Shown here piece after piece: positions 1 through 64,000 of a DNA stretch of 64,000 nt. Within the stretch, counting starts at the first letter, position 1. Each line of letters starts with the position of its first letter. Where the stretch lies: positions 188,198 through 252,197 of the forward strand of contig MKVQ01000002.1 of NCBI GenBank assembly GCA_001899635.1, given 5' to 3'. The DNA is from Myxococcales bacterium 68-20 (GTDB taxonomy: Bacteria; Myxococcota_A; Polyangia; Polyangiales; Polyangiaceae). The notes under the pieces are model-generated. The model saw nothing but the letters and a program-made list of their open reading frames with translations. It had not been told where the DNA came from and made no database searches. A program made the position numbers and the translations under genes.

Positions 1-264
1 GCCGGTGTACGGGATGCCCATCATCTCGAGCATGCCCTGGATGCAGCCGTCCTCGCCGAACCGGCCGTGGAGCGCGAGGAAGGCAACGTCGATCGACGCC
101 TCACGCACCGCCTGGTCCGCGGGCTTTCCCGCACCGAGCACCACGCGCACCACCTCATGGCCACGCGACTCGAGCGCCTTGGCAACGCCCTCACCCGTGC
201 GGAGGGAGATCTCCCGCTCCGCGCTCGTCCCACCCATCAAGACCCCTACACGCCGCTTACTCAT
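1..264 (-). CDS. ddl: D-alanine--D-alanine ligase, N-terminal part (cut by window edge)
   Basis: Ligates two D-alanines for peptidoglycan precursor synthesis in the cytoplasm. Only the first 88 codons are inside the window. They show the Ddl N-terminal fold signature: VGVLMGGTSAEREISLRTG near residues 6-24, and then ALHGRFGEDGCIQGMLE followed by GIPYTG, the conserved stretch just before the ATP-grasp domain. The ATG at 262-264 is preceded by GAGGTGA at a good distance, which supports this start. The ATP-grasp and catalytic parts lie to the left of base 1, so integrity cannot be judged. Identification rests on the well-conserved N-terminal motif and is firm at family level. Confidence 0.9.
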   Translation of the reverse strand, partial: MSKRRVGVLMGGTSAEREISLRTGEGVAKALESRGHEVVRVVLGAGKPADQAVREASIDVAFLALHGRFGEDGCIQGMLEMMGIPYTG

Positions 265-652
265 CCGTGCTCACCTCGGGGTTGTCCTGGAATCCAACTT
301 CTGGGCCGCGTGCAACACGCTGGAAAGACAAGCGCGATGCCGGTCCCAATGTGTCCGGGGGGACACGCCGTGCGCCGGTACTGCCTCTACTCCAGCGCGC
401 GGCTTAGGGTGAGAGAGCACCGCGAAAGCTCGTTCTCACGTACATAGGTAGAGGTCAAGAGGCCAAGTTTATTGTGAGCCTCGCCGCCTCGTCGATTTCA
501 ATGCGCGCCGCAGGCGCACCTCTGCGGGTGGTTGGGGCGCGAGCCCTTAGTTTCGTCGCCCGCAACGGGCCGACCATCAGCTCCCGAGCACGGCAAGACG
601 AATCGCCCCTGGCGACCGCTCTCCGCTCGACGCGATTCGGCCGCGCCGACGC
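265..652. other. Intergenic region with one copy of a dispersed repeat
   Basis: The 388-base spacer between the start of ddl and the end of the PP2C gene. Bases next to ddl should hold its promoter, but I see no convincing -35/-10 pair. The middle holds repeat copy D (491-558). Open frames crossing the region lack the codon bias of neighbouring genes and are not called. Confidence 0.6.
491..558 (-). repeat. Dispersed two-hairpin repeat, copy D
   Basis: Read on the minus strand, this copy holds GGGCTCGCGCCCCAA, then ACCCGCAGAGGTG, then the hairpin GCGCC-TGC-GGCGC, and ends with TTGAAATCGAC. It aligns without gaps to copies B (56536-56599), A (49007-49066) and C (63783-63847). Its second hairpin carries a C-G pair where A and C have G-C, a compensatory difference. 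It lies between two same-strand genes and is not part of any coding sequence. Confidence 0.75.
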
Positions 653-1438
653 TCAGTCGATCTCGACGAGGATCGCCGTGATGTTGTCCTTGCCGCCGCG
701 CTCGTTGGCGAGCGCGATGAACTTCTTCACCGCCTCCTCGCCCTTCAGCGCGACGATCGGAGCGATGTCCGAGTCGCGGAGGTAACCGTGGAGCCCGTCG
801 CTGCAGAGGAGGAAGCGGTCGCCCGGCGCCAGCTTCACGAGCCCGGTGTCGACCTGGACGTAGTCCCGGTTGCCGACCGCGCGCGTGATGACGTTCCTGT
901 GAGGTGACTTCTTGGCTTCCTGCGGGGTGATGAGGCCCTGCTTCAACTGCCACGCGATGAGTGTGTGATCTTCCGTCAGTTGTTCGACGGTCTCATCCTG
1001 CACGCGGTAGATGCGGCTGTCGCCGACCTGGGCGGTCACGGCGTACTCGCCGAGCACGAGGAGCGCGCTCAACGTGGTCCCCATCCCCGTCTTACCGCGG
1101 TCCATCTCGGCCATCGAGAAGACCATGTACGTCGCGGCCTGAATCGAGCTCTCCATCAGGCGGCTCGCCGCGCGCACGTCCTCTTCGACGACGGGATCGG
1201 CGAGCTCGTGCAGGTTTCCGATCCCGCGCTTCACCATCCCGTAGACGGTCTCGACGGCCTCCTGGCTCGCGATCTCACCGGCGGCGTGACCACCCATTCC
1301 ATCGCCGACGATGTAGAGACCGAGGCGATCGTCGAAGAAGAACGCGTCTTCGTTCGATTGTCGTTTGCGGCCGACGTCGGAGAGACCGGTTCCGGTCCGA
1401 CGGAGCGGGGGTTGGGCTAGCTGAGTGCTCATCGCCAT
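653..1438 (-). CDS. PP2C-family serine/threonine protein phosphatase
   Basis: Metal-dependent phosphatase expected to reverse Ser/Thr kinase signalling in the cytoplasm. All PP2C metal-site motifs are present: RKRQSNEDAF (about residues 24-33), GDGMGGHAAGE (45-55), GTTL (120-123), QVGDSRIYR (137-145), CSDGLHG (212-218) and GGKDNITAILVEID at the C-terminus. The length of 261 residues is normal for the soluble bacterial Stp/PrpC type; there is no membrane segment. The start is ambiguous: ATG at 1438, ATG at 1432 or TTG at 1456. I chose 1438 because a weak GAAG lies upstream. It probably works with Hanks-type kinases such as the one at 40.8 kb, but nothing here links the two directly. Confidence 0.93.
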   Translation of the reverse strand: MAMSTQLAQPPLRRTGTGLSDVGRKRQSNEDAFFFDDRLGLYIVGDGMGGHAAGEIASQEAVETVYGMVKRGIGNLHELADPVVEEDVRAASRLMESSIQAATYMVFSMAEMDRGKTGMGTTLSALLVLGEYAVTAQVGDSRIYRVQDETVEQLTEDHTLIAWQLKQGLITPQEAKKSPHRNVITRAVGNRDYVQVDTGLVKLAPGDRFLLCSDGLHGYLRDSDIAPIVALKGEEAVKKFIALANERGGKDNITAILVEID

Positions 1439-1880
1439 CGGCTTCGAGACAAGCAACGGTCATGATACCGGGGACCAAGCACCGACACATCAAGAAATTG
1501 GGGCTCGCGGGCTGGCCTTCGACCCGCGTTGAATTTTCGAGGCTTGTCCACCGCAGTTTCCGGTTTCACCTGAGGAGGCTCGACCTCGGAGGGACGTGCG
1601 CTCCTCGATTGCCCAGTTTCCCCCGGACTTCTCGGAGCTTCCGAGCACTTCTCGAGACTCGACTTCAAGCATCGCGGCCCCGGTGGTCGGAGCGCCGACC
1701 GCCCGGCGGAGGACTCCGGTCGGCGCCGGCGCTCGGCTCGCCTCCCCTGAACCCGCTCTCCTCGAGCCCCGGATGAGATAGCTTCGGGCGGTGGTCGACG
1801 GGGGGCCTGTGCTCCGTCCTGTTGCGTGAGTCGCGTGAATCGCGTCCATCGCGCCGGTCGACATCGGGAGGAACAGGGGA
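1439..1880. other. Divergent promoter region with a truncated dispersed repeat
   Basis: The 442-base gap between the divergently transcribed PP2C and sctV genes. It should hold promoters for both, though no clear -35/-10 or -24/-12 element stands out to my eye. It carries repeat copy E (1494-1540). The rest looks non-coding. Confidence 0.6.
1494..1540 (+). repeat. Dispersed two-hairpin repeat, truncated copy E
   Basis: Reads GAAATTGGGGCTCGCG, then GGCTGGCCTTCGACCCGCG and TTGAATTTTCGA. Both ends match the other copies, but about 19 central bases (the second half of hairpin 1 and the ACCCGCAG spacer) are missing. It looks like an internal deletion derivative. Weaker than the other four copies. 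Confidence 0.5.
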
Positions 1881-3875
1881 GTGAATCGCTCGACACTCAA
1901 GCTTGGCGGGCCGCGCGGCGCAGGCCGCGGCCTCGGCGGCGCAGAGCTCGGTCTCGCGCTGCTCGTCATCTCGGTCGTCGCGATGATGATCGTGCCGCTG
2001 CCGACGTGGCTGCTCGACGTCCTCATCGCGACCAACCTCTCGATCTCGGTCGCGGTCCTGCTCGTGGTCCTCTACGTCCCGGACGCGCTCGCGATCGCGA
2101 CGTTCCCGACGATCCTCCTCCTCACGACCCTCTTCCGCCTCGCGCTCAACGTCTCGTCGGTGCGCCTGATCCTGCTCCAGGCGAACGCAGGCGATGTGAT
2201 CAAGGCGTTCGGGCAGTTCGTCGTACGGGGCAACTACGTCGTCGGTGGCGTCATCTTCCTCGTCCTCACGATCATCCAGTTCATCGTGATCGCGAAGGGC
2301 TCCGAGCGCGTCGCCGAGGTGGGTGCGCGCTTCGTCCTCGATGCGATGCCGGGCAAGCAGATGGCGATCGACGCGGAGCTCCGCTCAGGCGCGATCGACG
2401 GCAACGAGGCCCGCCGGCGCCGCCGGATGCTGTCGCGCGAGAGCCAGTTCTACGGCTCGATGGACGGGGCGATGAAGTTCGTGAAGGGCGACGTCATCGC
2501 GTCGCTCGTGATCACGGTCGTGAACATCCTCGGCGGCCTCGCGATCGGCGTCGGGCAGAAGGGGATGCCCGCGGTCGAGGCGCTCAAGCGGTACGGCCTG
2601 CTCACGATCGGCGACGGCCTCGTGTCCCAGATCCCGGCGCTCGTCCTCTCCACCGCTGCCGGCGTCCTCGTCACGCGCGTCGCGAGCGAGGATCCCGACA
2701 CGCCCCTCGGTCAGGAGCTCGCGAGCCAGCTCTTCGGGATGCCGAAGGCGCTGCGCGTCGCCTCCGGCTTCGTCCTCCTCCTCGCGCTCGTCCCCGGCCT
2801 GCCGGCGGTGCCGTTCCTCGTGCTCGCCGCCGCCCTCTTCGTCATCGCCCGCGCCCGCGCCCGCCAGATCGCGCGCGACGATCGTCGCGACGCCACCGAG
2901 CCACGTCCGATCGCGCCCGCGGCGGGTGGGCGGCGAACGGAGACGCCCTTCGTCCCGATCGTCGTGCCGTGGAGCATCGAGGTGAGCGAGGACCTCGCGA
3001 GCGCGCTCGAGGACGCGAACGAGGACGGCGAGCGGCTCGGCCTCCGGTCGGAGGCGCTCGCGCTCAGGGAGCGCCTCTTCTCCGAGCTCGGAGTCCCCCT
3101 CCCCGCGCCGCGCGTCCGGGTCGCGCCGGGCCTCCCCGCACGCCACGCCGTGCTCTCGCTCTTCGAGGTCCCTGCGCGCGTGATGCCCGTCATCCCCGAC
3201 GGCACCGGCGACGGCGAGGTCGTCCGCGTCGTCGCCGACGCCGCCGCCGAGCTGCTTCGCGGGCGCGCGGCCGATTTCCTCGGCCTCGCGGAGACCCAGC
3301 GCCTGCTGGACGAGCTCGAGCAGTTCGCGCCCGCCACCGTCCGCAACGTCGTCCCGAAGCCCGTCACGCTGACGTTGCTCACCGACGTCCTCCGCCGCCT
3401 CCTCGAGGAGCGGGTGTCGATCCGCGACCTCCGCGCCATCCTCGAGGCGCTCGCGTCACTCGCCGCTACGGAGAAGGATCCGCTCACCCTCACCGAGCTC
3501 GTTCGCGCTCAGCTCCGGCGTGCGCTCACGTTCAAGCTCACACGCGGCGCCACCCAGCTCGGCGTCGTCCTCGTCGATCCGACGATCGAGGACACCATCC
3601 GGCGCGCGATCCAGCGCACGCCTGCAGGCGCGTTCCTCACGCTCCCGCCGGCGGCAGCGCGGGACGTCATCGCGGCGCTCCGCCGTGCCGGCTCGGAAGC
3701 GACGACACAGGGCGCGGCAGCGCCTGTGTTCCTCACGCAGCCCGACATCCGCCGCTTCATGCGAAAGCTCCTCGAGACCGAGGTCCCCGACGCGACGGTA
3801 GTGAGCTTCGCCGAGCTCCTCCCCGAGGTCACGCTCCGCCCGGTGGCGCGCGCGAACCTCGCCGGGATCGGCTGA
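1881..3875 (+). CDS. Type III secretion export gate protein SctV-like (FHIPEP family), orphan
   Basis: FHIPEP-family proteins form the nonameric export gate of flagella (FlhA) or injectisomes (SctV) in the inner membrane. This one has 664 residues. Hydrophobic segments lie at about 25-65, 70-100, 118-140, 205-225, 240-262 and 295-325, and a cytoplasmic domain follows from about 330. Signature stretches are RLALNVSSVRL (86-96), LDAMPGKQMAID (153-164) and YGSMDGAMKFVKGD (191-204). The AMKFVKGD form resembles SctV more than FlhA. The C-terminal domain keeps FLGLAETQRLLDELE and VSIRDLRAILEAL. GTG start at 1881 after AGGAACAGGGGA. No other secretion or flagellar gene lies within the window, so it stands alone here. 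Confidence 0.88.
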   Translation: MNRSTLKLGGPRGAGRGLGGAELGLALLVISVVAMMIVPLPTWLLDVLIATNLSISVAVLLVVLYVPDALAIATFPTILLLTTLFRLALNVSSVRLILLQANAGDVIKAFGQFVVRGNYVVGGVIFLVLTIIQFIVIAKGSERVAEVGARFVLDAMPGKQMAIDAELRSGAIDGNEARRRRRMLSRESQFYGSMDGAMKFVKGDVIASLVITVVNILGGLAIGVGQKGMPAVEALKRYGLLTIGDGLVSQIPALVLSTAAGVLVTRVASEDPDTPLGQELASQLFGMPKALRVASGFVLLLALVPGLPAVPFLVLAAALFVIARARARQIARDDRRDATEPRPIAPAAGGRRTETPFVPIVVPWSIEVSEDLASALEDANEDGERLGLRSEALALRERLFSELGVPLPAPRVRVAPGLPARHAVLSLFEVPARVMPVIPDGTGDGEVVRVVADAAAELLRGRAADFLGLAETQRLLDELEQFAPATVRNVVPKPVTLTLLTDVLRRLLEERVSIRDLRAILEALASLAATEKDPLTLTELVRAQLRRALTFKLTRGATQLGVVLVDPTIEDTIRRAIQRTPAGAFLTLPPAAARDVIAALRRAGSEATTQGAAAPVFLTQPDIRRFMRKLLETEVPDATVVSFAELLPEVTLRPVARANLAGIG

Positions 3876-3914
3876 GCGATCGGGCGTGCGCGAGCGACGG
3901 CGCCCGCCGCGCCG

Positions 3915-4898
3915 CTACATCTTCGGGCGTGCCATCTTGCGCTGGGCGAGGCCCATGCGCGCGACCATCTGCTTCGCCTCGCGCTCGAGAAGCGGGTGCA
4001 CCTTCTTCTGGGGCGGGAGGAACATCCCGAGGAGGTGCGGATTCATCTCGGCGAGCTTCTTCAGCGCGCGGCCAATCCCCTTCGTGTCGTTGACGGCGGC
4101 GTAAGCGTACGCACGGGCGCGCCACATCTGCGCCTTCATCTCGGCGTGCTCGGGCGCATCGGGGTTGAACAGGTCGAGGGTGTCGACCGCCTTCCTCCCC
4201 TGCCCGGTCCGCGCCCACGCCTCGCCGGCGACGGCCGCAAACATCACGCGCGTCTTCGGCTCCTGCTGCTTTCCGAGCTCGAGCTTGTCGGCGAGCGCGC
4301 GCGCCTCCGCGGTCTCACCGAGCGTGAGGTGCAGCATCGCGCGCATCGCGCGGACCTGCCCGGCGATCGGCGCGAGCTCCTTGTCCAGGTTGACCGACTC
4401 GAGCGTGGCGAGGGCGGCGCGGGGGTCCTCCTGCATCTGGAGCTGCGCCTTGGCGAGGACGGCCTGCGTGTCGCCCTTCTTGAACTCGGTCTCGAGCCGC
4501 TCGATCGCCTTCTTGCGCCCCTCGTCCGTGTCGGCGCCCTTCAGGATCGCTCCGAGCGCCTGCGTCTTCTTCACGTAGCGCTGGAGCCAGATCATGACGC
4601 CGACCGCGAGCACGCTGGCGACGCCGGCGACGGCCTTCGGGATCCAGCCCGGGATGATGAGCGCGATCACCCAGATGACCGCGGCGACGAGCGCGACGCG
4701 GAGGAAGATCTTCTTGAGATCGACCGGCGGGCGCTCGTCCTGCGCCTTGCCGAGCTCTGCGAGCTCCTTCTGGACGTCGGCGGCGCTCTTCTTCTTTTTC
4801 TTCGACTTGGCGGGCGGGGGCCGCGAGCCCGCGCCTGCTGCCGTGCTCTCGGCGTCGTCCGTCGCCACTGCCTCGTCCTTGTCGCTCTCGCTGGCCAC
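3915..4898 (-). CDS. Membrane protein with C-terminal TPR-like helices, unknown function
   Basis: 327 residues. An acidic N-terminus is followed by a Lys-rich patch (about 31-38, five lysines in a row) and two hydrophobic helices at about 66-86 and 89-106, then a soluble alpha-helical region of about 220 residues. Phrases such as AVLAKAQLQMQEDPRAALATL and AWARTGQGRKAVDTL have the spacing of TPR repeats, so a scaffold role is possible. It is convergent with sctV (39-base gap) and downstream of the permease gene on the same strand. I do not recognise an ortholog, and no enzyme motif is visible. Confidence 0.75.
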   Translation of the reverse strand: MASESDKDEAVATDDAESTAAGAGSRPPPAKSKKKKKSAADVQKELAELGKAQDERPPVDLKKIFLRVALVAAVIWVIALIIPGWIPKAVAGVASVLAVGVMIWLQRYVKKTQALGAILKGADTDEGRKKAIERLETEFKKGDTQAVLAKAQLQMQEDPRAALATLESVNLDKELAPIAGQVRAMRAMLHLTLGETAEARALADKLELGKQQEPKTRVMFAAVAGEAWARTGQGRKAVDTLDLFNPDAPEHAEMKAQMWRARAYAYAAVNDTKGIGRALKKLAEMNPHLLGMFLPPQKKVHPLLEREAKQMVARMGLAQRKMARPKM

Positions 4899-4964
4899 GG
4901 CGCGTCCTTACCCCGACAGTCCGCGCCTGGCAAACCCTGCTCGTACCCCAGCCTCCACTCTCGC

Positions 4965-6302
4965 CTACTCTCGCGGCGTCGGCCGGGGCGTCGGCGGCGG
5001 CATGCTGCCGACCGGCTCGCCTGCCATCTCGGGGTCGGCCGCCTGGAGCTGCTGCCGGATGTGGATGAACACGCTCTGCGTGAGCGACATCACCGGCACG
5101 GCGAGCAGCGCGCCCACGACGCCGAAGAAGTGCTCGCCCACGAGGAGCGAGAAGATCACGAGCACCGGATGGATCTTCGCCGCGTCGCCCATGATCTTCG
5201 GATTCAGGAGGTTCGCCTCGACCTGGTGGATCCCGATGATCCAGACGAGCACGAAGACCGCGGTGCCGAAGGACTGCGTCAGGCCGAGGATGACCGCAGG
5301 GATCGCGCTGATGATCGCTCCGAAGATCGGGATGAGGCTCAGCACCGTCGCGATCAGCGCCAGCACCGGCCAGTACTTGAGCCCGACGATCGCGAAGCCG
5401 ATCGCGCTGAGCACCCCGTTCACGAGGCAGATGAGGAGCTGCCCACGTACGACGCCCGAGAGCCCTCGGTCGGCACGCACGAGCAGCGACCTCCACGACG
5501 CGCGACTGCTCGGACGGAGGAGCGACTCGAAGAAGCCCAGGATGCGCTCGCGCGTGAGGATCGTGTACGCGGCGAGCATGAGCGTGAGACCGAAGACGAA
5601 GAAGAAGCGGCTCACGCCCGCGATGATGTCGCGGCCGATCTTCACGATCTCCAGCGCGTTGCGCTGCGCATAGGCCACGCTCTTGCCGGCGATGTCGGCA
5701 ACGAGCTTGTCGAGGTCGAACGGCTCGGCGCCCGGCTCGCGCACCGGCTCGATCAGGTAGCCCCCGCCCTTGGTCGGGTTGATCGCGATCGGTCCGTCGA
5801 TCTCGATCGCGAACGACCCGTCCGCGCGCTGCCGCGCGACGATCGCCGCCCCGTCCTTGTCCTCCGGGCCCTCGCCGTCCGCACGATCTCCGGAACCGGG
5901 ATGTTCGGCGCCACCGAGCCCGAGCGAGCGGAGGCGCTGCTGCACCTCGGGGACCCACTCGGTCTTGATCGTCTTCGAGATGACGGGCAGCTCACGGCGG
6001 AAGTTGGCGACCTCCTGAGCGACCCGCGGCGCCCCGATGCGCACGCTCAGGGCGAGCGAGCCGAGGACGACGACGTAGACCAGGATGATCGCGAGCGCCC
6101 GCGGCACGCGCTTGCGCTCGACCCAGGCGACCGCCGGGGTGAGCACGTAGGCGATCACGACCGCGAGCACGAACGGCAAGAGGACCGATCGCGCTGCGAC
6201 CACGACCGCGACCAGGATCGCGGCGCTGACGGCGAGGAAGATCGTGTGGCGCCGGCGCGCGCCACGCATCGGATCGATGATGACCGGCCCCTCCGGATCC
6301 AT
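4965..6302 (-). CDS. AI-2E/PerM-family membrane permease
   Basis: 445-residue polytopic protein of the AI-2E transporter (UPF0118/PerM) family. Hydrophobic helices start with HTIFLAVSAAILVAVVVAAR; a large soluble loop follows (about 100-200), then the family's C-terminal cluster, including GLSGVVRGQLLICLVNGVLS, LIPIFGAIISAIPAV and LLVGEHFFGVVGALLAVPV. Substrates of most members are unknown. The C-terminus is Pro-rich (PPPTPRPTPRE). ATG at 6302 is the best start because it overlaps the stop codon of the upstream HIT gene by one base (TGATG), implying translational coupling. A longer open frame reaches 6461, but its extra residues overlap the HIT gene and are Arg-rich shadow sequence. Confidence 0.88.
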   Translation of the reverse strand: MDPEGPVIIDPMRGARRRHTIFLAVSAAILVAVVVAARSVLLPFVLAVVIAYVLTPAVAWVERKRVPRALAIILVYVVVLGSLALSVRIGAPRVAQEVANFRRELPVISKTIKTEWVPEVQQRLRSLGLGGAEHPGSGDRADGEGPEDKDGAAIVARQRADGSFAIEIDGPIAINPTKGGGYLIEPVREPGAEPFDLDKLVADIAGKSVAYAQRNALEIVKIGRDIIAGVSRFFFVFGLTLMLAAYTILTRERILGFFESLLRPSSRASWRSLLVRADRGLSGVVRGQLLICLVNGVLSAIGFAIVGLKYWPVLALIATVLSLIPIFGAIISAIPAVILGLTQSFGTAVFVLVWIIGIHQVEANLLNPKIMGDAAKIHPVLVIFSLLVGEHFFGVVGALLAVPVMSLTQSVFIHIRQQLQAADPEMAGEPVGSMPPPTPRPTPRE

Positions 6303-6856
6303 CACCCTGCCTCCCCGGAAGCCGGCGACACGGGCGCCGGGGCACGCTCTCCCGGCAGGTCCGCGAACGCCGCGTAAAGGCGCTGCCACGCGTCGTCCAG
6401 GTACTCGGGCATGACGCGGACGTCGGCGAGCACCGGCATGAAGTTCGAGTCCCCCGCCCATCGCGGGACGATGTGCCCGTGCACGTGATCGGCAACGCCG
6501 GCGCCGGCGTCACGGCCGAGGTTGAAGCCGACGTTCATCGCGGAACAGCTGACGGCGCGACGTAGACGCACGGTGCTCTCGCGAAGAAGCGCCATGAGGG
6601 CGGCGTATTCCTCATTCGAGAGCTCGGCCAGGTCCGCGACGTGCCGGCGCGGGGCGACGAGCAGGTGCGAGGGCGTGAACGGGTAACGGTTCAGGCACAC
6701 GGACGCGTGCTCCTGAACGACCACCACCAGGTTCTCGCGGAACGCCGACGCCGAGCGCGGGTGCTCGCAGAAGAAGCAGCCGCCCTTGCCCTTCGCCGTC
6801 TCGTCGCTGCGGAGGAGATAGGGCATGCGCCACGGGGCCCAGAGCGGGGTCGACAT
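6302..6856 (-). CDS. HIT-family nucleotide hydrolase/phosphorylase (Ap4A-phosphorylase-like)
   Basis: Small cytoplasmic enzyme of the histidine-triad superfamily, which hydrolyses or phosphorolyses dinucleoside polyphosphates and related nucleotides. It shows the N-terminal LWAPWRMPYL of the Ap4A-phosphorylase-like branch, a possible zinc pair CFFC (27-30), NRYPFTPSHLLVAPRRH (56-72), and the catalytic triad HVHGHIVPRW with His at 124, 126 and 128. 184 residues, normal for the branch. ATG at 6856 (MSTPLW) is preferred over the upstream ATG at 6874, since the family begins with this motif. Coupled to the downstream permease gene through a one-base overlap. Confidence 0.92.
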   Translation of the reverse strand: MSTPLWAPWRMPYLLRSDETAKGKGGCFFCEHPRSASAFRENLVVVVQEHASVCLNRYPFTPSHLLVAPRRHVADLAELSNEEYAALMALLRESTVRLRRAVSCSAMNVGFNLGRDAGAGVADHVHGHIVPRWAGDSNFMPVLADVRVMPEYLDDAWQRLYAAFADLPGERAPAPVSPASGEAG

Positions 6857-6951
6857 CAGCCGCGCACCATACACCAGGCGGCCTCCTCAGCCGACCTGCA
6901 AGGTCCAACGGACGAGCCTCGAGTTGCCAGATGAGTGCTCCAAAATGCGAC

Positions 6952-6987
6952 GACGGCGGCTGCCTCCTTTCGGAAGCGGCCGCCGTC
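6952..6987 (-). terminator. Rho-independent terminator of rpsA
   Basis: On the minus strand, GACGGCGGC and GCCGCCGTC form a 9-bp GC stem around a loop of about 18 bases, and TCGCATTTTGG follows. It lies 33 bases past the rpsA stop at 7021 and ahead of the HIT gene, as expected for a terminator ending the rpsA transcript. Confidence 0.7.
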
Positions 6988-7020
6988 AGTCAGTTACAGC
7001 TCAGAGCGTCGAGAAGGGGC

Positions 7021-8853
<1,833 letters not shown>

Positions 8854-9175
8854 GTGAACTTTGGTTGAACCTCGTTTCGTCCACGCCGATGGTTCGGTCG
8901 CGAACGCCTTCCTCCCCCCAGGCCTAGCTCCATATGAAAAAGAGCGGGGACCGAAGGGGGCCGGGGCTTTAGCCCAGCGACTTTTCGGAGTCAAAGGGCC
9001 GAGCTCGTGGCGTGCCAAGAAAAACGGGCGGTCCGACGAGCCGATGCGTGCGCCCCCGATTCCCGAGGCGAGAACGCGAGCGCGGCGCCACCCGCTCGAG
9101 CACTGCCGGACGCCGCAAAAGTAGGTCTGCAGGCAGGTCGCTCGCGGAACCGGTCCGTCCCCGGCCAAGGCGCAG
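8854..9175. other. Intergenic region upstream of rpsA
   Basis: 322 bases between the end of the lipoprotein gene at 9176 and the rpsA start. It must hold the rpsA promoter if the gene is transcribed separately from cmk; the only AT-rich spot is around 8930-8945 (minus strand CTTTTTCATATGG), which could contribute a -10 region. I do not see a reliable -35. Nothing else recognised. Confidence 0.5.
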
Positions 9176-10120
9176 TCAGAGGCCGAGGTCCGCGCCCGAC
9201 GCGTTCGGCAGCTCCTCGAGCAGGCGCGGCGGTACGGCCACGCGTACGAAGACGGTGGTCCCCTCGTAGGTGACCTTGGCGGTCTTCAACCAGGCGCGGC
9301 TCTCGCTCACTCCGCCGGCCGCGCCACCGTCCTTCGCGAGCTCCTCGACGACGCGCTTCGCCTGCATCTCTCCCCACGCCGTCGCGTCCGCGTCTGCGTA
9401 GGTGAGGCCAACGACCAGGCCGCCCTTCCCCGGCTTCAGCGCGAAGAGGGCGGTCGTGAGCTTCTTCGAGAGCATCCCGTACAGCGGGTGCCGATCGAGC
9501 GCGTGCACGAGGGGTCCGCTCACCCGAACGACGGCGAGGGCGTCCGGATCGACCTCGGGCGCGGGACGCCGGGCCGGCATCGCGAACACCTGACGCGCGC
9601 GCGTGCGGGCATCGCCGAGCGTGCCGACCCACGTGCGATCCGGCAGGACGAAGACCGCGCCGGCGTCGGCGTGCCTTCGATCGAGCAGCTCGTACTCGAT
9701 CACCTTCGCGCGATCGCTCGTCGGCCGGAAGAGCGCACGGCCCTCGGCGTCCGTGATCTTCTGCGGGTCGAGGCTCGCAGGCACGCCGCGAAGGACGAGC
9801 GCCGCGTCGAAGCCCTTGCTCAGCCCGACGATGATCTCCTCGGCGCCTTCGGCAGCTCGCACCATCGTGTCGCCACGCGCGACCCCGCGCGCCTGTGCTG
9901 CGCGCACGACCGCCTTGAAGAACGAGCCGTAGAGCCCGTCACGCTTCATCGCCTGCGGCCGGATCACCGCGTAGAGGTCGGGCGTACCCTCGAAGACGTC
10001 AGCCCAGGCCGCGACGCTCTCTTGTTTCGGTGGTGCGGGCGGCGGCGCTTCACCACCACACGAGACGACGCTCGTGGAGAGGAGCGTTGCGATGAAGAGC
10101 GCTGCAATGCGTCTTCTCAC
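9176..10120 (-). CDS. Putative lipoprotein, unknown function
   Basis: 314 residues with a lipoprotein signal peptide: MRRRIAALFIATLLSTSVVSCGG, lipobox SVVSC with the lipidated Cys at about residue 21, then a Pro-rich linker. The mature part is alpha/beta with no motif I can name. It starts 11 bases after cmk ends, so it probably belongs to the aroA-cmk transcript. Its opening phrase (a residue run around PDLYAVIRP) and overall layout recall the lipoprotein at 14156-15109, but I could not establish homology by eye. Confidence 0.8.
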   Translation of the reverse strand: MRRRIAALFIATLLSTSVVSCGGEAPPPAPPKQESVAAWADVFEGTPDLYAVIRPQAMKRDGLYGSFFKAVVRAAQARGVARGDTMVRAAEGAEEIIVGLSKGFDAALVLRGVPASLDPQKITDAEGRALFRPTSDRAKVIEYELLDRRHADAGAVFVLPDRTWVGTLGDARTRARQVFAMPARRPAPEVDPDALAVVRVSGPLVHALDRHPLYGMLSKKLTTALFALKPGKGGLVVGLTYADADATAWGEMQAKRVVEELAKDGGAAGGVSESRAWLKTAKVTYEGTTVFVRVAVPPRLLEELPNASGADLGL

Positions 10121-10131
10121 GAACGCCCCCC

Positions 10132-10830
10132 TCAGCCGGCCGCGACCTCGCGGACCTTGCGCAGCATGAACGCGACCGTCTCGTCGAGCGACATCGCCGT
10201 CGAGTCGACCAGCGAGGCCGTCTCGGCCTGGCGGAGCGGCGCGACCGCGCGGCCCTCGTCGCGAGCGTCGCGCTCCTTCACGTCGGCGAGCGTGTCGTCG
10301 AAGGTGACGTTCTGCCCCTTCGCGATCAGCTCGTCGTGACGACGACGCGCGCGAACCTCGGGGCTCGCCGTGAGGAAGAACTTCACCTCGGCGTCGGGGA
10401 AGACCACCGTGCCGATGTCGCGTCCCTCGAGGACGACTCCCCCGCCCTCACCCGCCTGGCGCTGGAGATCGAGGAGCACGGCGCGCACCTCGCCGTGAGC
10501 CGACACGGTGCTCGCGCCCTGTGCGATGTCGGGCGTGCGGATCGCCTCCGAGACGTCCTCGCCCGCGAGCTTCACCCGGACGCCGAGCTTCTCGTCGCGT
10601 TCGAACGCGAGCGAATGCGCACCGACGATCCCGCGCGCGAGGCCCGCGACGCGCTCACCGTCGTTCCAGGGCACGCCCGCACGTGTCGCGGCGAGGGCGA
10701 CCGCACGGTACATGGCGCCTGTGTCGACCAGCACGTAGCCGAGCGCGTCGGCAAGACGGCGCGCAACGGTGCTCTTGCCGGCGCCGGCCGGACCGTCGAT
10801 CGCGACGATGGGACGCTTCCGCTCGCTCAT
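10132..10830 (-). CDS. cmk: Cytidylate kinase
   Basis: Phosphorylates CMP/dCMP to the diphosphates in the cytoplasm. Shows the P-loop GPAGAGKST (13-21), LVDTGAMYRAVAL, GRDIGTVVFPDAEVKFFLTAS and the LID-like region RARRRHDEL, all diagnostic of Cmk. 232 residues, standard length. ATG at 10830 is chosen because family members start a few residues before the P-loop; the frame is open to 10872 without extra support. It lies downstream of aroA and upstream of rpsA, a conserved order in proteobacteria. Confidence 0.96.
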   Translation of the reverse strand: MSERKRPIVAIDGPAGAGKSTVARRLADALGYVLVDTGAMYRAVALAATRAGVPWNDGERVAGLARGIVGAHSLAFERDEKLGVRVKLAGEDVSEAIRTPDIAQGASTVSAHGEVRAVLLDLQRQAGEGGGVVLEGRDIGTVVFPDAEVKFFLTASPEVRARRRHDELIAKGQNVTFDDTLADVKERDARDEGRAVAPLRQAETASLVDSTAMSLDETVAFMLRKVREVAAG

Positions 10831-10914
10831 GAGGCGGGGTCCTTCTACCACGCCGGCGACCATCTGGCGCAAGACTCCCGCCGACCTCGGGAGTCAGTCA
10901 TCCTCGCGTGCGGG

Positions 10915-12264
10915 TCACTCGACCTCGATCCGGGCCCCGAGGGCACGGAGCGTACCGACGAACCGCGGGAAGCTCGTGGCGATACAGTCGCAGTCGGTGA
11001 TTCGCGTCGGCGCGCTGCCGTGGAGGCCGAGGACTGCGGCCGTCATCGCGATCCGATGGTCGCCGTGGCTGTCGACGACCGCCGGCGCGAGCGGACCTTC
11101 TTTGCCCTGGATGATCAGGCCGTCCGGGAGCTCCTCACATTCGACGCCGAACGCACGCAGGACCTTGACCATCGTAGCGATGCGATCGCTCTCCTTCACC
11201 CGGAGCTCCTCGGCGTCGCGGATCTTCGTCTCGCCCGTCGCACGGACGGCGAGGGCGCATGCGATCGGGATCTCGTCGATCGCACGCGGCACGAGCTCGC
11301 CGCCGACGAGCACGCCGCGCATCGGCTGGTGCCACGCCGAGATCTCCGCCACCGGCTCACCACCTTGATCGCCCTGCGGCACGACCTCGAGCCCCGCCGC
11401 CATGAGCCGAGCTATCTCGAGCAGGCCCGTGCGCGTCGGATTGGTGCCGACGCCGCGAACCGTCACGCGCGAGCCCTCCGTCATCTGCGCCGCGACGAGG
11501 ATGAACGCCGCCGCCGAGATATCTCCCGGGATGTCGATCGAGAAGCCCTCCATCTTTCCGCTCCACCCGGCGGGATCGAGCTCGACCGCGGTGCCGACCG
11601 TCCGCAGCGGGACGCCGAGCGCATGCATCATTCGCTCGGTGTGATCGCGCGAGAGCGTCGGCTCCCTGAACCAGGTCGTGCCGTGGGCGTAGAGGCCCGA
11701 GAGGAGGATCGCGCTCTTCACCTGCGCACTCGAGACCGGGCTCTCGTATTCGAGCTCGGCGAGCTCCTTGCCCGACGGCAGCGGCCCGACGAGGAGCGGC
11801 GGCGTGACGTCACCCGCCTTCGTCGGATGCGGCGTCCCCTCGATGACCGCCCCGCGCGCGCGGAGCGGCGCGATCACGCGCATCATCGGGCGACGCGTGA
11901 GCGACGCGTCGCCGACGAGCTTGGTCTGGAAGGTCTGCGCCGCGAGGATCCCCGTCAACAGACGCATCGTCGTCCCCGAGTTACCGCAGTCGAGCGCGTC
12001 CTTCGGCGCGCGAAGGCCGAAGAGGCCCGTGCCCTTGACCTTCAGCGTGGTCCGGTCGACGTCCTCGACCACCGCGCCCATCGCGCGCATCGCGTTCGCG
12101 GTCGCGACGTTGTCCTCTCCGTGAGAGAAGCGCCGGATCTCGGACGTGCCCTCGCAGATCGACGCGAAGAGCAGCGCCCGATGACCGATGCTCTTGTCGC
12201 TTGGGACGGGGACGCTGCCGACGAGAGGAGTCTTGCCGAGAGGATGAACGACGAGGGTACTCAC
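10915..12264 (-). CDS. aroA: 3-phosphoshikimate 1-carboxyvinyltransferase (EPSP synthase)
   Basis: Sixth step of the shikimate pathway: shikimate-3-phosphate plus PEP gives EPSP. Motifs are VPSDKSIGHRALL (substrate-binding Lys), LDCGNSGTTMRLLTG, SLTRRPMMRVIAPL, PRAIDEIPIA (catalytic Asp), EELRVKESDRIATM and HGDHRIAM. 449 residues, normal. The GNSGTTMRL form (with Gly then Asn) looks like the class I type in this stretch. Next gene cmk starts 85 bases downstream. Confidence 0.97.
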   Translation of the reverse strand: MSTLVVHPLGKTPLVGSVPVPSDKSIGHRALLFASICEGTSEIRRFSHGEDNVATANAMRAMGAVVEDVDRTTLKVKGTGLFGLRAPKDALDCGNSGTTMRLLTGILAAQTFQTKLVGDASLTRRPMMRVIAPLRARGAVIEGTPHPTKAGDVTPPLLVGPLPSGKELAELEYESPVSSAQVKSAILLSGLYAHGTTWFREPTLSRDHTERMMHALGVPLRTVGTAVELDPAGWSGKMEGFSIDIPGDISAAAFILVAAQMTEGSRVTVRGVGTNPTRTGLLEIARLMAAGLEVVPQGDQGGEPVAEISAWHQPMRGVLVGGELVPRAIDEIPIACALAVRATGETKIRDAEELRVKESDRIATMVKVLRAFGVECEELPDGLIIQGKEGPLAPAVVDSHGDHRIAMTAAVLGLHGSAPTRITDCDCIATSFPRFVGTLRALGARIEVE

Positions 12265-12307
12265 CGCTCGATGTTTACCTCAGGTGGGCGCGAAAGGGTC
12301 GCCCGCG

Positions 12308-14026
12308 TCAGCGAACCCACGCATTGCGGAGGTTGTTCGCACGGCCCGTGGACCAGAGGACGCAGTTCGGCCTCGACCCCGGGACCTGGAAGACGAGGAC
12401 GTTCTCCTTCGATGCGCTCGCATCCTTGAGCGACACGACGACGTCGAGCGTGCCGTCGCCGTCGACATCGCCGACCGTCGGGACCGCCATCGAGCCGCGC
12501 CCCGGCAGCGCGACCTTGTGAAGCTGCTGCCCGGTCGACGAGAGCACGTGGAGCGCGCCAGCGTTCGCGTCCGGCGAGTAGGTCGCGAAGACGATCTCCG
12601 GGACGCCGTCGGCCGAGAGGTCGGCGACCACGATGCCCGCAGTGAGCGCGCGTCCGTTCAGCGCGTAGTCCGCCGTCCAGAGCTCCGTCTTGTCGGCCGC
12701 GACCGCGTGGATCTTCCCGTCGAAGCCCGCGAAGATCATCTCGAGCCCGGGCTTGCTCGCGTCGATGTCCGCGACCGTGACCTGGTTCGTCAGGCCGACG
12801 AGGTTCCCCGCGTTCGGCGCGGTGGGCCCGTCGAGCTCCGGACTGAAGCCGTCACCGAGGCCCATCACGTAGCCCGAGACGTGGAACGGCGTCTCCCAGC
12901 CCGGCCGCCGCGACGCGTCCGAGCCCACGACCCACAGCGCAACACCGCGCTTCCGGTCCTGCTGCGACGCGTTCTGCACGCTCCCGACCATGACGATCTC
13001 GAACGTCCCGTCCTTGTCGATGTCGGCGATCGCCGGGGGCGTGTTCGTGAAGTGCGCCTGGTTCGAGGCGCTCTCGTCGTCGGCGTACCCCTGCTTCGCG
13101 AGCTCCAGGTCGTGGAGGTAGCGAACCCCGGGCGTCTTCGAACGCTTCGCGAACATCGAGCTCGCGTCGAACGCAGCGCCCGTCCCCTTGAAGAAGCTCG
13201 CGTACGCGTTGTCGTGAGGCAACACGAGGTCGTGCTTGCCGTCACCGTCGAGATCACCGATCGCGAGGTTCTGGTCGTAGAGGCCGGCGAAGTAACACGG
13301 GCCCGGCGAGCACCCCGCCGCGCCGCTGGCGACGGGCGGGAAGCCGGGTACCGCGGTGCCGTTCGCGTGGTACGCGTTGACGACGTCCGCCGTTGCGCCG
13401 CTGCCGTTGCGGACCCCGACGACGATGTCGAGCGCTCCGTCGCCGTCGACATCGCCGGCCGCAACGGTGCGCGTCTCCGTCCCCCACGTCTTCGGGAAGC
13501 CGTTCAGCAGCGCTCCCGCAGCGTCGATCAGGTACGCCGAGTCGCGCGCGGCGACGGCGATCTCGAGCTTGTCGTCACCGGTGAAGTTGCCGACGATCGG
13601 GCTCGCCCAGATCCGGTCCTTCGTCGTGTCGAAGGAGAACACCCGTGTCCCGTCGGGACGCCATGCGAGGACGCGCCCGCCACGAACCGCGATGATCTCG
13701 CTTTTGCCGTCACCGTCGAGGTCGGCGATCGCCGGAGACGCGAGCCACCCCTCGTTGCCGTCGTCGGCGAGCTTCTTCAGGAGCACGGGCGCGCTGACCG
13801 TCGCGCTCCCGCCGGCCGCGGCGCACGACGGCGCAGCAGGGACCGTGGGGCCGCCATCGACCGGCGCGTCGGCGCCGCTCGATCCCGACGAGCTCGTGCC
13901 CCCGCTCGAGCCGGACGACGTGCCGGGGCCTGCGGCTCCCTCGTCGTCTCCGCAGCCTCCCGCGAGGGCGAGCGCCGAGACGAGCGTGATGACGACGACC
14001 GACCCGTGAACGACGGCTCCGCGCAT
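12308..14026 (-). CDS. FG-GAP/VCBS-repeat lipoprotein
   Basis: 572 residues. A signal peptide and lipobox (ALALAGGC, Cys near residue 25) are followed by a Gly/Ser-rich linker, so it is probably displayed on a membrane. The mature part holds about seven repeats with calcium-loop-like DxDGDG cores: IADLDGDGKSEIIAV, AGDVDGDGALDIVVG, IGDLDGDGKHDLVLP, IADIDKDGTFEIVMV, VADLSADGVPEIVFA and VGDVDGDGTLDVVVS are clear. These blades form integrin-like beta-propellers in known proteins. ATG at 14026 is supported by a strong GGAGGTGG just upstream. The binding partner cannot be told from sequence. Confidence 0.88.
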   Translation of the reverse strand: MRGAVVHGSVVVITLVSALALAGGCGDDEGAAGPGTSSGSSGGTSSSGSSGADAPVDGGPTVPAAPSCAAAGGSATVSAPVLLKKLADDGNEGWLASPAIADLDGDGKSEIIAVRGGRVLAWRPDGTRVFSFDTTKDRIWASPIVGNFTGDDKLEIAVAARDSAYLIDAAGALLNGFPKTWGTETRTVAAGDVDGDGALDIVVGVRNGSGATADVVNAYHANGTAVPGFPPVASGAAGCSPGPCYFAGLYDQNLAIGDLDGDGKHDLVLPHDNAYASFFKGTGAAFDASSMFAKRSKTPGVRYLHDLELAKQGYADDESASNQAHFTNTPPAIADIDKDGTFEIVMVGSVQNASQQDRKRGVALWVVGSDASRRPGWETPFHVSGYVMGLGDGFSPELDGPTAPNAGNLVGLTNQVTVADIDASKPGLEMIFAGFDGKIHAVAADKTELWTADYALNGRALTAGIVVADLSADGVPEIVFATYSPDANAGALHVLSSTGQQLHKVALPGRGSMAVPTVGDVDGDGTLDVVVSLKDASASKENVLVFQVPGSRPNCVLWSTGRANNLRNAWVR

Positions 14027-14155
14027 GCGCGCCACCTCCGCTCGGAATGGTAGGCGACGTCCACATGCGAATGGAAGCGAGCTCACGAGCCCGCGCCGAG
14101 AGCGAATGCCCCGCGCGCAGGCTCGGTCTATGTGAGGCTCACGCTCGCCGTCGGC

Positions 14156-15109
14156 TCACTGGCCGAGCCACCCCGGCGCCGAGGCCAGCACCTGTCGCAG
14201 CGACTGGTCGTCGACCTCGAGCTTCACCTGCACGTCCTGCTTCTCGGCCTTCACGTCGACGTTCTGGACCTTCACGCCGATGAGCGCGAGCCACTGCGCC
14301 TGCTTCGCGACCTGCTTCACGTGCTCGGACGCCGTCCCCGCTCCCTGCTCGTCGGGATACGTGAGGCTGCCCGCGATCTGCAGGCCCGGCTCCTTGAACG
14401 AGAGGAGGACGCGCACCGCCTTCATCGACTGGATGAAGGGCACCGGGATCTGACGCAAGGCCTCGGCCGGCATCGGTTGGGTCGCAAAATCGCCCGCCAC
14501 CGCCCCGGCTGCGCCTGGCGTCTCGACGGTCTCGATCATCCACGGCGCGATGTCACGCTTCACCCGACCGTCCTTGATGCGCTCGAGGACGCGGCGGATG
14601 CCGCTCTCGGTGCCGGCGATCGCCTTCGTGCTCGAGAGGAGCGTGAAGCCCATGTTGTTGATCGTGTAGACGTCGCGCCCCGCGTACTGGGAGGCGACGA
14701 GCATCCCGCCGCTCTTCGTGGGCGTCTGCTTGAGCGCGACCTCCTTGATCTTCGCTTCGTCGAAGCGCCCGATCACGATCGCCGCCGCGTCGATGCCCTG
14801 ATACGAGTAGCTCGCCCAGGTGATGCGATCGACGTCGCGCGACGCCTGGAAGCCCGCCTCCTGGCCCATCGGAACGTACTTCTCGACGAGCTTCGCGAGC
14901 TCGGAGCCGAACGACTCGCTGCCGAAGAACGCGCGCGCATCGACCGTACCGACGGCGATCGCATTGCCCGGTAGCAGCGCGAGCGCGTCGTCCATGCCGT
15001 TGTCGGCGGCGGGCGCCTTCGCCTCCTTCTTGTCGCCGCCGCACGCGACGAAAAGGGCCGAGACGAGTAGGAGGAAGAACGTCAGGAACGTGGAAGAGCC
15101 GCGCTTCAT
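14156..15109 (-). CDS. Putative lipoprotein, unknown function
   Basis: 317 residues; signal peptide MKRGSSTFLTFFLLLVSALF with lipobox LFVAC (Cys near 23), followed by GGDKKE. The mature protein is predicted soluble with alternating strands and helices and no catalytic motif I recognise. The start at 15109 is the only one that gives a signal peptide; upstream in-frame sequence overlaps pheA. It follows the pheA-like gene by 52 bases on the same strand, so co-transcription is plausible. Confidence 0.8.
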   Translation of the reverse strand: MKRGSSTFLTFFLLLVSALFVACGGDKKEAKAPAADNGMDDALALLPGNAIAVGTVDARAFFGSESFGSELAKLVEKYVPMGQEAGFQASRDVDRITWASYSYQGIDAAAIVIGRFDEAKIKEVALKQTPTKSGGMLVASQYAGRDVYTINNMGFTLLSSTKAIAGTESGIRRVLERIKDGRVKRDIAPWMIETVETPGAAGAVAGDFATQPMPAEALRQIPVPFIQSMKAVRVLLSFKEPGLQIAGSLTYPDEQGAGTASEHVKQVAKQAQWLALIGVKVQNVDVKAEKQDVQVKLEVDDQSLRQVLASAPGWLGQ

Positions 15110-15161
15110 GTGCGCGCGAGCGTAACACGCCGAACGCCGCCCCTCACCGTCGGCGAAGAGC

Positions 15162-16241
15162 TCAGGTGAGCTGGTACGAGCCGAGCACCTTGAAGAACTT
15201 CGACAGGCGCCGGACCTCTTCGATGGCGCCGATGATCGGCCGGTCGGTCGCGTGCCCCTCGACCTCGATGAAGAAGAGGTACTGCCAGTCGTCACCGGGC
15301 GTCGGCCGCGACTGGATCTTCGTGAGGTTGACGCCGCGCTCCGCGAACTGGCGAAGGATCTCGTGGAGCGCCCCGGGCGAGTCCTTCACCGCGAACGCGA
15401 GCCCGGTGAGGTCGCTCCCCGTCCGGCTCGAAGGTCGCGTTCCGACGATCGCGAAACGGACGCGTTCGTCGCCGTCGTCGCGGACGTTCCGCTTGATCGT
15501 CTCGAGCGAGAACTCGGCCGTGAAGCCCTCGTGCACGAGGGCCGCGGCGCGCGGATCGGCGGCGGCGAGCTGGCAAGCCCCGAGCGGCGTCTTCACGTCG
15601 AGCACCTGGGCGCCGGGCATCTCCGTCCCGAGGAAGCGCTGGCAGTGCGCTCGGTCCTTGGCGACCGCGTAGACCTTCTCGACCTCCGAGAGGCTCGACG
15701 CCTTGGTCGCGAGCTGCAGGTTCAGGACGAGCTCGAACGCACCGACGATCTTCGCCTCGCTCTGCGCGAGCGCCGCGATCGTGGACGCGAGGAGCCCATC
15801 GGCCCGCGTCTCGAACGGGACGACGGCGTAGCTCGCCCGCTGCCGATTCACCTCGTCGATCGCCGCGGCCACGGTCTCGGCGCCGAGGTACTCGGCTGCC
15901 ACGCCGAAGCGGCTCCGCGCCGCTGCGTGAGCGAAGCCTCCGTCGAGGCCCGAGTACGCGACGACGACCGGCTGCTCGAGCGAGAAGCAGGTCGCAAAGA
16001 TCTCGCGGAAGATCTCGCGGAGCGCGGCCTGGGGGATCTCCCCTGCCGCCTTGCCGACGAGCGCCTCGATCTGCCCCCGGTCCGGGAGCGCAGGCGGCAT
16101 GGTGAACGACTTCCGAAGCTCGCCGATGCGCTTGGAGAGCTTCCCTCGCCGCTCGAGCGAAGAGAGCAGCTGCGCGTCGATCTTGCCGATCTCCTGACGG
16201 AGCTCTTCCAATTCACGGCGCTTGTCGCTCATGGGTGCCAC
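15162..16241 (-). CDS. PheA-like protein (chorismate mutase, prephenate dehydratase and ACT domains) with degenerate active sites
   Basis: Three-part layout of bacterial P-protein: an AroQ-type helical N-terminus (about 5-90), a prephenate dehydratase-like fold (about 95-280) and an ACT domain (about 285-359) with GALHEILRQFAERGVNLTKIQSRP. Family-level identity is clear, but signature residues differ. The usual GxxGTFS at the dehydratase start is SGLDGGFA; the usual VPxENS is VPFETRADG; the catalytic Thr of the NxTRF motif is replaced (DERVRFAIVG). In the mutase part the usual Arg-Glu pair reads PDRGQIEAL. It may be a divergent enzyme or a regulatory relative; whether it makes phenylpyruvate is uncertain. 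An ATG at 16232 is an alternative start. Confidence 0.8.
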   Translation of the reverse strand: MAPMSDKRRELEELRQEIGKIDAQLLSSLERRGKLSKRIGELRKSFTMPPALPDRGQIEALVGKAAGEIPQAALREIFREIFATCFSLEQPVVVAYSGLDGGFAHAAARSRFGVAAEYLGAETVAAAIDEVNRQRASYAVVPFETRADGLLASTIAALAQSEAKIVGAFELVLNLQLATKASSLSEVEKVYAVAKDRAHCQRFLGTEMPGAQVLDVKTPLGACQLAAADPRAAALVHEGFTAEFSLETIKRNVRDDGDERVRFAIVGTRPSSRTGSDLTGLAFAVKDSPGALHEILRQFAERGVNLTKIQSRPTPGDDWQYLFFIEVEGHATDRPIIGAIEEVRRLSKFFKVLGSYQLT

Positions 16242-16293
16242 TAGAATAGCAGGCCGAGGAGCCGAAGGATCCCCCTCGCCCTCGACCGCTCAC

Positions 16294-16881
16294 GTGAATC
16301 GAGCTGATCGACACGATCTCCGCGCGCTCCGACGCAAGTACGAGCAGATGCTCTCGCTCCGCATCGCGCACGAGCGCGCGCTGTGCGACGCAAACTTCGT
16401 CGAGCCCGATCCGCGTCCCGCGATGGCGAGCCTCGCCGAGGAGTATCCGGGCTCGTTGCGCGAGCTCGACACGCTCCCGCTCGATGTGATTGCCGCACGG
16501 ATCGACGCGCTGCGATCCGTCGAGCGACACCCATCACGAGCAGAACCGTGGATGGTCGCGCAGATCGCCTTCCACCGCTTCGCGCGCGGCGCTCTGGCGA
16601 CGAAGCGATGGCTCGCAGGGCGGAAGTCGATCACGCCGGCGCTTCGTGCCGCGTTCACCCGGGCGACGGCGACGCTTCCCCAGGGCGCCGAGGCGCGCCT
16701 GTTCGCCGGCGACCTCGAGACGATCGCGACGCCTCCACGAGGCCGTCTCATGGACGTCGTCCACGCGCGTGTCGCGCAGACGCTCGACATCACGGCGGCC
16801 GAAGCGCGAGCGCTCGTGTTCGGTCCACCGCACGCGCGAGCGGACCGGACGACCGAGCGGCACCGCGCTCGAACGCAATGA
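16294..16881 (+). CDS. Conserved-looking hypothetical protein
   Basis: 195 residues, Arg/Ala-rich and mostly helical, with no signal peptide or membrane segment. Codon use (GC-rich third positions) matches neighbouring genes, which supports it being real. I do not recognise a domain. GTG at 16294 is preferred because it leaves a 52-base gap to the divergent PheA-like gene; the ATG at 16222 would overlap that gene. It faces the FmdB-type gene convergently with only 18 bases between stops. Confidence 0.6.
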   Translation: MNRADRHDLRALRRKYEQMLSLRIAHERALCDANFVEPDPRPAMASLAEEYPGSLRELDTLPLDVIAARIDALRSVERHPSRAEPWMVAQIAFHRFARGALATKRWLAGRKSITPALRAAFTRATATLPQGAEARLFAGDLETIATPPRGRLMDVVHARVAQTLDITAAEARALVFGPPHARADRTTERHRARTQ

Positions 16882-16899
16882 GTGAGCGCTAGGTCGCGG

Positions 16900-17229
16900 T
16901 CACGAGCTGCTGGTCGATCCGGCCGAGCCGGAGCTCGACGGCGAGCTCGAGGAGCTCGACGACGAGCTCGCCGAGCTCGTGTCCGCCTTCGCGGCGGGCG
17001 TGCTCGTCGTGGACTTGCTGCTGCTCGTCGACGAATCGCTCTTCGGCGTCGACGAGTAGAGGTCCGCGTACCAGCCGCCGCCCTTCAAGATGAAGTTGCC
17101 GCCGCTGATCTGGCGCTTCGCCGTGGACTTCCCGCACTTCGGGCAGACCTCGATCGGGTTCTCGGAGATCTTCTGGATCTCCTCCCATTGATTCGCGCAG
17201 TCCGTGCAGACGTACTCATACGTGGGCAT
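16900..17229 (-). CDS. FmdB-family zinc-ribbon regulatory protein
   Basis: 109-residue protein with the FmdB/CxxC_CxxC_SSSS signature: MPTYEYVCTDC, then VCPKCGKSTAKRQISGG, giving two CxxC pairs (C8/C11 and C29/C32) for one zinc ion. The C-terminal half is almost pure Ser/Thr/Ala/Pro (about 60-109), an unusually long Ser-rich tail even for this family. Members are linked to gene regulation, but no target can be named here. Divergent from smc across a 529-base spacer. Confidence 0.9.
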   Translation of the reverse strand: MPTYEYVCTDCANQWEEIQKISENPIEVCPKCGKSTAKRQISGGNFILKGGGWYADLYSSTPKSDSSTSSSKSTTSTPAAKADTSSASSSSSSSSSPSSSGSAGSTSSS

Positions 17230-17374
17230 GATTCTTCAAGGACCCCAATGGCCTTCCGAACGAGGCAAGTCAAGGGGGTCGCAGCGTACTTCGTGAAGAG
17301 AATGCGCGGGTTGCCCCCTCGGCGCTCCCCCTCCGGCGATCGGTCGACGCACGGCGAGCGCGGACAACCCCCGG

Positions 17375-17388
17375 TTTTCACGTGAAAA
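17375..17388. promoter_or_regulatory. Palindrome, possible operator
   Basis: TTTTCACGTGAAAA is a perfect 14-bp palindrome placed between the divergent fmdB-type and smc genes and next to an AT-rich patch. In a genome this rich in GC, an AT-flanked palindrome is unexpected by chance. The binding protein is unknown. Confidence 0.35.
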
Positions 17389-17411
17389 TCCGCTGAACAT
17401 ATTAATCCTGC

Positions 17412-17440
17412 TTGCTTGCGCGTTCGTTCAGGCGTAGCTA
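17412..17440 (+). promoter_or_regulatory. Possible sigma-70-type promoter toward smc
   Basis: TTGCTT (17412-17417), a 17-base spacer and TAGCTA (17435-17440). An inverted repeat GTTCAG (17426-17431) / CTGAAC (17441-17446) overlaps the -10 box, and another CTGAAC lies at 17393-17398. The boxes are weak matches, so this is only a candidate. Confidence 0.3.
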
Positions 17441-17604
17441 CTGAACACTGACCGTATGTGAGGTGACGTTACGTCCTCCCTATGGCCAGTGTTCCGCTCC
17501 GAACTTGGTGGCAAGCTGGGGGAAACCTGAGCGAAGCCGGGCTGGCGTGATCGGCGGGGGCGAGGTACGTCCCGCGACGGTCGAGGCGAGCCTTGCGCAA
17601 GGGC

Positions 17605-17705
17605 GCCTTCAGGGCCTTCAGCCGACACAGAGCCTTCAGCCGCCCCAAGAGAGAGCCTTCAGCGGAACGAAAAGAGCCTTCAGTCGACACGAAGAGAGCC
17701 TTCAG
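17605..17705. repeat. Degenerate tandem repeat upstream of smc
   Basis: The octamer GCCTTCAG starts at 17605, 17614, 17632, 17655, 17676 and 17698. The last four are spaced 21-23 bases apart, with a longer unit close to AGAGCCTTCAGCCGACACG in the best copies. The array ends about 50 bases before the smc start codon, inside the expected 5' leader. Confidence 0.75.
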
Positions 17706-17758
17706 CCGACACGAAGACAGAACGGGTTCGTGACCATGACCCGGATGGGATCGCTGGA

Positions 17759-20700
17759 ATGAAGATCAAGCGCCTCGAGCTCAGTGGCTTCAAGTCGTTC
17801 GTCGATCGGACGGTCGTCAACTTCGACCACGAGATCATGGGCATCGTCGGCCCGAACGGATGCGGGAAGTCGAACATCGTCGACGCCATTCGCTGGTGCA
17901 TGGGCGAACAGAGCGCGAAGCACCTCCGCGGAAAGAGCATGGAGGACGTCATCTTCAACGGCTCCGAGTCGCGCGCGCCCGCCGACTACGCCGAGGTGAC
18001 GCTCACGTTCGAGAACGACGACCCGGTCGATGTCCCGCTCGAATACAAGGACTACGCGGAGATCGCCGTCACGCGCCGCCTCCATCGCAGCGGCGACAGC
18101 GAGTATCTGATCAACAAGACGCCCGTCCGCCTGAAGGACATCACCGATCTGTTCCTCGGCACCGGCGTCGGCACGAAGGCCTACTCGATCGTCGAGCAGG
18201 GCAAGATCGGCCTGATCGTCAGCGCGAAGCCGGAAGACCGCCGTCTCCTCATCGAGGAGGCCGCCGGCATCACGAAGTTCAAGAGCCGGAAGAAGCAGGC
18301 CGAGCGCAAGATGGAGCTCACGCAGCAGAACCTGCTGCGCGTCGGCGACATCATCGGCGAGCTCGAGCGCAGCCTCGGCTCGCTCAAGCGACAGGCCGCG
18401 AAGGCCGAGCGCTTCATCTCGTACCGCAACGAGCTCGAAGACCTCCAGCTCTACGAGGCGTCGCACAAGTTCCTCGAGCTCCGTGGCTGGATCTACCTCG
18501 AGCACTCCGAGGTCGAGCGCCTCACGCTCGAAGCGGACCAGGCGCGCACGACCCTCACCGCCCGCGAGGCGGAGCTCGAGAGCGCCCGCCTCGACGCGCA
18601 CACCGCGGAGGAGAAGCTCGAACAGGCGGGCACCGCGGCGTTCGCGGCGGACAACGAGGCCCGCGCGGAGGAAGCCGCGATCGAGCGCGCGAAGGACCGC
18701 ATCGAAGCGCTCCGCCGCCGAGCCACGCAGGCCGAAGGCGAGCTCGGCGAGATCAGCGCGCAAGCCAGCGCCCTCGCCACCGAGCGCGAAGCCGTCGGAG
18801 CCGACGTCGCGATCCTCGAAGAGGGCGAGACCGGCGTGGCGACCGCGGTCGCTCAGGAGGACACCAAGCTCGCAGATCTCTCGGCATCGCACGAGGCCGC
18901 CGAGCGCGAGGTCGTCGAGTTCCGCAACGCGATGAGCCACGCGCAGCAGGCGATCGCGAGCACCGAGGCGAAGCTCGAGGGCTTCGACCGCCGGAAGGAC
19001 GAGATGCGCGCGCGCGAAGAGAAGCTCCAGACCGAGCGCGAGCAGCTCGAGGGTAGCCTCCTCGAGCTGCGCGCCCGCACCGAGCAGCTCGCCCTCGCGA
19101 TCGAGGACCTCAAGAGCGGCAAGATGACGAGCGCCGAGGAGAAGGCGCAGATGGAGGAGCGCCTCGGCGAGCTCCGCCGCGCCATCGCCGAGAGCGAGCA
19201 ACTGCTCGAAGAGGCGAAGGCCGAGGCGAGCAAGAAGCGCTCGCGCCTCCATGCGCTCTCGGAGATGCACGCGCGCCGCGAGGGCGTCGGCGCCGGCGCG
19301 AAGGCCCTCGTCGAGACGAAGGACCAGACGCTCGCCGGCCTCCTCGCCGACCGCATCGAGGCGCCCGCGGAGCTCACCGGCGCGCTCGCCGGCCTCCTCG
19401 GCAGCCACCTCGAGGACGTCGTCGTCGAAGACCTCGATCGCGGCGTCGGTCTCCTCGGCGACCTCGCATCGGCGCGGAAGGGACGCGCGACGATCATCGC
19501 TCGCCACCCCGCGTACGTCGCGGGTCGCGCGACGGCTCCCCTCCCCGCGGTCGCCGGCGTCATCGGTCGCCTCGTCGACGCGCTTCGCTTCGCGCCGGAG
19601 GACGAGGCGCTGGTCCGCGCCGTCGTCGGCGAGACGATCGTCGTCGAGGACGTGAATGCAGCGCTGGACGTGCGGGCGCAGCTGCTCGTCGACGCGCCCG
19701 TCGTCACACGCGAGGGGACCGTCTTCCACGTCGACGGCCGCGTCTCGGGCGGCACCGGCCAGGAAGCCGGCGCGCACATGCTCGACGTCCGCCGCGAGAT
19801 GCGCGAGCTCAGCGACGAAGTCAGCCGCCTCGAAGTGCTCGTCAGCGACCGGCTCGCGAACCACCAGGCTCTGCGCACGCAGATCGGCGAGACGCAGGGC
19901 GCCCTCGAGCGCGCGCGCCACGAGGCGCACCAGAGCGAGCTCGCGCTGGTCCACGCCGAGAAGGACCACCGGAACGCCGAGGCCGAGGGCGAGCAGCACG
20001 CCAAGCGCATCGAGGCGGTGCGGGCCGAGCTCGAGGAGCTCCGCCGGGCCATCGACGAGGCGGACGCCGAGCGCGCAGCTGCACAGCAGCTCCTCGACCA
20101 GGCACGCGAGGAGCTCGCGGGTGCGTCGGCCGAAATCGGCGAGGCCGAGGCCCGCGCGACCGAGTGGCGCGAGCAGGTCAAGACGCAGCAGGAGCTCGTG
20201 ATGGAGCGCAAGGTCGCCCTCGCGGGCGCCCGCGAGAAGCTCCACGCGGCACGCGGCACGATCCAGCGGCTCACCCGCAGCGAGGCGGAGCTGTCGGAGC
20301 GCGCCGGCCGCCTCGACGCCGAGCTCTGCGAGGGGGCACGCGAGCACGGCGAGACCGCCGCGACGCTCGTGAAGCACAAGGAGCGCCTCATCGAGGCGCA
20401 GGCGGCGGCGCGCGTGGCGCAGGAGGCGGCGACCGAGGCGCGTACCGTCTTCGAAGCGTTCCGCACGAGCCTCCAGGACCGCGAGGCGGGGCTCAAGGAT
20501 CTCCGCACCCATGCCCAGACGGCGCGCGAGGCGCTCGGCCAGCACGAGATGGCGCTCCGCGAGCGCGAGATCGCGATGGAGCATCTCCTTGCAAGCGTCC
20601 GCGAGAAGTTCCGCGGCCTCGAGCTCGCAAGCCTGATCGGCGACTACCACCTCCGCCCGCCGCCCGACGGCGAGACGCGCTCGCGCATCCAGGAGCTCAG

Positions 20701-21373
20701 CGGCCTCATCGATCGCATGGGCTCGGTCAACCTCGACGCGATGCGCGAGCACGAGGAGGCCGAGAAGCGGTACGAGTTCTACACGACGCAGAAGGCCGAC
20801 CTCGACAAGGCCCTCGCCGATCTCGAGCGCGCCATCCAGCAGATGAACCGCGAGAGCAAGAAGCTCTTCACGGACACGTTCGTCGCGGTGAACACGCGCT
20901 TCCAGGAGCTCTTCCCGAGGATGTTCCGCGGCGGTCGCGCCGAGCTCCGGCTCACGAACCCCGAGGACATGCTCGAGACCGGCATCGACATCATCGCGCA
21001 GCCGCCGGGCAAGAAGCTCTCGAGCATCGAGCTCATGAGCGGCGGCGAGAAGGCGCTCACCGCGGTCTCGCTCATCTTCGCGATCTTCTCGATCCGCCCC
21101 TCCCCGTTCTGCATTCTGGACGAAGTCGACGCACCGCTCGACGAGGCGAACGTCGGTCGCTACTGCGAGGCGATCCGCGAGATGACCGATCGCTCGCAGT
21201 TCATCCTCATCACGCACATCAAGAAGACGATGCAGATGGTCGACATCCTGCACGGCGTGACGATGGGCGAGCCGGGCGTCTCGCGCCTCGTGAGCGTCAA
21301 GGTCAGCGAGTCGGCGAAGGCCGGCAGGACCGTGTCGAGCACGAGCAGCGGCGGCCAGGTCGCGGTCGCCTGA
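17759..21373 (+). CDS. smc: Chromosome segregation protein SMC
   Basis: ATPase that organises and helps segregate the chromosome as the core of the SMC-ScpAB condensin. 1204 residues in the canonical order: Walker A GPNGCGKSN (32-40), QSAKHLRGKSMEDVIFNG, GTGVGTKAYSIVEQGKI, two long coiled coils (about 170-510 and 690-1020), a hinge of about 180 residues between them (with LAGLLADRIEAPAELTGALAG), then the ABC signature LMSGGEKALTAVSL and Walker B FCILDEVDAPLDEANV. No scpA or scpB is nearby. ATG at 17759, with a modest GGA upstream. The leader carries the tandem repeat described separately. Confidence 0.97.
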   Translation: MKIKRLELSGFKSFVDRTVVNFDHEIMGIVGPNGCGKSNIVDAIRWCMGEQSAKHLRGKSMEDVIFNGSESRAPADYAEVTLTFENDDPVDVPLEYKDYAEIAVTRRLHRSGDSEYLINKTPVRLKDITDLFLGTGVGTKAYSIVEQGKIGLIVSAKPEDRRLLIEEAAGITKFKSRKKQAERKMELTQQNLLRVGDIIGELERSLGSLKRQAAKAERFISYRNELEDLQLYEASHKFLELRGWIYLEHSEVERLTLEADQARTTLTAREAELESARLDAHTAEEKLEQAGTAAFAADNEARAEEAAIERAKDRIEALRRRATQAEGELGEISAQASALATEREAVGADVAILEEGETGVATAVAQEDTKLADLSASHEAAEREVVEFRNAMSHAQQAIASTEAKLEGFDRRKDEMRAREEKLQTEREQLEGSLLELRARTEQLALAIEDLKSGKMTSAEEKAQMEERLGELRRAIAESEQLLEEAKAEASKKRSRLHALSEMHARREGVGAGAKALVETKDQTLAGLLADRIEAPAELTGALAGLLGSHLEDVVVEDLDRGVGLLGDLASARKGRATIIARHPAYVAGRATAPLPAVAGVIGRLVDALRFAPEDEALVRAVVGETIVVEDVNAALDVRAQLLVDAPVVTREGTVFHVDGRVSGGTGQEAGAHMLDVRREMRELSDEVSRLEVLVSDRLANHQALRTQIGETQGALERARHEAHQSELALVHAEKDHRNAEAEGEQHAKRIEAVRAELEELRRAIDEADAERAAAQQLLDQAREELAGASAEIGEAEARATEWREQVKTQQELVMERKVALAGAREKLHAARGTIQRLTRSEAELSERAGRLDAELCEGAREHGETAATLVKHKERLIEAQAAARVAQEAATEARTVFEAFRTSLQDREAGLKDLRTHAQTAREALGQHEMALREREIAMEHLLASVREKFRGLELASLIGDYHLRPPPDGETRSRIQELSGLIDRMGSVNLDAMREHEEAEKRYEFYTTQKADLDKALADLERAIQQMNRESKKLFTDTFVAVNTRFQELFPRMFRGGRAELRLTNPEDMLETGIDIIAQPPGKKLSSIELMSGGEKALTAVSLIFAIFSIRPSPFCILDEVDAPLDEANVGRYCEAIREMTDRSQFILITHIKKTMQMVDILHGVTMGEPGVSRLVSVKVSESAKAGRTVSSTSSGGQVAVA

Positions 21374-21528
21374 GCGTTCCGCTCAGCGATTCACGCGCGG
21401 TCGCGTCGAGGTCGAGTCGTTGTGTCGGTCGGACCGGCACCAACGTCTCGAACGGCGCGACCGCGTCCGCTCGTCTGCTGCCGTGACGGTCTCGCGGCAC
21501 AAGTCCTACGGGGACACGGCCGGCGCGC

Positions 21529-22080
21529 TCACTGGCACTCGTTGAACTTGCAGACCTTCGACGTGCACTGGTCGTCGCGCTTGCACTTCGACCCGAGACC
21601 GTTGCCGTAACACTCGTTGAAGTAGCAGTTGTTCGACGTGCACTGGTCGTCGCGCTTGCACTTCGCCCCGAGACCGTTGCCGTAGCACTCGTTGAAGTAG
21701 CAGTTGTTCGACGTGCACTGGTCGTCGGTCGTGCACCTCGACCCGACGTCGTTGCTGGCGCACTCGTTGAAGTAGCAGTTGCGCGAGCAACAGTCGGCGT
21801 CGATCGTGCACGACTGCCCGACCTTGCGCTTGTCCGTGCAGACGGCGCCGGCTTCCGCGGCGGCATCCACGCGCGCCCCGCCCCCGGCATCACCATCGGC
21901 CTCGCTCCCCCGCGCCGCATCCCGCGCAGGCGACGAGGCGTCGTCCGTGGGGGGCTCGCTGGTGGGAGTCGTCGCGTCCTCGGGTCTCTCTCCTCCGAGC
22001 CCGGAGAGATCCGTCATCAGGGCACACGCCGAAAGGATGCTCAGCGCGACGAGCCCGGCGATCGGAGCAATCCTCCCCAT
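21529..22080 (-). CDS. Lipoprotein with four tandem Cys-rich repeats
   Basis: 183 residues. Signal peptide with lipobox ILSAC (Cys near 19), then a low-complexity Asp/Ala/Pro-rich linker to about residue 78, then four tandem units of 25 residues. Typical unit: GSRCTTDDQCTSNNCYFNEC followed by YGNGL. Three units have four cysteines each; the first has five because it contains a CC pair. At DNA level, units 2 and 3 are nearly identical over about 75 bases, pointing to recent duplication. The disulfide-rich pattern suggests an extracytoplasmic stable module, recalling Dickkopf-like Cys repeats seen in some myxobacterial proteins. Function unknown. Convergent with smc. Confidence 0.85.
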   Translation of the reverse strand: MGRIAPIAGLVALSILSACALMTDLSGLGGERPEDATTPTSEPPTDDASSPARDAARGSEADGDAGGGARVDAAAEAGAVCTDKRKVGQSCTIDADCCSRNCYFNECASNDVGSRCTTDDQCTSNNCYFNECYGNGLGAKCKRDDQCTSNNCYFNECYGNGLGSKCKRDDQCTSKVCKFNECQ

Positions 22081-22254
22081 CGAGCCTTTACTCTACACGG
22101 AGGGCAGCGCGCGAACCAAGGCATCAGCGCGGCATGTGGGTGAAGACATGACCGCCGCGCGCTGGCGAAAGAGGCGATGGTGTCAGCTACAGGCGCAACG
22201 CGGCGCCTTCGGCAACGGCGCGAGCACACCGAGCCCGGACGGGCGCCTGCGCTT

Positions 22255-22285
22255 GGCCGGCGTGCTCGGTTCCCCGGCGCCGGCC
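22255..22285 (-). terminator. Possible GC hairpin terminator
   Basis: GGCCGGCG (22255-22262) and CGCCGGCC (22278-22285) can pair around a 15-base loop, just past the stop of the lipoprotein gene that ends at 22311. There is no T run, so termination is only possible. Confidence 0.3.
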
Positions 22286-22310
22286 GGCGCAGCCCCCGCG
22301 ATGGGAGGGG

Positions 22311-22967
22311 TCAGCTCTTCGAGAAGACGACGACGCCGGCGCAGCCCTGACCGCGCATCCGGACCTCGAGCGGCGCGCCCGGCTTCATCTCGATCTGGCG
22401 GCTGTCGCCCTCGAGCGGGACGGCGCCGCCGACCTTCGGCAGCGTGATCGTCCCGGCGCCCTCGAGAACCTCGCCCTTGTACGACGACCGCATCGTCGTC
22501 GCCGCGGAGGTACCGGCGAGCACGTCGAGCGACACTTCCTTCGGCGAGAACGCGAGGACGTGGACTTCGGTCCCCTTCCCGCTCAGCGTGAGCTGGACGC
22601 CCCTCGCCGCGTCGCTGAGCGCGAGCACGCGCTTCGTGAACGACTCGATCTTGAGCGGCTTGCCGTCCTCCGTCTTTGCGCGGACGTTCGTCTCGATCTG
22701 GTCGAGGAGCTTCTCGAGCGCCGCCTTGCTCTCCGGATCGCAATTCCCGGACTTCGCCTCCTCGGAGGTGAGCTTCTCGAGCGCCGCAGCGTCGATGCCG
22801 CCCGCCTTGCCGTTGGCCGAGGCGCCCGCATCGGCGGACGCGGCGGGCGTGTCGCTGGAAGCCGGGGTTGCGGTGGTCGGAGCAGGCGGCGGACTTCCAC
22901 CACATGCACCGACGGCAGCGAGAGCCAGAACGAGCCCGGAGGAGAGAGCGACACGGAGGCAACTCAT
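22311..22967 (-). CDS. Putative lipoprotein, unknown function
   Basis: 218 residues. Signal peptide with lipobox (AAVGAC, Cys near 22), a Pro/Thr/Ala/Ser-rich linker to about residue 55, then a soluble domain with KAALEKLLDQIETNVRAKTEDG and a C-terminal GQGCAGVVVFSKS. No family recognised. The start at 22967 is set by the signal peptide; a longer open frame runs to 23093 but adds only Arg/Pro shadow residues. Followed upstream by another small lipoprotein gene on the same strand. Confidence 0.78.
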   Translation of the reverse strand: MSCLRVALSSGLVLALAAVGACGGSPPPAPTTATPASSDTPAASADAGASANGKAGGIDAAALEKLTSEEAKSGNCDPESKAALEKLLDQIETNVRAKTEDGKPLKIESFTKRVLALSDAARGVQLTLSGKGTEVHVLAFSPKEVSLDVLAGTSAATTMRSSYKGEVLEGAGTITLPKVGGAVPLEGDSRQIEMKPGAPLEVRMRGQGCAGVVVFSKS

Positions 22968-23120
22968 GGAGGCGTTTTCACCCCAGCTCGCTCCGGGCCG
23001 CAAGCCCCATCGACACGTGCCTGGCAATGCAAAAGCGCGAGCGCACGGCGAAAGGCGCCGCCGAGGACGGCGCAGCGGGTCGAGCGCCCCCATCTCGCCA
23101 TCGGACGACGGCCGCGCGCT

Positions 23121-23504
23121 CTACTCGCAGTAGCCGGCGCTCTGCATCGTCGCGAGCGCCTGCTTGCACGACGACTCGAGTGACTCGGCCCCGGCCCCCT
23201 TCTCCTTCGCGTCCTCGACGGACTTCCTCGTAGAGTCGCACGAGCCTGCGAGCGCGGGCTGCGACTCGGCGATCTCGTCGCAACAAGCGAGGTAGCTCGT
23301 GCACTGGGGCCCGATGCTGGACTCGGTGTCGCCGCCTTTCGTGGGCTCCGTCGCGCTCTCGTCGGACGACTTGGACGAATCGCTGTTCTGCTTGCCCGAG
23401 GCCGGGGCGTTTTCGCCGTCGTCGGAGTCGGGACCACCCGAGCAGCCCGTGAGGGCGGCGATCGAGAGGGACACGAGGACGGCGCTGAGGATCGAACGAA
23501 GCAT
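23121..23504 (-). CDS. Small putative lipoprotein
   Basis: 127 residues. Signal peptide MLRSILSAVLVSLSIAALTGC with lipobox ALTGC, an acidic Ser/Asp/Glu linker, and a C-terminal domain of about 60 residues with six cysteines (CTSYLACCDEIAES, SCDSTRK, SSCKQAL, GYC). Spacing suggests disulfides in a small helical domain. ATG at 23504 has a good CAGGAG upstream. Function unknown. Confidence 0.78.
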   Translation of the reverse strand: MLRSILSAVLVSLSIAALTGCSGGPDSDDGENAPASGKQNSDSSKSSDESATEPTKGGDTESSIGPQCTSYLACCDEIAESQPALAGSCDSTRKSVEDAKEKGAGAESLESSCKQALATMQSAGYCE

Positions 23505-23695
23505 GCTGAAACTCCTGAACGTGCGAACGCTCCGTGCGTCGCACTCCCAAGAGCCAACAGCCTGCAGGCGGTCGCAGAAAAAAGCGTCCACCGCCACCCC
23601 GTCCTCGGCCGCGCCTTCGTCCGGCATTCGGCCACACCTTCAAGAGGAGCTCTACCGACTGCTGCTGCTACGAGGCAGCTCGCCGTCCCGGCTCC

Positions 23696-24364
23696 TCACG
23701 AGCGCTCGCCGGAAGATGGCCTGACTGCAGCTCGGCCGGAAGATGTCGGCTCTGTGGGTTCCAGCTCGCCGCACGGCTCTGTGACCTCCCCCTGGCCGAC
23801 CCGCGCGGGGACGTCCGCCGGAGCGACCCGAACCCGTGCCGTCACTTCGGGAGCGGCTCTGGCACGCTCGATCGCCGCGACGAGTCGCTCAGGGTCATGG
23901 CTCATCGCACGGACGACGCGCACCTTGCCTCTGCGCTCGTAGGCAATCTCGATGTAGCGCTGCGCGGCCGAAGGCACGCTGTACGTAGTGCTGCCATCGA
24001 AGCCGAAGCGGATCCCCCAGCCACGAGTCCGAAGAACGCTGAGCGAGACGGCGCGCACCGAGCGAATGGACTCGAGCGGGATGCGAGGCCCGAACACACC
24101 AAGCTGCACGTGTACCGCATCCGGCGAGACGACCGTGCGCAGGGTCATGAAGAAGACCCACACGACCGCGATGATGAGGAGCTGCCCAATCGTATGGGAA
24201 ACTTCCGTGGCGCGGAGCGACCAGAGGGCGAGCAACGCGAGCGCAGCGTGCGCCCACCATGCCATGCGCACACGCTCTCGCGCGAGAGCGCCAGAGGCGC
24301 CCATGAACGTCTGCTCGTACTCGTCCGGAGGCACGGTGGGCTTCATGAAAGCAGTCGCGGGCAT
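23696..24364 (-). CDS. Predicted membrane protein with a PH-like beta domain
   Basis: 222 residues. Two hydrophobic segments lie at about 36-52 and 60-78, followed by a beta-rich region (VVSPDAVHVQLGVFGPRIPLESIRSV, then WGIRFGFDGSTTYSV and YIEIAYERRGKVRVV). This two-helix plus PH-like layout is common in small bacterial membrane proteins, but no named family is certain. The C-terminus is Pro/Arg-rich. It ends 331 bases before the stop side of the lipoprotein gene at 23504 and lies just downstream of parE on the same strand. Confidence 0.65.
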   Translation of the reverse strand: MPATAFMKPTVPPDEYEQTFMGASGALARERVRMAWWAHAALALLALWSLRATEVSHTIGQLLIIAVVWVFFMTLRTVVSPDAVHVQLGVFGPRIPLESIRSVRAVSLSVLRTRGWGIRFGFDGSTTYSVPSAAQRYIEIAYERRGKVRVVRAMSHDPERLVAAIERARAAPEVTARVRVAPADVPARVGQGEVTEPCGELEPTEPTSSGRAAVRPSSGERS

Positions 24365-24483
24365 GGGCAGCCAGCATCCAGTCGCCCAGCTTCGCCTCGC
24401 GCGGTGAAGGTCTCGAGCTCGAGACCGAGCGTCGCGCGGCCCCGGCGTGGCGGTGGACTCCGAGCCTCGCCTGGGCGCGCGGA

Positions 24484-26391
24484 TCAGACGTCGATGTCCG
24501 CCGCGTCCTGCGCGTGCTCCATGATGAAGTTGAAGCGCGCCGACGGGTCCTTGCCCATCAGGTCGTTCATCACGCGATCGGTCTGGAGCGCGTCCGAGAT
24601 CTCGACGCGGAGCAGCCGCCGCGACCTCGGCGAGAGCGTCGTCTCCCAGAGCACCTTCGGCATCATCTCGCCGAGGCCCTTGAAGCGGGTGATCTCGACC
24701 TTGCTCCCGTTCTTGCCCGACGCCTTCAGGATGCGCTCCTTGTCGGCGTCGTCCCCCGCCCAGTGCGTCTCCTTGCCGATGTCGATGCGGTAGAGCGGCG
24801 GCACGGCGACGAAGACCTTGCCGCTCTTCAGGAGGTCCGGGATGTGCCGGAAGAAGAACGTCAGCAGCAGGGTCGAGATGTGATGGCCGTCGGAGTCGGC
24901 ATCGGCGAGGACGATGATGCGCGCGTAGCGGAGCCGGTTGATATCGAAGTCCTTACCGACACCACACCCCATCGCGACGACGAGGTCGGCGAGCTCCTTG
25001 TTCTCGAGCACCTTCGAGAGCGCCACCGACTCGGTGTTGAGGACCTTGCCGCGCAGCGGGAGCACCGCCTGGAGCTCGCGATCGCGTCCCTGCTTCGCGG
25101 ACCCGCCTGCCGAGTCGCCCTCGACGATGAACAGCTCCGTCTTCTCCCGCGCGCTGCTGGAGCAGTCGCTCAACTTGCCCGGGAGCGTGAGACGTCCGCT
25201 CGTCGCCGTCTTGCGAGAGACCGCGGCCGACGCTGCGCGCGACGCCTCGCGCGCGCGGGCAGCGAGGACGATGCGGGCGATGATCTGCTCGGCGACGCTG
25301 CGGTTCGAGTTGAGCCACTGCTCGAGCGCCGGGCGCACCGCCTGGTCGACGTAGCCCTGGACCTCGGGGTTGTTGAGGCGGTCCTTCGTCTGGCCCTGGA
25401 ACTGCGGCTCTGCGATGTAGACGCTGAGAATCGAGGTGAAGCCTTCGCGGATGTCCTCCGCCGAGATCGTCACGCCGCGGGGCGAGAGGTTGTGCGTCTC
25501 GATGAAGTTGCGCACCGCCTTGCCGACGGCGCTGCGGAGGCCGTTCTCGTGCGTGCCGCCCGAGCCCGTGGGGATGCCGTTGACGTAGCTCCGAACGTGC
25601 TCGTCGGTCGACTCCGTCCACTGGAACGCGACCTCGACCTTCGCGCCGTTCTCCTTGAGGAGCGTGAACGGCGCCTCGTGGATCGGCTTCGCGTTGCGCT
25701 CGCCGAGCACCTTCTTGAGGTAGTCGACGATCCCTTGCTCGTGCTTGAAGGTCTCGTCGGTGCCGTGCGCCTGGTCGATGAAGCGAACCTTGACGCCGCG
25801 GTGGAGGAAGCTCGCGACCTCGAGCCGATCGCGGATGAGCTTCGGATCGAAGTCGGTGCGCGGAAAGATCTGCGGGTCCGGCTGGAAGAACACCGTGGTG
25901 CCGCTCCCGCGCGCCGCGCCGATCTTCTTCAGCTGGCCCTGGGGAACGCCGCGCCTGAACTCCATCGTGTGCTCGGCGCCGCCGCGCTTCACCGTCACGA
26001 CGACCTTCGTCGAGAGCGCATTGACGACCGACGCGCCGACGCCGTGGAGGCCGCCCGACGTCTTGTAGTTCGCGCCCTCGAACTTCCCGCCGGCGTGGAG
26101 CGTCGTGTAGACGATCTCGAGCGCCGACTTCTTGAGCTTCGGGTGCTTGTCGATCGGGATGCCGCGGCCGTCGTCGCTCACGGTGATGCTCGACCCGTCC
26201 TTGTGGAGGGTCACCGTGATCTCCTTCGCGTGGCCGTTCATGGCCTCGTCGACGGAGTTGTCCACGATCTCCCAGACGAGATGGTGGAGGCCGGCGCTGC
26301 CGACGCCGCCGATGTACATGCCTGGCCGCTTCCGGACCGGCTCGAGACCCTCGAGGACCTGGATGTCTTTTGCGGTGTATTCGGTGGCCAT
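24484..26391 (-). CDS. parE: DNA topoisomerase IV subunit B
   Basis: ATPase subunit of topoisomerase IV, which unlinks daughter chromosomes. GHKL ATP-site motifs: EIVDNSVDEAMNG, DDGRGIPID and SGGLHGVGASVVNALS; then the transducer and the Toprim motifs EGDSAGGSAKQGRDR and LADADSDGHH. The 635-residue length and lack of a GyrB-type insertion fit ParE. It lies 36 bases after parC on the same strand, so the two subunits are an operon in the order parC-parE. Assignment over GyrB also rests on pairing with a ParC-like subunit and the presence of a separate gyrA at 38 kb. Confidence 0.9.
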   Translation of the reverse strand: MATEYTAKDIQVLEGLEPVRKRPGMYIGGVGSAGLHHLVWEIVDNSVDEAMNGHAKEITVTLHKDGSSITVSDDGRGIPIDKHPKLKKSALEIVYTTLHAGGKFEGANYKTSGGLHGVGASVVNALSTKVVVTVKRGGAEHTMEFRRGVPQGQLKKIGAARGSGTTVFFQPDPQIFPRTDFDPKLIRDRLEVASFLHRGVKVRFIDQAHGTDETFKHEQGIVDYLKKVLGERNAKPIHEAPFTLLKENGAKVEVAFQWTESTDEHVRSYVNGIPTGSGGTHENGLRSAVGKAVRNFIETHNLSPRGVTISAEDIREGFTSILSVYIAEPQFQGQTKDRLNNPEVQGYVDQAVRPALEQWLNSNRSVAEQIIARIVLAARAREASRAASAAVSRKTATSGRLTLPGKLSDCSSSAREKTELFIVEGDSAGGSAKQGRDRELQAVLPLRGKVLNTESVALSKVLENKELADLVVAMGCGVGKDFDINRLRYARIIVLADADSDGHHISTLLLTFFFRHIPDLLKSGKVFVAVPPLYRIDIGKETHWAGDDADKERILKASGKNGSKVEITRFKGLGEMMPKVLWETTLSPRSRRLLRVEISDALQTDRVMNDLMGKDPSARFNFIMEHAQDAADIDV

Positions 26392-26427
26392 CGTGCTGCT
26401 CTTTGTGAAGGTCGGTCGCTGCCGTTA

Positions 26428-28905
<2,478 letters not shown>

Positions 28906-29119
28906 AGGAGATCCTCGCGGTAACCCTGCGGGAACTCACCAGGTCACTGTACGAACGTCAAGTTTCCGACCGCACTTCTCTACATGAGCCTGCGGCCGCC
29001 TGGGCTTTCGTCTCGAACGCAATTTTCCGGCTCTAGCGCCGCGGAAGTTTGCGTCTCGATTGGGTTTCTGACAGGGCGTGCGCCTGGCATGTCGACGCCG
29101 GATCCCCTACCTCCAGGCC

Positions 29120-29383
29120 ATGCCACACGCCGCGGCGCCTCCTTCGCCCCCCGAGCTCTCCGACGACCGTGCCTCCTCGCGCTGCCTGGATGAGGTCGGT
29201 GCCGCCACCGTCCTCGGAGCGATGGTCGAGCAGCGCCGCCACTCCTCCTCGCGCACGCTGGCGCCGAGCGAGCCCGAGGCGAACGCGGACGACGCAGATG
29301 CGGGCGCGGATGCGGATGCGGTTGCGACGCAGCGCCGCCCGCGGCTCGATCCGAACAGCGACCTCTTCCAGAAGATCCGCTGA
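29120..29383 (+). CDS. Small acidic hypothetical protein
   Basis: 87 residues, ATG start, stop at 29383. Rich in Ala, Asp, Glu and Pro with a short repeat of Ala-Asp pairs (DADAGADADADA), ending in RRPRLDPNSDLFQKIR. Third codon positions are almost all G or C, as in real genes here, which is the main support. No domain, signal peptide or helix. It lies between divergent parC and the HD gene and may be short and disordered. It could be a chance frame. Confidence 0.4.
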   Translation: MPHAAAPPSPPELSDDRASSRCLDEVGAATVLGAMVEQRRHSSSRTLAPSEPEANADDADAGADADAVATQRRPRLDPNSDLFQKIR

Positions 29384-29445
29384 AGCTCGCGCGGGCGACG
29401 CGCGACGCTCACTGGTTTCGCCGGTCAGCTCTATAGTCGGGCCTG

Positions 29446-30012
29446 ATGCCTTCGCTCGCTCCTAAAAGGACGCTGGTCCTCAAGCTCGCCTTCGACTGGG
29501 CCGCGGTCTGGCACAAGGACCAGCACCGGAAGTACCCGGGCGCGCTCGTCCCGTACATGAGCCACGTGGCCGGCGTCGCATCGATCCTCTCGCGGCACGG
29601 CTTCGACGACGAGATCGTCGCGGCTGGAGCGCTGCACGACGTGATGGAGGACTGCGGCGTAACCCACGACGAGCTCAGGACGAAGTTCGGCGTGCGGGTC
29701 GCGGACCTCGTCCGTCACGTGAGCGAAGAGGACAAATCGCTCTCGTGGGAAGAGCGCAAGCGACGCTACCTCGAGCATTTCTCGGAGAAGCCGTGGGACG
29801 CGCAGGCGATCACGCTCGCAGACAAGATCGACAACTTCCAATCGATCATCGTCTGCTCGCAGTCGTTCGGTGATCCGTGGAAGATGTTCAAGCGCGGACG
29901 CGACATCCAGATCGCGCGCTTCCGCGAGCTCGAGGCTCGAGCGTCGCGACTCCCGAGCCATCCGCTCATCGCCGAGTACGCGCGGACACTCGCCGATCTC
30001 GACGCGGTCTGA
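29446..30012 (+). CDS. HD-domain hydrolase resembling small alarmone hydrolases (MESH1/SpoT-hydrolase-like)
   Basis: 188 residues. The HD-domain order matches the hydrolase half of RelA/SpoT enzymes: HVAGVASILSRHGFDDE, then AGALHDVMEDCGVTHDEL (His-Asp and Glu-Asp metal residues), FGVRVADLVRHVSE and ITLADKIDNFQSI (the SpoT-like LADKxxN). There is no synthetase domain. This layout suggests hydrolysis of (p)ppGpp or a related nucleotide 3'-pyrophosphate, by analogy with MESH1; the substrate is not proven. ATG at 29446. It precedes the MFS gene by 113 bases. Confidence 0.78.
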   Translation: MPSLAPKRTLVLKLAFDWAAVWHKDQHRKYPGALVPYMSHVAGVASILSRHGFDDEIVAAGALHDVMEDCGVTHDELRTKFGVRVADLVRHVSEEDKSLSWEERKRRYLEHFSEKPWDAQAITLADKIDNFQSIIVCSQSFGDPWKMFKRGRDIQIARFRELEARASRLPSHPLIAEYARTLADLDAV

Positions 30013-30050
30013 CCGGCTCCCCGAGCGCCATCCACGGTGTCACGCCGGCG

Positions 30051-30091
30051 AGGCATGCACGTGATCATCGTGCAGACCACACGTGATGCCT
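30051..30091 (+). terminator. Imperfect inverted repeat, possible terminator
   Basis: AGGCATGCACGTG at 30051-30063 pairs with CACGTGATGCCT at 30080-30091 with one bulged base, in the gap after the HD gene and before the MFS gene. There is no T run; it may stop transcription or bind a regulator. Confidence 0.35.
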
Positions 30092-30125
30092 GGAACCCGG
30101 GGCGGCTTCCCTGTACCTTCCGCGC

Positions 30126-31397
30126 GTGATCCGCCGACCGGGAGCCGTCCTCGCGCTGCTGACGGGACTCAATCTCCTCAACTACCTCGACCGTCTCGTC
30201 GTCTCGGCGGTCCTGCCGAAGCTGCAGGAAGAGCTCTCTCTCTCCAACTTCCAGGGCGGCCTCCTCGCGACCGTCTTCCTCGTCGGCTACTTCCTGACGT
30301 CGCCGATCTTCGGCTCGCTCGGCGACCGGCTCCCGCGGAAGGGGCTCATCGCCGCCGGCGTCCTCGTGTGGAGCCTCGCGACGATGGGCTCCGGCATCGT
30401 GGCCGGGATCTGGTCGCTCCTGCTCGCCCGCGCGCTCGTCGGCATCGGCGAGGCGAGCTACGCGACGCTCGCCCCGACGGTCATCGACGACGTCACCCCG
30501 GCGGACCGAAAAGGACGCGCGCTCGCGGTCTTCTTCATCGCCACGCCCGTCGGCGCGGCACTCGGCTACCTCGTCGGAGGCTTCGTCGAGGCCCGCTGGG
30601 GCTGGCGAAGCGCGTTCTTCGTCGCAGGCGGCCCCGGCGTCGCGCTCGCGGCGACCTGCCTTCTCATCGCCGAGCCGAAGCGGAAGCTCGCGACCGAGAA
30701 GGCCGACATCATCCGCGACGTGAAGAAGCTCGCGCAGGTCGACCTGTATCGGAAGGGCGTCCTCGGCTACTGCGCGTACACCGCGGCGATCGGAGCCTTC
30801 TCCTACTGGGCGCCCAAGTTCCTCTACGAGCGCTACGGCCTGGCGCTCGCGACCGCGAACTTCCGCTTCGGCCTCATCACCGTGGTCGCCGGCGCCGTCG
30901 GCACGATCATCGGCGGCCGCTGGGCCGACCGCGCCACGATGCCGGCGGCCTCGACGAGCGAGGGCGAGACCGGCCGCGAGGGCGAGCCCGAAGCGCTCCG
31001 CGCTCGACAAGCGGACGCCGACCGCCTCCGCGTGAACAAGCTCCTGCGGATCTGCGCGATCGGCAGCCTGGTCGGCGGGCCGCTCGCGGCCGGCGCCTTC
31101 CTCTCGCCGGGCCCGAACGCCTTCTTCGTCCTCGTCTTCTTCGCCATCGTCTTCCTCTTCCTGACGACGTCGCCGATCAACGCGGTCGTCCTCCAGGCCG
31201 TGCCGACGGAGCTCCGCGCAAGCGCGATGGCGCTCACCATCTTCTCGATCCACATCTTCGGCGACCTCTGGTCCCCTCCCCTCGTCGGGCTCCTCGCCGA
31301 CCACCTCCCGATCCAGGTGGCGATGATGACGCTCCCGCTCGCGATCGGCCTCAGCGCCTGGCTCTGGTGGCCGCGGACGGCGACGGCGACGGCCTAG
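30126..31397 (+). CDS. MFS transporter, Spinster-like
   Basis: 423 residues with about 12 hydrophobic helices. The first helix region reads LNLLNYLDRLVVSAVLPKL, the family's signature; the loop 2-3 motif is GSLGDRLPRKGLIAAG, and ALVGIGEASYATLAPTVIDD is characteristic of Spinster-type proteins and bacterial relatives. A Glu/Arg-rich loop of about 40 residues separates helices 8 and 9. Substrate is unknown; Spinster relatives move lipids or small molecules. GTG start at 30126. No partner gene beside it suggests a substrate. Confidence 0.85.
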   Translation: MIRRPGAVLALLTGLNLLNYLDRLVVSAVLPKLQEELSLSNFQGGLLATVFLVGYFLTSPIFGSLGDRLPRKGLIAAGVLVWSLATMGSGIVAGIWSLLLARALVGIGEASYATLAPTVIDDVTPADRKGRALAVFFIATPVGAALGYLVGGFVEARWGWRSAFFVAGGPGVALAATCLLIAEPKRKLATEKADIIRDVKKLAQVDLYRKGVLGYCAYTAAIGAFSYWAPKFLYERYGLALATANFRFGLITVVAGAVGTIIGGRWADRATMPAASTSEGETGREGEPEALRARQADADRLRVNKLLRICAIGSLVGGPLAAGAFLSPGPNAFFVLVFFAIVFLFLTTSPINAVVLQAVPTELRASAMALTIFSIHIFGDLWSPPLVGLLADHLPIQVAMMTLPLAIGLSAWLWWPRTATATA

Positions 31398-31645
31398 CGT
31401 GCGCACCATCATCGAGCGCGCAGGCGCGTGGCGAATGCGCGCGGCGGTCCGCAACGCGGTCTTGGACCTCGCGTCGGATCGGCGATCTCGCGCAGCCGAA
31501 GACGCGGCGCAGTCGATCTCGCCGAAATGCGGAAGCCAACACGCGAGGATTGCGGCGGAAATCTTTACGTGTGCCAAAAATCCGTCGGTTGACCTATGAG
31601 GCCGTAGTCGAGTACTGAGGGACCCCGCAGCTTCTCTTCCTGGCG

Positions 31646-34372
31646 ATGCACTTTTTCCTTGAGAAGGCCCGATGGTTTGCGCGCGGGCTGTTGCTCGTCG
31701 TGGCGATGTTCGTGGCCGTCGCGGCGCTGAGCCTGCTCGGCACGCCCGAGGCGTTTGCCCAGGGGACCGGCGACGCCACGACCGGCGACGCCGGAGCCCC
31801 TCGCAACCAACCGAACGCCCCGGCGCGACCGAATGCCACCGGCGACGCCGGCGCGCGCCCCGCGAGCGCCGACGGCGGAGCTGCGGGCGCCCAGGATGCC
31901 GGCGCGCCCGCCGAGCACGAGGAGGAAGGCGGAGCCGCCGCGCCGCCGACCCAGGCCGCGGGACCGACGGTCAACATCCCGCAGAGCGAGGCCGAGCGCG
32001 CCGAGGGCTCGCCGATCATGCGGCTCGAGATCCGGGGCAACCGTCGCGTCGCGAAGGAAGACATCGTCTCGTACCTCCGCGAGAAGGCCGGTCACCTCTT
32101 CAAGATCGAGAACCTCGCGAGCGACGTCCGCGCGCTCTGGGACTCGGGCTTCTTCGACGACATCGAAGTCGACATGGCGCGCGAGGACCACGGCGTCGTC
32201 CTGCGCTTCCTCGTCCGCGAGCGCCCGAACATCAAGGCCGTCGAGTTCGAGGGCAACAGCGAGATCGAGAACGACAAGCTCCAGGAAGCGATCGAGGTCA
32301 AGGCCAACACGATCCTCAGCGTCCCGGCGGTCCGCCGCAGCGTCCAGAAGATCAAGGATGCCTACGCCGAGAAGGGCTACTTCCTCGCCGACGTCGAGAG
32401 CGCGATCGAGCCTCAGCGCGACAACGAGGTGATCGTCAAGTTCACGATCACCGAGCACCAGCCGGTCACCGTCCGCCGCGTCACGTTCGTCGGCAACTAC
32501 AACGTTCCCGAGGACGAGCTTCGCGCCGTCATGCAGACGGGCCAGACGAGCATCCTCTCCTTCGGCTCCGGCGGCCCATATCGCCAGGACGTCTTCGAGC
32601 GCGACGTCCTCATGTTGAACGCCCTTTATTACGACAAGGGCTACATGAACGTGTCGATCGGGACGCCGCGCGTCATGCTGACGCCCGATCGCGAGGGGAT
32701 CGAGATCACCCTCCTCATCCACGAGGGTCCTCGCTTCAAGATCCGCCAGCTCAAGGTCTACGAGCGCGACGCCGACGGCAAGGAGGTCGAGCCGCTGGGC
32801 GGGCGCCGCGCGCTTCGCCAGCTCGTGCACGCGAAGAGCGGCGACTACTTCAACCGCGCCGAGCTCGTGAAGGACCTCCAGGCGGTCCGCCTGCTCTACC
32901 GCGACGCCGGCTACGCCAACGTCGAGGCCGAGCCGGAGACCGAGCTCGATCCGGTCAAGAAGGAAGTCGACATCATCATCCCGATCCGCCGTGGCCCCCT
33001 GGTCTACGTCGAGCGCATCGAGGTGAAGGGCAACACGAAGACCCGCGACAAGGTCCTCCGCCGCGAGATGGAGATCGAAGAGGGCAACCTCTTCAGCGAG
33101 ACGAAGCTCGAGGACAGCAAGCGCCGCATCGTCGCCCTCGGCTACTTCGAACGCGTCGACGTCTCGACCGAGCAAGGCTCCACCCCGGAGTCGATCAACA
33201 TCAACTTCGAGGTCACCGAGCGCCCCACCGGCACGTTCCAGGTCGGCGCCGGCTTCTCGAGCATCGAGAACTTCATCGCGACGGCGCAGATCCAGCAGGC
33301 GAACCTGTTCGGCAACGGCCAGTCGCTCGCCCTCCAGGCGCAGATCTCCGGTCTCCGCCAGCTCATCAGCATCCGCTTCTTCGAGCCGTACTTCCTCGAC
33401 TCCGACTGGTCCTCCAGCGTCGAGCTCTACGACAACCTCCTCGTCTTCCCCGACTTCGCTCGCCGCACGCTCGGCGGCTCGCTCACGTTCGGCTACGCGC
33501 TCATCCAGCCGTGGCTCCGCATCGGCCTCACGACGACGGTGCAACACGACGCCGTCGACACGAACCAGGTCAACACGTTCTTCGGGTCGACGTCGGGCTT
33601 CGTGAGCATCTTCCAGCGGCTCCCGCTCGCGAACCTGTTCAACGCAGGCCGCACGATCTCGCTCCGCCCCGCGATCACCTACGACACGCGAAACAACCGC
33701 CTCTTCCCTTCGAGCGGCGTGTTCCTCCAGGCGTCGACCGAGCTCGCGACCTCGGCGTTCGGCAGCGAGATCGAGTTCCTCCGTCACGAGCTCACGGGCC
33801 GCTTCTACTACCCGCTCTTCGGTCAGACCGATCAGCCGGGCTCCGGATTCATCCTCAAGATGAACAACAAGGTCGGCGTCATCACGAGCCCGCTCTCGCA
33901 GGGCGTGCCGATCTTCGCGCGCTACTTCCTCGGCGGCATCCTCGACGTCCGCGGCTACCGCCTCCGCACGCTCGGCCCGCGCCTCCCGCTCAACTCCTCG
34001 CTCGACGTCAACGCTCCGCCGATCCCGAACGGCGCGAACATCGGCGGTAACCTCCAGTACTACTCGAACCTCGAGTTCGAGTTCCCGATCATCGACAAGG
34101 TCGGCATCCGCGGCGTCACCTTCCTCGACGCCGGCAACACCTGGAACCTCGAGCAGCAGTTCTGCAAGACCACGCCGGCGCCCCAGTTCTCGCCGCTGGT
34201 GAGCCCGTGCTTCGACGGCGGCAGCATCAAGAACCTCCGCCTCTCGAGCGGTATGGGCATCCGCTGGTTCTCGCCGCTCGGCCCGCTCCGTTTCGAGTGG
34301 GGCTTCCCGCTCAACAAGCTCTCGTACGAAGAGTCGAGCGTCTTCGAGTTCACGATCGGCAACTTCTTCTGA
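31646..34372 (+). CDS. bamA: Outer-membrane protein assembly factor BamA
   Basis: Omp85-family barrel that inserts outer-membrane proteins. 908 residues. Signal peptide to about residue 38 (ending EAFAQG), then an unusual Ala/Gly/Asp/Pro-rich stretch of about 80 residues, then five POTRA-like repeats from about 120 to 525 ([24 protein letters not shown] is the first; [21 protein letters not shown] is the last), and the C-terminal barrel. The loop-6 signature appears as [14 protein letters not shown], and the protein ends in Phe (TIGNFF), as outer-membrane barrels do. No skp or lpx gene follows. Confidence 0.95.
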
Positions 34373-34456
34373 GTCGGACGCGGGCTCCCGCGCGCGTCCG
34401 CACTCGCGTCGGTCGCCCCCGACACCGATCACGAATCCCTCCTCCAAGCAGAAGCG

Positions 34457-35155
34457 GTGGCGGCGGCCTCGCGGTTGTGCGAGACAAGCACTGCCGTGTC
34501 TCATCGCCTTCATTCCTTCTCGCGTACGCTTCCCGCCGCGCTCTGTTCGGCAGTCCTCTTCGTGGCCGTCGGATCCGGCGGGTGCTCGACCACGGTCGTC
34601 AAGAACGGCGCGAGCAGCGGCGAGGGCGCGGACGGTCCGGGACGGCGTGAGTCGGTCCCGTGCAAGTCCGGCGACACGACGCTCCCGATCGAGGCGTTCG
34701 ACATCAACCCGGACGAGGCGACGGGAAAGGCATGCAACGTCGGTAACCTCCTCGACGAGGGCGGGAGCTTCGCCGCCATCGATTGGCCGGGCGGCGGCAC
34801 CCACGAGATCGCCGGACGCGCCGTCACCGGCTGCGTCGCAGCCGAGTTCAGCGACGGCGTCACCCTCTCCTCGCTCTCGATGAAGATGCGCCCTGTCGCC
34901 AACGGCTGCGGGCACGCCTGCACGCCCGGCGACGACGGCTGCGGCTCCGGGTGGAAGCTCTCCGTCTTCGCGGGGCCGTCGCTCGAGAAGCTCGACTTCC
35001 TCCAGGTGCTCTCGCTCACGACCGCCGACTTCTTCGAGTACCGCATCGCGGTCTACGAGCGCTTCAAGGCGAAGTTCGTCGCGATCTGCCGCGAGCCCAC
35101 CCCCGCCGCGGGCGACGACATCGCGATCGACTCGATCTACGGCTTCTGCCGCTGA
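34457..35155 (+). CDS. Putative lipoprotein, Cys-containing
   Basis: 232 residues. Signal region with lipobox (AVGSGGC, Cys near 43) after a longer-than-usual N-terminus, so the true start may be a later in-frame codon. The mature part has scattered cysteines (PCKSG, KACNVG, GCVAAEF, GCGHACTPGDDGCG, ICREPT, GFCR), likely disulfide-bonded, and a beta-rich feel (KLSVFAGPSLEKLDFLQVL). No family recognised. Downstream of bamA on the same strand by 84 bases. Confidence 0.7.
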   Translation: MAAASRLCETSTAVSHRLHSFSRTLPAALCSAVLFVAVGSGGCSTTVVKNGASSGEGADGPGRRESVPCKSGDTTLPIEAFDINPDEATGKACNVGNLLDEGGSFAAIDWPGGGTHEIAGRAVTGCVAAEFSDGVTLSSLSMKMRPVANGCGHACTPGDDGCGSGWKLSVFAGPSLEKLDFLQVLSLTTADFFEYRIAVYERFKAKFVAICREPTPAAGDDIAIDSIYGFCR

Positions 35156-35202
35156 CGACGGCGCAGACGACCGACGCGGAACCTGACGAAGAAGCCGCGC
35201 GG

Positions 35203-35949
35203 ATGATCTATCGTTGGCGCGTGCCTGCGGCCGGCGAGACCTTCGCACACTTCCAGCTCGACACGCGGGTAGAGCGCCCTCGCGTCACGGTGACCGAGAC
35301 CTTCCTCGCGACCGACATCGAGAGCGGCGCGGCGGTCATGCTCGAGGTCCTTCGCGCCGGCGTGACCGGCGTGGAGAAGGCGCGCTTCACGACGCGCGCG
35401 CGTCGCCTCCAGGCCGTAAAGCACCCCTACGTGCTCGCAGTCCTCGAGACCGCGCCCACACACTGCGTGCTCGAGGCGCCGACGAACCATGTGCTCGAGG
35501 AGCACGCAGGGATCGCGATCGCGCGCTCCCGACAAAAGCTCCTGTGGCTCTCGCAGGTAGCGACCGCGGTCGCGGCACTCCACAAGGGCGGCATGGTCCA
35601 CGGCGCGCTCTCGCTCGACGAGATCACGGTATCGCTCGACGCCTCGGTGAAGGTCACCGTCCCCGTCGGCGGCGACGTGAGCGGCTCGCCCCTCGACGAC
35701 ATCCGCGCCTTCGCCGCCGCCGCATGCGATCTCATCCTCGGCGCCGGCGCGCCCGCCGAGGACGCGAAGACGCTCGCCGAGCGCCTCCACCAAGCGGGCG
35801 CCCCGCTCGAGACCGCCGCCGTCATCGCCCGCATCCGCACGGGCAGCTCGATGACGAGCGAAGACCTCGCCGAGAAGCTCGCGCCCTTCTCCGACTACGC
35901 CGGCCCCTCGACCGAGCCGCTCCTCCCGATCGTTCCGCGCCGCGCCTGA
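35203..35949 (+). CDS. Kinase-fold-like protein lacking catalytic motifs (pseudokinase)
   Basis: 248 residues. Layout recalls a Hanks-type kinase: a beta-sheet-like N-lobe where the VAIK motif reads VMLEVL (no Lys), a helix (ARRLQAVKHPYVLAVLET), and HKGGMVHGALSLDEITVSLD where HRDLKPxN would stand, followed by VKVTVPVGGD in place of the DFG region. All of Lys, HRD Asp and DFG Asp are absent, so no phosphotransfer is expected. Identification as a kinase fold is by pattern only. It follows the lipoprotein gene by 47 bases. A GTG at 35221 is an alternative start. It ends just before a strong hairpin at 36009. Confidence 0.55.
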   Translation: MIYRWRVPAAGETFAHFQLDTRVERPRVTVTETFLATDIESGAAVMLEVLRAGVTGVEKARFTTRARRLQAVKHPYVLAVLETAPTHCVLEAPTNHVLEEHAGIAIARSRQKLLWLSQVATAVAALHKGGMVHGALSLDEITVSLDASVKVTVPVGGDVSGSPLDDIRAFAAAACDLILGAGAPAEDAKTLAERLHQAGAPLETAAVIARIRTGSSMTSEDLAEKLAPFSDYAGPSTEPLLPIVPRRA

Positions 35950-36008
35950 CGGCGCTCGCCGCCCTCTCCGGTGACGTGGGCACCGCCTGGAGTGCTGCGC
36001 GAGCGGAC

Positions 36009-36048
36009 GCACATCTCTCGCTTCCGAGCTCGGAAACGAGAGATGTGC
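36009..36048. terminator. Long hairpin between convergent genes, probable bidirectional terminator
   Basis: GCACATCTCTCG (36009-36020) pairs perfectly with CGAGAGATGTGC (36037-36048), and the intervening TTCCGAGCTCGGAA extends the palindrome; only one mismatch interrupts it. It sits in the short gap between two convergent genes, so it could end transcripts from both sides. Confidence 0.65.
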
Positions 36049-36061
36049 CTCAGCGCTCGAC

Positions 36062-37708
36062 TCAGAACGAGTGTTCTTGTTTCGCTTCGCCGACGACGGC
36101 AGGGAGCGTCTGGGCGCCGGTCACGGCGGGATGGCCGTCGCCGGGCTGCCCCGCGACCAGCTGGACATCCGCCGTCGTCGGGCGCGTGCCCTTGAAGACG
36201 AGGGCGATCGACGAACCGGCGGAGCCGTGGCCGCTGAGGCCACCAGCGCCGCCGTCGCCACCGCGTCCTCCGGGTGCACCTGATTCGCCCGCACCGCGGC
36301 CGCCCCCCGGGGCTCCTTGCAAGCCGGCAGTCCCCGTTGCGCCCTTACCCGCGCGGCCCCCCATCGAGGCTTCGATGCGCGCCTTGGCGAGGGTGATATC
36401 GGTGCTGCCGACGACGAAGAGGCCGATGCTCGCTCCCCCACCGCTCCCGGGCGTGCCAGCGATGCCACCGCATCCCCCGGCCCCCCCGCCTGCGCCCGTC
36501 GCGTTACGCCAAGTCCCCGCCAGCACGATCTCCGTGGGCTGGGCCGGGTTGCCCCCGAGGTACGGGTAGCGGCTCGAGCCGGCGCCACCGCCCCCCCCCT
36601 TTCCCGGTGGTCCGTTGGTCCCCGCCGTTCCATTGCCAGGGACAAACCCAGCTTCGGTGAACGAGGCCGTTCCATTCTGCCCCGTCGTACCCGGGGCGGC
36701 GGCCGGAGCATCTTGCCCTCCGAGGCTACCGATCGTGCCCTGAAACGCGCCACCTTGCGCCTGTGTCGCGTTCGCAGCCGCCGGTAGGCCATGCACGGCC
36801 GCGGTATTGGTGGTGCGGTAGTTGTTGTTGTCGGTGATGCGAGCGCCGCCGCCCCTCCCCCCTGGAGCCCCGTTCGGTTTCACCAGGCAGTCGCTTGTCC
36901 CGCCAACCTCTCCGTCAATCACAGAGAGCCGTGCACCGTCATCGAAGTTGCAAATGACAACCAATCCGCCGCTGCATGACTTCTGCAGGTGCGCTGTCGA
37001 CGGCTTTCCAACCGCGCTCGGCGATCGCTCGACGTTGGGGGCGGGCTCGGCGCCGTCGCTCCCGTCCTGGCCCCTACCTGCGCGGATCGAGACCTGCGCG
37101 AGCGCCAGGTTCTTCGAGCTCTTGACGATCATGCCATAGGAGGACGCGGCGGCCGTGCCCGCGGGCGCCGTGCCGGAGATGTCCGGCGCCTGGATATCGA
37201 AGCCCTCCAAGCGGAGCGGCGTGACGAGGTTCTCCGCGAGCACCGCCGGGCTCGTCGGCGAGACGATCTTGGCGCGCTTGTCTGTGGGAGCCCAGTCGTC
37301 GTTGCAGTCGAAGTAGCCGTACATCGTCACCCCGTCCTTGAGCGTCACGGCTTCGGTGAACGTCTCGGCGCAGGCAATGACCGGGAGCGGCTTCTTCGTT
37401 TCCGCAAGGGCGATCGCGGCAGCAAGCGTCTTCACCGGGCGGTCCTTCGTGCCGTCCGCTCCCTCGATGCCCTTCGAGGCCGAGACGAACACGCCCTTGG
37501 TCGGCTTCCCCGGGGGCGGGGGCGGCGCCTCGGGCAGGCCAGCGTCTCCACCTCCGCCATCCGGCCCGACGCTGTCGACGACGCCGCCGCCATCGCCGTC
37601 GTCCACCGGGGTCGGCGCCCCCGGTACCGCCGCCACTTCCGAACCACCACAACCAATCGCGATCAACAGCGTGAGCGCCGTCAGCGCCCCCCCTCGTGCC
37701 AGCTTCAT
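36062..37708 (-). CDS. Gly-rich surface lipoprotein with right-handed beta-helix-like region
   Basis: 548 residues. Signal peptide and lipobox (LLIAIGC, Cys near 20), then an Asp/Gly/Pro linker to about residue 70. A middle part begins GVFVSASKGIEGADGTKDRPVKTLAAAIALA, the DUF1565-type opening seen in parallel beta-helix proteins, followed by short strand-turn repeats. The C-terminal 250 residues are strongly Gly/Ala-rich (for example GGRGGDGGAGGLSG), a collagen-free low-complexity stretch. Likely exported and surface-exposed; role unknown. ATG at 37708 has AGGGGAGCTC just upstream. Confidence 0.78.
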   Translation of the reverse strand: MKLARGGALTALTLLIAIGCGGSEVAAVPGAPTPVDDGDGGGVVDSVGPDGGGGDAGLPEAPPPPPGKPTKGVFVSASKGIEGADGTKDRPVKTLAAAIALAETKKPLPVIACAETFTEAVTLKDGVTMYGYFDCNDDWAPTDKRAKIVSPTSPAVLAENLVTPLRLEGFDIQAPDISGTAPAGTAAASSYGMIVKSSKNLALAQVSIRAGRGQDGSDGAEPAPNVERSPSAVGKPSTAHLQKSCSGGLVVICNFDDGARLSVIDGEVGGTSDCLVKPNGAPGGRGGGARITDNNNYRTTNTAAVHGLPAAANATQAQGGAFQGTIGSLGGQDAPAAAPGTTGQNGTASFTEAGFVPGNGTAGTNGPPGKGGGGGAGSSRYPYLGGNPAQPTEIVLAGTWRNATGAGGGAGGCGGIAGTPGSGGGASIGLFVVGSTDITLAKARIEASMGGRAGKGATGTAGLQGAPGGGRGAGESGAPGGRGGDGGAGGLSGHGSAGSSIALVFKGTRPTTADVQLVAGQPGDGHPAVTGAQTLPAVVGEAKQEHSF

Positions 37709-38026
37709 GAGAGCTCCCCTCGTGTCGTAAGAAGAATGGGTCGATGCAGCACGGCCGCGCGCGGCCGTCCCGAGTGTTTCCTTCATAGGCCGCCCCATCG
37801 GCCTCTCCCCTGCAGAGGTTGCTCTCTACGTGGGACAACCGCCAAAATCCAGGAAATGCGGGGATCGGAAAACCGCACGTGCGGCATCCGACGCGGCCTC
37901 GGGGAGGTGCGCCGGCATCGGCGGGACGCAATGCTGAGCCCGCTGCGCAAGAGCGCGAGATTTGGGCGGAAATCCGAGCCTTTTCCGCTTCACGCACGAC
38001 GCTCGCCGGTCTAAGAAGGTGCCGCG
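37709..38026. other. Divergent intergenic region before gyrA
   Basis: 318 bases between the Gly-rich lipoprotein gene and gyrA. It contains a 12-bp palindrome CCGCACGTGCGG at 37873-37884, possibly an operator, and AAGGTG just before the gyrA start. Promoters for both genes are expected here but I cannot place boxes with confidence. No gene seen. Confidence 0.5.
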
Positions 38027-40705
38027 ATGTCGAACGTGAATCCGCCGATCCCGCCCGCGCCGCCGCCGGGCGGAACGCCGCCCTCCGCCAACGGTCAGAA
38101 GGTGCCCATCTCGATCCAGGATGAGATGCGCACGAGCTACCTCGACTACGCGATGAGCGTCATCGTCGGGCGTGCAATCCCCGACGCGCGCGACGGCCTG
38201 AAGCCGGTTCACCGGCGCATTCTCTATTCCGCGCACGAGACCGGCCTCGTCCCGACCGCGGCGTACAAGAAGAGCGCGACGATCGTCGGTCACGTGCTCG
38301 GCTCGTACCACCCGCACGGCGACAGCAGCGTCTACGACGCGATGGTCCGTCTCGCTCAGGACTTCTCGATGCGCTACCCGCTCATCGACGGTCAGGGCAA
38401 CTACGGCTCCGTCGACGGCGATCCGGCAGCCGCCTACCGATACACCGAGGCGCGCCTCTCGAGGGTCGCGCTCGAGCTCCTCAGCGACATCGACAAGGAG
38501 TGTGTCGACTGGGCGCCGAACTTCGACGACTCGAAGGTCGAGCCGACGGTTCTGCCGTCGCGCATCCCGAACCTGCTCGTCAACGGCACGGGCGGCATCG
38601 CCGTCGGCATGGCGACGAACGTCCCGCCGCACAACCTCGGTGAGGTCGTCGATGCCACGGTGCACCTCATCCGCAACCCCGACTGCCCGATCGACGACCT
38701 GATGCGGTTCGTCCCGGGCCCCGACTTCCCCACCGGCGGCCTCATCTTCGGGCGCGGCGGTATCGAGGCCGCTCAGCGGACCGGACGCGGCAACATCATC
38801 ATGCGCGCGCGCATGGAGGTGGAGAAGGCGCCGGGCAAGGGCGAGCGCGAGATGATCGTGGTCACCGAGATCCCCTACCAGGCGAACAAGGCGAAGATCC
38901 ACGCGCGCATCGGCGAGCTGATGCGCGAGAAGAAGATCGAAGGCATCAGCGAGGCCCGCGACGAGTCCGATCGCGAGGGCATGCGCCTCGTCATCGAGCT
39001 GAAGAAGGACGTCGCTCCGCAGATCGTCATCAACCAGCTCTATCGCCTCACCGACCTGCAGTCGTCGTTCGGCGTCATCAACCTCGCCATCGTCCGCGGG
39101 CGCCCCGCGGTGATGAACTTGAAGGAGACGCTCGCCGTCTTCGTCGAGCACCGCCGCGACGTCGTCACCCGCAGGACCCGCTACGAGCTCCGCCAGGCCG
39201 AGGCCGCGCGCGAGATCGTCGAGGGCCTCGGCATGGCGACGACGGAAGTGGATCTCGTCGTGAAGACGATCCGCTCGTCGCGCGACACGGAGACCGCCCG
39301 CACCGCCCTCATGCAGCTGCCGCTGAAGGGCCTCGAGAACTTCGTCCGCCGCGCCGGCCGGCCGGAGAGCGAGATCGAGGCGGCGAAGGCGAAGGGCGAC
39401 TACTTCCTCTCGGAGCGTCAGGCGAAGGCGATCCTCGAGATGCGCCTCTCCAAGCTCACCGGCCTCGAGCAGGAGAAGCTCGCGGCGGAGTACGGCGAGC
39501 TCTGCAACGAGATCGCGCGCCTCAGGAACATCCTCGCGAACGAGAGCGTGCTCCTCGACCTCATCGTGATGGAGCTCGAGGAGATCCGGTCGAAGTTCGC
39601 CGACAAACGCCGCACCGAGATCGTCGCGAACGACGCCGAGATCGCGGACGAAGACCTGATCCAGGAAGAGGACATGGTCGTCACGATCTCGCACGCGGGA
39701 TACGTGAAGCGCACCCACCCCTCGGCCTACCGGGCGCAGAAGCGCGGCGGCAAGGGAAAGATCGGGATGGAGGCGCGCGAGGAGGACTGGGTCACCCAGC
39801 TCTTCGTCGCGTCGACCCACGCGTACGTCTTCTTCTTCTCCGACCGCGGCAAGGTCTACGTGAAGAAGGTCTACGAGATTCCGATCGCCGCGAGGAACTC
39901 GAAGGGGCGCGCGATCGTCAACTTCGTCGGCATGGAGCCCGGCGAGAAGGTCGCCGCGATCGTCGAAGTGCCGAAGATCGACGAGGGCAAGTTCGTCGTC
40001 ACCCTGACCAAGCGCGGTCAGATCAAGAAGACCGAGGTCACCGAGTACGAGAACTTCCGCCAGAAGGGCATCATCGGCGTGAAGGTCGAGGACGGCGATC
40101 AGCTCCTCGCCGCCGTCCTCACCGACGGCCAGCGCGAGTTCCTGATCGCGACGAAGCAGGGTCAGTCGATCCGCTTCTCCGAAGATCAGGTCCGCTCGAC
40201 GGGGCGCGGCACCGTCGGCGTGAAGGCGATCGACGTCGCCGAGGACGACCAGGTCGTCGGCATGGCGGTCACGGATCCCGATCGCCAGCACGTGCTCGCG
40301 GTCTGCGAGAAGGGCTACGGCAAGCGCACGCTGCTGGAGGAGTTCCGCTCCCAGAACCGCGGCGGCAAGGGCATCATCCTCATCGACGCAAGCGACCGGA
40401 ACGGCCCCGTCGTCGACCTCAAGCTGGTCAAGGACGGTGACGAGGTCATGCTCATCACCGACAAGGGTCAGACGATCCGCACGAGCGTCTCGGAGATCCG
40501 CGAGACGGGCCGCAACGCTCAGGGCGTGAAGATCATGACCGTCGAGGGTGAGGAGCGCGTCGTTGCCGTCGAGCGCCTCGCCGAGTCCAGCGCCGACGAC
40601 GGCGGTGAGGGCCAGGCGCCTCCGGGGGCCGACGACGGCTCGAATGGCGGCGGCAGCAGCACTCCGAGCATGCCCCCGCCGGCGGGTGACACCGATCTGA
40701 ACTGA
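38027..40705 (+). CDS. gyrA: DNA gyrase subunit A
   Basis: DNA cleavage/rejoining subunit of gyrase, which introduces negative supercoils. 892 residues. Active-site Tyr at about 139 in [11 protein letters not shown]; the quinolone-region motif [17 protein letters not shown] has Ser at 100 and Asp at 104, the GyrA-type pair. The GyrA box QKRGGKG at about 571-577 marks it as GyrA rather than ParC. The C-terminus is an Asp/Gly/Ser/Pro-rich tail of about 40 residues. An N-terminal Pro-rich extension of about 28 residues precedes the conserved [15 protein letters not shown]. No gyrB lies beside it, so gyrB must be elsewhere. Confidence 0.95.
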
Positions 40706-40732
40706 AGGGCGACGTCACTGGTTACAGCGCGC

Positions 40733-40760
40733 GCGGCCGTCACCCGAAGGTGGCGGCCGC
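40733..40760 (+). terminator. GC hairpin after gyrA, probable terminator
   Basis: GCGGCCGTCACC (40733-40744) pairs with GGTGGCGGCCGC (40749-40760) with one mismatch and a CGAA loop, about 30 bases past the gyrA stop. There is no T run. Its position also argues against a kinase start at 40750. Confidence 0.55.
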
Positions 40761-40824
40761 GTCGCCATTTGCGGCCCTCACGCCTGCATCCGTCGAGGTG
40801 CCATGGTACGCTCGAGGTGGGCGC

Positions 40825-42513
40825 ATGGCCTTTCGGGACGGAAGCGGAGCACACGCTGGTCGGGTCGAGCGGAAAGGCTCGCGAGATCCGTTGCTGGGCA
40901 CCGTCATCAACGGGAAGTTCCACGTCGAGCGGGCCATCGCCCGTGGGGGCATGGGGCGCATCTACTACGGCACGCAGGCGCCGCTCGGTCGGCCCGTCGC
41001 CCTGAAGATCGTCAAGGCCGACTCGGTCAACGAGGAGGAGTCGCAGTTCCTCAAGCGCTTCCTCCTCGAGGCGAGCATCCTCGCGAAGCTCCAGCATCCG
41101 AACGTCGTCACGCTGTTCGACTACGGGCTCATCGAAGGTGCGCCCGTCGAGATGTACTTCATCGCGATGGAGTATCTGAACGGAGAGACGCTCACCGAGC
41201 GCCTCCGTTCTCGGGGTGCCCTCCCGGCCCACGAGGCACTGGTGCTCTTTCGCCAGATCGCGCGCGGCCTCCGCGAGGCACACGTGCGCGGGATCGTCCA
41301 TCGCGACCTCAAGCCGTCGAACATCGTCATCGTGCCCGAGTCCGACGGCGAGATCGTCAAGCTCGTCGACTTCGGCATCGGCAAGGACGAGCGCGGCGGC
41401 GAGGATCTCACCCGCGACGGCGTGCTCGTCGGGACGCCGAAGTACATGGCGCCCGAGCAGTTCGACGGAGCGTCATCCCCCGCGAGCGACGTCTACGCGC
41501 TCGGCATCATCGTCTATCAGATCCTGACCGGCGTGCTCCCCTTCGCAGGGAGCACGATGGCCGACTTCATGATCGCGAAGCTCCAGCATCCCGTTCCGGC
41601 GATGCGCGACGCGAACCCGATCTGCGACGCGACCGATACCCTCGAGCGCCTCGTCTACCAGATGCTCGCGCGGCGCCCTGAGGAGCGACCGACGATCGAC
41701 GATGTCTTCGGTCAGCTCGCCCGCTGCGAGGAGGAGGTCTTCGGAGCCGCTGGCGCGCGCCTCGGGATGTCGGCGCCGTTCGGCTCACACAGCGTCGGAG
41801 CGATGCTCTTCCCACCAGCGCCCTCGACGATGCGCACGGTCCCGCCGATGTCACCGTCCGTCGGGACCGGGCTCTCGAGTGTCACCCCACCTCCCGGGAT
41901 GCACGGAGCAGTCGCGGTCAGCGCGCTCACGCCGCGACCGATGTCGACCTCGGCTCGTCCGCCCGCCCCGATGGACCGCACGGGCGTTCCCGCCGTCGCG
42001 CTCGTCGCGCTCGCCTTCGTCTTGATGACGGCGGGCGGCGTCGGGCTGTGGCTCGCGAAGACGCGACTCCTCGGAAAGGAGGCGGCGGAGGCGCCGATCG
42101 CATCGACCTCGGCGACCACGGCTCCTTCGGCCGGCAGCTCGGCGTCGACAGCGCCAGCGTCCACGCCGTTGCCGACGTCCTTCGTCCTGCAACTCGACTC
42201 GACCCCGACCGGCGCCAGGGTCACCGAGAACGGCGTCGTCCTCGGCATCACCCCGCTCCAGATCGCGATCGAACGAGCCAGCGTCGCCAACGGCGAGACG
42301 CGCGTCTTCCAGCTCGAGACGAGCGGCTACACGACGACGGCCTTCGCTCAGGGCGCGTCCGATGCCGACGTCGCCCACACCGTCGCGCTCACTCCCGAGA
42401 CGGCGCGCACCACGAGGCCGCGCCCGACGAGCACCGCAGGCACGGCCAAGCCGCCCGCGACGAGCCCCGCCAAAGGGCCTGCCGGCGAATCGGACATCCG
42501 CCTCAAGCGATGA
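40825..42513 (+). CDS. Membrane-anchored Ser/Thr protein kinase with PEGA-like C-terminus
   Basis: Hanks-type kinase, 562 residues from ATG 40825. Kinase domain about 30-300: Gly loop ARGGMGRIY (39-47), VALK (Lys 61), EYLNGETL, HRDLKPSN (about 159-166), VDFGIGKD, GTPKYMAPEQF and DVYALGIIVYQ. A Pro/Ser-rich juxtamembrane stretch follows, then one membrane helix (about 389-411), then an extracytoplasmic PEGA-like segment (LDSTPTGARVTENGVVLGITPLQIAI, about 455-520). All catalytic residues are intact. The frame is open back to 40750, but that start sits in a hairpin. Next to gyrA, but no functional link is evident. Confidence 0.92.
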   Translation: MAFRDGSGAHAGRVERKGSRDPLLGTVINGKFHVERAIARGGMGRIYYGTQAPLGRPVALKIVKADSVNEEESQFLKRFLLEASILAKLQHPNVVTLFDYGLIEGAPVEMYFIAMEYLNGETLTERLRSRGALPAHEALVLFRQIARGLREAHVRGIVHRDLKPSNIVIVPESDGEIVKLVDFGIGKDERGGEDLTRDGVLVGTPKYMAPEQFDGASSPASDVYALGIIVYQILTGVLPFAGSTMADFMIAKLQHPVPAMRDANPICDATDTLERLVYQMLARRPEERPTIDDVFGQLARCEEEVFGAAGARLGMSAPFGSHSVGAMLFPPAPSTMRTVPPMSPSVGTGLSSVTPPPGMHGAVAVSALTPRPMSTSARPPAPMDRTGVPAVALVALAFVLMTAGGVGLWLAKTRLLGKEAAEAPIASTSATTAPSAGSSASTAPASTPLPTSFVLQLDSTPTGARVTENGVVLGITPLQIAIERASVANGETRVFQLETSGYTTTAFAQGASDADVAHTVALTPETARTTRPRPTSTAGTAKPPATSPAKGPAGESDIRLKR

Positions 42514-42571
42514 GCTCTCACGCAGGCCACTCGCGTCGCCACATGGAAGCCGCGCGATGAGCGCGTGACGC

Positions 42572-43489
42572 TTGACGAGCCGGCCCACGCCGCGACACGG
42601 TGCGATCGTGTCGACGACGAAGCACGAAGTGAAGCAGGTGAAGAAGCCGGCCTCGTCTGCAGCGAAGAAGAGCGCGGCGAGCGCGACCTCCGCGAAGCGC
42701 GCGGCTGCGAAGAACGCGGCTGCGAAGAAGGCGACTGCGAAGAAGGCGGCCCGGGGCACCGCCGACGCGGGCAGCGCCAAGAAGCACGCGACGCCGGCAG
42801 CCCGGAGCAGCACGAAGCAGAAGATGGCGCCGCCCGCCCTCGCGCTCGAGAAGCTCCGCGAGATGCACCCGGACGCGCACTGCGAGCTCGACCACGTCGG
42901 CCCGTTCCAGCTCCTCGTCGCGACCGTGCTGAGCGCCCAGACCACCGACGTGAACGTCAACAAGGCGACGCCGAAGCTCTTCGAGCGTTTTCCCGACGCA
43001 CGCTCCCTCGCGCAGGCGGATCCGACCGACGTCGAGCCCTACGTCTCGACGCTCGGCTTCTTCCGCCAGAAGGCGAAGAGCATCGTCGGGCTCTCGAAGA
43101 AGCTCGTCGAGGAGTTCGGCGGTGAGGTCCCTCGCCGGCTCGACGACCTCGTGAAGCTCCCCGGCGTCGGCCGCAAGACCGCGAACGTCGTGCTCGGCGT
43201 GATCTGGAACACGCCCGAGGGTGTGGTCGTCGATACGCACGTCCAGCGCATCTCGCAGCGGCTCGGTTGGACGAAGAACACCGACCCCGTGAAGATCGAG
43301 CAGGACCTGATGCACCTCATCCCGAGGAATGAGTGGGACATGACCTCTCACCTGCTGATCTTCCACGGCCGCCGGGTCTGCTTCGCACGGAAGCCGAACT
43401 GCGAAGGCTGCGCGCTGAACACGATCTGCCCGAGCGCGTTCGACGCGGAGCACGTGGGCCGCAAGCCGAAGCGCGACCGGAGCGCATAG
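42572..43489 (+). CDS. nth: Endonuclease III with histone-H1-like Lys/Ala-rich N-terminal tail
   Basis: Base-excision-repair DNA glycosylase/AP lyase for oxidised pyrimidines. The catalytic domain (about 85-305) is complete: LLVATVLSAQTTDVNVN, HhH LPGVGRKTANVVLG with the nucleophilic Lys 202, VVDTHVQR with Asp 221, and the 4Fe-4S cluster CX6CX2CX5C at Cys 270, 277, 280 and 286. The first 85 residues are an added tail, roughly one-third Lys and much Ala, in short AAAKK/AKKA repeats resembling eukaryotic histone H1 tails. Start is TTG at 42572 or, more likely, GTG at 42608 (VSTTKHEV); both keep the tail. Bacterial endonuclease III is normally about 210 residues, so the tail is extra. Confidence 0.93.
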   Translation: MTSRPTPRHGAIVSTTKHEVKQVKKPASSAAKKSAASATSAKRAAAKNAAAKKATAKKAARGTADAGSAKKHATPAARSSTKQKMAPPALALEKLREMHPDAHCELDHVGPFQLLVATVLSAQTTDVNVNKATPKLFERFPDARSLAQADPTDVEPYVSTLGFFRQKAKSIVGLSKKLVEEFGGEVPRRLDDLVKLPGVGRKTANVVLGVIWNTPEGVVVDTHVQRISQRLGWTKNTDPVKIEQDLMHLIPRNEWDMTSHLLIFHGRRVCFARKPNCEGCALNTICPSAFDAEHVGRKPKRDRSA

Positions 43490-43570
43490 GCGCGCCCTGA
43501 TCGCGCCTAGCTCAGCCACAGTCCGCGACCTCGTGCGCGAACCGGATGTGTATGCTGCCCGATCCGACGG

Positions 43571-44077
43571 ATGGGTACGTTCGAGTTCCTGACGGGTTTC
43601 AGAGCGCTCCACGACAAGGTGAAGAACGGGACGCTGACGGCGGCCGAACGGCCCTGCTACGACATGGCGCGCAGCCAGCTCACGCGCATGCTCATGGTCG
43701 CGCAGCAGCTCGGCTACCCCGGAGACCCGCTTCGCTCGAGCCTGCGCATGGCGAAGATGCTCAAGGTCGAGCTCCGACCGGACGACGGCGAGCCGATCCG
43801 AGCATCGACGATCGATCTCGCCTCCGGCGGGTTCGCGGTCCTCATGGGGGCCGGGATGCGAGTCGGAAAGAAGGCCGGGTTCACGCTGAACCTGCCCGCG
43901 ATGGGCGGAGGAGGCACCTCGCCGATCTCCGGCCGGGTCGTCGTCGCGAGCTCGCGCCCGCAGACGACGCTCTTTCGAGTGAGCTTCACCTTCGAGAACC
44001 TCGAGCCCGCCGCAGCGGAGCACCTCGAGATGACGCTCATCGACGCCGTCCTCGAGCGATTCAGCCAGAAGCTCTGA
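43571..44077 (+). CDS. PilZ-like domain protein
   Basis: 168 residues with no signal peptide. A helical N-terminus (about 1-60) is followed by a beta-barrel-like part with IDLASGGFAVLM, matching the D/NxSxxG half of the PilZ motif. The RxxxR half that binds c-di-GMP is not obvious (nearest Arg is in PIRASTIDL), so c-di-GMP binding is uncertain. ATG at 43571. Its last 17 bases overlap the convergent meaB gene. Confidence 0.6.
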   Translation: MGTFEFLTGFRALHDKVKNGTLTAAERPCYDMARSQLTRMLMVAQQLGYPGDPLRSSLRMAKMLKVELRPDDGEPIRASTIDLASGGFAVLMGAGMRVGKKAGFTLNLPAMGGGGTSPISGRVVVASSRPQTTLFRVSFTFENLEPAAAEHLEMTLIDAVLERFSQKL

Positions 44078-45116
44078 ACCGCTCCAGCAGCTGCTCGGTG
44101 GCCGTATACGGATCGAGCGCGCGCGCCTCGACGGCGGACACGGTCTCGTCGAGCTCCTTCGCGAGCGCGACCGTCGCCGCGTCGATGAGCGTCTCGCGCA
44201 ACGCCTCGCGCACCTCTTCCACGAGACGGCCGCGGCGGCGCTCGCGGCCCGCCTCCGTGGACGTGACCCACGCATGATGCTTCTCGAGCGCGGAGACGAC
44301 CTCCCGGATCCCCTCCCCGCGCAACGCCACGCACTTGTGGATCGGCGGCGTCCAGAGCTCGGGGGTCGAGCCAGGTGCTTCGGGGAGCGCGTCCACCTTC
44401 ACCCCGCCGTGGACGACGTGACCGCGTCGCTTGCCGGACGCCACGAGCGCCTCGCTGCCGAGCGCGATCATGAGCTCGAGATCGCGCACCGCCGCATCCG
44501 CACCGTCGCGGTCGGCCTTGTTGACCGCGAACACGTCGGCGGTCTCGAGGAGCCCCGCCTTGATCGCCTGCACCTCGTCGCCGAGCCCGGGCGGCATCAC
44601 GACGAGGGTCGAGTGGGCCGTTCGCGTGATCTCGAGCTCGTCCTGGCCCACGCCCACCGTCTCGACGAGGACGACGTCGAACCCGGCCGCGTCAAGCACG
44701 CGGACCATGTCGCGCGCGGAGCGCGACAGCCCACCGAGATGACCGCGCGTCGCGACGGAGCGGATGAAGACGCCCGCGTCGTTCGCATGACGGGTCATGC
44801 GGATACGGTCGCCGAGGATCGCGCCACCGGTGTACGGGCTCGACGGATCGACGGCGAGGACTCCGACCGTCTTCCCATCCGCCCGAAGCGCCTCGATGAG
44901 CCGATCGGTGAGGGTCGACTTGCCGGCGCCCGGATTGCCGGTGATGCCGACGACCCAGGCCTTGCCGGTGCTCGGGAAGAGCGCCTTCAAGAGCTCGAGG
45001 TAGCCGGGTACGCGATCGTCGACATTGCGGAGCGCGCGCGCGATCGAGCGCGTCTCGCCGGCGACGACGCGCGCAGCGAGCGCGGCCGCTTGGGTCCGGA
45101 GGGCGTCGAGAGACAT
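44061..45116 (-). CDS. meaB: Methylmalonyl-CoA mutase-associated GTPase MeaB
   Basis: G3E-family GTPase (ArgK/MeaB) that protects and reloads B12 on methylmalonyl-CoA mutase. 351 residues. Walker A GITGNPGAGKSTLTDRL (58-74), DPSSPYTGGAILGDRIRM, VETVGVGQDELEI, and the G4-type NKADRDG. The mutase genes are not in the window. Convergent with, and overlapping by 17 bases, the PilZ-like gene. Next gene downstream on the same strand is unrelated. Confidence 0.94.
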   Translation of the reverse strand: MSLDALRTQAAALAARVVAGETRSIARALRNVDDRVPGYLELLKALFPSTGKAWVVGITGNPGAGKSTLTDRLIEALRADGKTVGVLAVDPSSPYTGGAILGDRIRMTRHANDAGVFIRSVATRGHLGGLSRSARDMVRVLDAAGFDVVLVETVGVGQDELEITRTAHSTLVVMPPGLGDEVQAIKAGLLETADVFAVNKADRDGADAAVRDLELMIALGSEALVASGKRRGHVVHGGVKVDALPEAPGSTPELWTPPIHKCVALRGEGIREVVSALEKHHAWVTSTEAGRERRRGRLVEEVREALRETLIDAATVALAKELDETVSAVEARALDPYTATEQLLERFRASG

Positions 45117-45166
45117 GACGCCCTTCTACCCGAAGCGCCCGCCCGCAGAAGGTTCTTTCGGCCTCG

Positions 45167-46483
45167 TCACCTCAAGCGCGAGAGCTTGCGCTCGATCAGA
45201 GCCCGGTCGGCGCCCTTGGCGCCTCGTGCGGCCTCGTACGCGGTGCGTGCGGCTCTCGCGTTGCCGTCGGCGGCGAGGGCGTCGCCGTGGGCGACCCACG
45301 CCGGAGCGTGGTTCGGGAAGTCGAGCACGGCACGCTGGCCGAACGCCTTGGCGCTGCTGAGACGTCCCGCCGCGACGCAGGCATTCGTCGCATTCACGAG
45401 CGGCGCCGGGTCGAGCGGGCTCAGCCCGTTGGCCTTCTGGTAGGCCTCGAGCGCGAGATCGATCTCGCCCTTCTTCACGTACGCGTCCGCGATGAGGAGC
45501 TTCGCCCTGCCGTCGTTCGGCATCAGCTCGAGCGCCTTCTCACCGTGCTTGATCGCGTCGTCGGGCTTGCCGTCGGCAAGGGCGACTCGACCCGAGACGA
45601 CGTGCGCGAGGACGTCCTTCGGAGCAATCGCGAGGACCGACGCTGCGACGCGCTTCGCGTCCGCCGTGCGCCCGGCCGCGAGGTACGCCTCCGTCAGCGA
45701 GCGGAGGGCGTCGGCGGACGTCGGGCGCTCGGCGACCGCCTTCTCGAACGCCGCAAGCGCGTCCGTTTCTCGTCCCGGCTCGGCGGTGAGCGCCTGCCCC
45801 AGCTCGAGCTGCGCGATCGGATCGTGCTCGTCGAGCTCGACGGCGCGTTCGAGCGATGGAACGCCGTCCTTGCCGTTCCGGCGGAGCAGCGCGCCAAGGA
45901 GCAGGTGCCCCTCGAACCGGTTCGGCGCCAATCGGATCGCCTCGCGATACGCGGCCTCTGCCTCGGCGTCCTTCGAGTCGAGCTCGCGCGAGTGCCCCTC
46001 CGCGAGCTTCGCGTGGAAGCGCACCTCGTCATCCGCGCGCGGAATCTTCGCAACCTCGGCGAGCTCGGCGACGGCCTCGGTCCCGCGACGCCACAAGAGA
46101 TGCGCCTCGGCCGCGCAGACGTGACTGGCGGCCTTACCGTTCGGGAGCTTCGCGATCGACTTGCACGATGCCATCGCCGGAACGAAGTCGCGCTTCGCAA
46201 CGTGCGTCCGGGCGATCTCCCAGGTGAAGGCGATCGCGGCGTCGACCATCGCGAATGCCTGTCCCCGCTTGAGCTCGACGAGGGCCTCCGCCTCGCGGCC
46301 GGCGCGCCGCAAAGCGCGCGCGTAGGCGAGCGACGCCTCGGAGCTTGCTCGCGCTTGGCGCGTTCGCTCCTTCGCCGACGCGAGCGTCGACTCCTGCGCC
46401 TCGGCCTCACCGGTGGTGAAAACGATCCCCCCCAGCGCGCAGATCCCCACCAGCGCAACCGCCCGGAATCGTGAGTTCCTCAT
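45167..46483 (-). CDS. Exported TPR-repeat protein
   Basis: 438 residues. A hydrophobic signal segment (RFRAVALVGICALGGIVF) ends near EAEAQE, so it is probably periplasmic. The rest is tetratricopeptide repeats: WEIARTHVAKRDFVPAMASCK, LLWRRGTEAVAELAEVAKIP, AYLAAGRTADAKRVAASVLAI, VSGRVALADGKPDDAIKHGEKALEL and ADAYVKKGEIDLALEAYQKANGL are clear. A scaffold for protein interactions is likely; partner unknown. ATG at 46483 has GGAGGGCG ahead of it. Confidence 0.82.
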   Translation of the reverse strand: MRNSRFRAVALVGICALGGIVFTTGEAEAQESTLASAKERTRQARASSEASLAYARALRRAGREAEALVELKRGQAFAMVDAAIAFTWEIARTHVAKRDFVPAMASCKSIAKLPNGKAASHVCAAEAHLLWRRGTEAVAELAEVAKIPRADDEVRFHAKLAEGHSRELDSKDAEAEAAYREAIRLAPNRFEGHLLLGALLRRNGKDGVPSLERAVELDEHDPIAQLELGQALTAEPGRETDALAAFEKAVAERPTSADALRSLTEAYLAAGRTADAKRVAASVLAIAPKDVLAHVVSGRVALADGKPDDAIKHGEKALELMPNDGRAKLLIADAYVKKGEIDLALEAYQKANGLSPLDPAPLVNATNACVAAGRLSSAKAFGQRAVLDFPNHAPAWVAHGDALAADGNARAARTAYEAARGAKGADRALIERKLSRLR

Positions 46484-46573
46484 CTCGCGCCCTCCACCCA
46501 GCTGGCGTACGCGCAAATGCGTGCAGCGTGCATGCCATCCTCGTAGTCGCGCCGCGCGCCGCGCGAAAGCTTC

Positions 46574-47716
46574 TCAGCGACGCTGCTCGATCCGCTCGAG
46601 CGCCCACCCGGCCGCTTCGCGAACGACCTCCGAATCGTGCTCCGTTCGCGCCCGCTCGAGGGCCGGGACCGCGTCCTCGTTGCCCCGATTGCCGAGGATG
46701 ACGGCGGCGTTGCGCGCGAGCCCGACGCGCGTCGCGCGCCCGATCGGGCTGCCCTCGCGGAGGCGGACGAACCCCTCATCGTCGAGCGCGAGGAGATCGC
46801 GAACGTCGGTGGTGGCCCAGCGCGGATCGGCGGAGAAGCGCGCGTCGACCTCGGCGCTCGCACGCCGACCACGTGAAGCGTTGAACGGACACACTGTCTG
46901 GCAGTCGTCACAGCCGAAGAGATGCGCCCCGACACCGGGACGGAGCGCCTCGTCGATCGCGCCGCGATGCTCGATCGTGAGGTATGCGACGCATCGGCGA
47001 GGGTCGAGCACGAACGGCGCGTCGAACGCGCTCGTCGGACACGCATCGAGGCACCGGGTGCAGGAGCCGCAGCGCTCTGGGATCGGCGAATCGGGATCGA
47101 TCGCGAGGGTCGTCACCACCTCACCGAGCAAGACCAACGATCCGACTCCGGGCACGATGAGCAGGCCGTTCTTTCCGACGAAGCCGAGCCCCGCGCGAGC
47201 CGCCCATGCACGCTCGAGCACAGGCTCCTCGTCGCAGAGCGGGCGCGCGCGGACGTCGTCACCGAGCGTGCGCGTGAGGGCCGCGAGCTTGCGAAGCTTC
47301 TTCCGCATCCCGTTGTGGTAGTCGCGACCGCGCGCGTACCGCGCGATGCTCTGCGCAGTCTCGGGATCGGCGAGGTCCTCGTCTGCCCTGCGCGCGTAGC
47401 TGCGCGCGAGGCAGATGACCGTCCGCGCCCCCGGAAGGATGTGCTCACCGTCGAGACGGCGCCGCGCCTCCGGGAGCGCCGCGAGCCACGCCATCTCGCC
47501 GTGTTTGCCTCCGGCGAGAAACGCCTCGTAGCGCTCGAAGTCTGCGTCGAGGGGTACGTCCGCGCGCGCGAAGCCGACCGCCTCGAATCCGAGCCGCTTC
47601 GCCTCGGCGACGATGCGCGCGCGAGCATTCCCCGGCATCGCCGGCGTTGTCGTGCTCGCAGCGGGAGAAGGAGGTCGGTCCATCGGCGGAGGCGATCTTG
47701 AGACGCCATTCAACAT
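46574..47716 (-). CDS. queG: Epoxyqueuosine reductase QueG
   Basis: Cobalamin-dependent last step of queuosine synthesis on tRNA (epoxyqueuosine to queuosine). Shows the N-terminal substrate domain (GFEAVGFARADVP, YLTIEHRGAIDEALRP), two 4Fe-4S clusters of ferredoxin type (CGSCTRCLDACPTSAF and CDDCQTVCPFN), and a C-terminal HEAT-like tail (ALERARTEHDSEVVREAAGWALERIEQ). 380 residues from ATG 47716; a downstream ATG at 47683 would give 369 residues and is equally likely. It needs B12, which fits the presence of meaB upstream in the same genome region. Confidence 0.92.
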   Translation of the reverse strand: MLNGVSRSPPPMDRPPSPAASTTTPAMPGNARARIVAEAKRLGFEAVGFARADVPLDADFERYEAFLAGGKHGEMAWLAALPEARRRLDGEHILPGARTVICLARSYARRADEDLADPETAQSIARYARGRDYHNGMRKKLRKLAALTRTLGDDVRARPLCDEEPVLERAWAARAGLGFVGKNGLLIVPGVGSLVLLGEVVTTLAIDPDSPIPERCGSCTRCLDACPTSAFDAPFVLDPRRCVAYLTIEHRGAIDEALRPGVGAHLFGCDDCQTVCPFNASRGRRASAEVDARFSADPRWATTDVRDLLALDDEGFVRLREGSPIGRATRVGLARNAAVILGNRGNEDAVPALERARTEHDSEVVREAAGWALERIEQRR

Positions 47717-47804
47717 GTCGTAATTGTTTGCGTTACGCAACTGACGAGCAGTCACGGCCGCAGCCCTCGCAGGGCCGTGCCTCCTTCGGTTATGAAGGCT
47801 GACC

Positions 47805-48911
47805 ATGAGAGCGACCTCTTCCTTCGGTTCGACGTTGTTCGCGTTCGCGGTCCTCGCTGTCTCGCTCGCTGCTTGCGATGGCGATGAGACCACTCCCGAC
47901 GCGCCGGCCGGAGGCGCGAGCGCCGCTTGCCAGCAGGCGCCCAAGGTCGAGAAGAACGCGTTCTGCGCAGCCTGCGAGATGTCACCGACGGCCCAGCCTG
48001 CAACCTGCAAGGCGCCGCGAACGGTGAACGCGTGCTGCGCATGGGTAGCGCCTCCGTCGAACCCGCTCCAGCGCGGGATCGGCCTCAACCGCTACTCGAC
48101 GACCGACCCCACGATTCAGCTCTCTTGCCTCGACGATCCCGGCCCGGTCGGGACGCCCACGACGGTCACGCTGAAGGGGTTCGTCCGCCTGTTCTCGAGC
48201 GGCGGCGACTCGACCGGCGTGAAGATCGAGATCTTCAAGGAGGGCGAGGACGGCTCCCTGGGCGCGGCGATCGGCAGCCCCGTGGTCACGACCTCCGACG
48301 ATACGAACGTGAAGAAGGAGGACTGGCTCGAGAAGTGCCCCGACAGCGGGTGCACCCTTCGCGGCTACACGTATCCGGGCGTGCCGACGGAGACGCGCCT
48401 CATCGTCAAGACGTCGGACGCGTCCGGCGGCTCGCAGTGGGCCGCGCTCTACGACTACAATATCTACTTCTCGAACTCGGCCGTCGTCGACGGCACCATC
48501 GACTACGAGCCGTCGGTCGTCGCCGCCACCGACATCAACACGGTCGCGTCCGCCGCTGGCGGCTTCTCGCCGAGCCAGGAGAAGGGCATGATCGCGGGCG
48601 AGGTCCACGACTGCGGCGACATCCGGCTTGCGGGCGCCACGGTCGACATCGACGCTGCGCACGAGGGCGACATGTTCTACTTCGGCGACAACGAGGCGAA
48701 TCCCCTGCCCGACAAGACGCGCACATCGGCGGGCACGAGCAAGCTCGGTCTCTTCGGCACGCTCAACGTCACGACGGGCGTCCCGATCCGGATCAGCGCG
48801 CTCGGCATCCACGACGGCCAGACCGTGCTGCTCGGCACGCACACCGTTCAGGCATTCAAGGGCGGAGTCACGGCGCTCCGCCTCCGCGGCCGGCGCCCCT
48901 GGCAGCAGTGA
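47805..48911 (+). CDS. Putative lipoprotein, unknown function
   Basis: 368 residues. Signal peptide with lipobox (AVSLAAC, then DGDE), Cys near 24, then a Cys-containing part (CQQAPKVEKNAFCAACEMSP, ATCKAPRTVNACCAW) and a beta-rich C-terminal half with VTLKGFVRLFSSGGDSTGVKIEIF and MIAGEVHDCGDIRLAGATVDIDA, reminiscent of carboxypeptidase-regulatory-like Ig folds. The position of the Asp right after the lipidated Cys would keep it in the inner membrane by E. coli rules, but those may not apply here. Function unknown. Divergent from queG. Confidence 0.78.
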   Translation: MRATSSFGSTLFAFAVLAVSLAACDGDETTPDAPAGGASAACQQAPKVEKNAFCAACEMSPTAQPATCKAPRTVNACCAWVAPPSNPLQRGIGLNRYSTTDPTIQLSCLDDPGPVGTPTTVTLKGFVRLFSSGGDSTGVKIEIFKEGEDGSLGAAIGSPVVTTSDDTNVKKEDWLEKCPDSGCTLRGYTYPGVPTETRLIVKTSDASGGSQWAALYDYNIYFSNSAVVDGTIDYEPSVVAATDINTVASAAGGFSPSQEKGMIAGEVHDCGDIRLAGATVDIDAAHEGDMFYFGDNEANPLPDKTRTSAGTSKLGLFGTLNVTTGVPIRISALGIHDGQTVLLGTHTVQAFKGGVTALRLRGRRPWQQ

Positions 48912-49006
48912 TCTTCTGGCCAAAGCACAGATGAGATCGGGGTTGGTCCCGCGAACGGCACGCCCGACGCGAAGCGGAGGGCCCGCGTGGGGGGAGGCTC
49001 CGCCGG

Positions 49007-49066
49007 CCTTGGGGCTCGCGCCCCAACTACCCGCAGTGGTGGGCCTTCGGCCCGCGTCGAGTTCAC
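49007..49066 (+). repeat. Dispersed two-hairpin repeat, copy A
   Basis: Holds hairpin 1 TTGGGGC-TCGC-GCCCCAA (49009-49026), the spacer ACCCGCAGTGGT, hairpin 2 GGGCC-TTC-GGCCC, then GCGTCGAGTTCA. It lies between the lipoprotein gene and the TrmN6-like gene. An imperfect inverted repeat flanks it: TTGGTCCCGCGAACGGCAC near 48943 on the left, and the minus-strand TTGGTCATGGGGACGGCAC near 49090-49107 on the right, so copy A may sit inside a larger element of about 165 bp. Confidence 0.75.
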
Positions 49067-49110
49067 TCCGGCGGAACGGGGCGGCGCGTGCCGTCCCCAT
49101 GACCAAGCAA

Positions 49111-49138
49111 GGCTTTGCCCCAGCGCTGGGGCAAAGCC
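49111..49138. repeat. Perfect 28-bp palindrome abutting a start codon
   Basis: The arm GGCTTTGCCCCAGC is followed directly by its exact reverse complement. The palindrome ends at 49138, two bases before the ATG at 49140. It could be a hairpin on the mRNA that hides the start, a terminator of the preceding transcript, or a site for a dimeric protein. Confidence 0.7.
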
Positions 49139-49139
49139 G

Positions 49140-49913
49140 ATGAGGGCCGAGAGCGTTCTCGCGGACGTGAGCCATGACTGGCTCTTTGCGGGGACGCTCT
49201 CGCTCCGGCAGCCCGCGCGGCGCACCGGTTATCGCGTCAACGTCGACGCAATCCTCCTCGCGGCCTTCGCCGCGCGCGTGCTCCCGGGCGGCGAGCTCCG
49301 CGCGGCGAGAGGTGGGCGCGCGCGCCACGCGGTCGACCTCGGATCCGGCGTGGGCGCGGTCGGGCTCACGCTCCTCCATCTGGAGGCAGCGACGCGTGTG
49401 ACGATGGTCGAAGTCGACGATGTGCTCGCCCGACTCGCTTCGGAGAACGCCGCCGAGAACGCCTGGGCCGATCGGACCGAGGTCGTCCATTCCGACGTCC
49501 GCCGCGCCGCTTCGTCGCTCGGCGGCGCGGACCTCGTCGTTTGCAATCCTCCCTACGTGACGCCCGGCCGCGGACGCGCGCCCGCCGAACGCGTACGCGC
49601 GGCGAAGTACGGCGACCTCGCGACCTTCGTCGACGCCGCGCGGCGGATCACCGGACGACGCGCACGCGCCTGCTTCGTCTACCCGGCGATCGAGGCGATG
49701 ACGCTGCTGACGATGCTCCGTGATCACGGGCTCGAGCCGAAGCGCCTGCGCGCGGTCCACGGAAGAGCGAGCGACAAGGCGCGCGTCGTCCTCGTCGAAT
49801 CGGTGCCGGGCAAGCCGGGCGGCCTCGCGGTCGAGCCGCCGTTCGTCGAGACCGACGGGCGCGGAGGGCGGAGCGCCGAGCTCGCCGCGTTGCTCACGAT
49901 GCCACGTCACTGA
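49140..49913 (+). CDS. TrmN6-like class I methyltransferase
   Basis: 257 residues. SAM-binding motif I DLGSGVGAVGLTLLHL, then MVEVDDVLARLASENA, and the N6-adenine-type catalytic motif NPPY in ADLVVCNPPYVTPG. This arrangement matches TrmN6 (YfiC), which methylates adenine 37 of tRNA-Val, though the substrate cannot be confirmed. Some members act on proteins. ATG at 49140 sits immediately after the 28-bp palindrome, without a clear Shine-Dalgarno site; a more upstream GTG (48987) would read through the repeat and is unlikely. Confidence 0.82.
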   Translation: MRAESVLADVSHDWLFAGTLSLRQPARRTGYRVNVDAILLAAFAARVLPGGELRAARGGRARHAVDLGSGVGAVGLTLLHLEAATRVTMVEVDDVLARLASENAAENAWADRTEVVHSDVRRAASSLGGADLVVCNPPYVTPGRGRAPAERVRAAKYGDLATFVDAARRITGRRARACFVYPAIEAMTLLTMLRDHGLEPKRLRAVHGRASDKARVVLVESVPGKPGGLAVEPPFVETDGRGGRSAELAALLTMPRH

Positions 49914-50038
49914 TCTCTTCTCGCGCCCCCGGGCTCGAACGCTCGGCCGGAGCCGCGTACGAGCGCATAGCTGGAGCCGCTCCGACGCGGCGAGGGCCTG
50001 CCGCGAGGAGCCCCGCCCCGGAGATCGCGAGCTGCGCT

Positions 50039-50590
50039 CTACGTGCGGGGAGCGACGAGTCGATCGAGTGCGATCGCGCACGCGGCGCGGACGCTGAGGT
50101 GATTCCAGTCGCCAGCGCCGTGGATCGGCTCGAGGACGACGTCCGCACCATCGACGACCTCGGGAGCGAGGCCCCAGCTGGTACCGAAGACGAGGAGGAC
50201 GGGCGGGCCTTCACCACCGAGCGCTGCGTGCGCAGAGCTCCACGTCGTCGGCGCTCCGACGGCACGCGCGGCCGTCACCCAGAGCTCGGTCCCGGGCCCG
50301 CACGCAGCGCGTGCGTCGGCGAGCGACGCGACCACTCGCGAGATCGCGAGCGCGTCCTTGCGGTCGGGAATTCGCTTCGCGCTCGAGCCGTGTGTCCAGT
50401 GATCGACGATGCGATGCGCGAGCACCTGCTGCGCCTCGATCGGATGAACGATGTAGAAGCCCTCGCACCCGTACGTTCGCGCGCTCCGCGAAAGGTCGTG
50501 GACATCGATCGTCGTGAGCGTGCTCGTCCCGACCTCGCCTTTTGCATCGAGGACCGGATGGTGGACGAGGGCGATCGAAAGGCTCCTCAT
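50039..50590 (-). CDS. SPOUT-fold RNA methyltransferase linked to TrmD
   Basis: 183 residues of the SAM-MT_RNA type that often follows trmD (as in Thermotoga and Aquifex). Begins [36 protein letters not shown], the family's opening, and contains [28 protein letters not shown], resembling SPOUT knot residues. Start ATG at 50590 overlaps the trmD stop by four bases (ATGA), so it is translationally coupled as the last gene of the rpsP-khpA-rimM-trmD set. Target RNA unknown. Confidence 0.85.
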
Positions 50591-51318
50591 TCGCTCGACT
50601 CTTTCCCTGGGCCTGGCCCCCCGTCGCTCGGAGCGACGAGATCCGGCCGGCGCTCGCGTGTGCGCGCGAGGGCCTCTGCGCCCCGCCACTTTGCGATCTC
50701 GGCGTGGTTCCCGCCGGCGAGGACCTCGGGGACCGTGCGTCCGCGGAACTCCGCGGGCCGCGTGTATTGCGGGTACTCGAGCAGCCCGCCTTCACCGTGC
50801 GACTCCTCGCGGATCGACTCCGCGTTCCCGAGCACCCCGGGAATGAGCCGTACCGTCGCCTCGACGATCGCCATGGCCGCGACCTCACCGCCGGTCATCA
50901 CGAAGTCGCCGAGCGAGATCTCCTCGTCGACGAAGGCACGCACGCGCTCATCGAAGCCCTCGTAGCGCCCGCACACGAGCATCACCGCCGGCTCGTTCGA
51001 GAGGCGCACGGCCGCCGGCTGCGCGAAGGGCTTGCCTTGCGGAGTGAGCAGGACACGACGTGCGCGCGGCTCGCCGCTCGCGTCCGCTTCCGCGTCGAGC
51101 GCCTCCATGCACGCGACGAGCACGTCGACGCGCATCACCATCCCGCTGCCGCCCCCGTAGGGCGTGTCGTCGACGCTACGGTGCTTGCCGAGGCCATACT
51201 CGCGGGGCGATCGGAGCCGCACCGTGAGCTCGCCGCCCTTGGTCGCTCGGCCGACGAAGCTCGTGGCCAGGAACGTCTCGAACAGCTCCGGGAACAGCGT
51301 GACGATGTCGACGCGCAC
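50587..51318 (-). CDS. trmD: tRNA (guanine-N1)-methyltransferase TrmD
   Basis: Methylates G37 next to the anticodon to prevent frameshifting. 243 residues. Motifs [32 protein letters not shown], and the SPOUT knot [11 protein letters not shown] with [18 protein letters not shown]. Normal length. It starts two bases after the rimM stop and overlaps the next gene by four bases. Essential in most bacteria. Confidence 0.96.
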
Positions 51319-51320
51319 GG

Positions 51321-51956
51321 CTACGCCTCGTCCGGGCCCGTGTCGCCTTCGCCGCCGGCGCTCTCGCCACCTTCGCCCTCGCCTTCGCCGCCGCGCTTCG
51401 CGCCCTTCTTCGGCTTCTTAGGCTTTTTGAGCGGGAGGCGTTCGAGCTCATCGAGCGTGAGCACGTCGATGACGCGGGCGCTCGTGTCGATCTTGCCCAC
51501 GTACGTCTCCGTGAGCGGGATCTCCCAGTCGCCCTTGCCGTCGTCCGCTCGGACGAGAAGCGCTTCGAGCGTTGGATACGACATGGTCTCGACGACCACG
51601 CCGAGACGCTCCGCGTTCACCCGAACCTCGGCGCCGACGAGGTCGATGGTGTAGAACTCGCCCTCTTCGGCCGGCGGGAAATCGCGACGGCGCACGCAAA
51701 CGAGCGCACCGCGGAGCTCGTCCGCGCGATCGCGATCGTCGACGGAGTAGAGCTTCATGAGGATGGCGTCGTCGGCACGACGCGCAGCCACGACCGAGAC
51801 CTCGTGCTCCTCGCCGTCGCTCATCCGGACGAGCACCTCGTCCTGCTGGAGCAAGACATCGCTCGTCTTGTTGAACACCTTGAGGCGCACCTCGCCGCGC
51901 ACCCCATGCGGGCGCGCGATCTCCGCGAGCGGCACCCACGCATCGACGTCGGTCAT
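51321..51956 (-). CDS. rimM: Ribosome maturation factor RimM
   Basis: Binds S19 and helps mature the head of the 30S subunit. 211 residues. N-terminal RimM domain opens with [20 protein letters not shown], then a PRC-barrel part with [19 protein letters not shown] and [21 protein letters not shown]-terminal Lys/Pro/Gly/Glu-rich tail of about 40 residues is longer than usual. Just ahead of trmD in the conserved operon. Confidence 0.93.
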
Positions 51957-52136
51957 GACGTTCCTCTCAGGCTCGCTCGCCCGAAGTCCGGCCGGGCTCT
52001 TCGCTCACTCGCGCGCACCCGCACGACATGCGCAGGTGCACGGAGGAAGAACCTCGTCGGTTCGCACTTCTGGCTCGCGTCACTGACCGGTCTCACTATT
52101 CGCGCCCTCGCCTGAAGGACTCTCCAGGCGAAGACG

Positions 52137-52373
52137 CTAGTCGACGATGTCGAGATGCGCGCGCTTGCCGAGCTTGGTCGACACGGCAGCGAGGATCGTG
52201 CGCATCGACTGTGCGGTGCGCCCTTCCTTGCCGATCACCTTGCCCACATCGTCTTTCGCGACGCGAAGCTCGATCAGGCTGTTGTGCTCGCTCGCGATTT
52301 CCGTCACGACGACCTGATCGGGATGGTCCACGAGCTCCATCGCGATCGCTTTGATCAGCTCTTTAAGCGGCAT
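52137..52373 (-). CDS. khpA: KH-domain RNA-binding protein KhpA
   Basis: 78-residue single KH-domain protein. The KH core reads VAKDDVGKVIGKEGRTAQSMRTIL, with the GxxG loop as GKEG. Sits between rpsP and rimM, its usual place. KhpA forms a KhpA-KhpB pair in some bacteria that affects RNA fate and cell shape. Confidence 0.93.
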   Translation of the reverse strand: MPLKELIKAIAMELVDHPDQVVVTEIASEHNSLIELRVAKDDVGKVIGKEGRTAQSMRTILAAVSTKLGKRAHLDIVD

Positions 52374-52439
52374 ATCCGAATCATCCCCACCCCGGCCCGC
52401 CCAACTGCTGCGCGCGCGCGGGGATCGCTCGAGACTACG

Positions 52440-52718
52440 TTACTTGGTTGCCGCTGCCTCGGCCTTGGCGGCCGCCTTGATCAGACGTCCGAGCGTCTCC
52501 GACGGGAGCGCGCCACGGCCGGTCCAGTGCGTGAGGCGCTCCTGGTCGATCTGAAGCGGGGTCTTCCCATCGACGACCTTCATCTCCTTGGCGGGATCGA
52601 AGGTACCGATGTTCTCGAGGAACCGGCCGCCGCGAGGGCTGCGCTGGTCAGTGACGACCACGCGGTAAAAGGGCTTCTTCTTGGTGCCCGCGCGAGCGAG
52701 GCGGATGTGAACGGCCAT
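52440..52718 (-). CDS. rpsP: 30S ribosomal protein S16
   Basis: 92 residues. Classic S16 opening MAVHIRLARAGTKKKPFYRVVVTDQRSPRGG, then FLENIGTFDP. First gene of the rpsP-khpA-rimM-trmD operon; AAGGTT precedes the start. Its promoter should be in the 241-base gap upstream, but I cannot place boxes reliably. C-terminal Ala-rich tail. Confidence 0.96.
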   Translation of the reverse strand: MAVHIRLARAGTKKKPFYRVVVTDQRSPRGGRFLENIGTFDPAKEMKVVDGKTPLQIDQERLTHWTGRGALPSETLGRLIKAAAKAEAAATK

Positions 52719-52959
52719 GAACCTTCAGTCTCCAGATCAGCGTAGCAAATTGAGAACGAGCGTAGCGAACGAGGAACCGAAAATGCGGGAGATTCCCTAC
52801 TAACCCCGAGTGATTCGACCGTAGGCCGAGCACTTTTGCGGGTTATTCGCCACCTTCGGGGGCGCGGAAGCTACCGCTGGGCCTAGGCAGCGTCAAGGAG
52901 GTTTTCGACGCTACGTCCTCGGAGTTCCACGACATCGCATCGATGAGCTCGGGCCGCGG

Positions 52960-53454
52960 TCAGCCGTTGACGCTCATCACCCGAGTGAGCCGCGAGAGCA
53001 AGCGCATATTACCGAACATCCCGTAAATCTTCAGCTCGCCGGAGACGGAAGCGCGGACCATCTCGCGGAGCACCTCGAGCGAAGACCGATCGGTCGGGAG
53101 CGGAAGCGCAAACGGCCGGGTCAGCGGGACGTTCGACATGGCCATGATCGAGTCGGCCGAGCCGCGAACGGCGACGTCGGGGATCCCCTTGATGCCGTCG
53201 TGGAGAATGAGCCGACCACCCGAGCGAAGGGGGCGCCCCGATCTGAACTCGAGCGTGAGCGCGACGTCCGCGTCGTCCGCGATGAGCGCGACCGTACCGT
53301 CGAGCGCATCGAAGTCCTTTCGCTTGTGTGGCTTGCTCTCGAGGTTCTGGCGGACGAGGTCCGCGAGCATCGTCGCGAACGCGTTGTCCTCCGCGCCCGG
53401 GGAGAGCTCGATCGCGAGCTTCCCTTCCTGATTCTTCACACTGTTCGTAGTCAC
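52960..53454 (-). CDS. SCP2-like domain protein
   Basis: 164 residues, no signal peptide. The pattern VALTLEFRSG, LILHDGIKGIPDVAVRGSADSIMAM and the final SGELKIYGMFGNMRLLSRL resembles the sterol-carrier/SCP2 fold, which binds lipids or serves as an accessory domain. Assignment is by pattern only. GTG start at 53454 overlaps the stop of the upstream M16 gene by four bases (GTGA), so the three genes form one translationally coupled set. Confidence 0.6.
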   Translation of the reverse strand: MTTNSVKNQEGKLAIELSPGAEDNAFATMLADLVRQNLESKPHKRKDFDALDGTVALIADDADVALTLEFRSGRPLRSGGRLILHDGIKGIPDVAVRGSADSIMAMSNVPLTRPFALPLPTDRSSLEVLREMVRASVSGELKIYGMFGNMRLLSRLTRVMSVNG

Positions 53455-54992
53455 TGGCCCTCCGGACCGCTCGACTCGATCGCCTTGATCCCGATCGCCT
53501 CGAGCTGTGGCTGAATCTTCGCGCGCGGCCCGACGATCACGATCGTTGCCCGGTCGAGATCGAGGTGCTGCCCTGCGAATCGCTTGAGCTGTGCCTTGTC
53601 GGCGCGCGCGGTCACGTGACTCGCCAACGCCTCACGGTCGGGCGCGAGCCCGACGCCGGCGTTGCGGCCGAGGCGAGCCGCGGCTGCCTGGACCGTCTCG
53701 AACGCCTCGACCAGGTCCGCGCGCGCGAGCTGCTTCGTCTTCTCGATCTCCTCGTCCGTGAGCCCGCTCTTCGCGAGCCCGCCGATCTCCGCGAGCATGG
53801 CCGCGAGCGCGTCGCCCGTGTGCTCGGTGTGGACGGCTGCCTGCGCGACGAACACCCCGCGCATCCGCGTGAACGAGAAGCGACTCCGCGCGCCGTAGCT
53901 CCAGCCATGCTCCTCGCGGAGGTTCTGGTTCAGGCGCGACGTGAAGCTGCCGCCGAGCGCGGCGTTCACTCGCGTGAGGACCGCGCTCTCCTCGTCGAAG
54001 GCCGACACGCCGGGGCGAGCCACGGCGATGACGGACTGCGGTGCGTCGGGCCGGTCGACGACGATGACACGACGTGAGGTCGACGATGCGCCGCCTCCAC
54101 CCGAACGTCCGAAGTACGGCGCGGGCGACCCGAGCGGCTCACCGGACGGCGGAGGCGCCGCTGGCGCCTTCCAGAACGCGAGCGCTTGATCGAGGACCGC
54201 GTCGAGCTGCGGTCGCGTGACGTCTCCGACGACCACCAGCGTCGCGCGGTCGGAGCGCCATCGCTCGGCGTAGAACTTCTTCACGTCGTCGAGCGTCACC
54301 TTCGCCGCCGACGCGAGGGTGCCGTCGCTCGGGTGGGCATACGGATGGCCCGCCGGGTACACCTTGCGCGCAACGACCACGCTGGCGACCGCGTCGGGCT
54401 CGCTCTGACGTGCCCGGAGCGCGTTCTCCCAGAGCTCGTGGACCCGCTTGAACTCGACCGGGCTGAGCTGCGGCTTGCTCACGACGTCGCCGAAGATCTC
54501 GGCCGCGGGCGCGAGGTTCTTCGTGAGCACGGTGAGCTGCACGAAGCCGTAGTCCGCGTACGCGCCGGTGCGGAGGGTCGCGCCGAGGCGATCGACGTCA
54601 CGCGACAGCTCGAGCGGCCCGCGCTTGCCGGCGCCTTCGTCGAGCATGTTCGCCGTGGTCACGGCGAGGCCGCCCTTCCCTTCCGGATCGTGCGCAGCAC
54701 CGGCCGGGACGACGACCTGCATCGAGACGATCGGGAGGCCATGGCGCTCGAGGAGCCAGACATTCATCCCGTTGGGACGCTTGTAGTGCACCGGGACCGG
54801 CGGCGTGTACGGCGCGGGCTCGCCGGCCTCCGGACGCGGGCCGAGCGGATCCGGCACTGCTCCAGCGTCTGCGCTCACGCCTGTCCGCGGCGGTCCCGGT
54901 GGACGCGTCGCGTCTCCTCCACCGCAAGCGGCCAGCGCAGGGAGGGCCGCGCATGCGAGCGCGAGCGCGAGCGAGCTCGAGGAGCGCTTCAC
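53451..54992 (-). CDS. M16-family peptidase subunit without zinc ligands, lipoprotein
   Basis: 513 residues. Signal peptide with lipobox ALPALAAC (Cys near 22), Pro-rich linker, then an M16 (pitrilysin) fold from about residue 70: HYKRPNGMNVWLLERHGLPIVSMQVVVPAG is typical. Where active M16 enzymes have the zinc motif HxxEH, this reads GGLAVTTANMLDEGAG, so no zinc is bound. The C-terminal half keeps EEHGWSYGARSRFSFTRMRGVF, the R/Y motif of the non-catalytic half. It is probably the partner of the next upstream gene, with which it overlaps by four bases (GTGA). GTG start at 54992. Confidence 0.85.
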   Translation of the reverse strand: MKRSSSSLALALACAALPALAACGGGDATRPPGPPRTGVSADAGAVPDPLGPRPEAGEPAPYTPPVPVHYKRPNGMNVWLLERHGLPIVSMQVVVPAGAAHDPEGKGGLAVTTANMLDEGAGKRGPLELSRDVDRLGATLRTGAYADYGFVQLTVLTKNLAPAAEIFGDVVSKPQLSPVEFKRVHELWENALRARQSEPDAVASVVVARKVYPAGHPYAHPSDGTLASAAKVTLDDVKKFYAERWRSDRATLVVVGDVTRPQLDAVLDQALAFWKAPAAPPPSGEPLGSPAPYFGRSGGGGASSTSRRVIVVDRPDAPQSVIAVARPGVSAFDEESAVLTRVNAALGGSFTSRLNQNLREEHGWSYGARSRFSFTRMRGVFVAQAAVHTEHTGDALAAMLAEIGGLAKSGLTDEEIEKTKQLARADLVEAFETVQAAAARLGRNAGVGLAPDREALASHVTARADKAQLKRFAGQHLDLDRATIVIVGPRAKIQPQLEAIGIKAIESSGPEGQ

Positions 54993-56380
54993 TTCACTGC
55001 TCCCTTCTCGTTCGCCTTGCCCGCCGGCACCACACGCAAGATCACGCGAGCGTTCGGATCGAGGTACTTCGCGGCGGTATCGCGGATGCCTTCCTTCGTG
55101 GCCGAGCGATAGCGCTCGAGGTCTTTCTGCGCGAAGCCGGGATCCTTCATCGCGGCCTGGTACATGTTGAGGAGGGACGCCCGCTCGCGGACGCTCTCGA
55201 GGCGCGTCACGAACCCGGTCTCGACGAGGTTCTTCGCACGAACGAGGTCGTCATCGCTCATCGGGGTCTTGCGGATCGCCTCGAGCTCCTTGTCGACGGC
55301 AGCCTCGATGCGGTCGAGCGATACGCCAGGGCGGGCGATCACGCCGACGACGAAGCGCGAGCCGAGCTGGGCCGACTCCTGCCCCGCCTCGACGCTCTGG
55401 GCGAGCTTCTGATCGTAGACGAGGGCCTTGTAGAGGCGGCTCGCCTTCCCCGTGGCGAGCGCGGTCGACAGCAAATCGAGCTCGGCATCGCCCGGCCCGA
55501 AGTGCTTCGGCGACTGCCACGCCATCACGACCTTCTCGAGCTCGACGTTGTCCTCGATCGTCTCCCTGACGACGCCGGTGAGCGTCGTCTTCGTGTCCCT
55601 GAAGCCCGGGGCGCCCGGATCCGAGACGGCTCCACGCGATGGGATCGATCCGAAGAGCTGCTCGACACGCGCCTTCGTCCTCACGGGGTCGAAGTCGCCG
55701 GCGACGACGAGCGAAGCATTCGCCGGGTCGTAGTACTTCGCAAAGAAGCCCTTCACGTCGTCCACGGTCGCCGCCTCGAGATCGGCATGCGAGCCGATGA
55801 CCGGGTGGTGATACGGATGGCCCACGGGGTACATCAGCTCGGGCAGCCTGAGCTCGACCTTCCCATACGGCGTGTTCTCGCTCGTCTGGCGCCGCTCGTT
55901 CCGAACGACGTCGCGCTGCGCGTCGAGCTTCTCCAGCGTCATGAGAGGGCCGAGATCGCGTAGCCGGTCAGCCTCCATCCATAGGAGCAGGTCGAGCGAA
56001 GAAGGCGGCCCGACGTCGTAGTAGTCCGTGCGGTCGTTGCTGGTCCACGCGTTGTTCCAGCCGCCCGCGCCCTCCATCCAGGCATCAAAGGCCTTCGTCG
56101 GGACACGGCGCGTGCCCATGAACATCAGGTGCTCGAAGAGGTGGGCGAACCCCGTGCGGCCCTTCGCTTCGTGGCGCGAGCCGACGTCGTACGAGATGTT
56201 CACGGCGACGATCGGCACGTCGTGGTTCTCGTGGAGGATGACGGTCATCCCGTTCGGGAGCGTGGTCCGCGTGAACGGAATCGCCACATCCGCCGCTGCC
56301 GGCCCAGCGGCCAACAGCGCGCCGAGCCCGAGCGCCGAAGCGAGGAGGCGCGGGAGGAGCCATCTCTTCACGGCAGTCAT
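54989..56380 (-). CDS. Zinc-dependent M16-family peptidase (catalytic subunit)
   Basis: 463 residues. Signal peptide without a Cys (LGALLAAGPAAADVAIP), so probably periplasmic. Catalytic motif HLFEH (His 80, Glu 83, His 84) in GRTGFAHLFEHLMFMGTRRVP, and the downstream Glu ligand in VVRNERRQTSENTPYG. Belongs to the two-protein M16B type in which one gene carries the active site and the next the R/Y motif. Probably degrades periplasmic peptides or processes proteins; substrate unknown. Overlaps the non-catalytic gene by four bases. Confidence 0.9.
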   Translation of the reverse strand: MTAVKRWLLPRLLASALGLGALLAAGPAAADVAIPFTRTTLPNGMTVILHENHDVPIVAVNISYDVGSRHEAKGRTGFAHLFEHLMFMGTRRVPTKAFDAWMEGAGGWNNAWTSNDRTDYYDVGPPSSLDLLLWMEADRLRDLGPLMTLEKLDAQRDVVRNERRQTSENTPYGKVELRLPELMYPVGHPYHHPVIGSHADLEAATVDDVKGFFAKYYDPANASLVVAGDFDPVRTKARVEQLFGSIPSRGAVSDPGAPGFRDTKTTLTGVVRETIEDNVELEKVVMAWQSPKHFGPGDAELDLLSTALATGKASRLYKALVYDQKLAQSVEAGQESAQLGSRFVVGVIARPGVSLDRIEAAVDKELEAIRKTPMSDDDLVRAKNLVETGFVTRLESVRERASLLNMYQAAMKDPGFAQKDLERYRSATKEGIRDTAAKYLDPNARVILRVVPAGKANEKGAVK

Positions 56381-56535
56381 GGGACCAGACGCTTACGCCA
56401 TAGTCCGCCGCCAACGCAACCGACGAGAGGCAGCAACGAATGTGCTGTAAGGCCGCGGGCCTTCGCGCGTTTACCCGCCGTGACCTCGATGGCATGTGCG
56501 GCAGCGTTCGACCTCGCCCCCGACGGGATGGGGCC

Positions 56536-56599
56536 GTCGAACTTGGGGCTCGCGCCCCAACCGCCCGCAGAGGTGCGCCTTCGGCGTTCGTCGAAATCG
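56536..56599 (+). repeat. Dispersed two-hairpin repeat, copy B
   Basis: GTCGAACTTGGGGC-TCGC-GCCCCAA, spacer CCGCCCGCAGAGGT, hairpin 2 GCGCC-TTC-GGCGT (one G-T wobble), end TCGTCGAAATCGC. Lies upstream of the sigma-factor gene, between the M16 operon and the sigma start, and may be in the sigma-factor leader. Confidence 0.75.
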
Positions 56600-56659
56600 C
56601 CCCCCTGGGTCGGCCTCCGCTCTATGTTGGGGGCCCCCGCGCCTCGGCGCCCTCGAACG

Positions 56660-57322
56660 ATGCCGGAAGGACAGGCCACTCGCGCAACGACGGACGACCT
56701 CGACGCAGCGCAGAAGCGCCGCGCCGAGTCCGACGCGGCCGACCGCGTGCTCGTGACGAAAGCCCAGGCCGGCGACCGCGCCGCGCTCGGCGAGCTCCTC
56801 CACAAGCACGGCGCCGGCCTCTACCGGAGCGTCCTCTTGCCACGGCTGGGCAGCGAGGCCGCGGCCAAGGAAGCGCTCAGCGAGACGTACGCGAAGGTCG
56901 TGGCGAACATCGACAAGTTCGTCTGGCAGAACGTCGGCTTCTATCCGTGGCTGCGAACGGTCGCGCTGCGCGTCGCGCTCGATCAGCTCCGCGCGAAGAA
57001 GCGCCTCGTGCTGTTCGAGGAGGAAGACCTCGCCCGCGAGCTCGACGCCGCGCAGACGGCGACGCCGGTCGAGCAGCAGGTGAGCGATCATCGCGACCGG
57101 GAGGCCGCGCGCGCGAAGGTCGAGGAGGCGCTCGCGCGGATCAACCCGCGCTACTCCCGCGCGATCCGGCTGCGCGTCCTCGATGAGAGGCCCCGTGACG
57201 AGGTCGCGGCGGAGCTCGGCGTCACGCCGTCCACGTTCGACGTGCTCCTTCATCGCGCGATCGCGTCGCTGAAGAAGGCGCTAGGAGAGCGAGGAGAGGC
57301 TTCGGAGAAGGACGATGAGTGA
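56660..57322 (+). CDS. ECF-type RNA polymerase sigma factor
   Basis: 220 residues. Region 2 includes LVTKAQAGDRAALGELLHKHG and SEAAAKEALSETYAKVVANIDKFVW with YPWLRTVALRVALDQLRAKKR (2.4-like), and region 4 has ALARINPRYSRAIRLRVLDERPRDEVAAELGVTPSTFDVLLHRAIASLKKAL, a helix-turn-helix. No region 1 or 3. ATG at 56660 is chosen because the residues before it are Arg/Pro shadow sequence; the Shine-Dalgarno is weak. The next gene starts 8 bases before its stop, implying a sigma/anti-sigma operon. Confidence 0.88.
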   Translation: MPEGQATRATTDDLDAAQKRRAESDAADRVLVTKAQAGDRAALGELLHKHGAGLYRSVLLPRLGSEAAAKEALSETYAKVVANIDKFVWQNVGFYPWLRTVALRVALDQLRAKKRLVLFEEEDLARELDAAQTATPVEQQVSDHRDREAARAKVEEALARINPRYSRAIRLRVLDERPRDEVAAELGVTPSTFDVLLHRAIASLKKALGERGEASEKDDE

Positions 57323-58034
57323 CCGGCCCAGCGCCCCGACCGAGCGGGAGCACGAGCGCCTTCACGGCGACGAGATCGATCCCGACGCGCCTCCCAGCGC
57401 GGAGGAGCTCGCGGCATCGGCGCGCCTGCGCGACGCGCTCGACGATCCGTCGGCGACGGGCCCGGACCTCGACCTGCTCCGCTCGCTGCGCGCTGCGTGG
57501 TCTCCCGAACCGCTCGAAGAGCGCGCCCACGCCGAGATCCTCGACGACCTGCCGGCATCGTCGGATGAGCTTCGATTCGCAGCCGAGCTTCGCGAAGCGC
57601 TCGACGACGGCGCCCGGGCGCCCGACCGGACGGCGGCGCCCCGCCCGGAGCAGGAGCTTGCGCTCGCCCTGCGCTCGGCATGGAGCCCGTCTGCGCTCGG
57701 AGACGACGAGCACCGCGCGATCGTCGCGAAGGCGCTCGGCGGGGCACGGGCCGGCGGCGCCGTGGTCGCGTTCCAACCGCGGGCCCGGACGACGCGCTTC
57801 GCGCTCGTGACGGGCGCAACGACGGTGCTCGCGCTCGCAGCGAGCTTCGTCGTCTGGATCACCACGGCAGCCCAGCAGTCGTCGGAGGCGCCGCTCGCGA
57901 GGGCACGCTCCACCCAGCCGCTCTTCGACGAGCCGTTCAAGTCGGGCGAGACGAGCGCCCGCATCGATCGCATCGCGATCGCCCGCGCCTCCGACTACCG
58001 CGACAACCGGTTCGCCAAGTGGGGTGTCCGATGA
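57315..58034 (+). CDS. Putative anti-sigma factor with one membrane helix and duplicated segment
   Basis: 239 residues. One membrane helix near 169-190 (ALVTGATTVLALAASFVVWI). The cytoplasmic N-terminal 160 residues contain two related segments: EELAASARLRDALDDPSA with SLRAAWSPEPLEERAHAEIL, and DELRFAAELREALDDGA with ALRSAWSPSALGDDEHRAIV. No HxxxCxxC zinc motif is present. The role as anti-sigma is inferred from its gene overlapping the sigma gene by 8 bases and its topology. The C-terminal part outside the membrane is short. Confidence 0.7.
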   Translation: MSDRPSAPTEREHERLHGDEIDPDAPPSAEELAASARLRDALDDPSATGPDLDLLRSLRAAWSPEPLEERAHAEILDDLPASSDELRFAAELREALDDGARAPDRTAAPRPEQELALALRSAWSPSALGDDEHRAIVAKALGGARAGGAVVAFQPRARTTRFALVTGATTVLALAASFVVWITTAAQQSSEAPLARARSTQPLFDEPFKSGETSARIDRIAIARASDYRDNRFAKWGVR

Positions 58035-58636
58035 CGCGCCTCCGGCCCGTCGTCCGCGCGATCGCGGCCGTCGCAATCGCGCTCGCTGCGACCTTCGCCA
58101 TCGGCTGCCGCGCCCGAGAGAACAAGAGCGAGCAGGACTCTGCCCAGGGCATCGTCGACATGGAGCTCATGGCGTTCCTCTCCGAGGCCCGCGCGCTCCA
58201 TCACCAGGCGAACCTGAAGGAGGAGTCGAACGACCTCCCCGGCGCCACGGCCGCCATGCAGCGCCTCGTGTCCGCACGGCGCCCGCACGCGGGAAAGACG
58301 ACGCCGGAGGTCGAAGAGGTCCTCGCGGACGCTTATGCGCGGCTCGCGGAGCTCCAGCTCCGTCAGGGCGCGCTCGAGGCCGCGGCCGAGGCGGTGAAGA
58401 ACGGCCTCGCTCACGCGCCCGAGCCGACATACTTCCGCGGCCACCTCATCGAGATCGAGGGGCTCGTCGAGGAGGCGCGTGCGGCTGGGCTCGCGGACGC
58501 GGGCAAGCCGGAAGAGGCTGCGCTGGCACGCGAGAAGGCGATCCAGCTCCTCGAGCAGGTCGTCCGGATCCAGGACCAGGTCATCCAGCGATCGCTCGCG
58601 GCACGCGACGCGGGAGCCACCGAGGGCGCTCGATGA
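58031..58636 (+). CDS. Putative lipoprotein with TPR-like helices
   Basis: 201 residues. Signal peptide with lipobox FAIGC (Cys near 26), then helical repeats: SEARALHHQANLKEESNDLPGATAAMQRLV and AYARLAELQLRQGALEAAAEAVKNGLAHAP read like tetratricopeptide repeats. Overlaps the anti-sigma gene by four bases (ATGA) and the next gene by four, so it is part of the same operon. May deliver the stimulus to the anti-sigma, but this is guesswork. Confidence 0.78.
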   Translation: MTRLRPVVRAIAAVAIALAATFAIGCRARENKSEQDSAQGIVDMELMAFLSEARALHHQANLKEESNDLPGATAAMQRLVSARRPHAGKTTPEVEEVLADAYARLAELQLRQGALEAAAEAVKNGLAHAPEPTYFRGHLIEIEGLVEEARAAGLADAGKPEEAALAREKAIQLLEQVVRIQDQVIQRSLAARDAGATEGAR

Positions 58637-59202
58637 AGCATCGGCATCCACACGGGGCCGGCGAGCTCCCGGCCGCGTCGAGGCTGCGCGTCGTCGTCGT
58701 CGCGCTCCTGACGGGCTCGGGGATCGTCGCGTGCGCAGCCCGCAAGTCCGGTGAGCCGGCCCCTGCGCACCCCGGCGCCGAGCCTCCGACCGCGGGCGCG
58801 CAATACCAGGCCGCGCCGGCCCCCGCCGCTCCGCAGTCGACCATGGACTCGATGGCTGGAGAGCCGGCGCCCCCTGCGCAGCCGAGCACGGCCCCGGGGC
58901 ACGGACCGTTCGCTCCTCCACCGCCCCGATCGGCGGCGCTGAGACAGGCCTCGTCCGACATCGAGATCTCGCAGCGCGAGCTCGACGTTGCGGGCGGCGA
59001 CTGCCGGAACGCGTGCCGCGCGCTCGGCTCGATGGACCGCGCCGCAGGCCGTCTCTGCGGCCTCGCGCAGTCGAGCGACGAGCAGCGGCGGTGCGAGGAC
59101 GCCAAAGTTCGCGTGTATTCTGCACGCGACAAGGTCCGGAACACCTGCGGCACGTGCCCCGACGTGAGCGTCGAGCGCAACGCGCCGGTCCCCTCGCGCT
59201 GA
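58633..59202 (+). CDS. Putative lipoprotein, Cys-rich C-terminus
   Basis: 189 residues. Signal with lipobox GSGIVAC (Cys near 34), a long Pro/Ala-rich linker (about 35-100), then a helical Cys-containing domain: GGDCRNACRALGSMDRAAGRLCGLAQ, RRCEDAK and NTCGTCPDVS, with at least six cysteines. It is last in the sigma/anti-sigma operon. Function unknown. Start at 58633 overlaps the previous gene by four bases. Confidence 0.75.
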   Translation: MKHRHPHGAGELPAASRLRVVVVALLTGSGIVACAARKSGEPAPAHPGAEPPTAGAQYQAAPAPAAPQSTMDSMAGEPAPPAQPSTAPGHGPFAPPPPRSAALRQASSDIEISQRELDVAGGDCRNACRALGSMDRAAGRLCGLAQSSDEQRRCEDAKVRVYSARDKVRNTCGTCPDVSVERNAPVPSR

Positions 59203-59257
59203 GCGCAACAAGCGCCCAAGCGCCACGACCAAGTCGTCTCGTGCTACGCGTTCGGAG

Positions 59258-60172
59258 GTGAACGCCGGCGCACGCGATCTGCGCGAGGGAGGTCGATGGT
59301 CGCTCCTCCAGCGCCTGAAGAACGACACGATCTTCGTGCTCGCCACGGCCGCGCTAGCGATCGCCGAACGCCTGCCCAGACGCGCAGCGCAGAAGCTCGG
59401 CCGGTGCTTGGGGCTGCTCGCCTGGGCGTTCGCGCCGGGCCTCCGCCGGCTTGCGCGCGAGAACGTCACGCGGGCACTCCCCGAGATCGATCCGACCACG
59501 CGTGGCGCGTTCGTCCGGAGGGTCTTTCGGGAGATGGGCGCACTGCTCGGGGAGGTCGTCGGCACGCTCGATCCGCGCCGTCCGATCGAGCCCCTTCCCT
59601 TTCTTCCGGGCTCGCGCGAGTGCCTCGAGTCCGCGGTCCGCGAGGGCCGCGGGGTCGTGTTCGCGTCCGCGCACCTCGGCCCGTGGGAACGCGTCGCCGC
59701 CTCGCTTGCGATGGCCGGGGTGCCGCTCACCGTCGTGGCACGCGAACCATACGACCCGCGCCTCGCACGCATCTACGACCGCCTGCGCGCGTCCCGCGGC
59801 GTCCGCACCGTCTATCGAGGTGCGACCGGCGCCGGTATCGCGCTCGTGCGCGTCCTCAAGCGCGGCGGTGTCCTCGGCGTACCGATGGACCTCGCCTCGC
59901 GCGTCACCTCGATCGAGGTTCCCTTCCTCGGTGTGCCCGCCCGGACGCCGGTCGGGCCCGCCCGGCTCGCTCTCCTCACGGGAGCCGTCGTCGTCGTAGG
60001 CACCGCGGCGAGGACCGCGGACGGGTCGCTTGCCCTGTGTTTCACGCGCCTCGACGGCCCGGCATCCTCGGAAGAAGAGCTGACCGCCCGCATCAACGCG
60101 GAGCTGTCCGCGCGCATCCGGGCGCTGCCGGAGCTCTGGCCCTGGATGCACCGGCGCTGGGACCGCGCGTAG
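59258..60172 (+). CDS. LpxL/HtrB-type lipid acyltransferase
   Basis: 304 residues, one hydrophobic N-terminal segment, membrane-associated. Contains the HX4D/E catalytic motif as HLGPWE (His 139, Glu 144) in VVFASAHLGPWERVAASL, the GVPLTVVAREPYDPRL region and GGVLGVPMDLASRVTSIEVPFLGVPARTPVG. This fits the late acyltransferases of lipid A synthesis; acyl donor and target lipid cannot be told. The GTG at 59258 overlaps its own GGAG, so the start is somewhat uncertain. Stands alone after the sigma operon. Confidence 0.88.
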   Translation: MNAGARDLREGGRWSLLQRLKNDTIFVLATAALAIAERLPRRAAQKLGRCLGLLAWAFAPGLRRLARENVTRALPEIDPTTRGAFVRRVFREMGALLGEVVGTLDPRRPIEPLPFLPGSRECLESAVREGRGVVFASAHLGPWERVAASLAMAGVPLTVVAREPYDPRLARIYDRLRASRGVRTVYRGATGAGIALVRVLKRGGVLGVPMDLASRVTSIEVPFLGVPARTPVGPARLALLTGAVVVVGTAARTADGSLALCFTRLDGPASSEEELTARINAELSARIRALPELWPWMHRRWDRA

Positions 60173-60215
60173 GAAACATCGCAGAGCTCGCGACGTCTGG
60201 GTATGCTGGACGGCG

Positions 60216-61673
60216 ATGGCCGAGAAGGTCCCGCGCCTCACCCCCGGCGTCGACATTCGCAAATTCAAGCTCGACCCGATGGACGGGTTTCTCATGACCC
60301 GGATCGACGGCAAGCTCGGTCCGAAGGATCTCGCGCGCGAGACCGGTCTCCCCGACTTCTCCGTCGCCCGAGCGCTGGAGAAGCTCGAGAAGCTCGGCGT
60401 GATCCAGCTCGTCGATCCGAACGCGCCGCCGCCCCCGCCGCCCCAGCCTCCTCCTGCGGAGCGGAAGAGCGCGGTCGCGCAGTTCGACGGCGGCCTGCTC
60501 GCGCCGAAGTACGATCCGAAGGAGCTCGAGGCGCCCGCCGATCTGACTCCGGAACAGAAGAAGCGCGTCCTCGACTTCTACTTCCGCCTCGACGATCTCG
60601 ATCACTACACGCTGCTCGGGATCACGAAGGAGGCCGACAAGAAAGGCGTCAAGCGGGCCTATTTCGAGCTCGCAGCGCTCTTCCACCCGGACCGCTACTT
60701 CAAGAAGGACCTCGGCACCTTCAAGCCCAAGATGGAGGTCCTGTTCAATCGGATCACCGAGGCGCACGACACCCTCGTCGACGCCGAACAGCGAGCCGAA
60801 TACGACGCCTACCTCGCCGAGGTCGCGACGACGCGCGGAATGGAGGCGATGCTCGAGCGCGCGATGGCCGACTCGGCGCGCACCGCATCCGATGCCGAGA
60901 GAGCAGCCCCGCCCGCTGCCGCGGCGGTGCCGGCACCGCCTCCGCCTCCATCCGCACCGGCGGTGCCGACGGGCCCCTCCCCCGAGGAGATCCGGCGCCG
61001 CAAGGAGGCGCTGGCGCGCCGGCTCACCGGCGGTGTGAGGCCGCCCCAGCCGTCGCGACCGACACCGGAGGAGCCGAGCCCGCTGCGGTATTCGAACCCG
61101 CAGGATGCCGTGGACGCGCTCAAGCGTCGCTACGAGGACCGCCTCGAGAGCGCGACCCAGGCCCACGCCCAGCGCTACGTCCAGGCCGCCGAGGACGCCC
61201 TCGCCAAGAACGATCTCGTCGCGGCCTCGACCTCCCTCAGCATCGCGGCCAAGTTCGCGCCGGACGACGTCGCCCTCGCGATGCGCGCCCAGGAGACGAA
61301 GAACCTCGCCGACAAGTCGCTCTCCGAGAGCTACCTCAAGCAGGCGCAGTACGAGGAGCGGCAGGGCCACTGGTCCGAGGCAGGTCGGTCCTGGCAGAAG
61401 GTGGCAAGGATCCGGAACGACGCGGCCTCACACGAACGCGCGGCCCATGCCATCCTGCGTAGCCCGGACGGAGATCTCCACGAGGCCGCCGAGCACGCCA
61501 AGCAGGCCATCACGCTGCAGCCCAACAAGATCGCGAGCCACGTCACGCTCGTGGAGGTCTACCTGAAAGCGGGCCTGCAGGCTTCCGCCCGCCGCGCCGC
61601 CGAGGCCGCCAACGCGCTCGACCCGAAGCACCCCGGGCTCCAGGCCCTGCTGAAGCGCATCGGAAAGGGATAG
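60216..61673 (+). CDS. J-domain protein with winged-helix-like N-terminus and TPR C-terminus
   Basis: 485 residues. N-terminal part (about 18-68) reads PMDGFLMTRIDGKLGPKDLARETGL then FSVARALEKLEKLGVIQLV, a winged-helix-like pattern. A Pro-rich linker follows, then a J domain (about 125-190) with the HPD motif at 157-159 in ELAALFHPDRYF, which stimulates DnaK ATPase. A Pro/Ala-rich linker and TPR-like helices (SESYLKQAQYEERQGHWSEAGRSWQKVARI, then KQAITLQPNKIASHVTLVEVYLKAG) finish the protein. It ends 245 bases before dnaK. Class III J protein by lack of Gly/Phe and zinc regions. Confidence 0.9.
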   Translation: MAEKVPRLTPGVDIRKFKLDPMDGFLMTRIDGKLGPKDLARETGLPDFSVARALEKLEKLGVIQLVDPNAPPPPPPQPPPAERKSAVAQFDGGLLAPKYDPKELEAPADLTPEQKKRVLDFYFRLDDLDHYTLLGITKEADKKGVKRAYFELAALFHPDRYFKKDLGTFKPKMEVLFNRITEAHDTLVDAEQRAEYDAYLAEVATTRGMEAMLERAMADSARTASDAERAAPPAAAAVPAPPPPPSAPAVPTGPSPEEIRRRKEALARRLTGGVRPPQPSRPTPEEPSPLRYSNPQDAVDALKRRYEDRLESATQAHAQRYVQAAEDALAKNDLVAASTSLSIAAKFAPDDVALAMRAQETKNLADKSLSESYLKQAQYEERQGHWSEAGRSWQKVARIRNDAASHERAAHAILRSPDGDLHEAAEHAKQAITLQPNKIASHVTLVEVYLKAGLQASARRAAEAANALDPKHPGLQALLKRIGKG

Positions 61674-61918
61674 TTGCACGCCAGGCACCGGCGGTCCACG
61701 GAAGCGACCCCGTGCCCAGGCCTGCCGAGCCTCCCCCCCGCCGTCCGAAGGACGCGACAAGAGGCGCGCAGCTACGGAACAATCCGGTGTAGGATCGTGC
61801 CTCAGTCATTGAACGGCGCAGCGGTCCAGACGAACGGCTTCCGGGATCCGAACGACGGCCCCAGCTGCCGGAGCGAACTCGAGCACAGCGTTGATCGGTC
61901 CGTGAAGGAGACTCGCGA

Positions 61919-63742
<1,824 letters not shown>

Positions 63743-63782
63743 CGGGGACCACGAGCGGGGGGGCGGACCGCTCAATCACTGG

Positions 63783-63847
63783 CAAACTCGACGCGGGCCG
63801 AAGGCCCTCCACTGCGGGTACTTGGGGCGTGAGCCTCGAGTTCGATG
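63783..63847 (-). repeat. Dispersed two-hairpin repeat, copy C
   Basis: Minus strand: GAACTCGAGGCTCACGCCCC, then AAGTACCCGCAGTGGA, hairpin 2 GGGCC-TTC-GGCCC, and GCGTCGAGTTTGCC. Hairpin 1 is partly broken (GGC/GCC only). Lies between dnaK and the next gene. Confidence 0.75.
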
Positions 63848-63857
63848 AGCGGGATAC

Positions 63858-64000
63858 GTGCCGGACGAAACCGAAAAGCCCCGAGAGGTCTCGTATCTCG
63901 AGGACTCCCTTGCGGAGTCTGGGGATGGTCATGGCCAAGTGGATGACTCCGAGGAGAACGAGCGGCCCACTGTGAGCCCGCCGTTCGATCCGGTCGCCTT
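63858..64000 (+). CDS. Start of a protein of unknown function (cut by window edge)
   Basis: A GTG at 63858 after GAGCGGGA opens a frame that stays open to the window end (47 codons): MPDETEKPREVSYLEDSLAE, then a Glu/Asp/Gly-rich stretch and TVSPPFDPVA. GC-rich third positions support coding. The visible part is acidic and probably disordered; no domain can be named. It follows repeat copy C directly. Confidence 0.5.
   Translation, partial: MPDETEKPREVSYLEDSLAESGDGHGQVDDSEENERPTVSPPFDPVA

Follow-up and report, generated by a model that had tools for sequence, protein, structure and literature searches.

A short sequence at positions 49007–49066 of the 64,000-nucleotide stretch of Labilithrix DNA analysed here (the window) raises the question of whether a set of dispersed hairpins is maintained for a function in the host or spread by mobility. 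The first-pass annotation of the window had listed five copies, and had read them as a REP/REPIN-like or MITE-like family, or as a structured RNA or protein-binding element, in part because one hairpin had changed in sequence with its pairing kept. Overall, our analysis indicates that this observation was correct and understated, that its covariation argument is weak, and that its mobile-element reading is supported.

All five copies were present where they had been placed, each being readable directly in the sequence and alignable with the others. The copy at 49008..49061 (plus strand, 54 nt, 79.8 bits with our covariance model) is a full one, made up of a head hairpin (49009-49026), a middle unit (49027-49039), a tail hairpin (49041-49053) and the end GCGTCGAG (49054-49061), and it lies between a gene without a Pfam match and a methyltransferase-domain gene, both codirectional with it. 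A 28-base palindrome, GGCTTTGCCCCAGCGCTGGGGCAAAGCC, was observed at 49111-49138 between this copy and the next gene, with no terminator-like T-run there. Full copies were also found at 56542..56595 (plus strand, 77.7 bits, C-G as the tail pair), with a minus-strand M16 peptidase gene on one side and a plus-strand sigma-70 family gene on the other; at 497..550 (minus strand, 73.7 bits, tail pair C-G), 3' of a PP2C phosphatase gene; and, with an altered head hairpin, at 63787..63840 (minus strand, 65.8 bits, tail pair G-C), 3' of an Hsp70 gene. When the last of these was aligned with the sister genome G003, the corresponding region was shorter and its junction unreadable. The fifth copy (1497..1533, plus strand), in the divergent gap between a PP2C and an FHIPEP gene, is internally deleted, as had been reported: about 18 nt of its middle are absent, the head 3' arm and the middle unit being lost, and it was not among the matches of the covariance-model search at E ≤ 0.1. 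Several window copies have tempting inverted flanks. A weak, possibly decayed model match at 53590..53657 (minus strand, 18.5 bits, E 0.021) was excluded from the copy count. When the window was searched for the head hairpin CTTGGGGCTCGCGCCCCAA with up to three mismatches, six rows were returned against a shuffle expectation of 0.02, a number reached in 0 of 100 shuffles; these correspond to four places, two of which were counted once per strand owing to the near-palindromic form of the hairpin. No Rfam family reached its gathering score in the 64-kb window, and a relaxed threshold gave only matches far below threshold at four loci.

The family extends well beyond the window, as the annotation had expected of a genuine repeat. 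When a covariance model based on 22 copies was run on the source genome (G000; 11.9 Mb, 52 contigs, 98.4% complete; genus Labilithrix, Polyangiaceae), 148 of the 150 candidates that were scored passed E ≤ 0.001, so that the genome has at least 148 copies; scoring ended at 150 candidates, which makes this a lower limit. In 1.68 Mb of this genome (~14%, chosen around known copies) there were 166 model matches at E ≤ 0.1, and these, merged with copies in shorter loci, gave the 179 copies whose gene context is described below. The 20-base core, allowing up to three mismatches, matched 231 times in G000 and 12 times in a reversed control, and we therefore estimate ~220 core matches, a figure that takes in decayed copies and the extra units of multi-unit copies.

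Outside the source genome the element is rare. Among 38 genomes searched, including G000, matches at E ≤ 0.001 were found only in G000, G003 (4 copies) and G006 (5 copies), with at most 139 candidates scored in each; for the 11 Labilithrix congeners, this amounts to detected copies in two (4 and 5) and none in nine. An exact 16-mer of the core, searched in 183 genomes of the order, occurred 78 times in G000, once each in G003, G006 and G032, and not at all in the other 179; the G032 match was rejected as an element on reading its sequence. No model match at E 0.01 was obtained in 20 syntenic stretches from six congeners (~0.32 Mb; best E 0.038) or in 20 further G006 stretches (0.40 Mb; best E 0.011). 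An exact 28-mer had no match in a genome-contig collection from which G000 itself may be absent, an exact 26-mer had none in viral contigs, and plasmids and phages gave no element match. The model and 16-mer searches therefore place most of the family in one species and a small number of old copies in its sisters. A degenerate copy was seen directly upstream of a gene that, judged by a motif, appears to be secA, at the same place in G006 (L067) and G003 (L068), from position 1501 onward.

The unit is ~54 nt long (YTTGGGGC…GCGTYGAR) and consists of a head hairpin, one to eight middle units and a tail hairpin. As read from filled and empty sites, the full unit is Y-TTGGGGC-TCGC-GCCCCAA / CCACCCGCAGNGG / T / GSGCC-TTC-GGCSC / GCGTYGAR. 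A third, weak hairpin, CCACCCGCAGTGG, is present in the middle besides those of the head and tail, which corrects the earlier count of two. The four bases before the head hairpin (-4 to -1) are GAAY, and CGTY lies 3' of the tail hairpin. The edges are sharp and the flanks unrelated, information content being near background outside AAY...GTYGAATT in 57 non-tandem copies (in this set, a cut at 50 bits preceded the filter against tandem or neighbouring copies and second-repeat copies). In a 75-copy alignment, the median identity to the consensus was 0.877. An outer stem closing the three hairpins was considered and rejected: flank pairing of at least 7 bases occurred in 20 of 108 non-tandem copies against 13.3 expected from re-paired flanks, and four of those 20 sit inside the second repeat described below.

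The middle unit, GCCCCAACCACCCGCAGTGGT, recurs at a spacing of 20–23 nt, mostly 21–22, and its number varies: 121 of 141 copies have one and 20 of 141 have two to eight. Multi-unit copies are far more frequent among heads with the three-base TGC loop (13/21, including L122, which on inspection seems to have been miscalled) than among TCGC heads (7/120; p = 1.3e-8). The longest, L094:3825-4041, is an eight-unit array of GGCCCAACCACCCGCAGTCGTT whose head is altered to match (TTGGGCC-TGC-GGCCCAA), which looks as though the array had grown from the head's 3' arm. Neighbouring copies within 300 nt of one another in the examined sequence were in the same orientation in 10 cases, at least two of them being parts of one multi-unit copy, tail-to-tail in 2 and head-to-head in 0. 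At L108, L140 and L146, one GAAY at the junction is common to both head-to-tail neighbours.

Comparison with sister genomes provided sites at which the element is missing. We compared 17 copies with relatives, namely 16 with both flanks matched and the 1494 copy, and 2 of the 17 gave readable empty junctions. The clearest empty site is that of the 1494 copy, which reads CAAGAA^TCTTTGAGG in G006 and CAAGAA^TCTTCGATG in G003, and CAAGAA/ATTGGGG...GTTGAA/TTTTCGAGG in G000, where it is filled (slashes here and below mark the insertion point or the boundaries of the element). The 56542 site, likewise empty in G003 and G006, spans ~20 nt in these two genomes and ~80 in G000, with CCGAAAACGCC in G006 corresponding to GTCGAA/element/ATCGCC in G000. 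The left GAA may belong to the target or to the element, and the number of junctions is small. At two sites a sister also has the element (L070:838 in G003 and G006; L144:13400 in G003), which shows part of the family to be old. For the remaining 13 of the 17, the relative's sequence was shorter or had diverged too far to be interpreted, or the copy was unaligned (L075:9969, L089:4423, L089:4333); of the 16 copies with both flanks matched, 13 were aligned. Target-site duplication was rejected. This is because no excess of matching flank bases was found at the expected positions in 104 copies compared with re-paired flanks, and none was seen at the filled and empty junctions; the flank tests left out the 39 of 147 copies that are tandem or neighbouring, and the duplication tests also left out four copies inside the second repeat.

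The best evidence for mobility comes from filled and empty sites within the source genome itself, in a second dispersed repeat (TGAAGAGCCGTCCAAGnnnTTGGACGATTCGGGGAGCTCGAGGGG...) that has 12 copies in G000 at up to three mismatches and 0 in the control. This repeat (L290-L301, e.g., L294, L296 and L300) reads TGAAGAGCCGTCCAAGnnnTTGGACGATTCGGGGAGCTCGAGGGGTGAAACCCCTCGA, has two or three hairpins, and has a hairpin loop of the form ..CCAA-nnn-TTGG... The loop is empty in 7 of the 12 copies; in the other 5 the element sits in it, always at the same point and facing the same way, and one of these is a multi-unit copy. A further, more diverged copy of the second repeat (L019/L101) also carries the element. 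Three pairs of sites can be read. Empty CCAAGAAC/TTGGACG corresponds to filled CCAAGAAC/TTGGGGC...GTTGAA/TTGGACG, empty CCAAGCG/TTGGACG to filled CCAAGCG/TTTGGGG...GTTGAG/TTGGACG, and empty CCAAGGA/TTGGACG to filled CCAAGGA/CTTGGGG...CATTGCG/TTGGACG. In two of the filled copies the bases are GCG on the left and GAG on the right, and GGA on the left and GCG on the right, so no target bases were duplicated. The loop variants GAAC, GCG and GGA were each found both empty and filled, a pattern that points to more than one event, each of them an insertion or a precise loss. The base before TTGG is in the empty site for the first pair and is brought by the element in the other two, so the exact left base (Y) of the unit is uncertain. 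The target is similar to the left edge of the element itself (GAAY TTGG), a likeness that would explain the head-to-tail arrays too.

Most copies of the second repeat are themselves fused to the ends of genes. In 8 of the 12, a strongly coding frame (score ≥98) stops at the repeat's first TGA; in L297 the frame is weakly coding, and L291, L295 and L298 show no such stop. A relaxed Rfam search of five of its loci gave only sub-threshold matches.

The pairing of the hairpins was analysed in 75 rows, kept from 96 copies of 61–66 nt for their bit scores of at least 45 and aligned without reference to structure (the 21 left out include L010, whose score was assigned by hand); because the scores come from a model with structure, the selection of these rows leans to paired bases. 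Standard pairs filled 88% of pair cells, compared with 85.3% when the 3' letters were shuffled, a value as high being reached in 0/500 shuffles. A single pair of the tail hairpin accounts for 32 of the 35 cells with changes on both sides. The annotation had seen the second pair of this hairpin as G-C at 49007 and 63783 and C-G at 491 and 56536, and the same flip runs through the family, with 36 G-C, 32 C-G and 3 neither among 71 scorable copies. The compensatory changes that had been claimed are thus real for one tail pair, which flips with its pairing kept, and come almost entirely from that G-C/C-G flip; covarying pairs numbered 3, and 4.2 in shuffles. RNAalifold found no common structure among the 75 copies, and in the first 22 copies it found the head and tail hairpins plus a shorter, differently placed middle hairpin. 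Single copies fold little better than shuffles, with z scores of -2.4, -1.1, -1.1, -0.5, +0.1 and -1.3 as RNA (six folds of five copies, one on both strands) and of -0.9 to -1.6 as DNA (four folds). The hairpins are real as sequence, the evidence of selection on RNA is thin, and an RNA function is not indicated by the flip, so the structured-RNA reading is not borne out.

Two subfamilies defined by the G-C/C-G pair were also considered and rejected, nearest-neighbour agreement being 0.555 against 0.497 when permuted (p = 0.14). A mean-distance test gave p = 0.038, and the state of the pair was associated at p < 0.05 with 2 of 25 other columns; from the three tests we conclude that subfamily structure is at most weak. 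Repeated flipping of the tail pair is possible, for example by template switching within the hairpin. One base-pair flip can mimic RNA covariation in a family that is better explained by mobility.

Using gene calls from a simple coding model trained on the examined sequence, we found 146 of the 179 copies to be intergenic, 9 to overlap a gene edge and 24 to lie inside called genes (e.g., L082:9969-10032, L113:9969-10032 and L058:1501-1564); 10% of random 60-mers were intergenic. The statement that every copy is intergenic therefore holds for the window only, where all five lie outside called genes, in both orientations. The unit's 54 nt divide evenly into codons, which makes in-frame insertion conceivable, and insertion of this kind into genes has been described for the rickettsial palindromic elements. 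Gaps between genes are used roughly by length, with 80 copies in same-direction, 51 in divergent and 22 in convergent gaps, which total 120, 61 and 27 kb, respectively. Of the copies in same-direction gaps, 53 are sense and 27 antisense (p = 0.005). Its orientation had no clear link to the local majority gene strand (77 with, 73 against) or to nearby GC skew (67 with, 83 against; p = 0.22), and strand or replication bias was rejected as the cause of the sense bias on these grounds. Selection may remove antisense copies, or transcribed DNA may take up insertions more readily on one strand.

The search for a mobilising enzyme covered Y1 transposases (PF01797) and two IS110-type genes. The REP-like reading had suggested that a RAYT gene might be present in the same genome. 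No PF01797 match was obtained in G000, a draft that could miss the gene, or in G003 and G006, which together are the three genomes with copies; the same profile was positive in 5 of 14 control genomes. Within the genus, 7 of 12 genomes had at least one Y1 match, which in 6 was above the curated cut-off. However, 24 Y1 loci of other congeners (71 kb) held no clear element copy, the best match, at 15.4 bits (E 0.007), being chance-like, as 15.3 bits was reached elsewhere in congeners. The two IS110-type transposase genes in G000 were rejected as the mover, since their loci lie at contig ends and no element ends were found nearby. An autonomous relative, with a gene between head and tail, was likewise rejected: the head-only and the tail-only hits in the 1.68 Mb gave a single head-tail pair within 5 kb, the eight-unit array. 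Genes beside neighbouring copies were listed at nine loci, and the three run against Pfam were an aldolase, an acyl-CoA dehydrogenase and a kinase. IS608 is cleaved at TCAA and guided by a GAAT that lies 5' of a hairpin, and the GAAY before the head and the TYGA at the end of our element would partly fit that logic, which we offer as a lead.

The family is dispersed and sharp-ended, occupies sites that are elsewhere empty, leaves no target duplication, has a hot target and expands by modules. As a whole, these features are best explained by non-autonomous mobile repeats of one Labilithrix lineage that insert precisely at GAA/TTG without target duplication, a reading to which we give a probability of about three in four. 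The element would insert with a GAA-like triplet preferred on the left and TTG(G) on the right, and the loop of the second repeat is a hot target for it. Insertion beside an existing copy would produce the head-to-tail arrays, and the 21–22-nt middle unit would expand and contract secondarily, mainly in heads with TGC loops. We infer that a recombinase or transposase acting in trans would move the element, probably by recognising a folded single strand. Set against this explanation are the failure to find a mobilising gene (PF01797 in the three carriers, a gene between head and tail in the 1.68 Mb), the mere two readable junctions among 17 compared copies, the possibility of precise loss at the second repeat, and the sense bias of 53:27, for which mobility alone is insufficient to account.

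The closest rival holds that this is a REP-type element whose Y1 (RAYT/TnpA-REP) transposase is missing from the draft or has been lost; it overlaps with the explanation above, names the enzyme, and is in our view a real if doubtful possibility. It accords with a short, mostly intergenic hairpin that lacks target duplication and carries GAAY where REPs carry GTAG, and with the Y1 matches in other genomes of the genus. Repeated transposase genes are easily lost from draft genomes, and this draft assembly could have lost one. The three carriers, however, all lack a PF01797 match, the congeners' Y1 loci lack a clear copy, and the missing GTAG tag, the head-to-tail arrays and the modular multi-hairpin build all differ from what REPs would lead one to expect. 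A bolder proposal, to which we assign a rather low probability, is that a system not yet described moves folded hairpin units without HUH/Y1, scarless, at GAA^TTG-like sites resembling the element's left edge, preferring the hairpin loop of another repeat and so building tandem and nested arrays. If true, it could be a possible answer for other hairpin repeats without a known transposase.

Maintenance for the host, as a cis-acting RNA or protein-binding site (an attenuator, mRNA stabiliser or nucleoid site), seems quite unlikely, even though the sense bias in same-direction gaps, the tail-pair flip with pairing kept (36/32/3) and nearly independent of other sequence, and a middle unit of 21–22 nt, or about two helical turns, would each suit it. 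A family kept for such a purpose is hard to reconcile with near confinement to one species, with use of gap types roughly by length, with covarying pairs no more numerous than in shuffles, and with the lack of a common RNAalifold structure in 75 copies, although head and tail hairpins appear in 22. Moreover, no terminator-like or sigma-70-like site was found in the window from 48800 to 49300, where the promoter scan was of the sigma-70 type only. Movement of a classical MITE by the DDE transposase of a resident IS is very unlikely: high copy number and ends that are weakly inverted in some copies (AAYTYG..CGAATT) are set against a GC-rich sequence with no long inverted ends, and the lack of target duplication in 104 copies and at filled and empty sites; the resident IS examined were two IS110-type genes, near which no element ends were found. 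We therefore retain precise, scarless mobility as the preferred reading. Bacterial genomes commonly contain small hairpin repeats, some classes of which have no known mover. Here, a single genome offers both filled and empty sites and a defined junction, and among its close relatives some carry copies and others do not, so that the mover and the target rule are directly testable.

Compared with known systems, the REP/REPIN-like or MITE-like label of the first-pass annotation holds in the broad sense of a mobile hairpin family, given the core matches, sharp edges, unrelated flanks and empty sites, and does not hold as membership, given the lack of a GTAG tag, a Y1 match and a target-site duplication. 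DDE-type MITEs differ in the duplication that is lacking here, and the element's ends are at best weakly inverted; the resident IS inspected for matching ends were two IS110-type loci. Elements of the IS200/IS605 group (IS608) insert beside a short motif without duplication. Like them, our element has a putative GAAT-like guide 5' of a hairpin, and under the rule for that group 3 of 4 positions of its end motif, TCGA, would agree with such a guide; unlike them, it has no transposase gene that we could find inside it or nearby. With REPs and REPINs it shares high-copy intergenic hairpins and a conserved 4-base stretch 5' of the hairpin. REPs have a GTAG tag and a Y1 enzyme (PMC8266576), and dimers in most REP families are head-to-head (PMC3733652). 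The Labilithrix element, in contrast, has GAAY rather than GTAG, a three-hairpin modular unit, head-to-tail arrays and carrier genomes without a Y1 match, and its neighbours are mostly head-to-tail rather than paired in opposite orientation as in a REPIN or BIME.

Closer in some details are the CGTC-tagged REPs, for which passages of PMC3733652 report no dedicated known transposase, give the mover as not known by that paper's own conclusion, and describe some as lying inside palindromes. Our element resembles these REPs in its 4-base hairpin loop and in a stem that has AT pairs at its base and is followed by CCA, and its position inside a second repeat parallels that of REPs inside palindromes (PMC3733652). 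The CGTC/CGTT of our element, however, lies 3' of its tail hairpin, whereas theirs is unpaired and 5' of a single 8–9 bp stem, and our unit is longer and modular, modules not appearing in those passages on REPs (PMC3733652). Among the open-licence papers listed on REPs in myxobacteria and on Polyangiaceae and Labilithrix repeats, we saw no description of this family. Nearest in build are the BOX elements of Streptococcus pneumoniae, which are likewise short, mobile-looking intergenic repeats with an end module, a variable number of middle units, an end module and predicted hairpins, with part of the insertions old and shared (PMC3049150). BOX elements range from 67 to 637 bp, against 54 nt for a one-unit copy here, and are described as having TIR and TSD (PMC3049150); our element is without target duplication, is GC-rich, belongs to a different phylum and has no sequence relation that we could see. 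It is best described as new, unaffiliated and scarless, a mobile repeat that resembles BOX and REP in build and belongs to neither.
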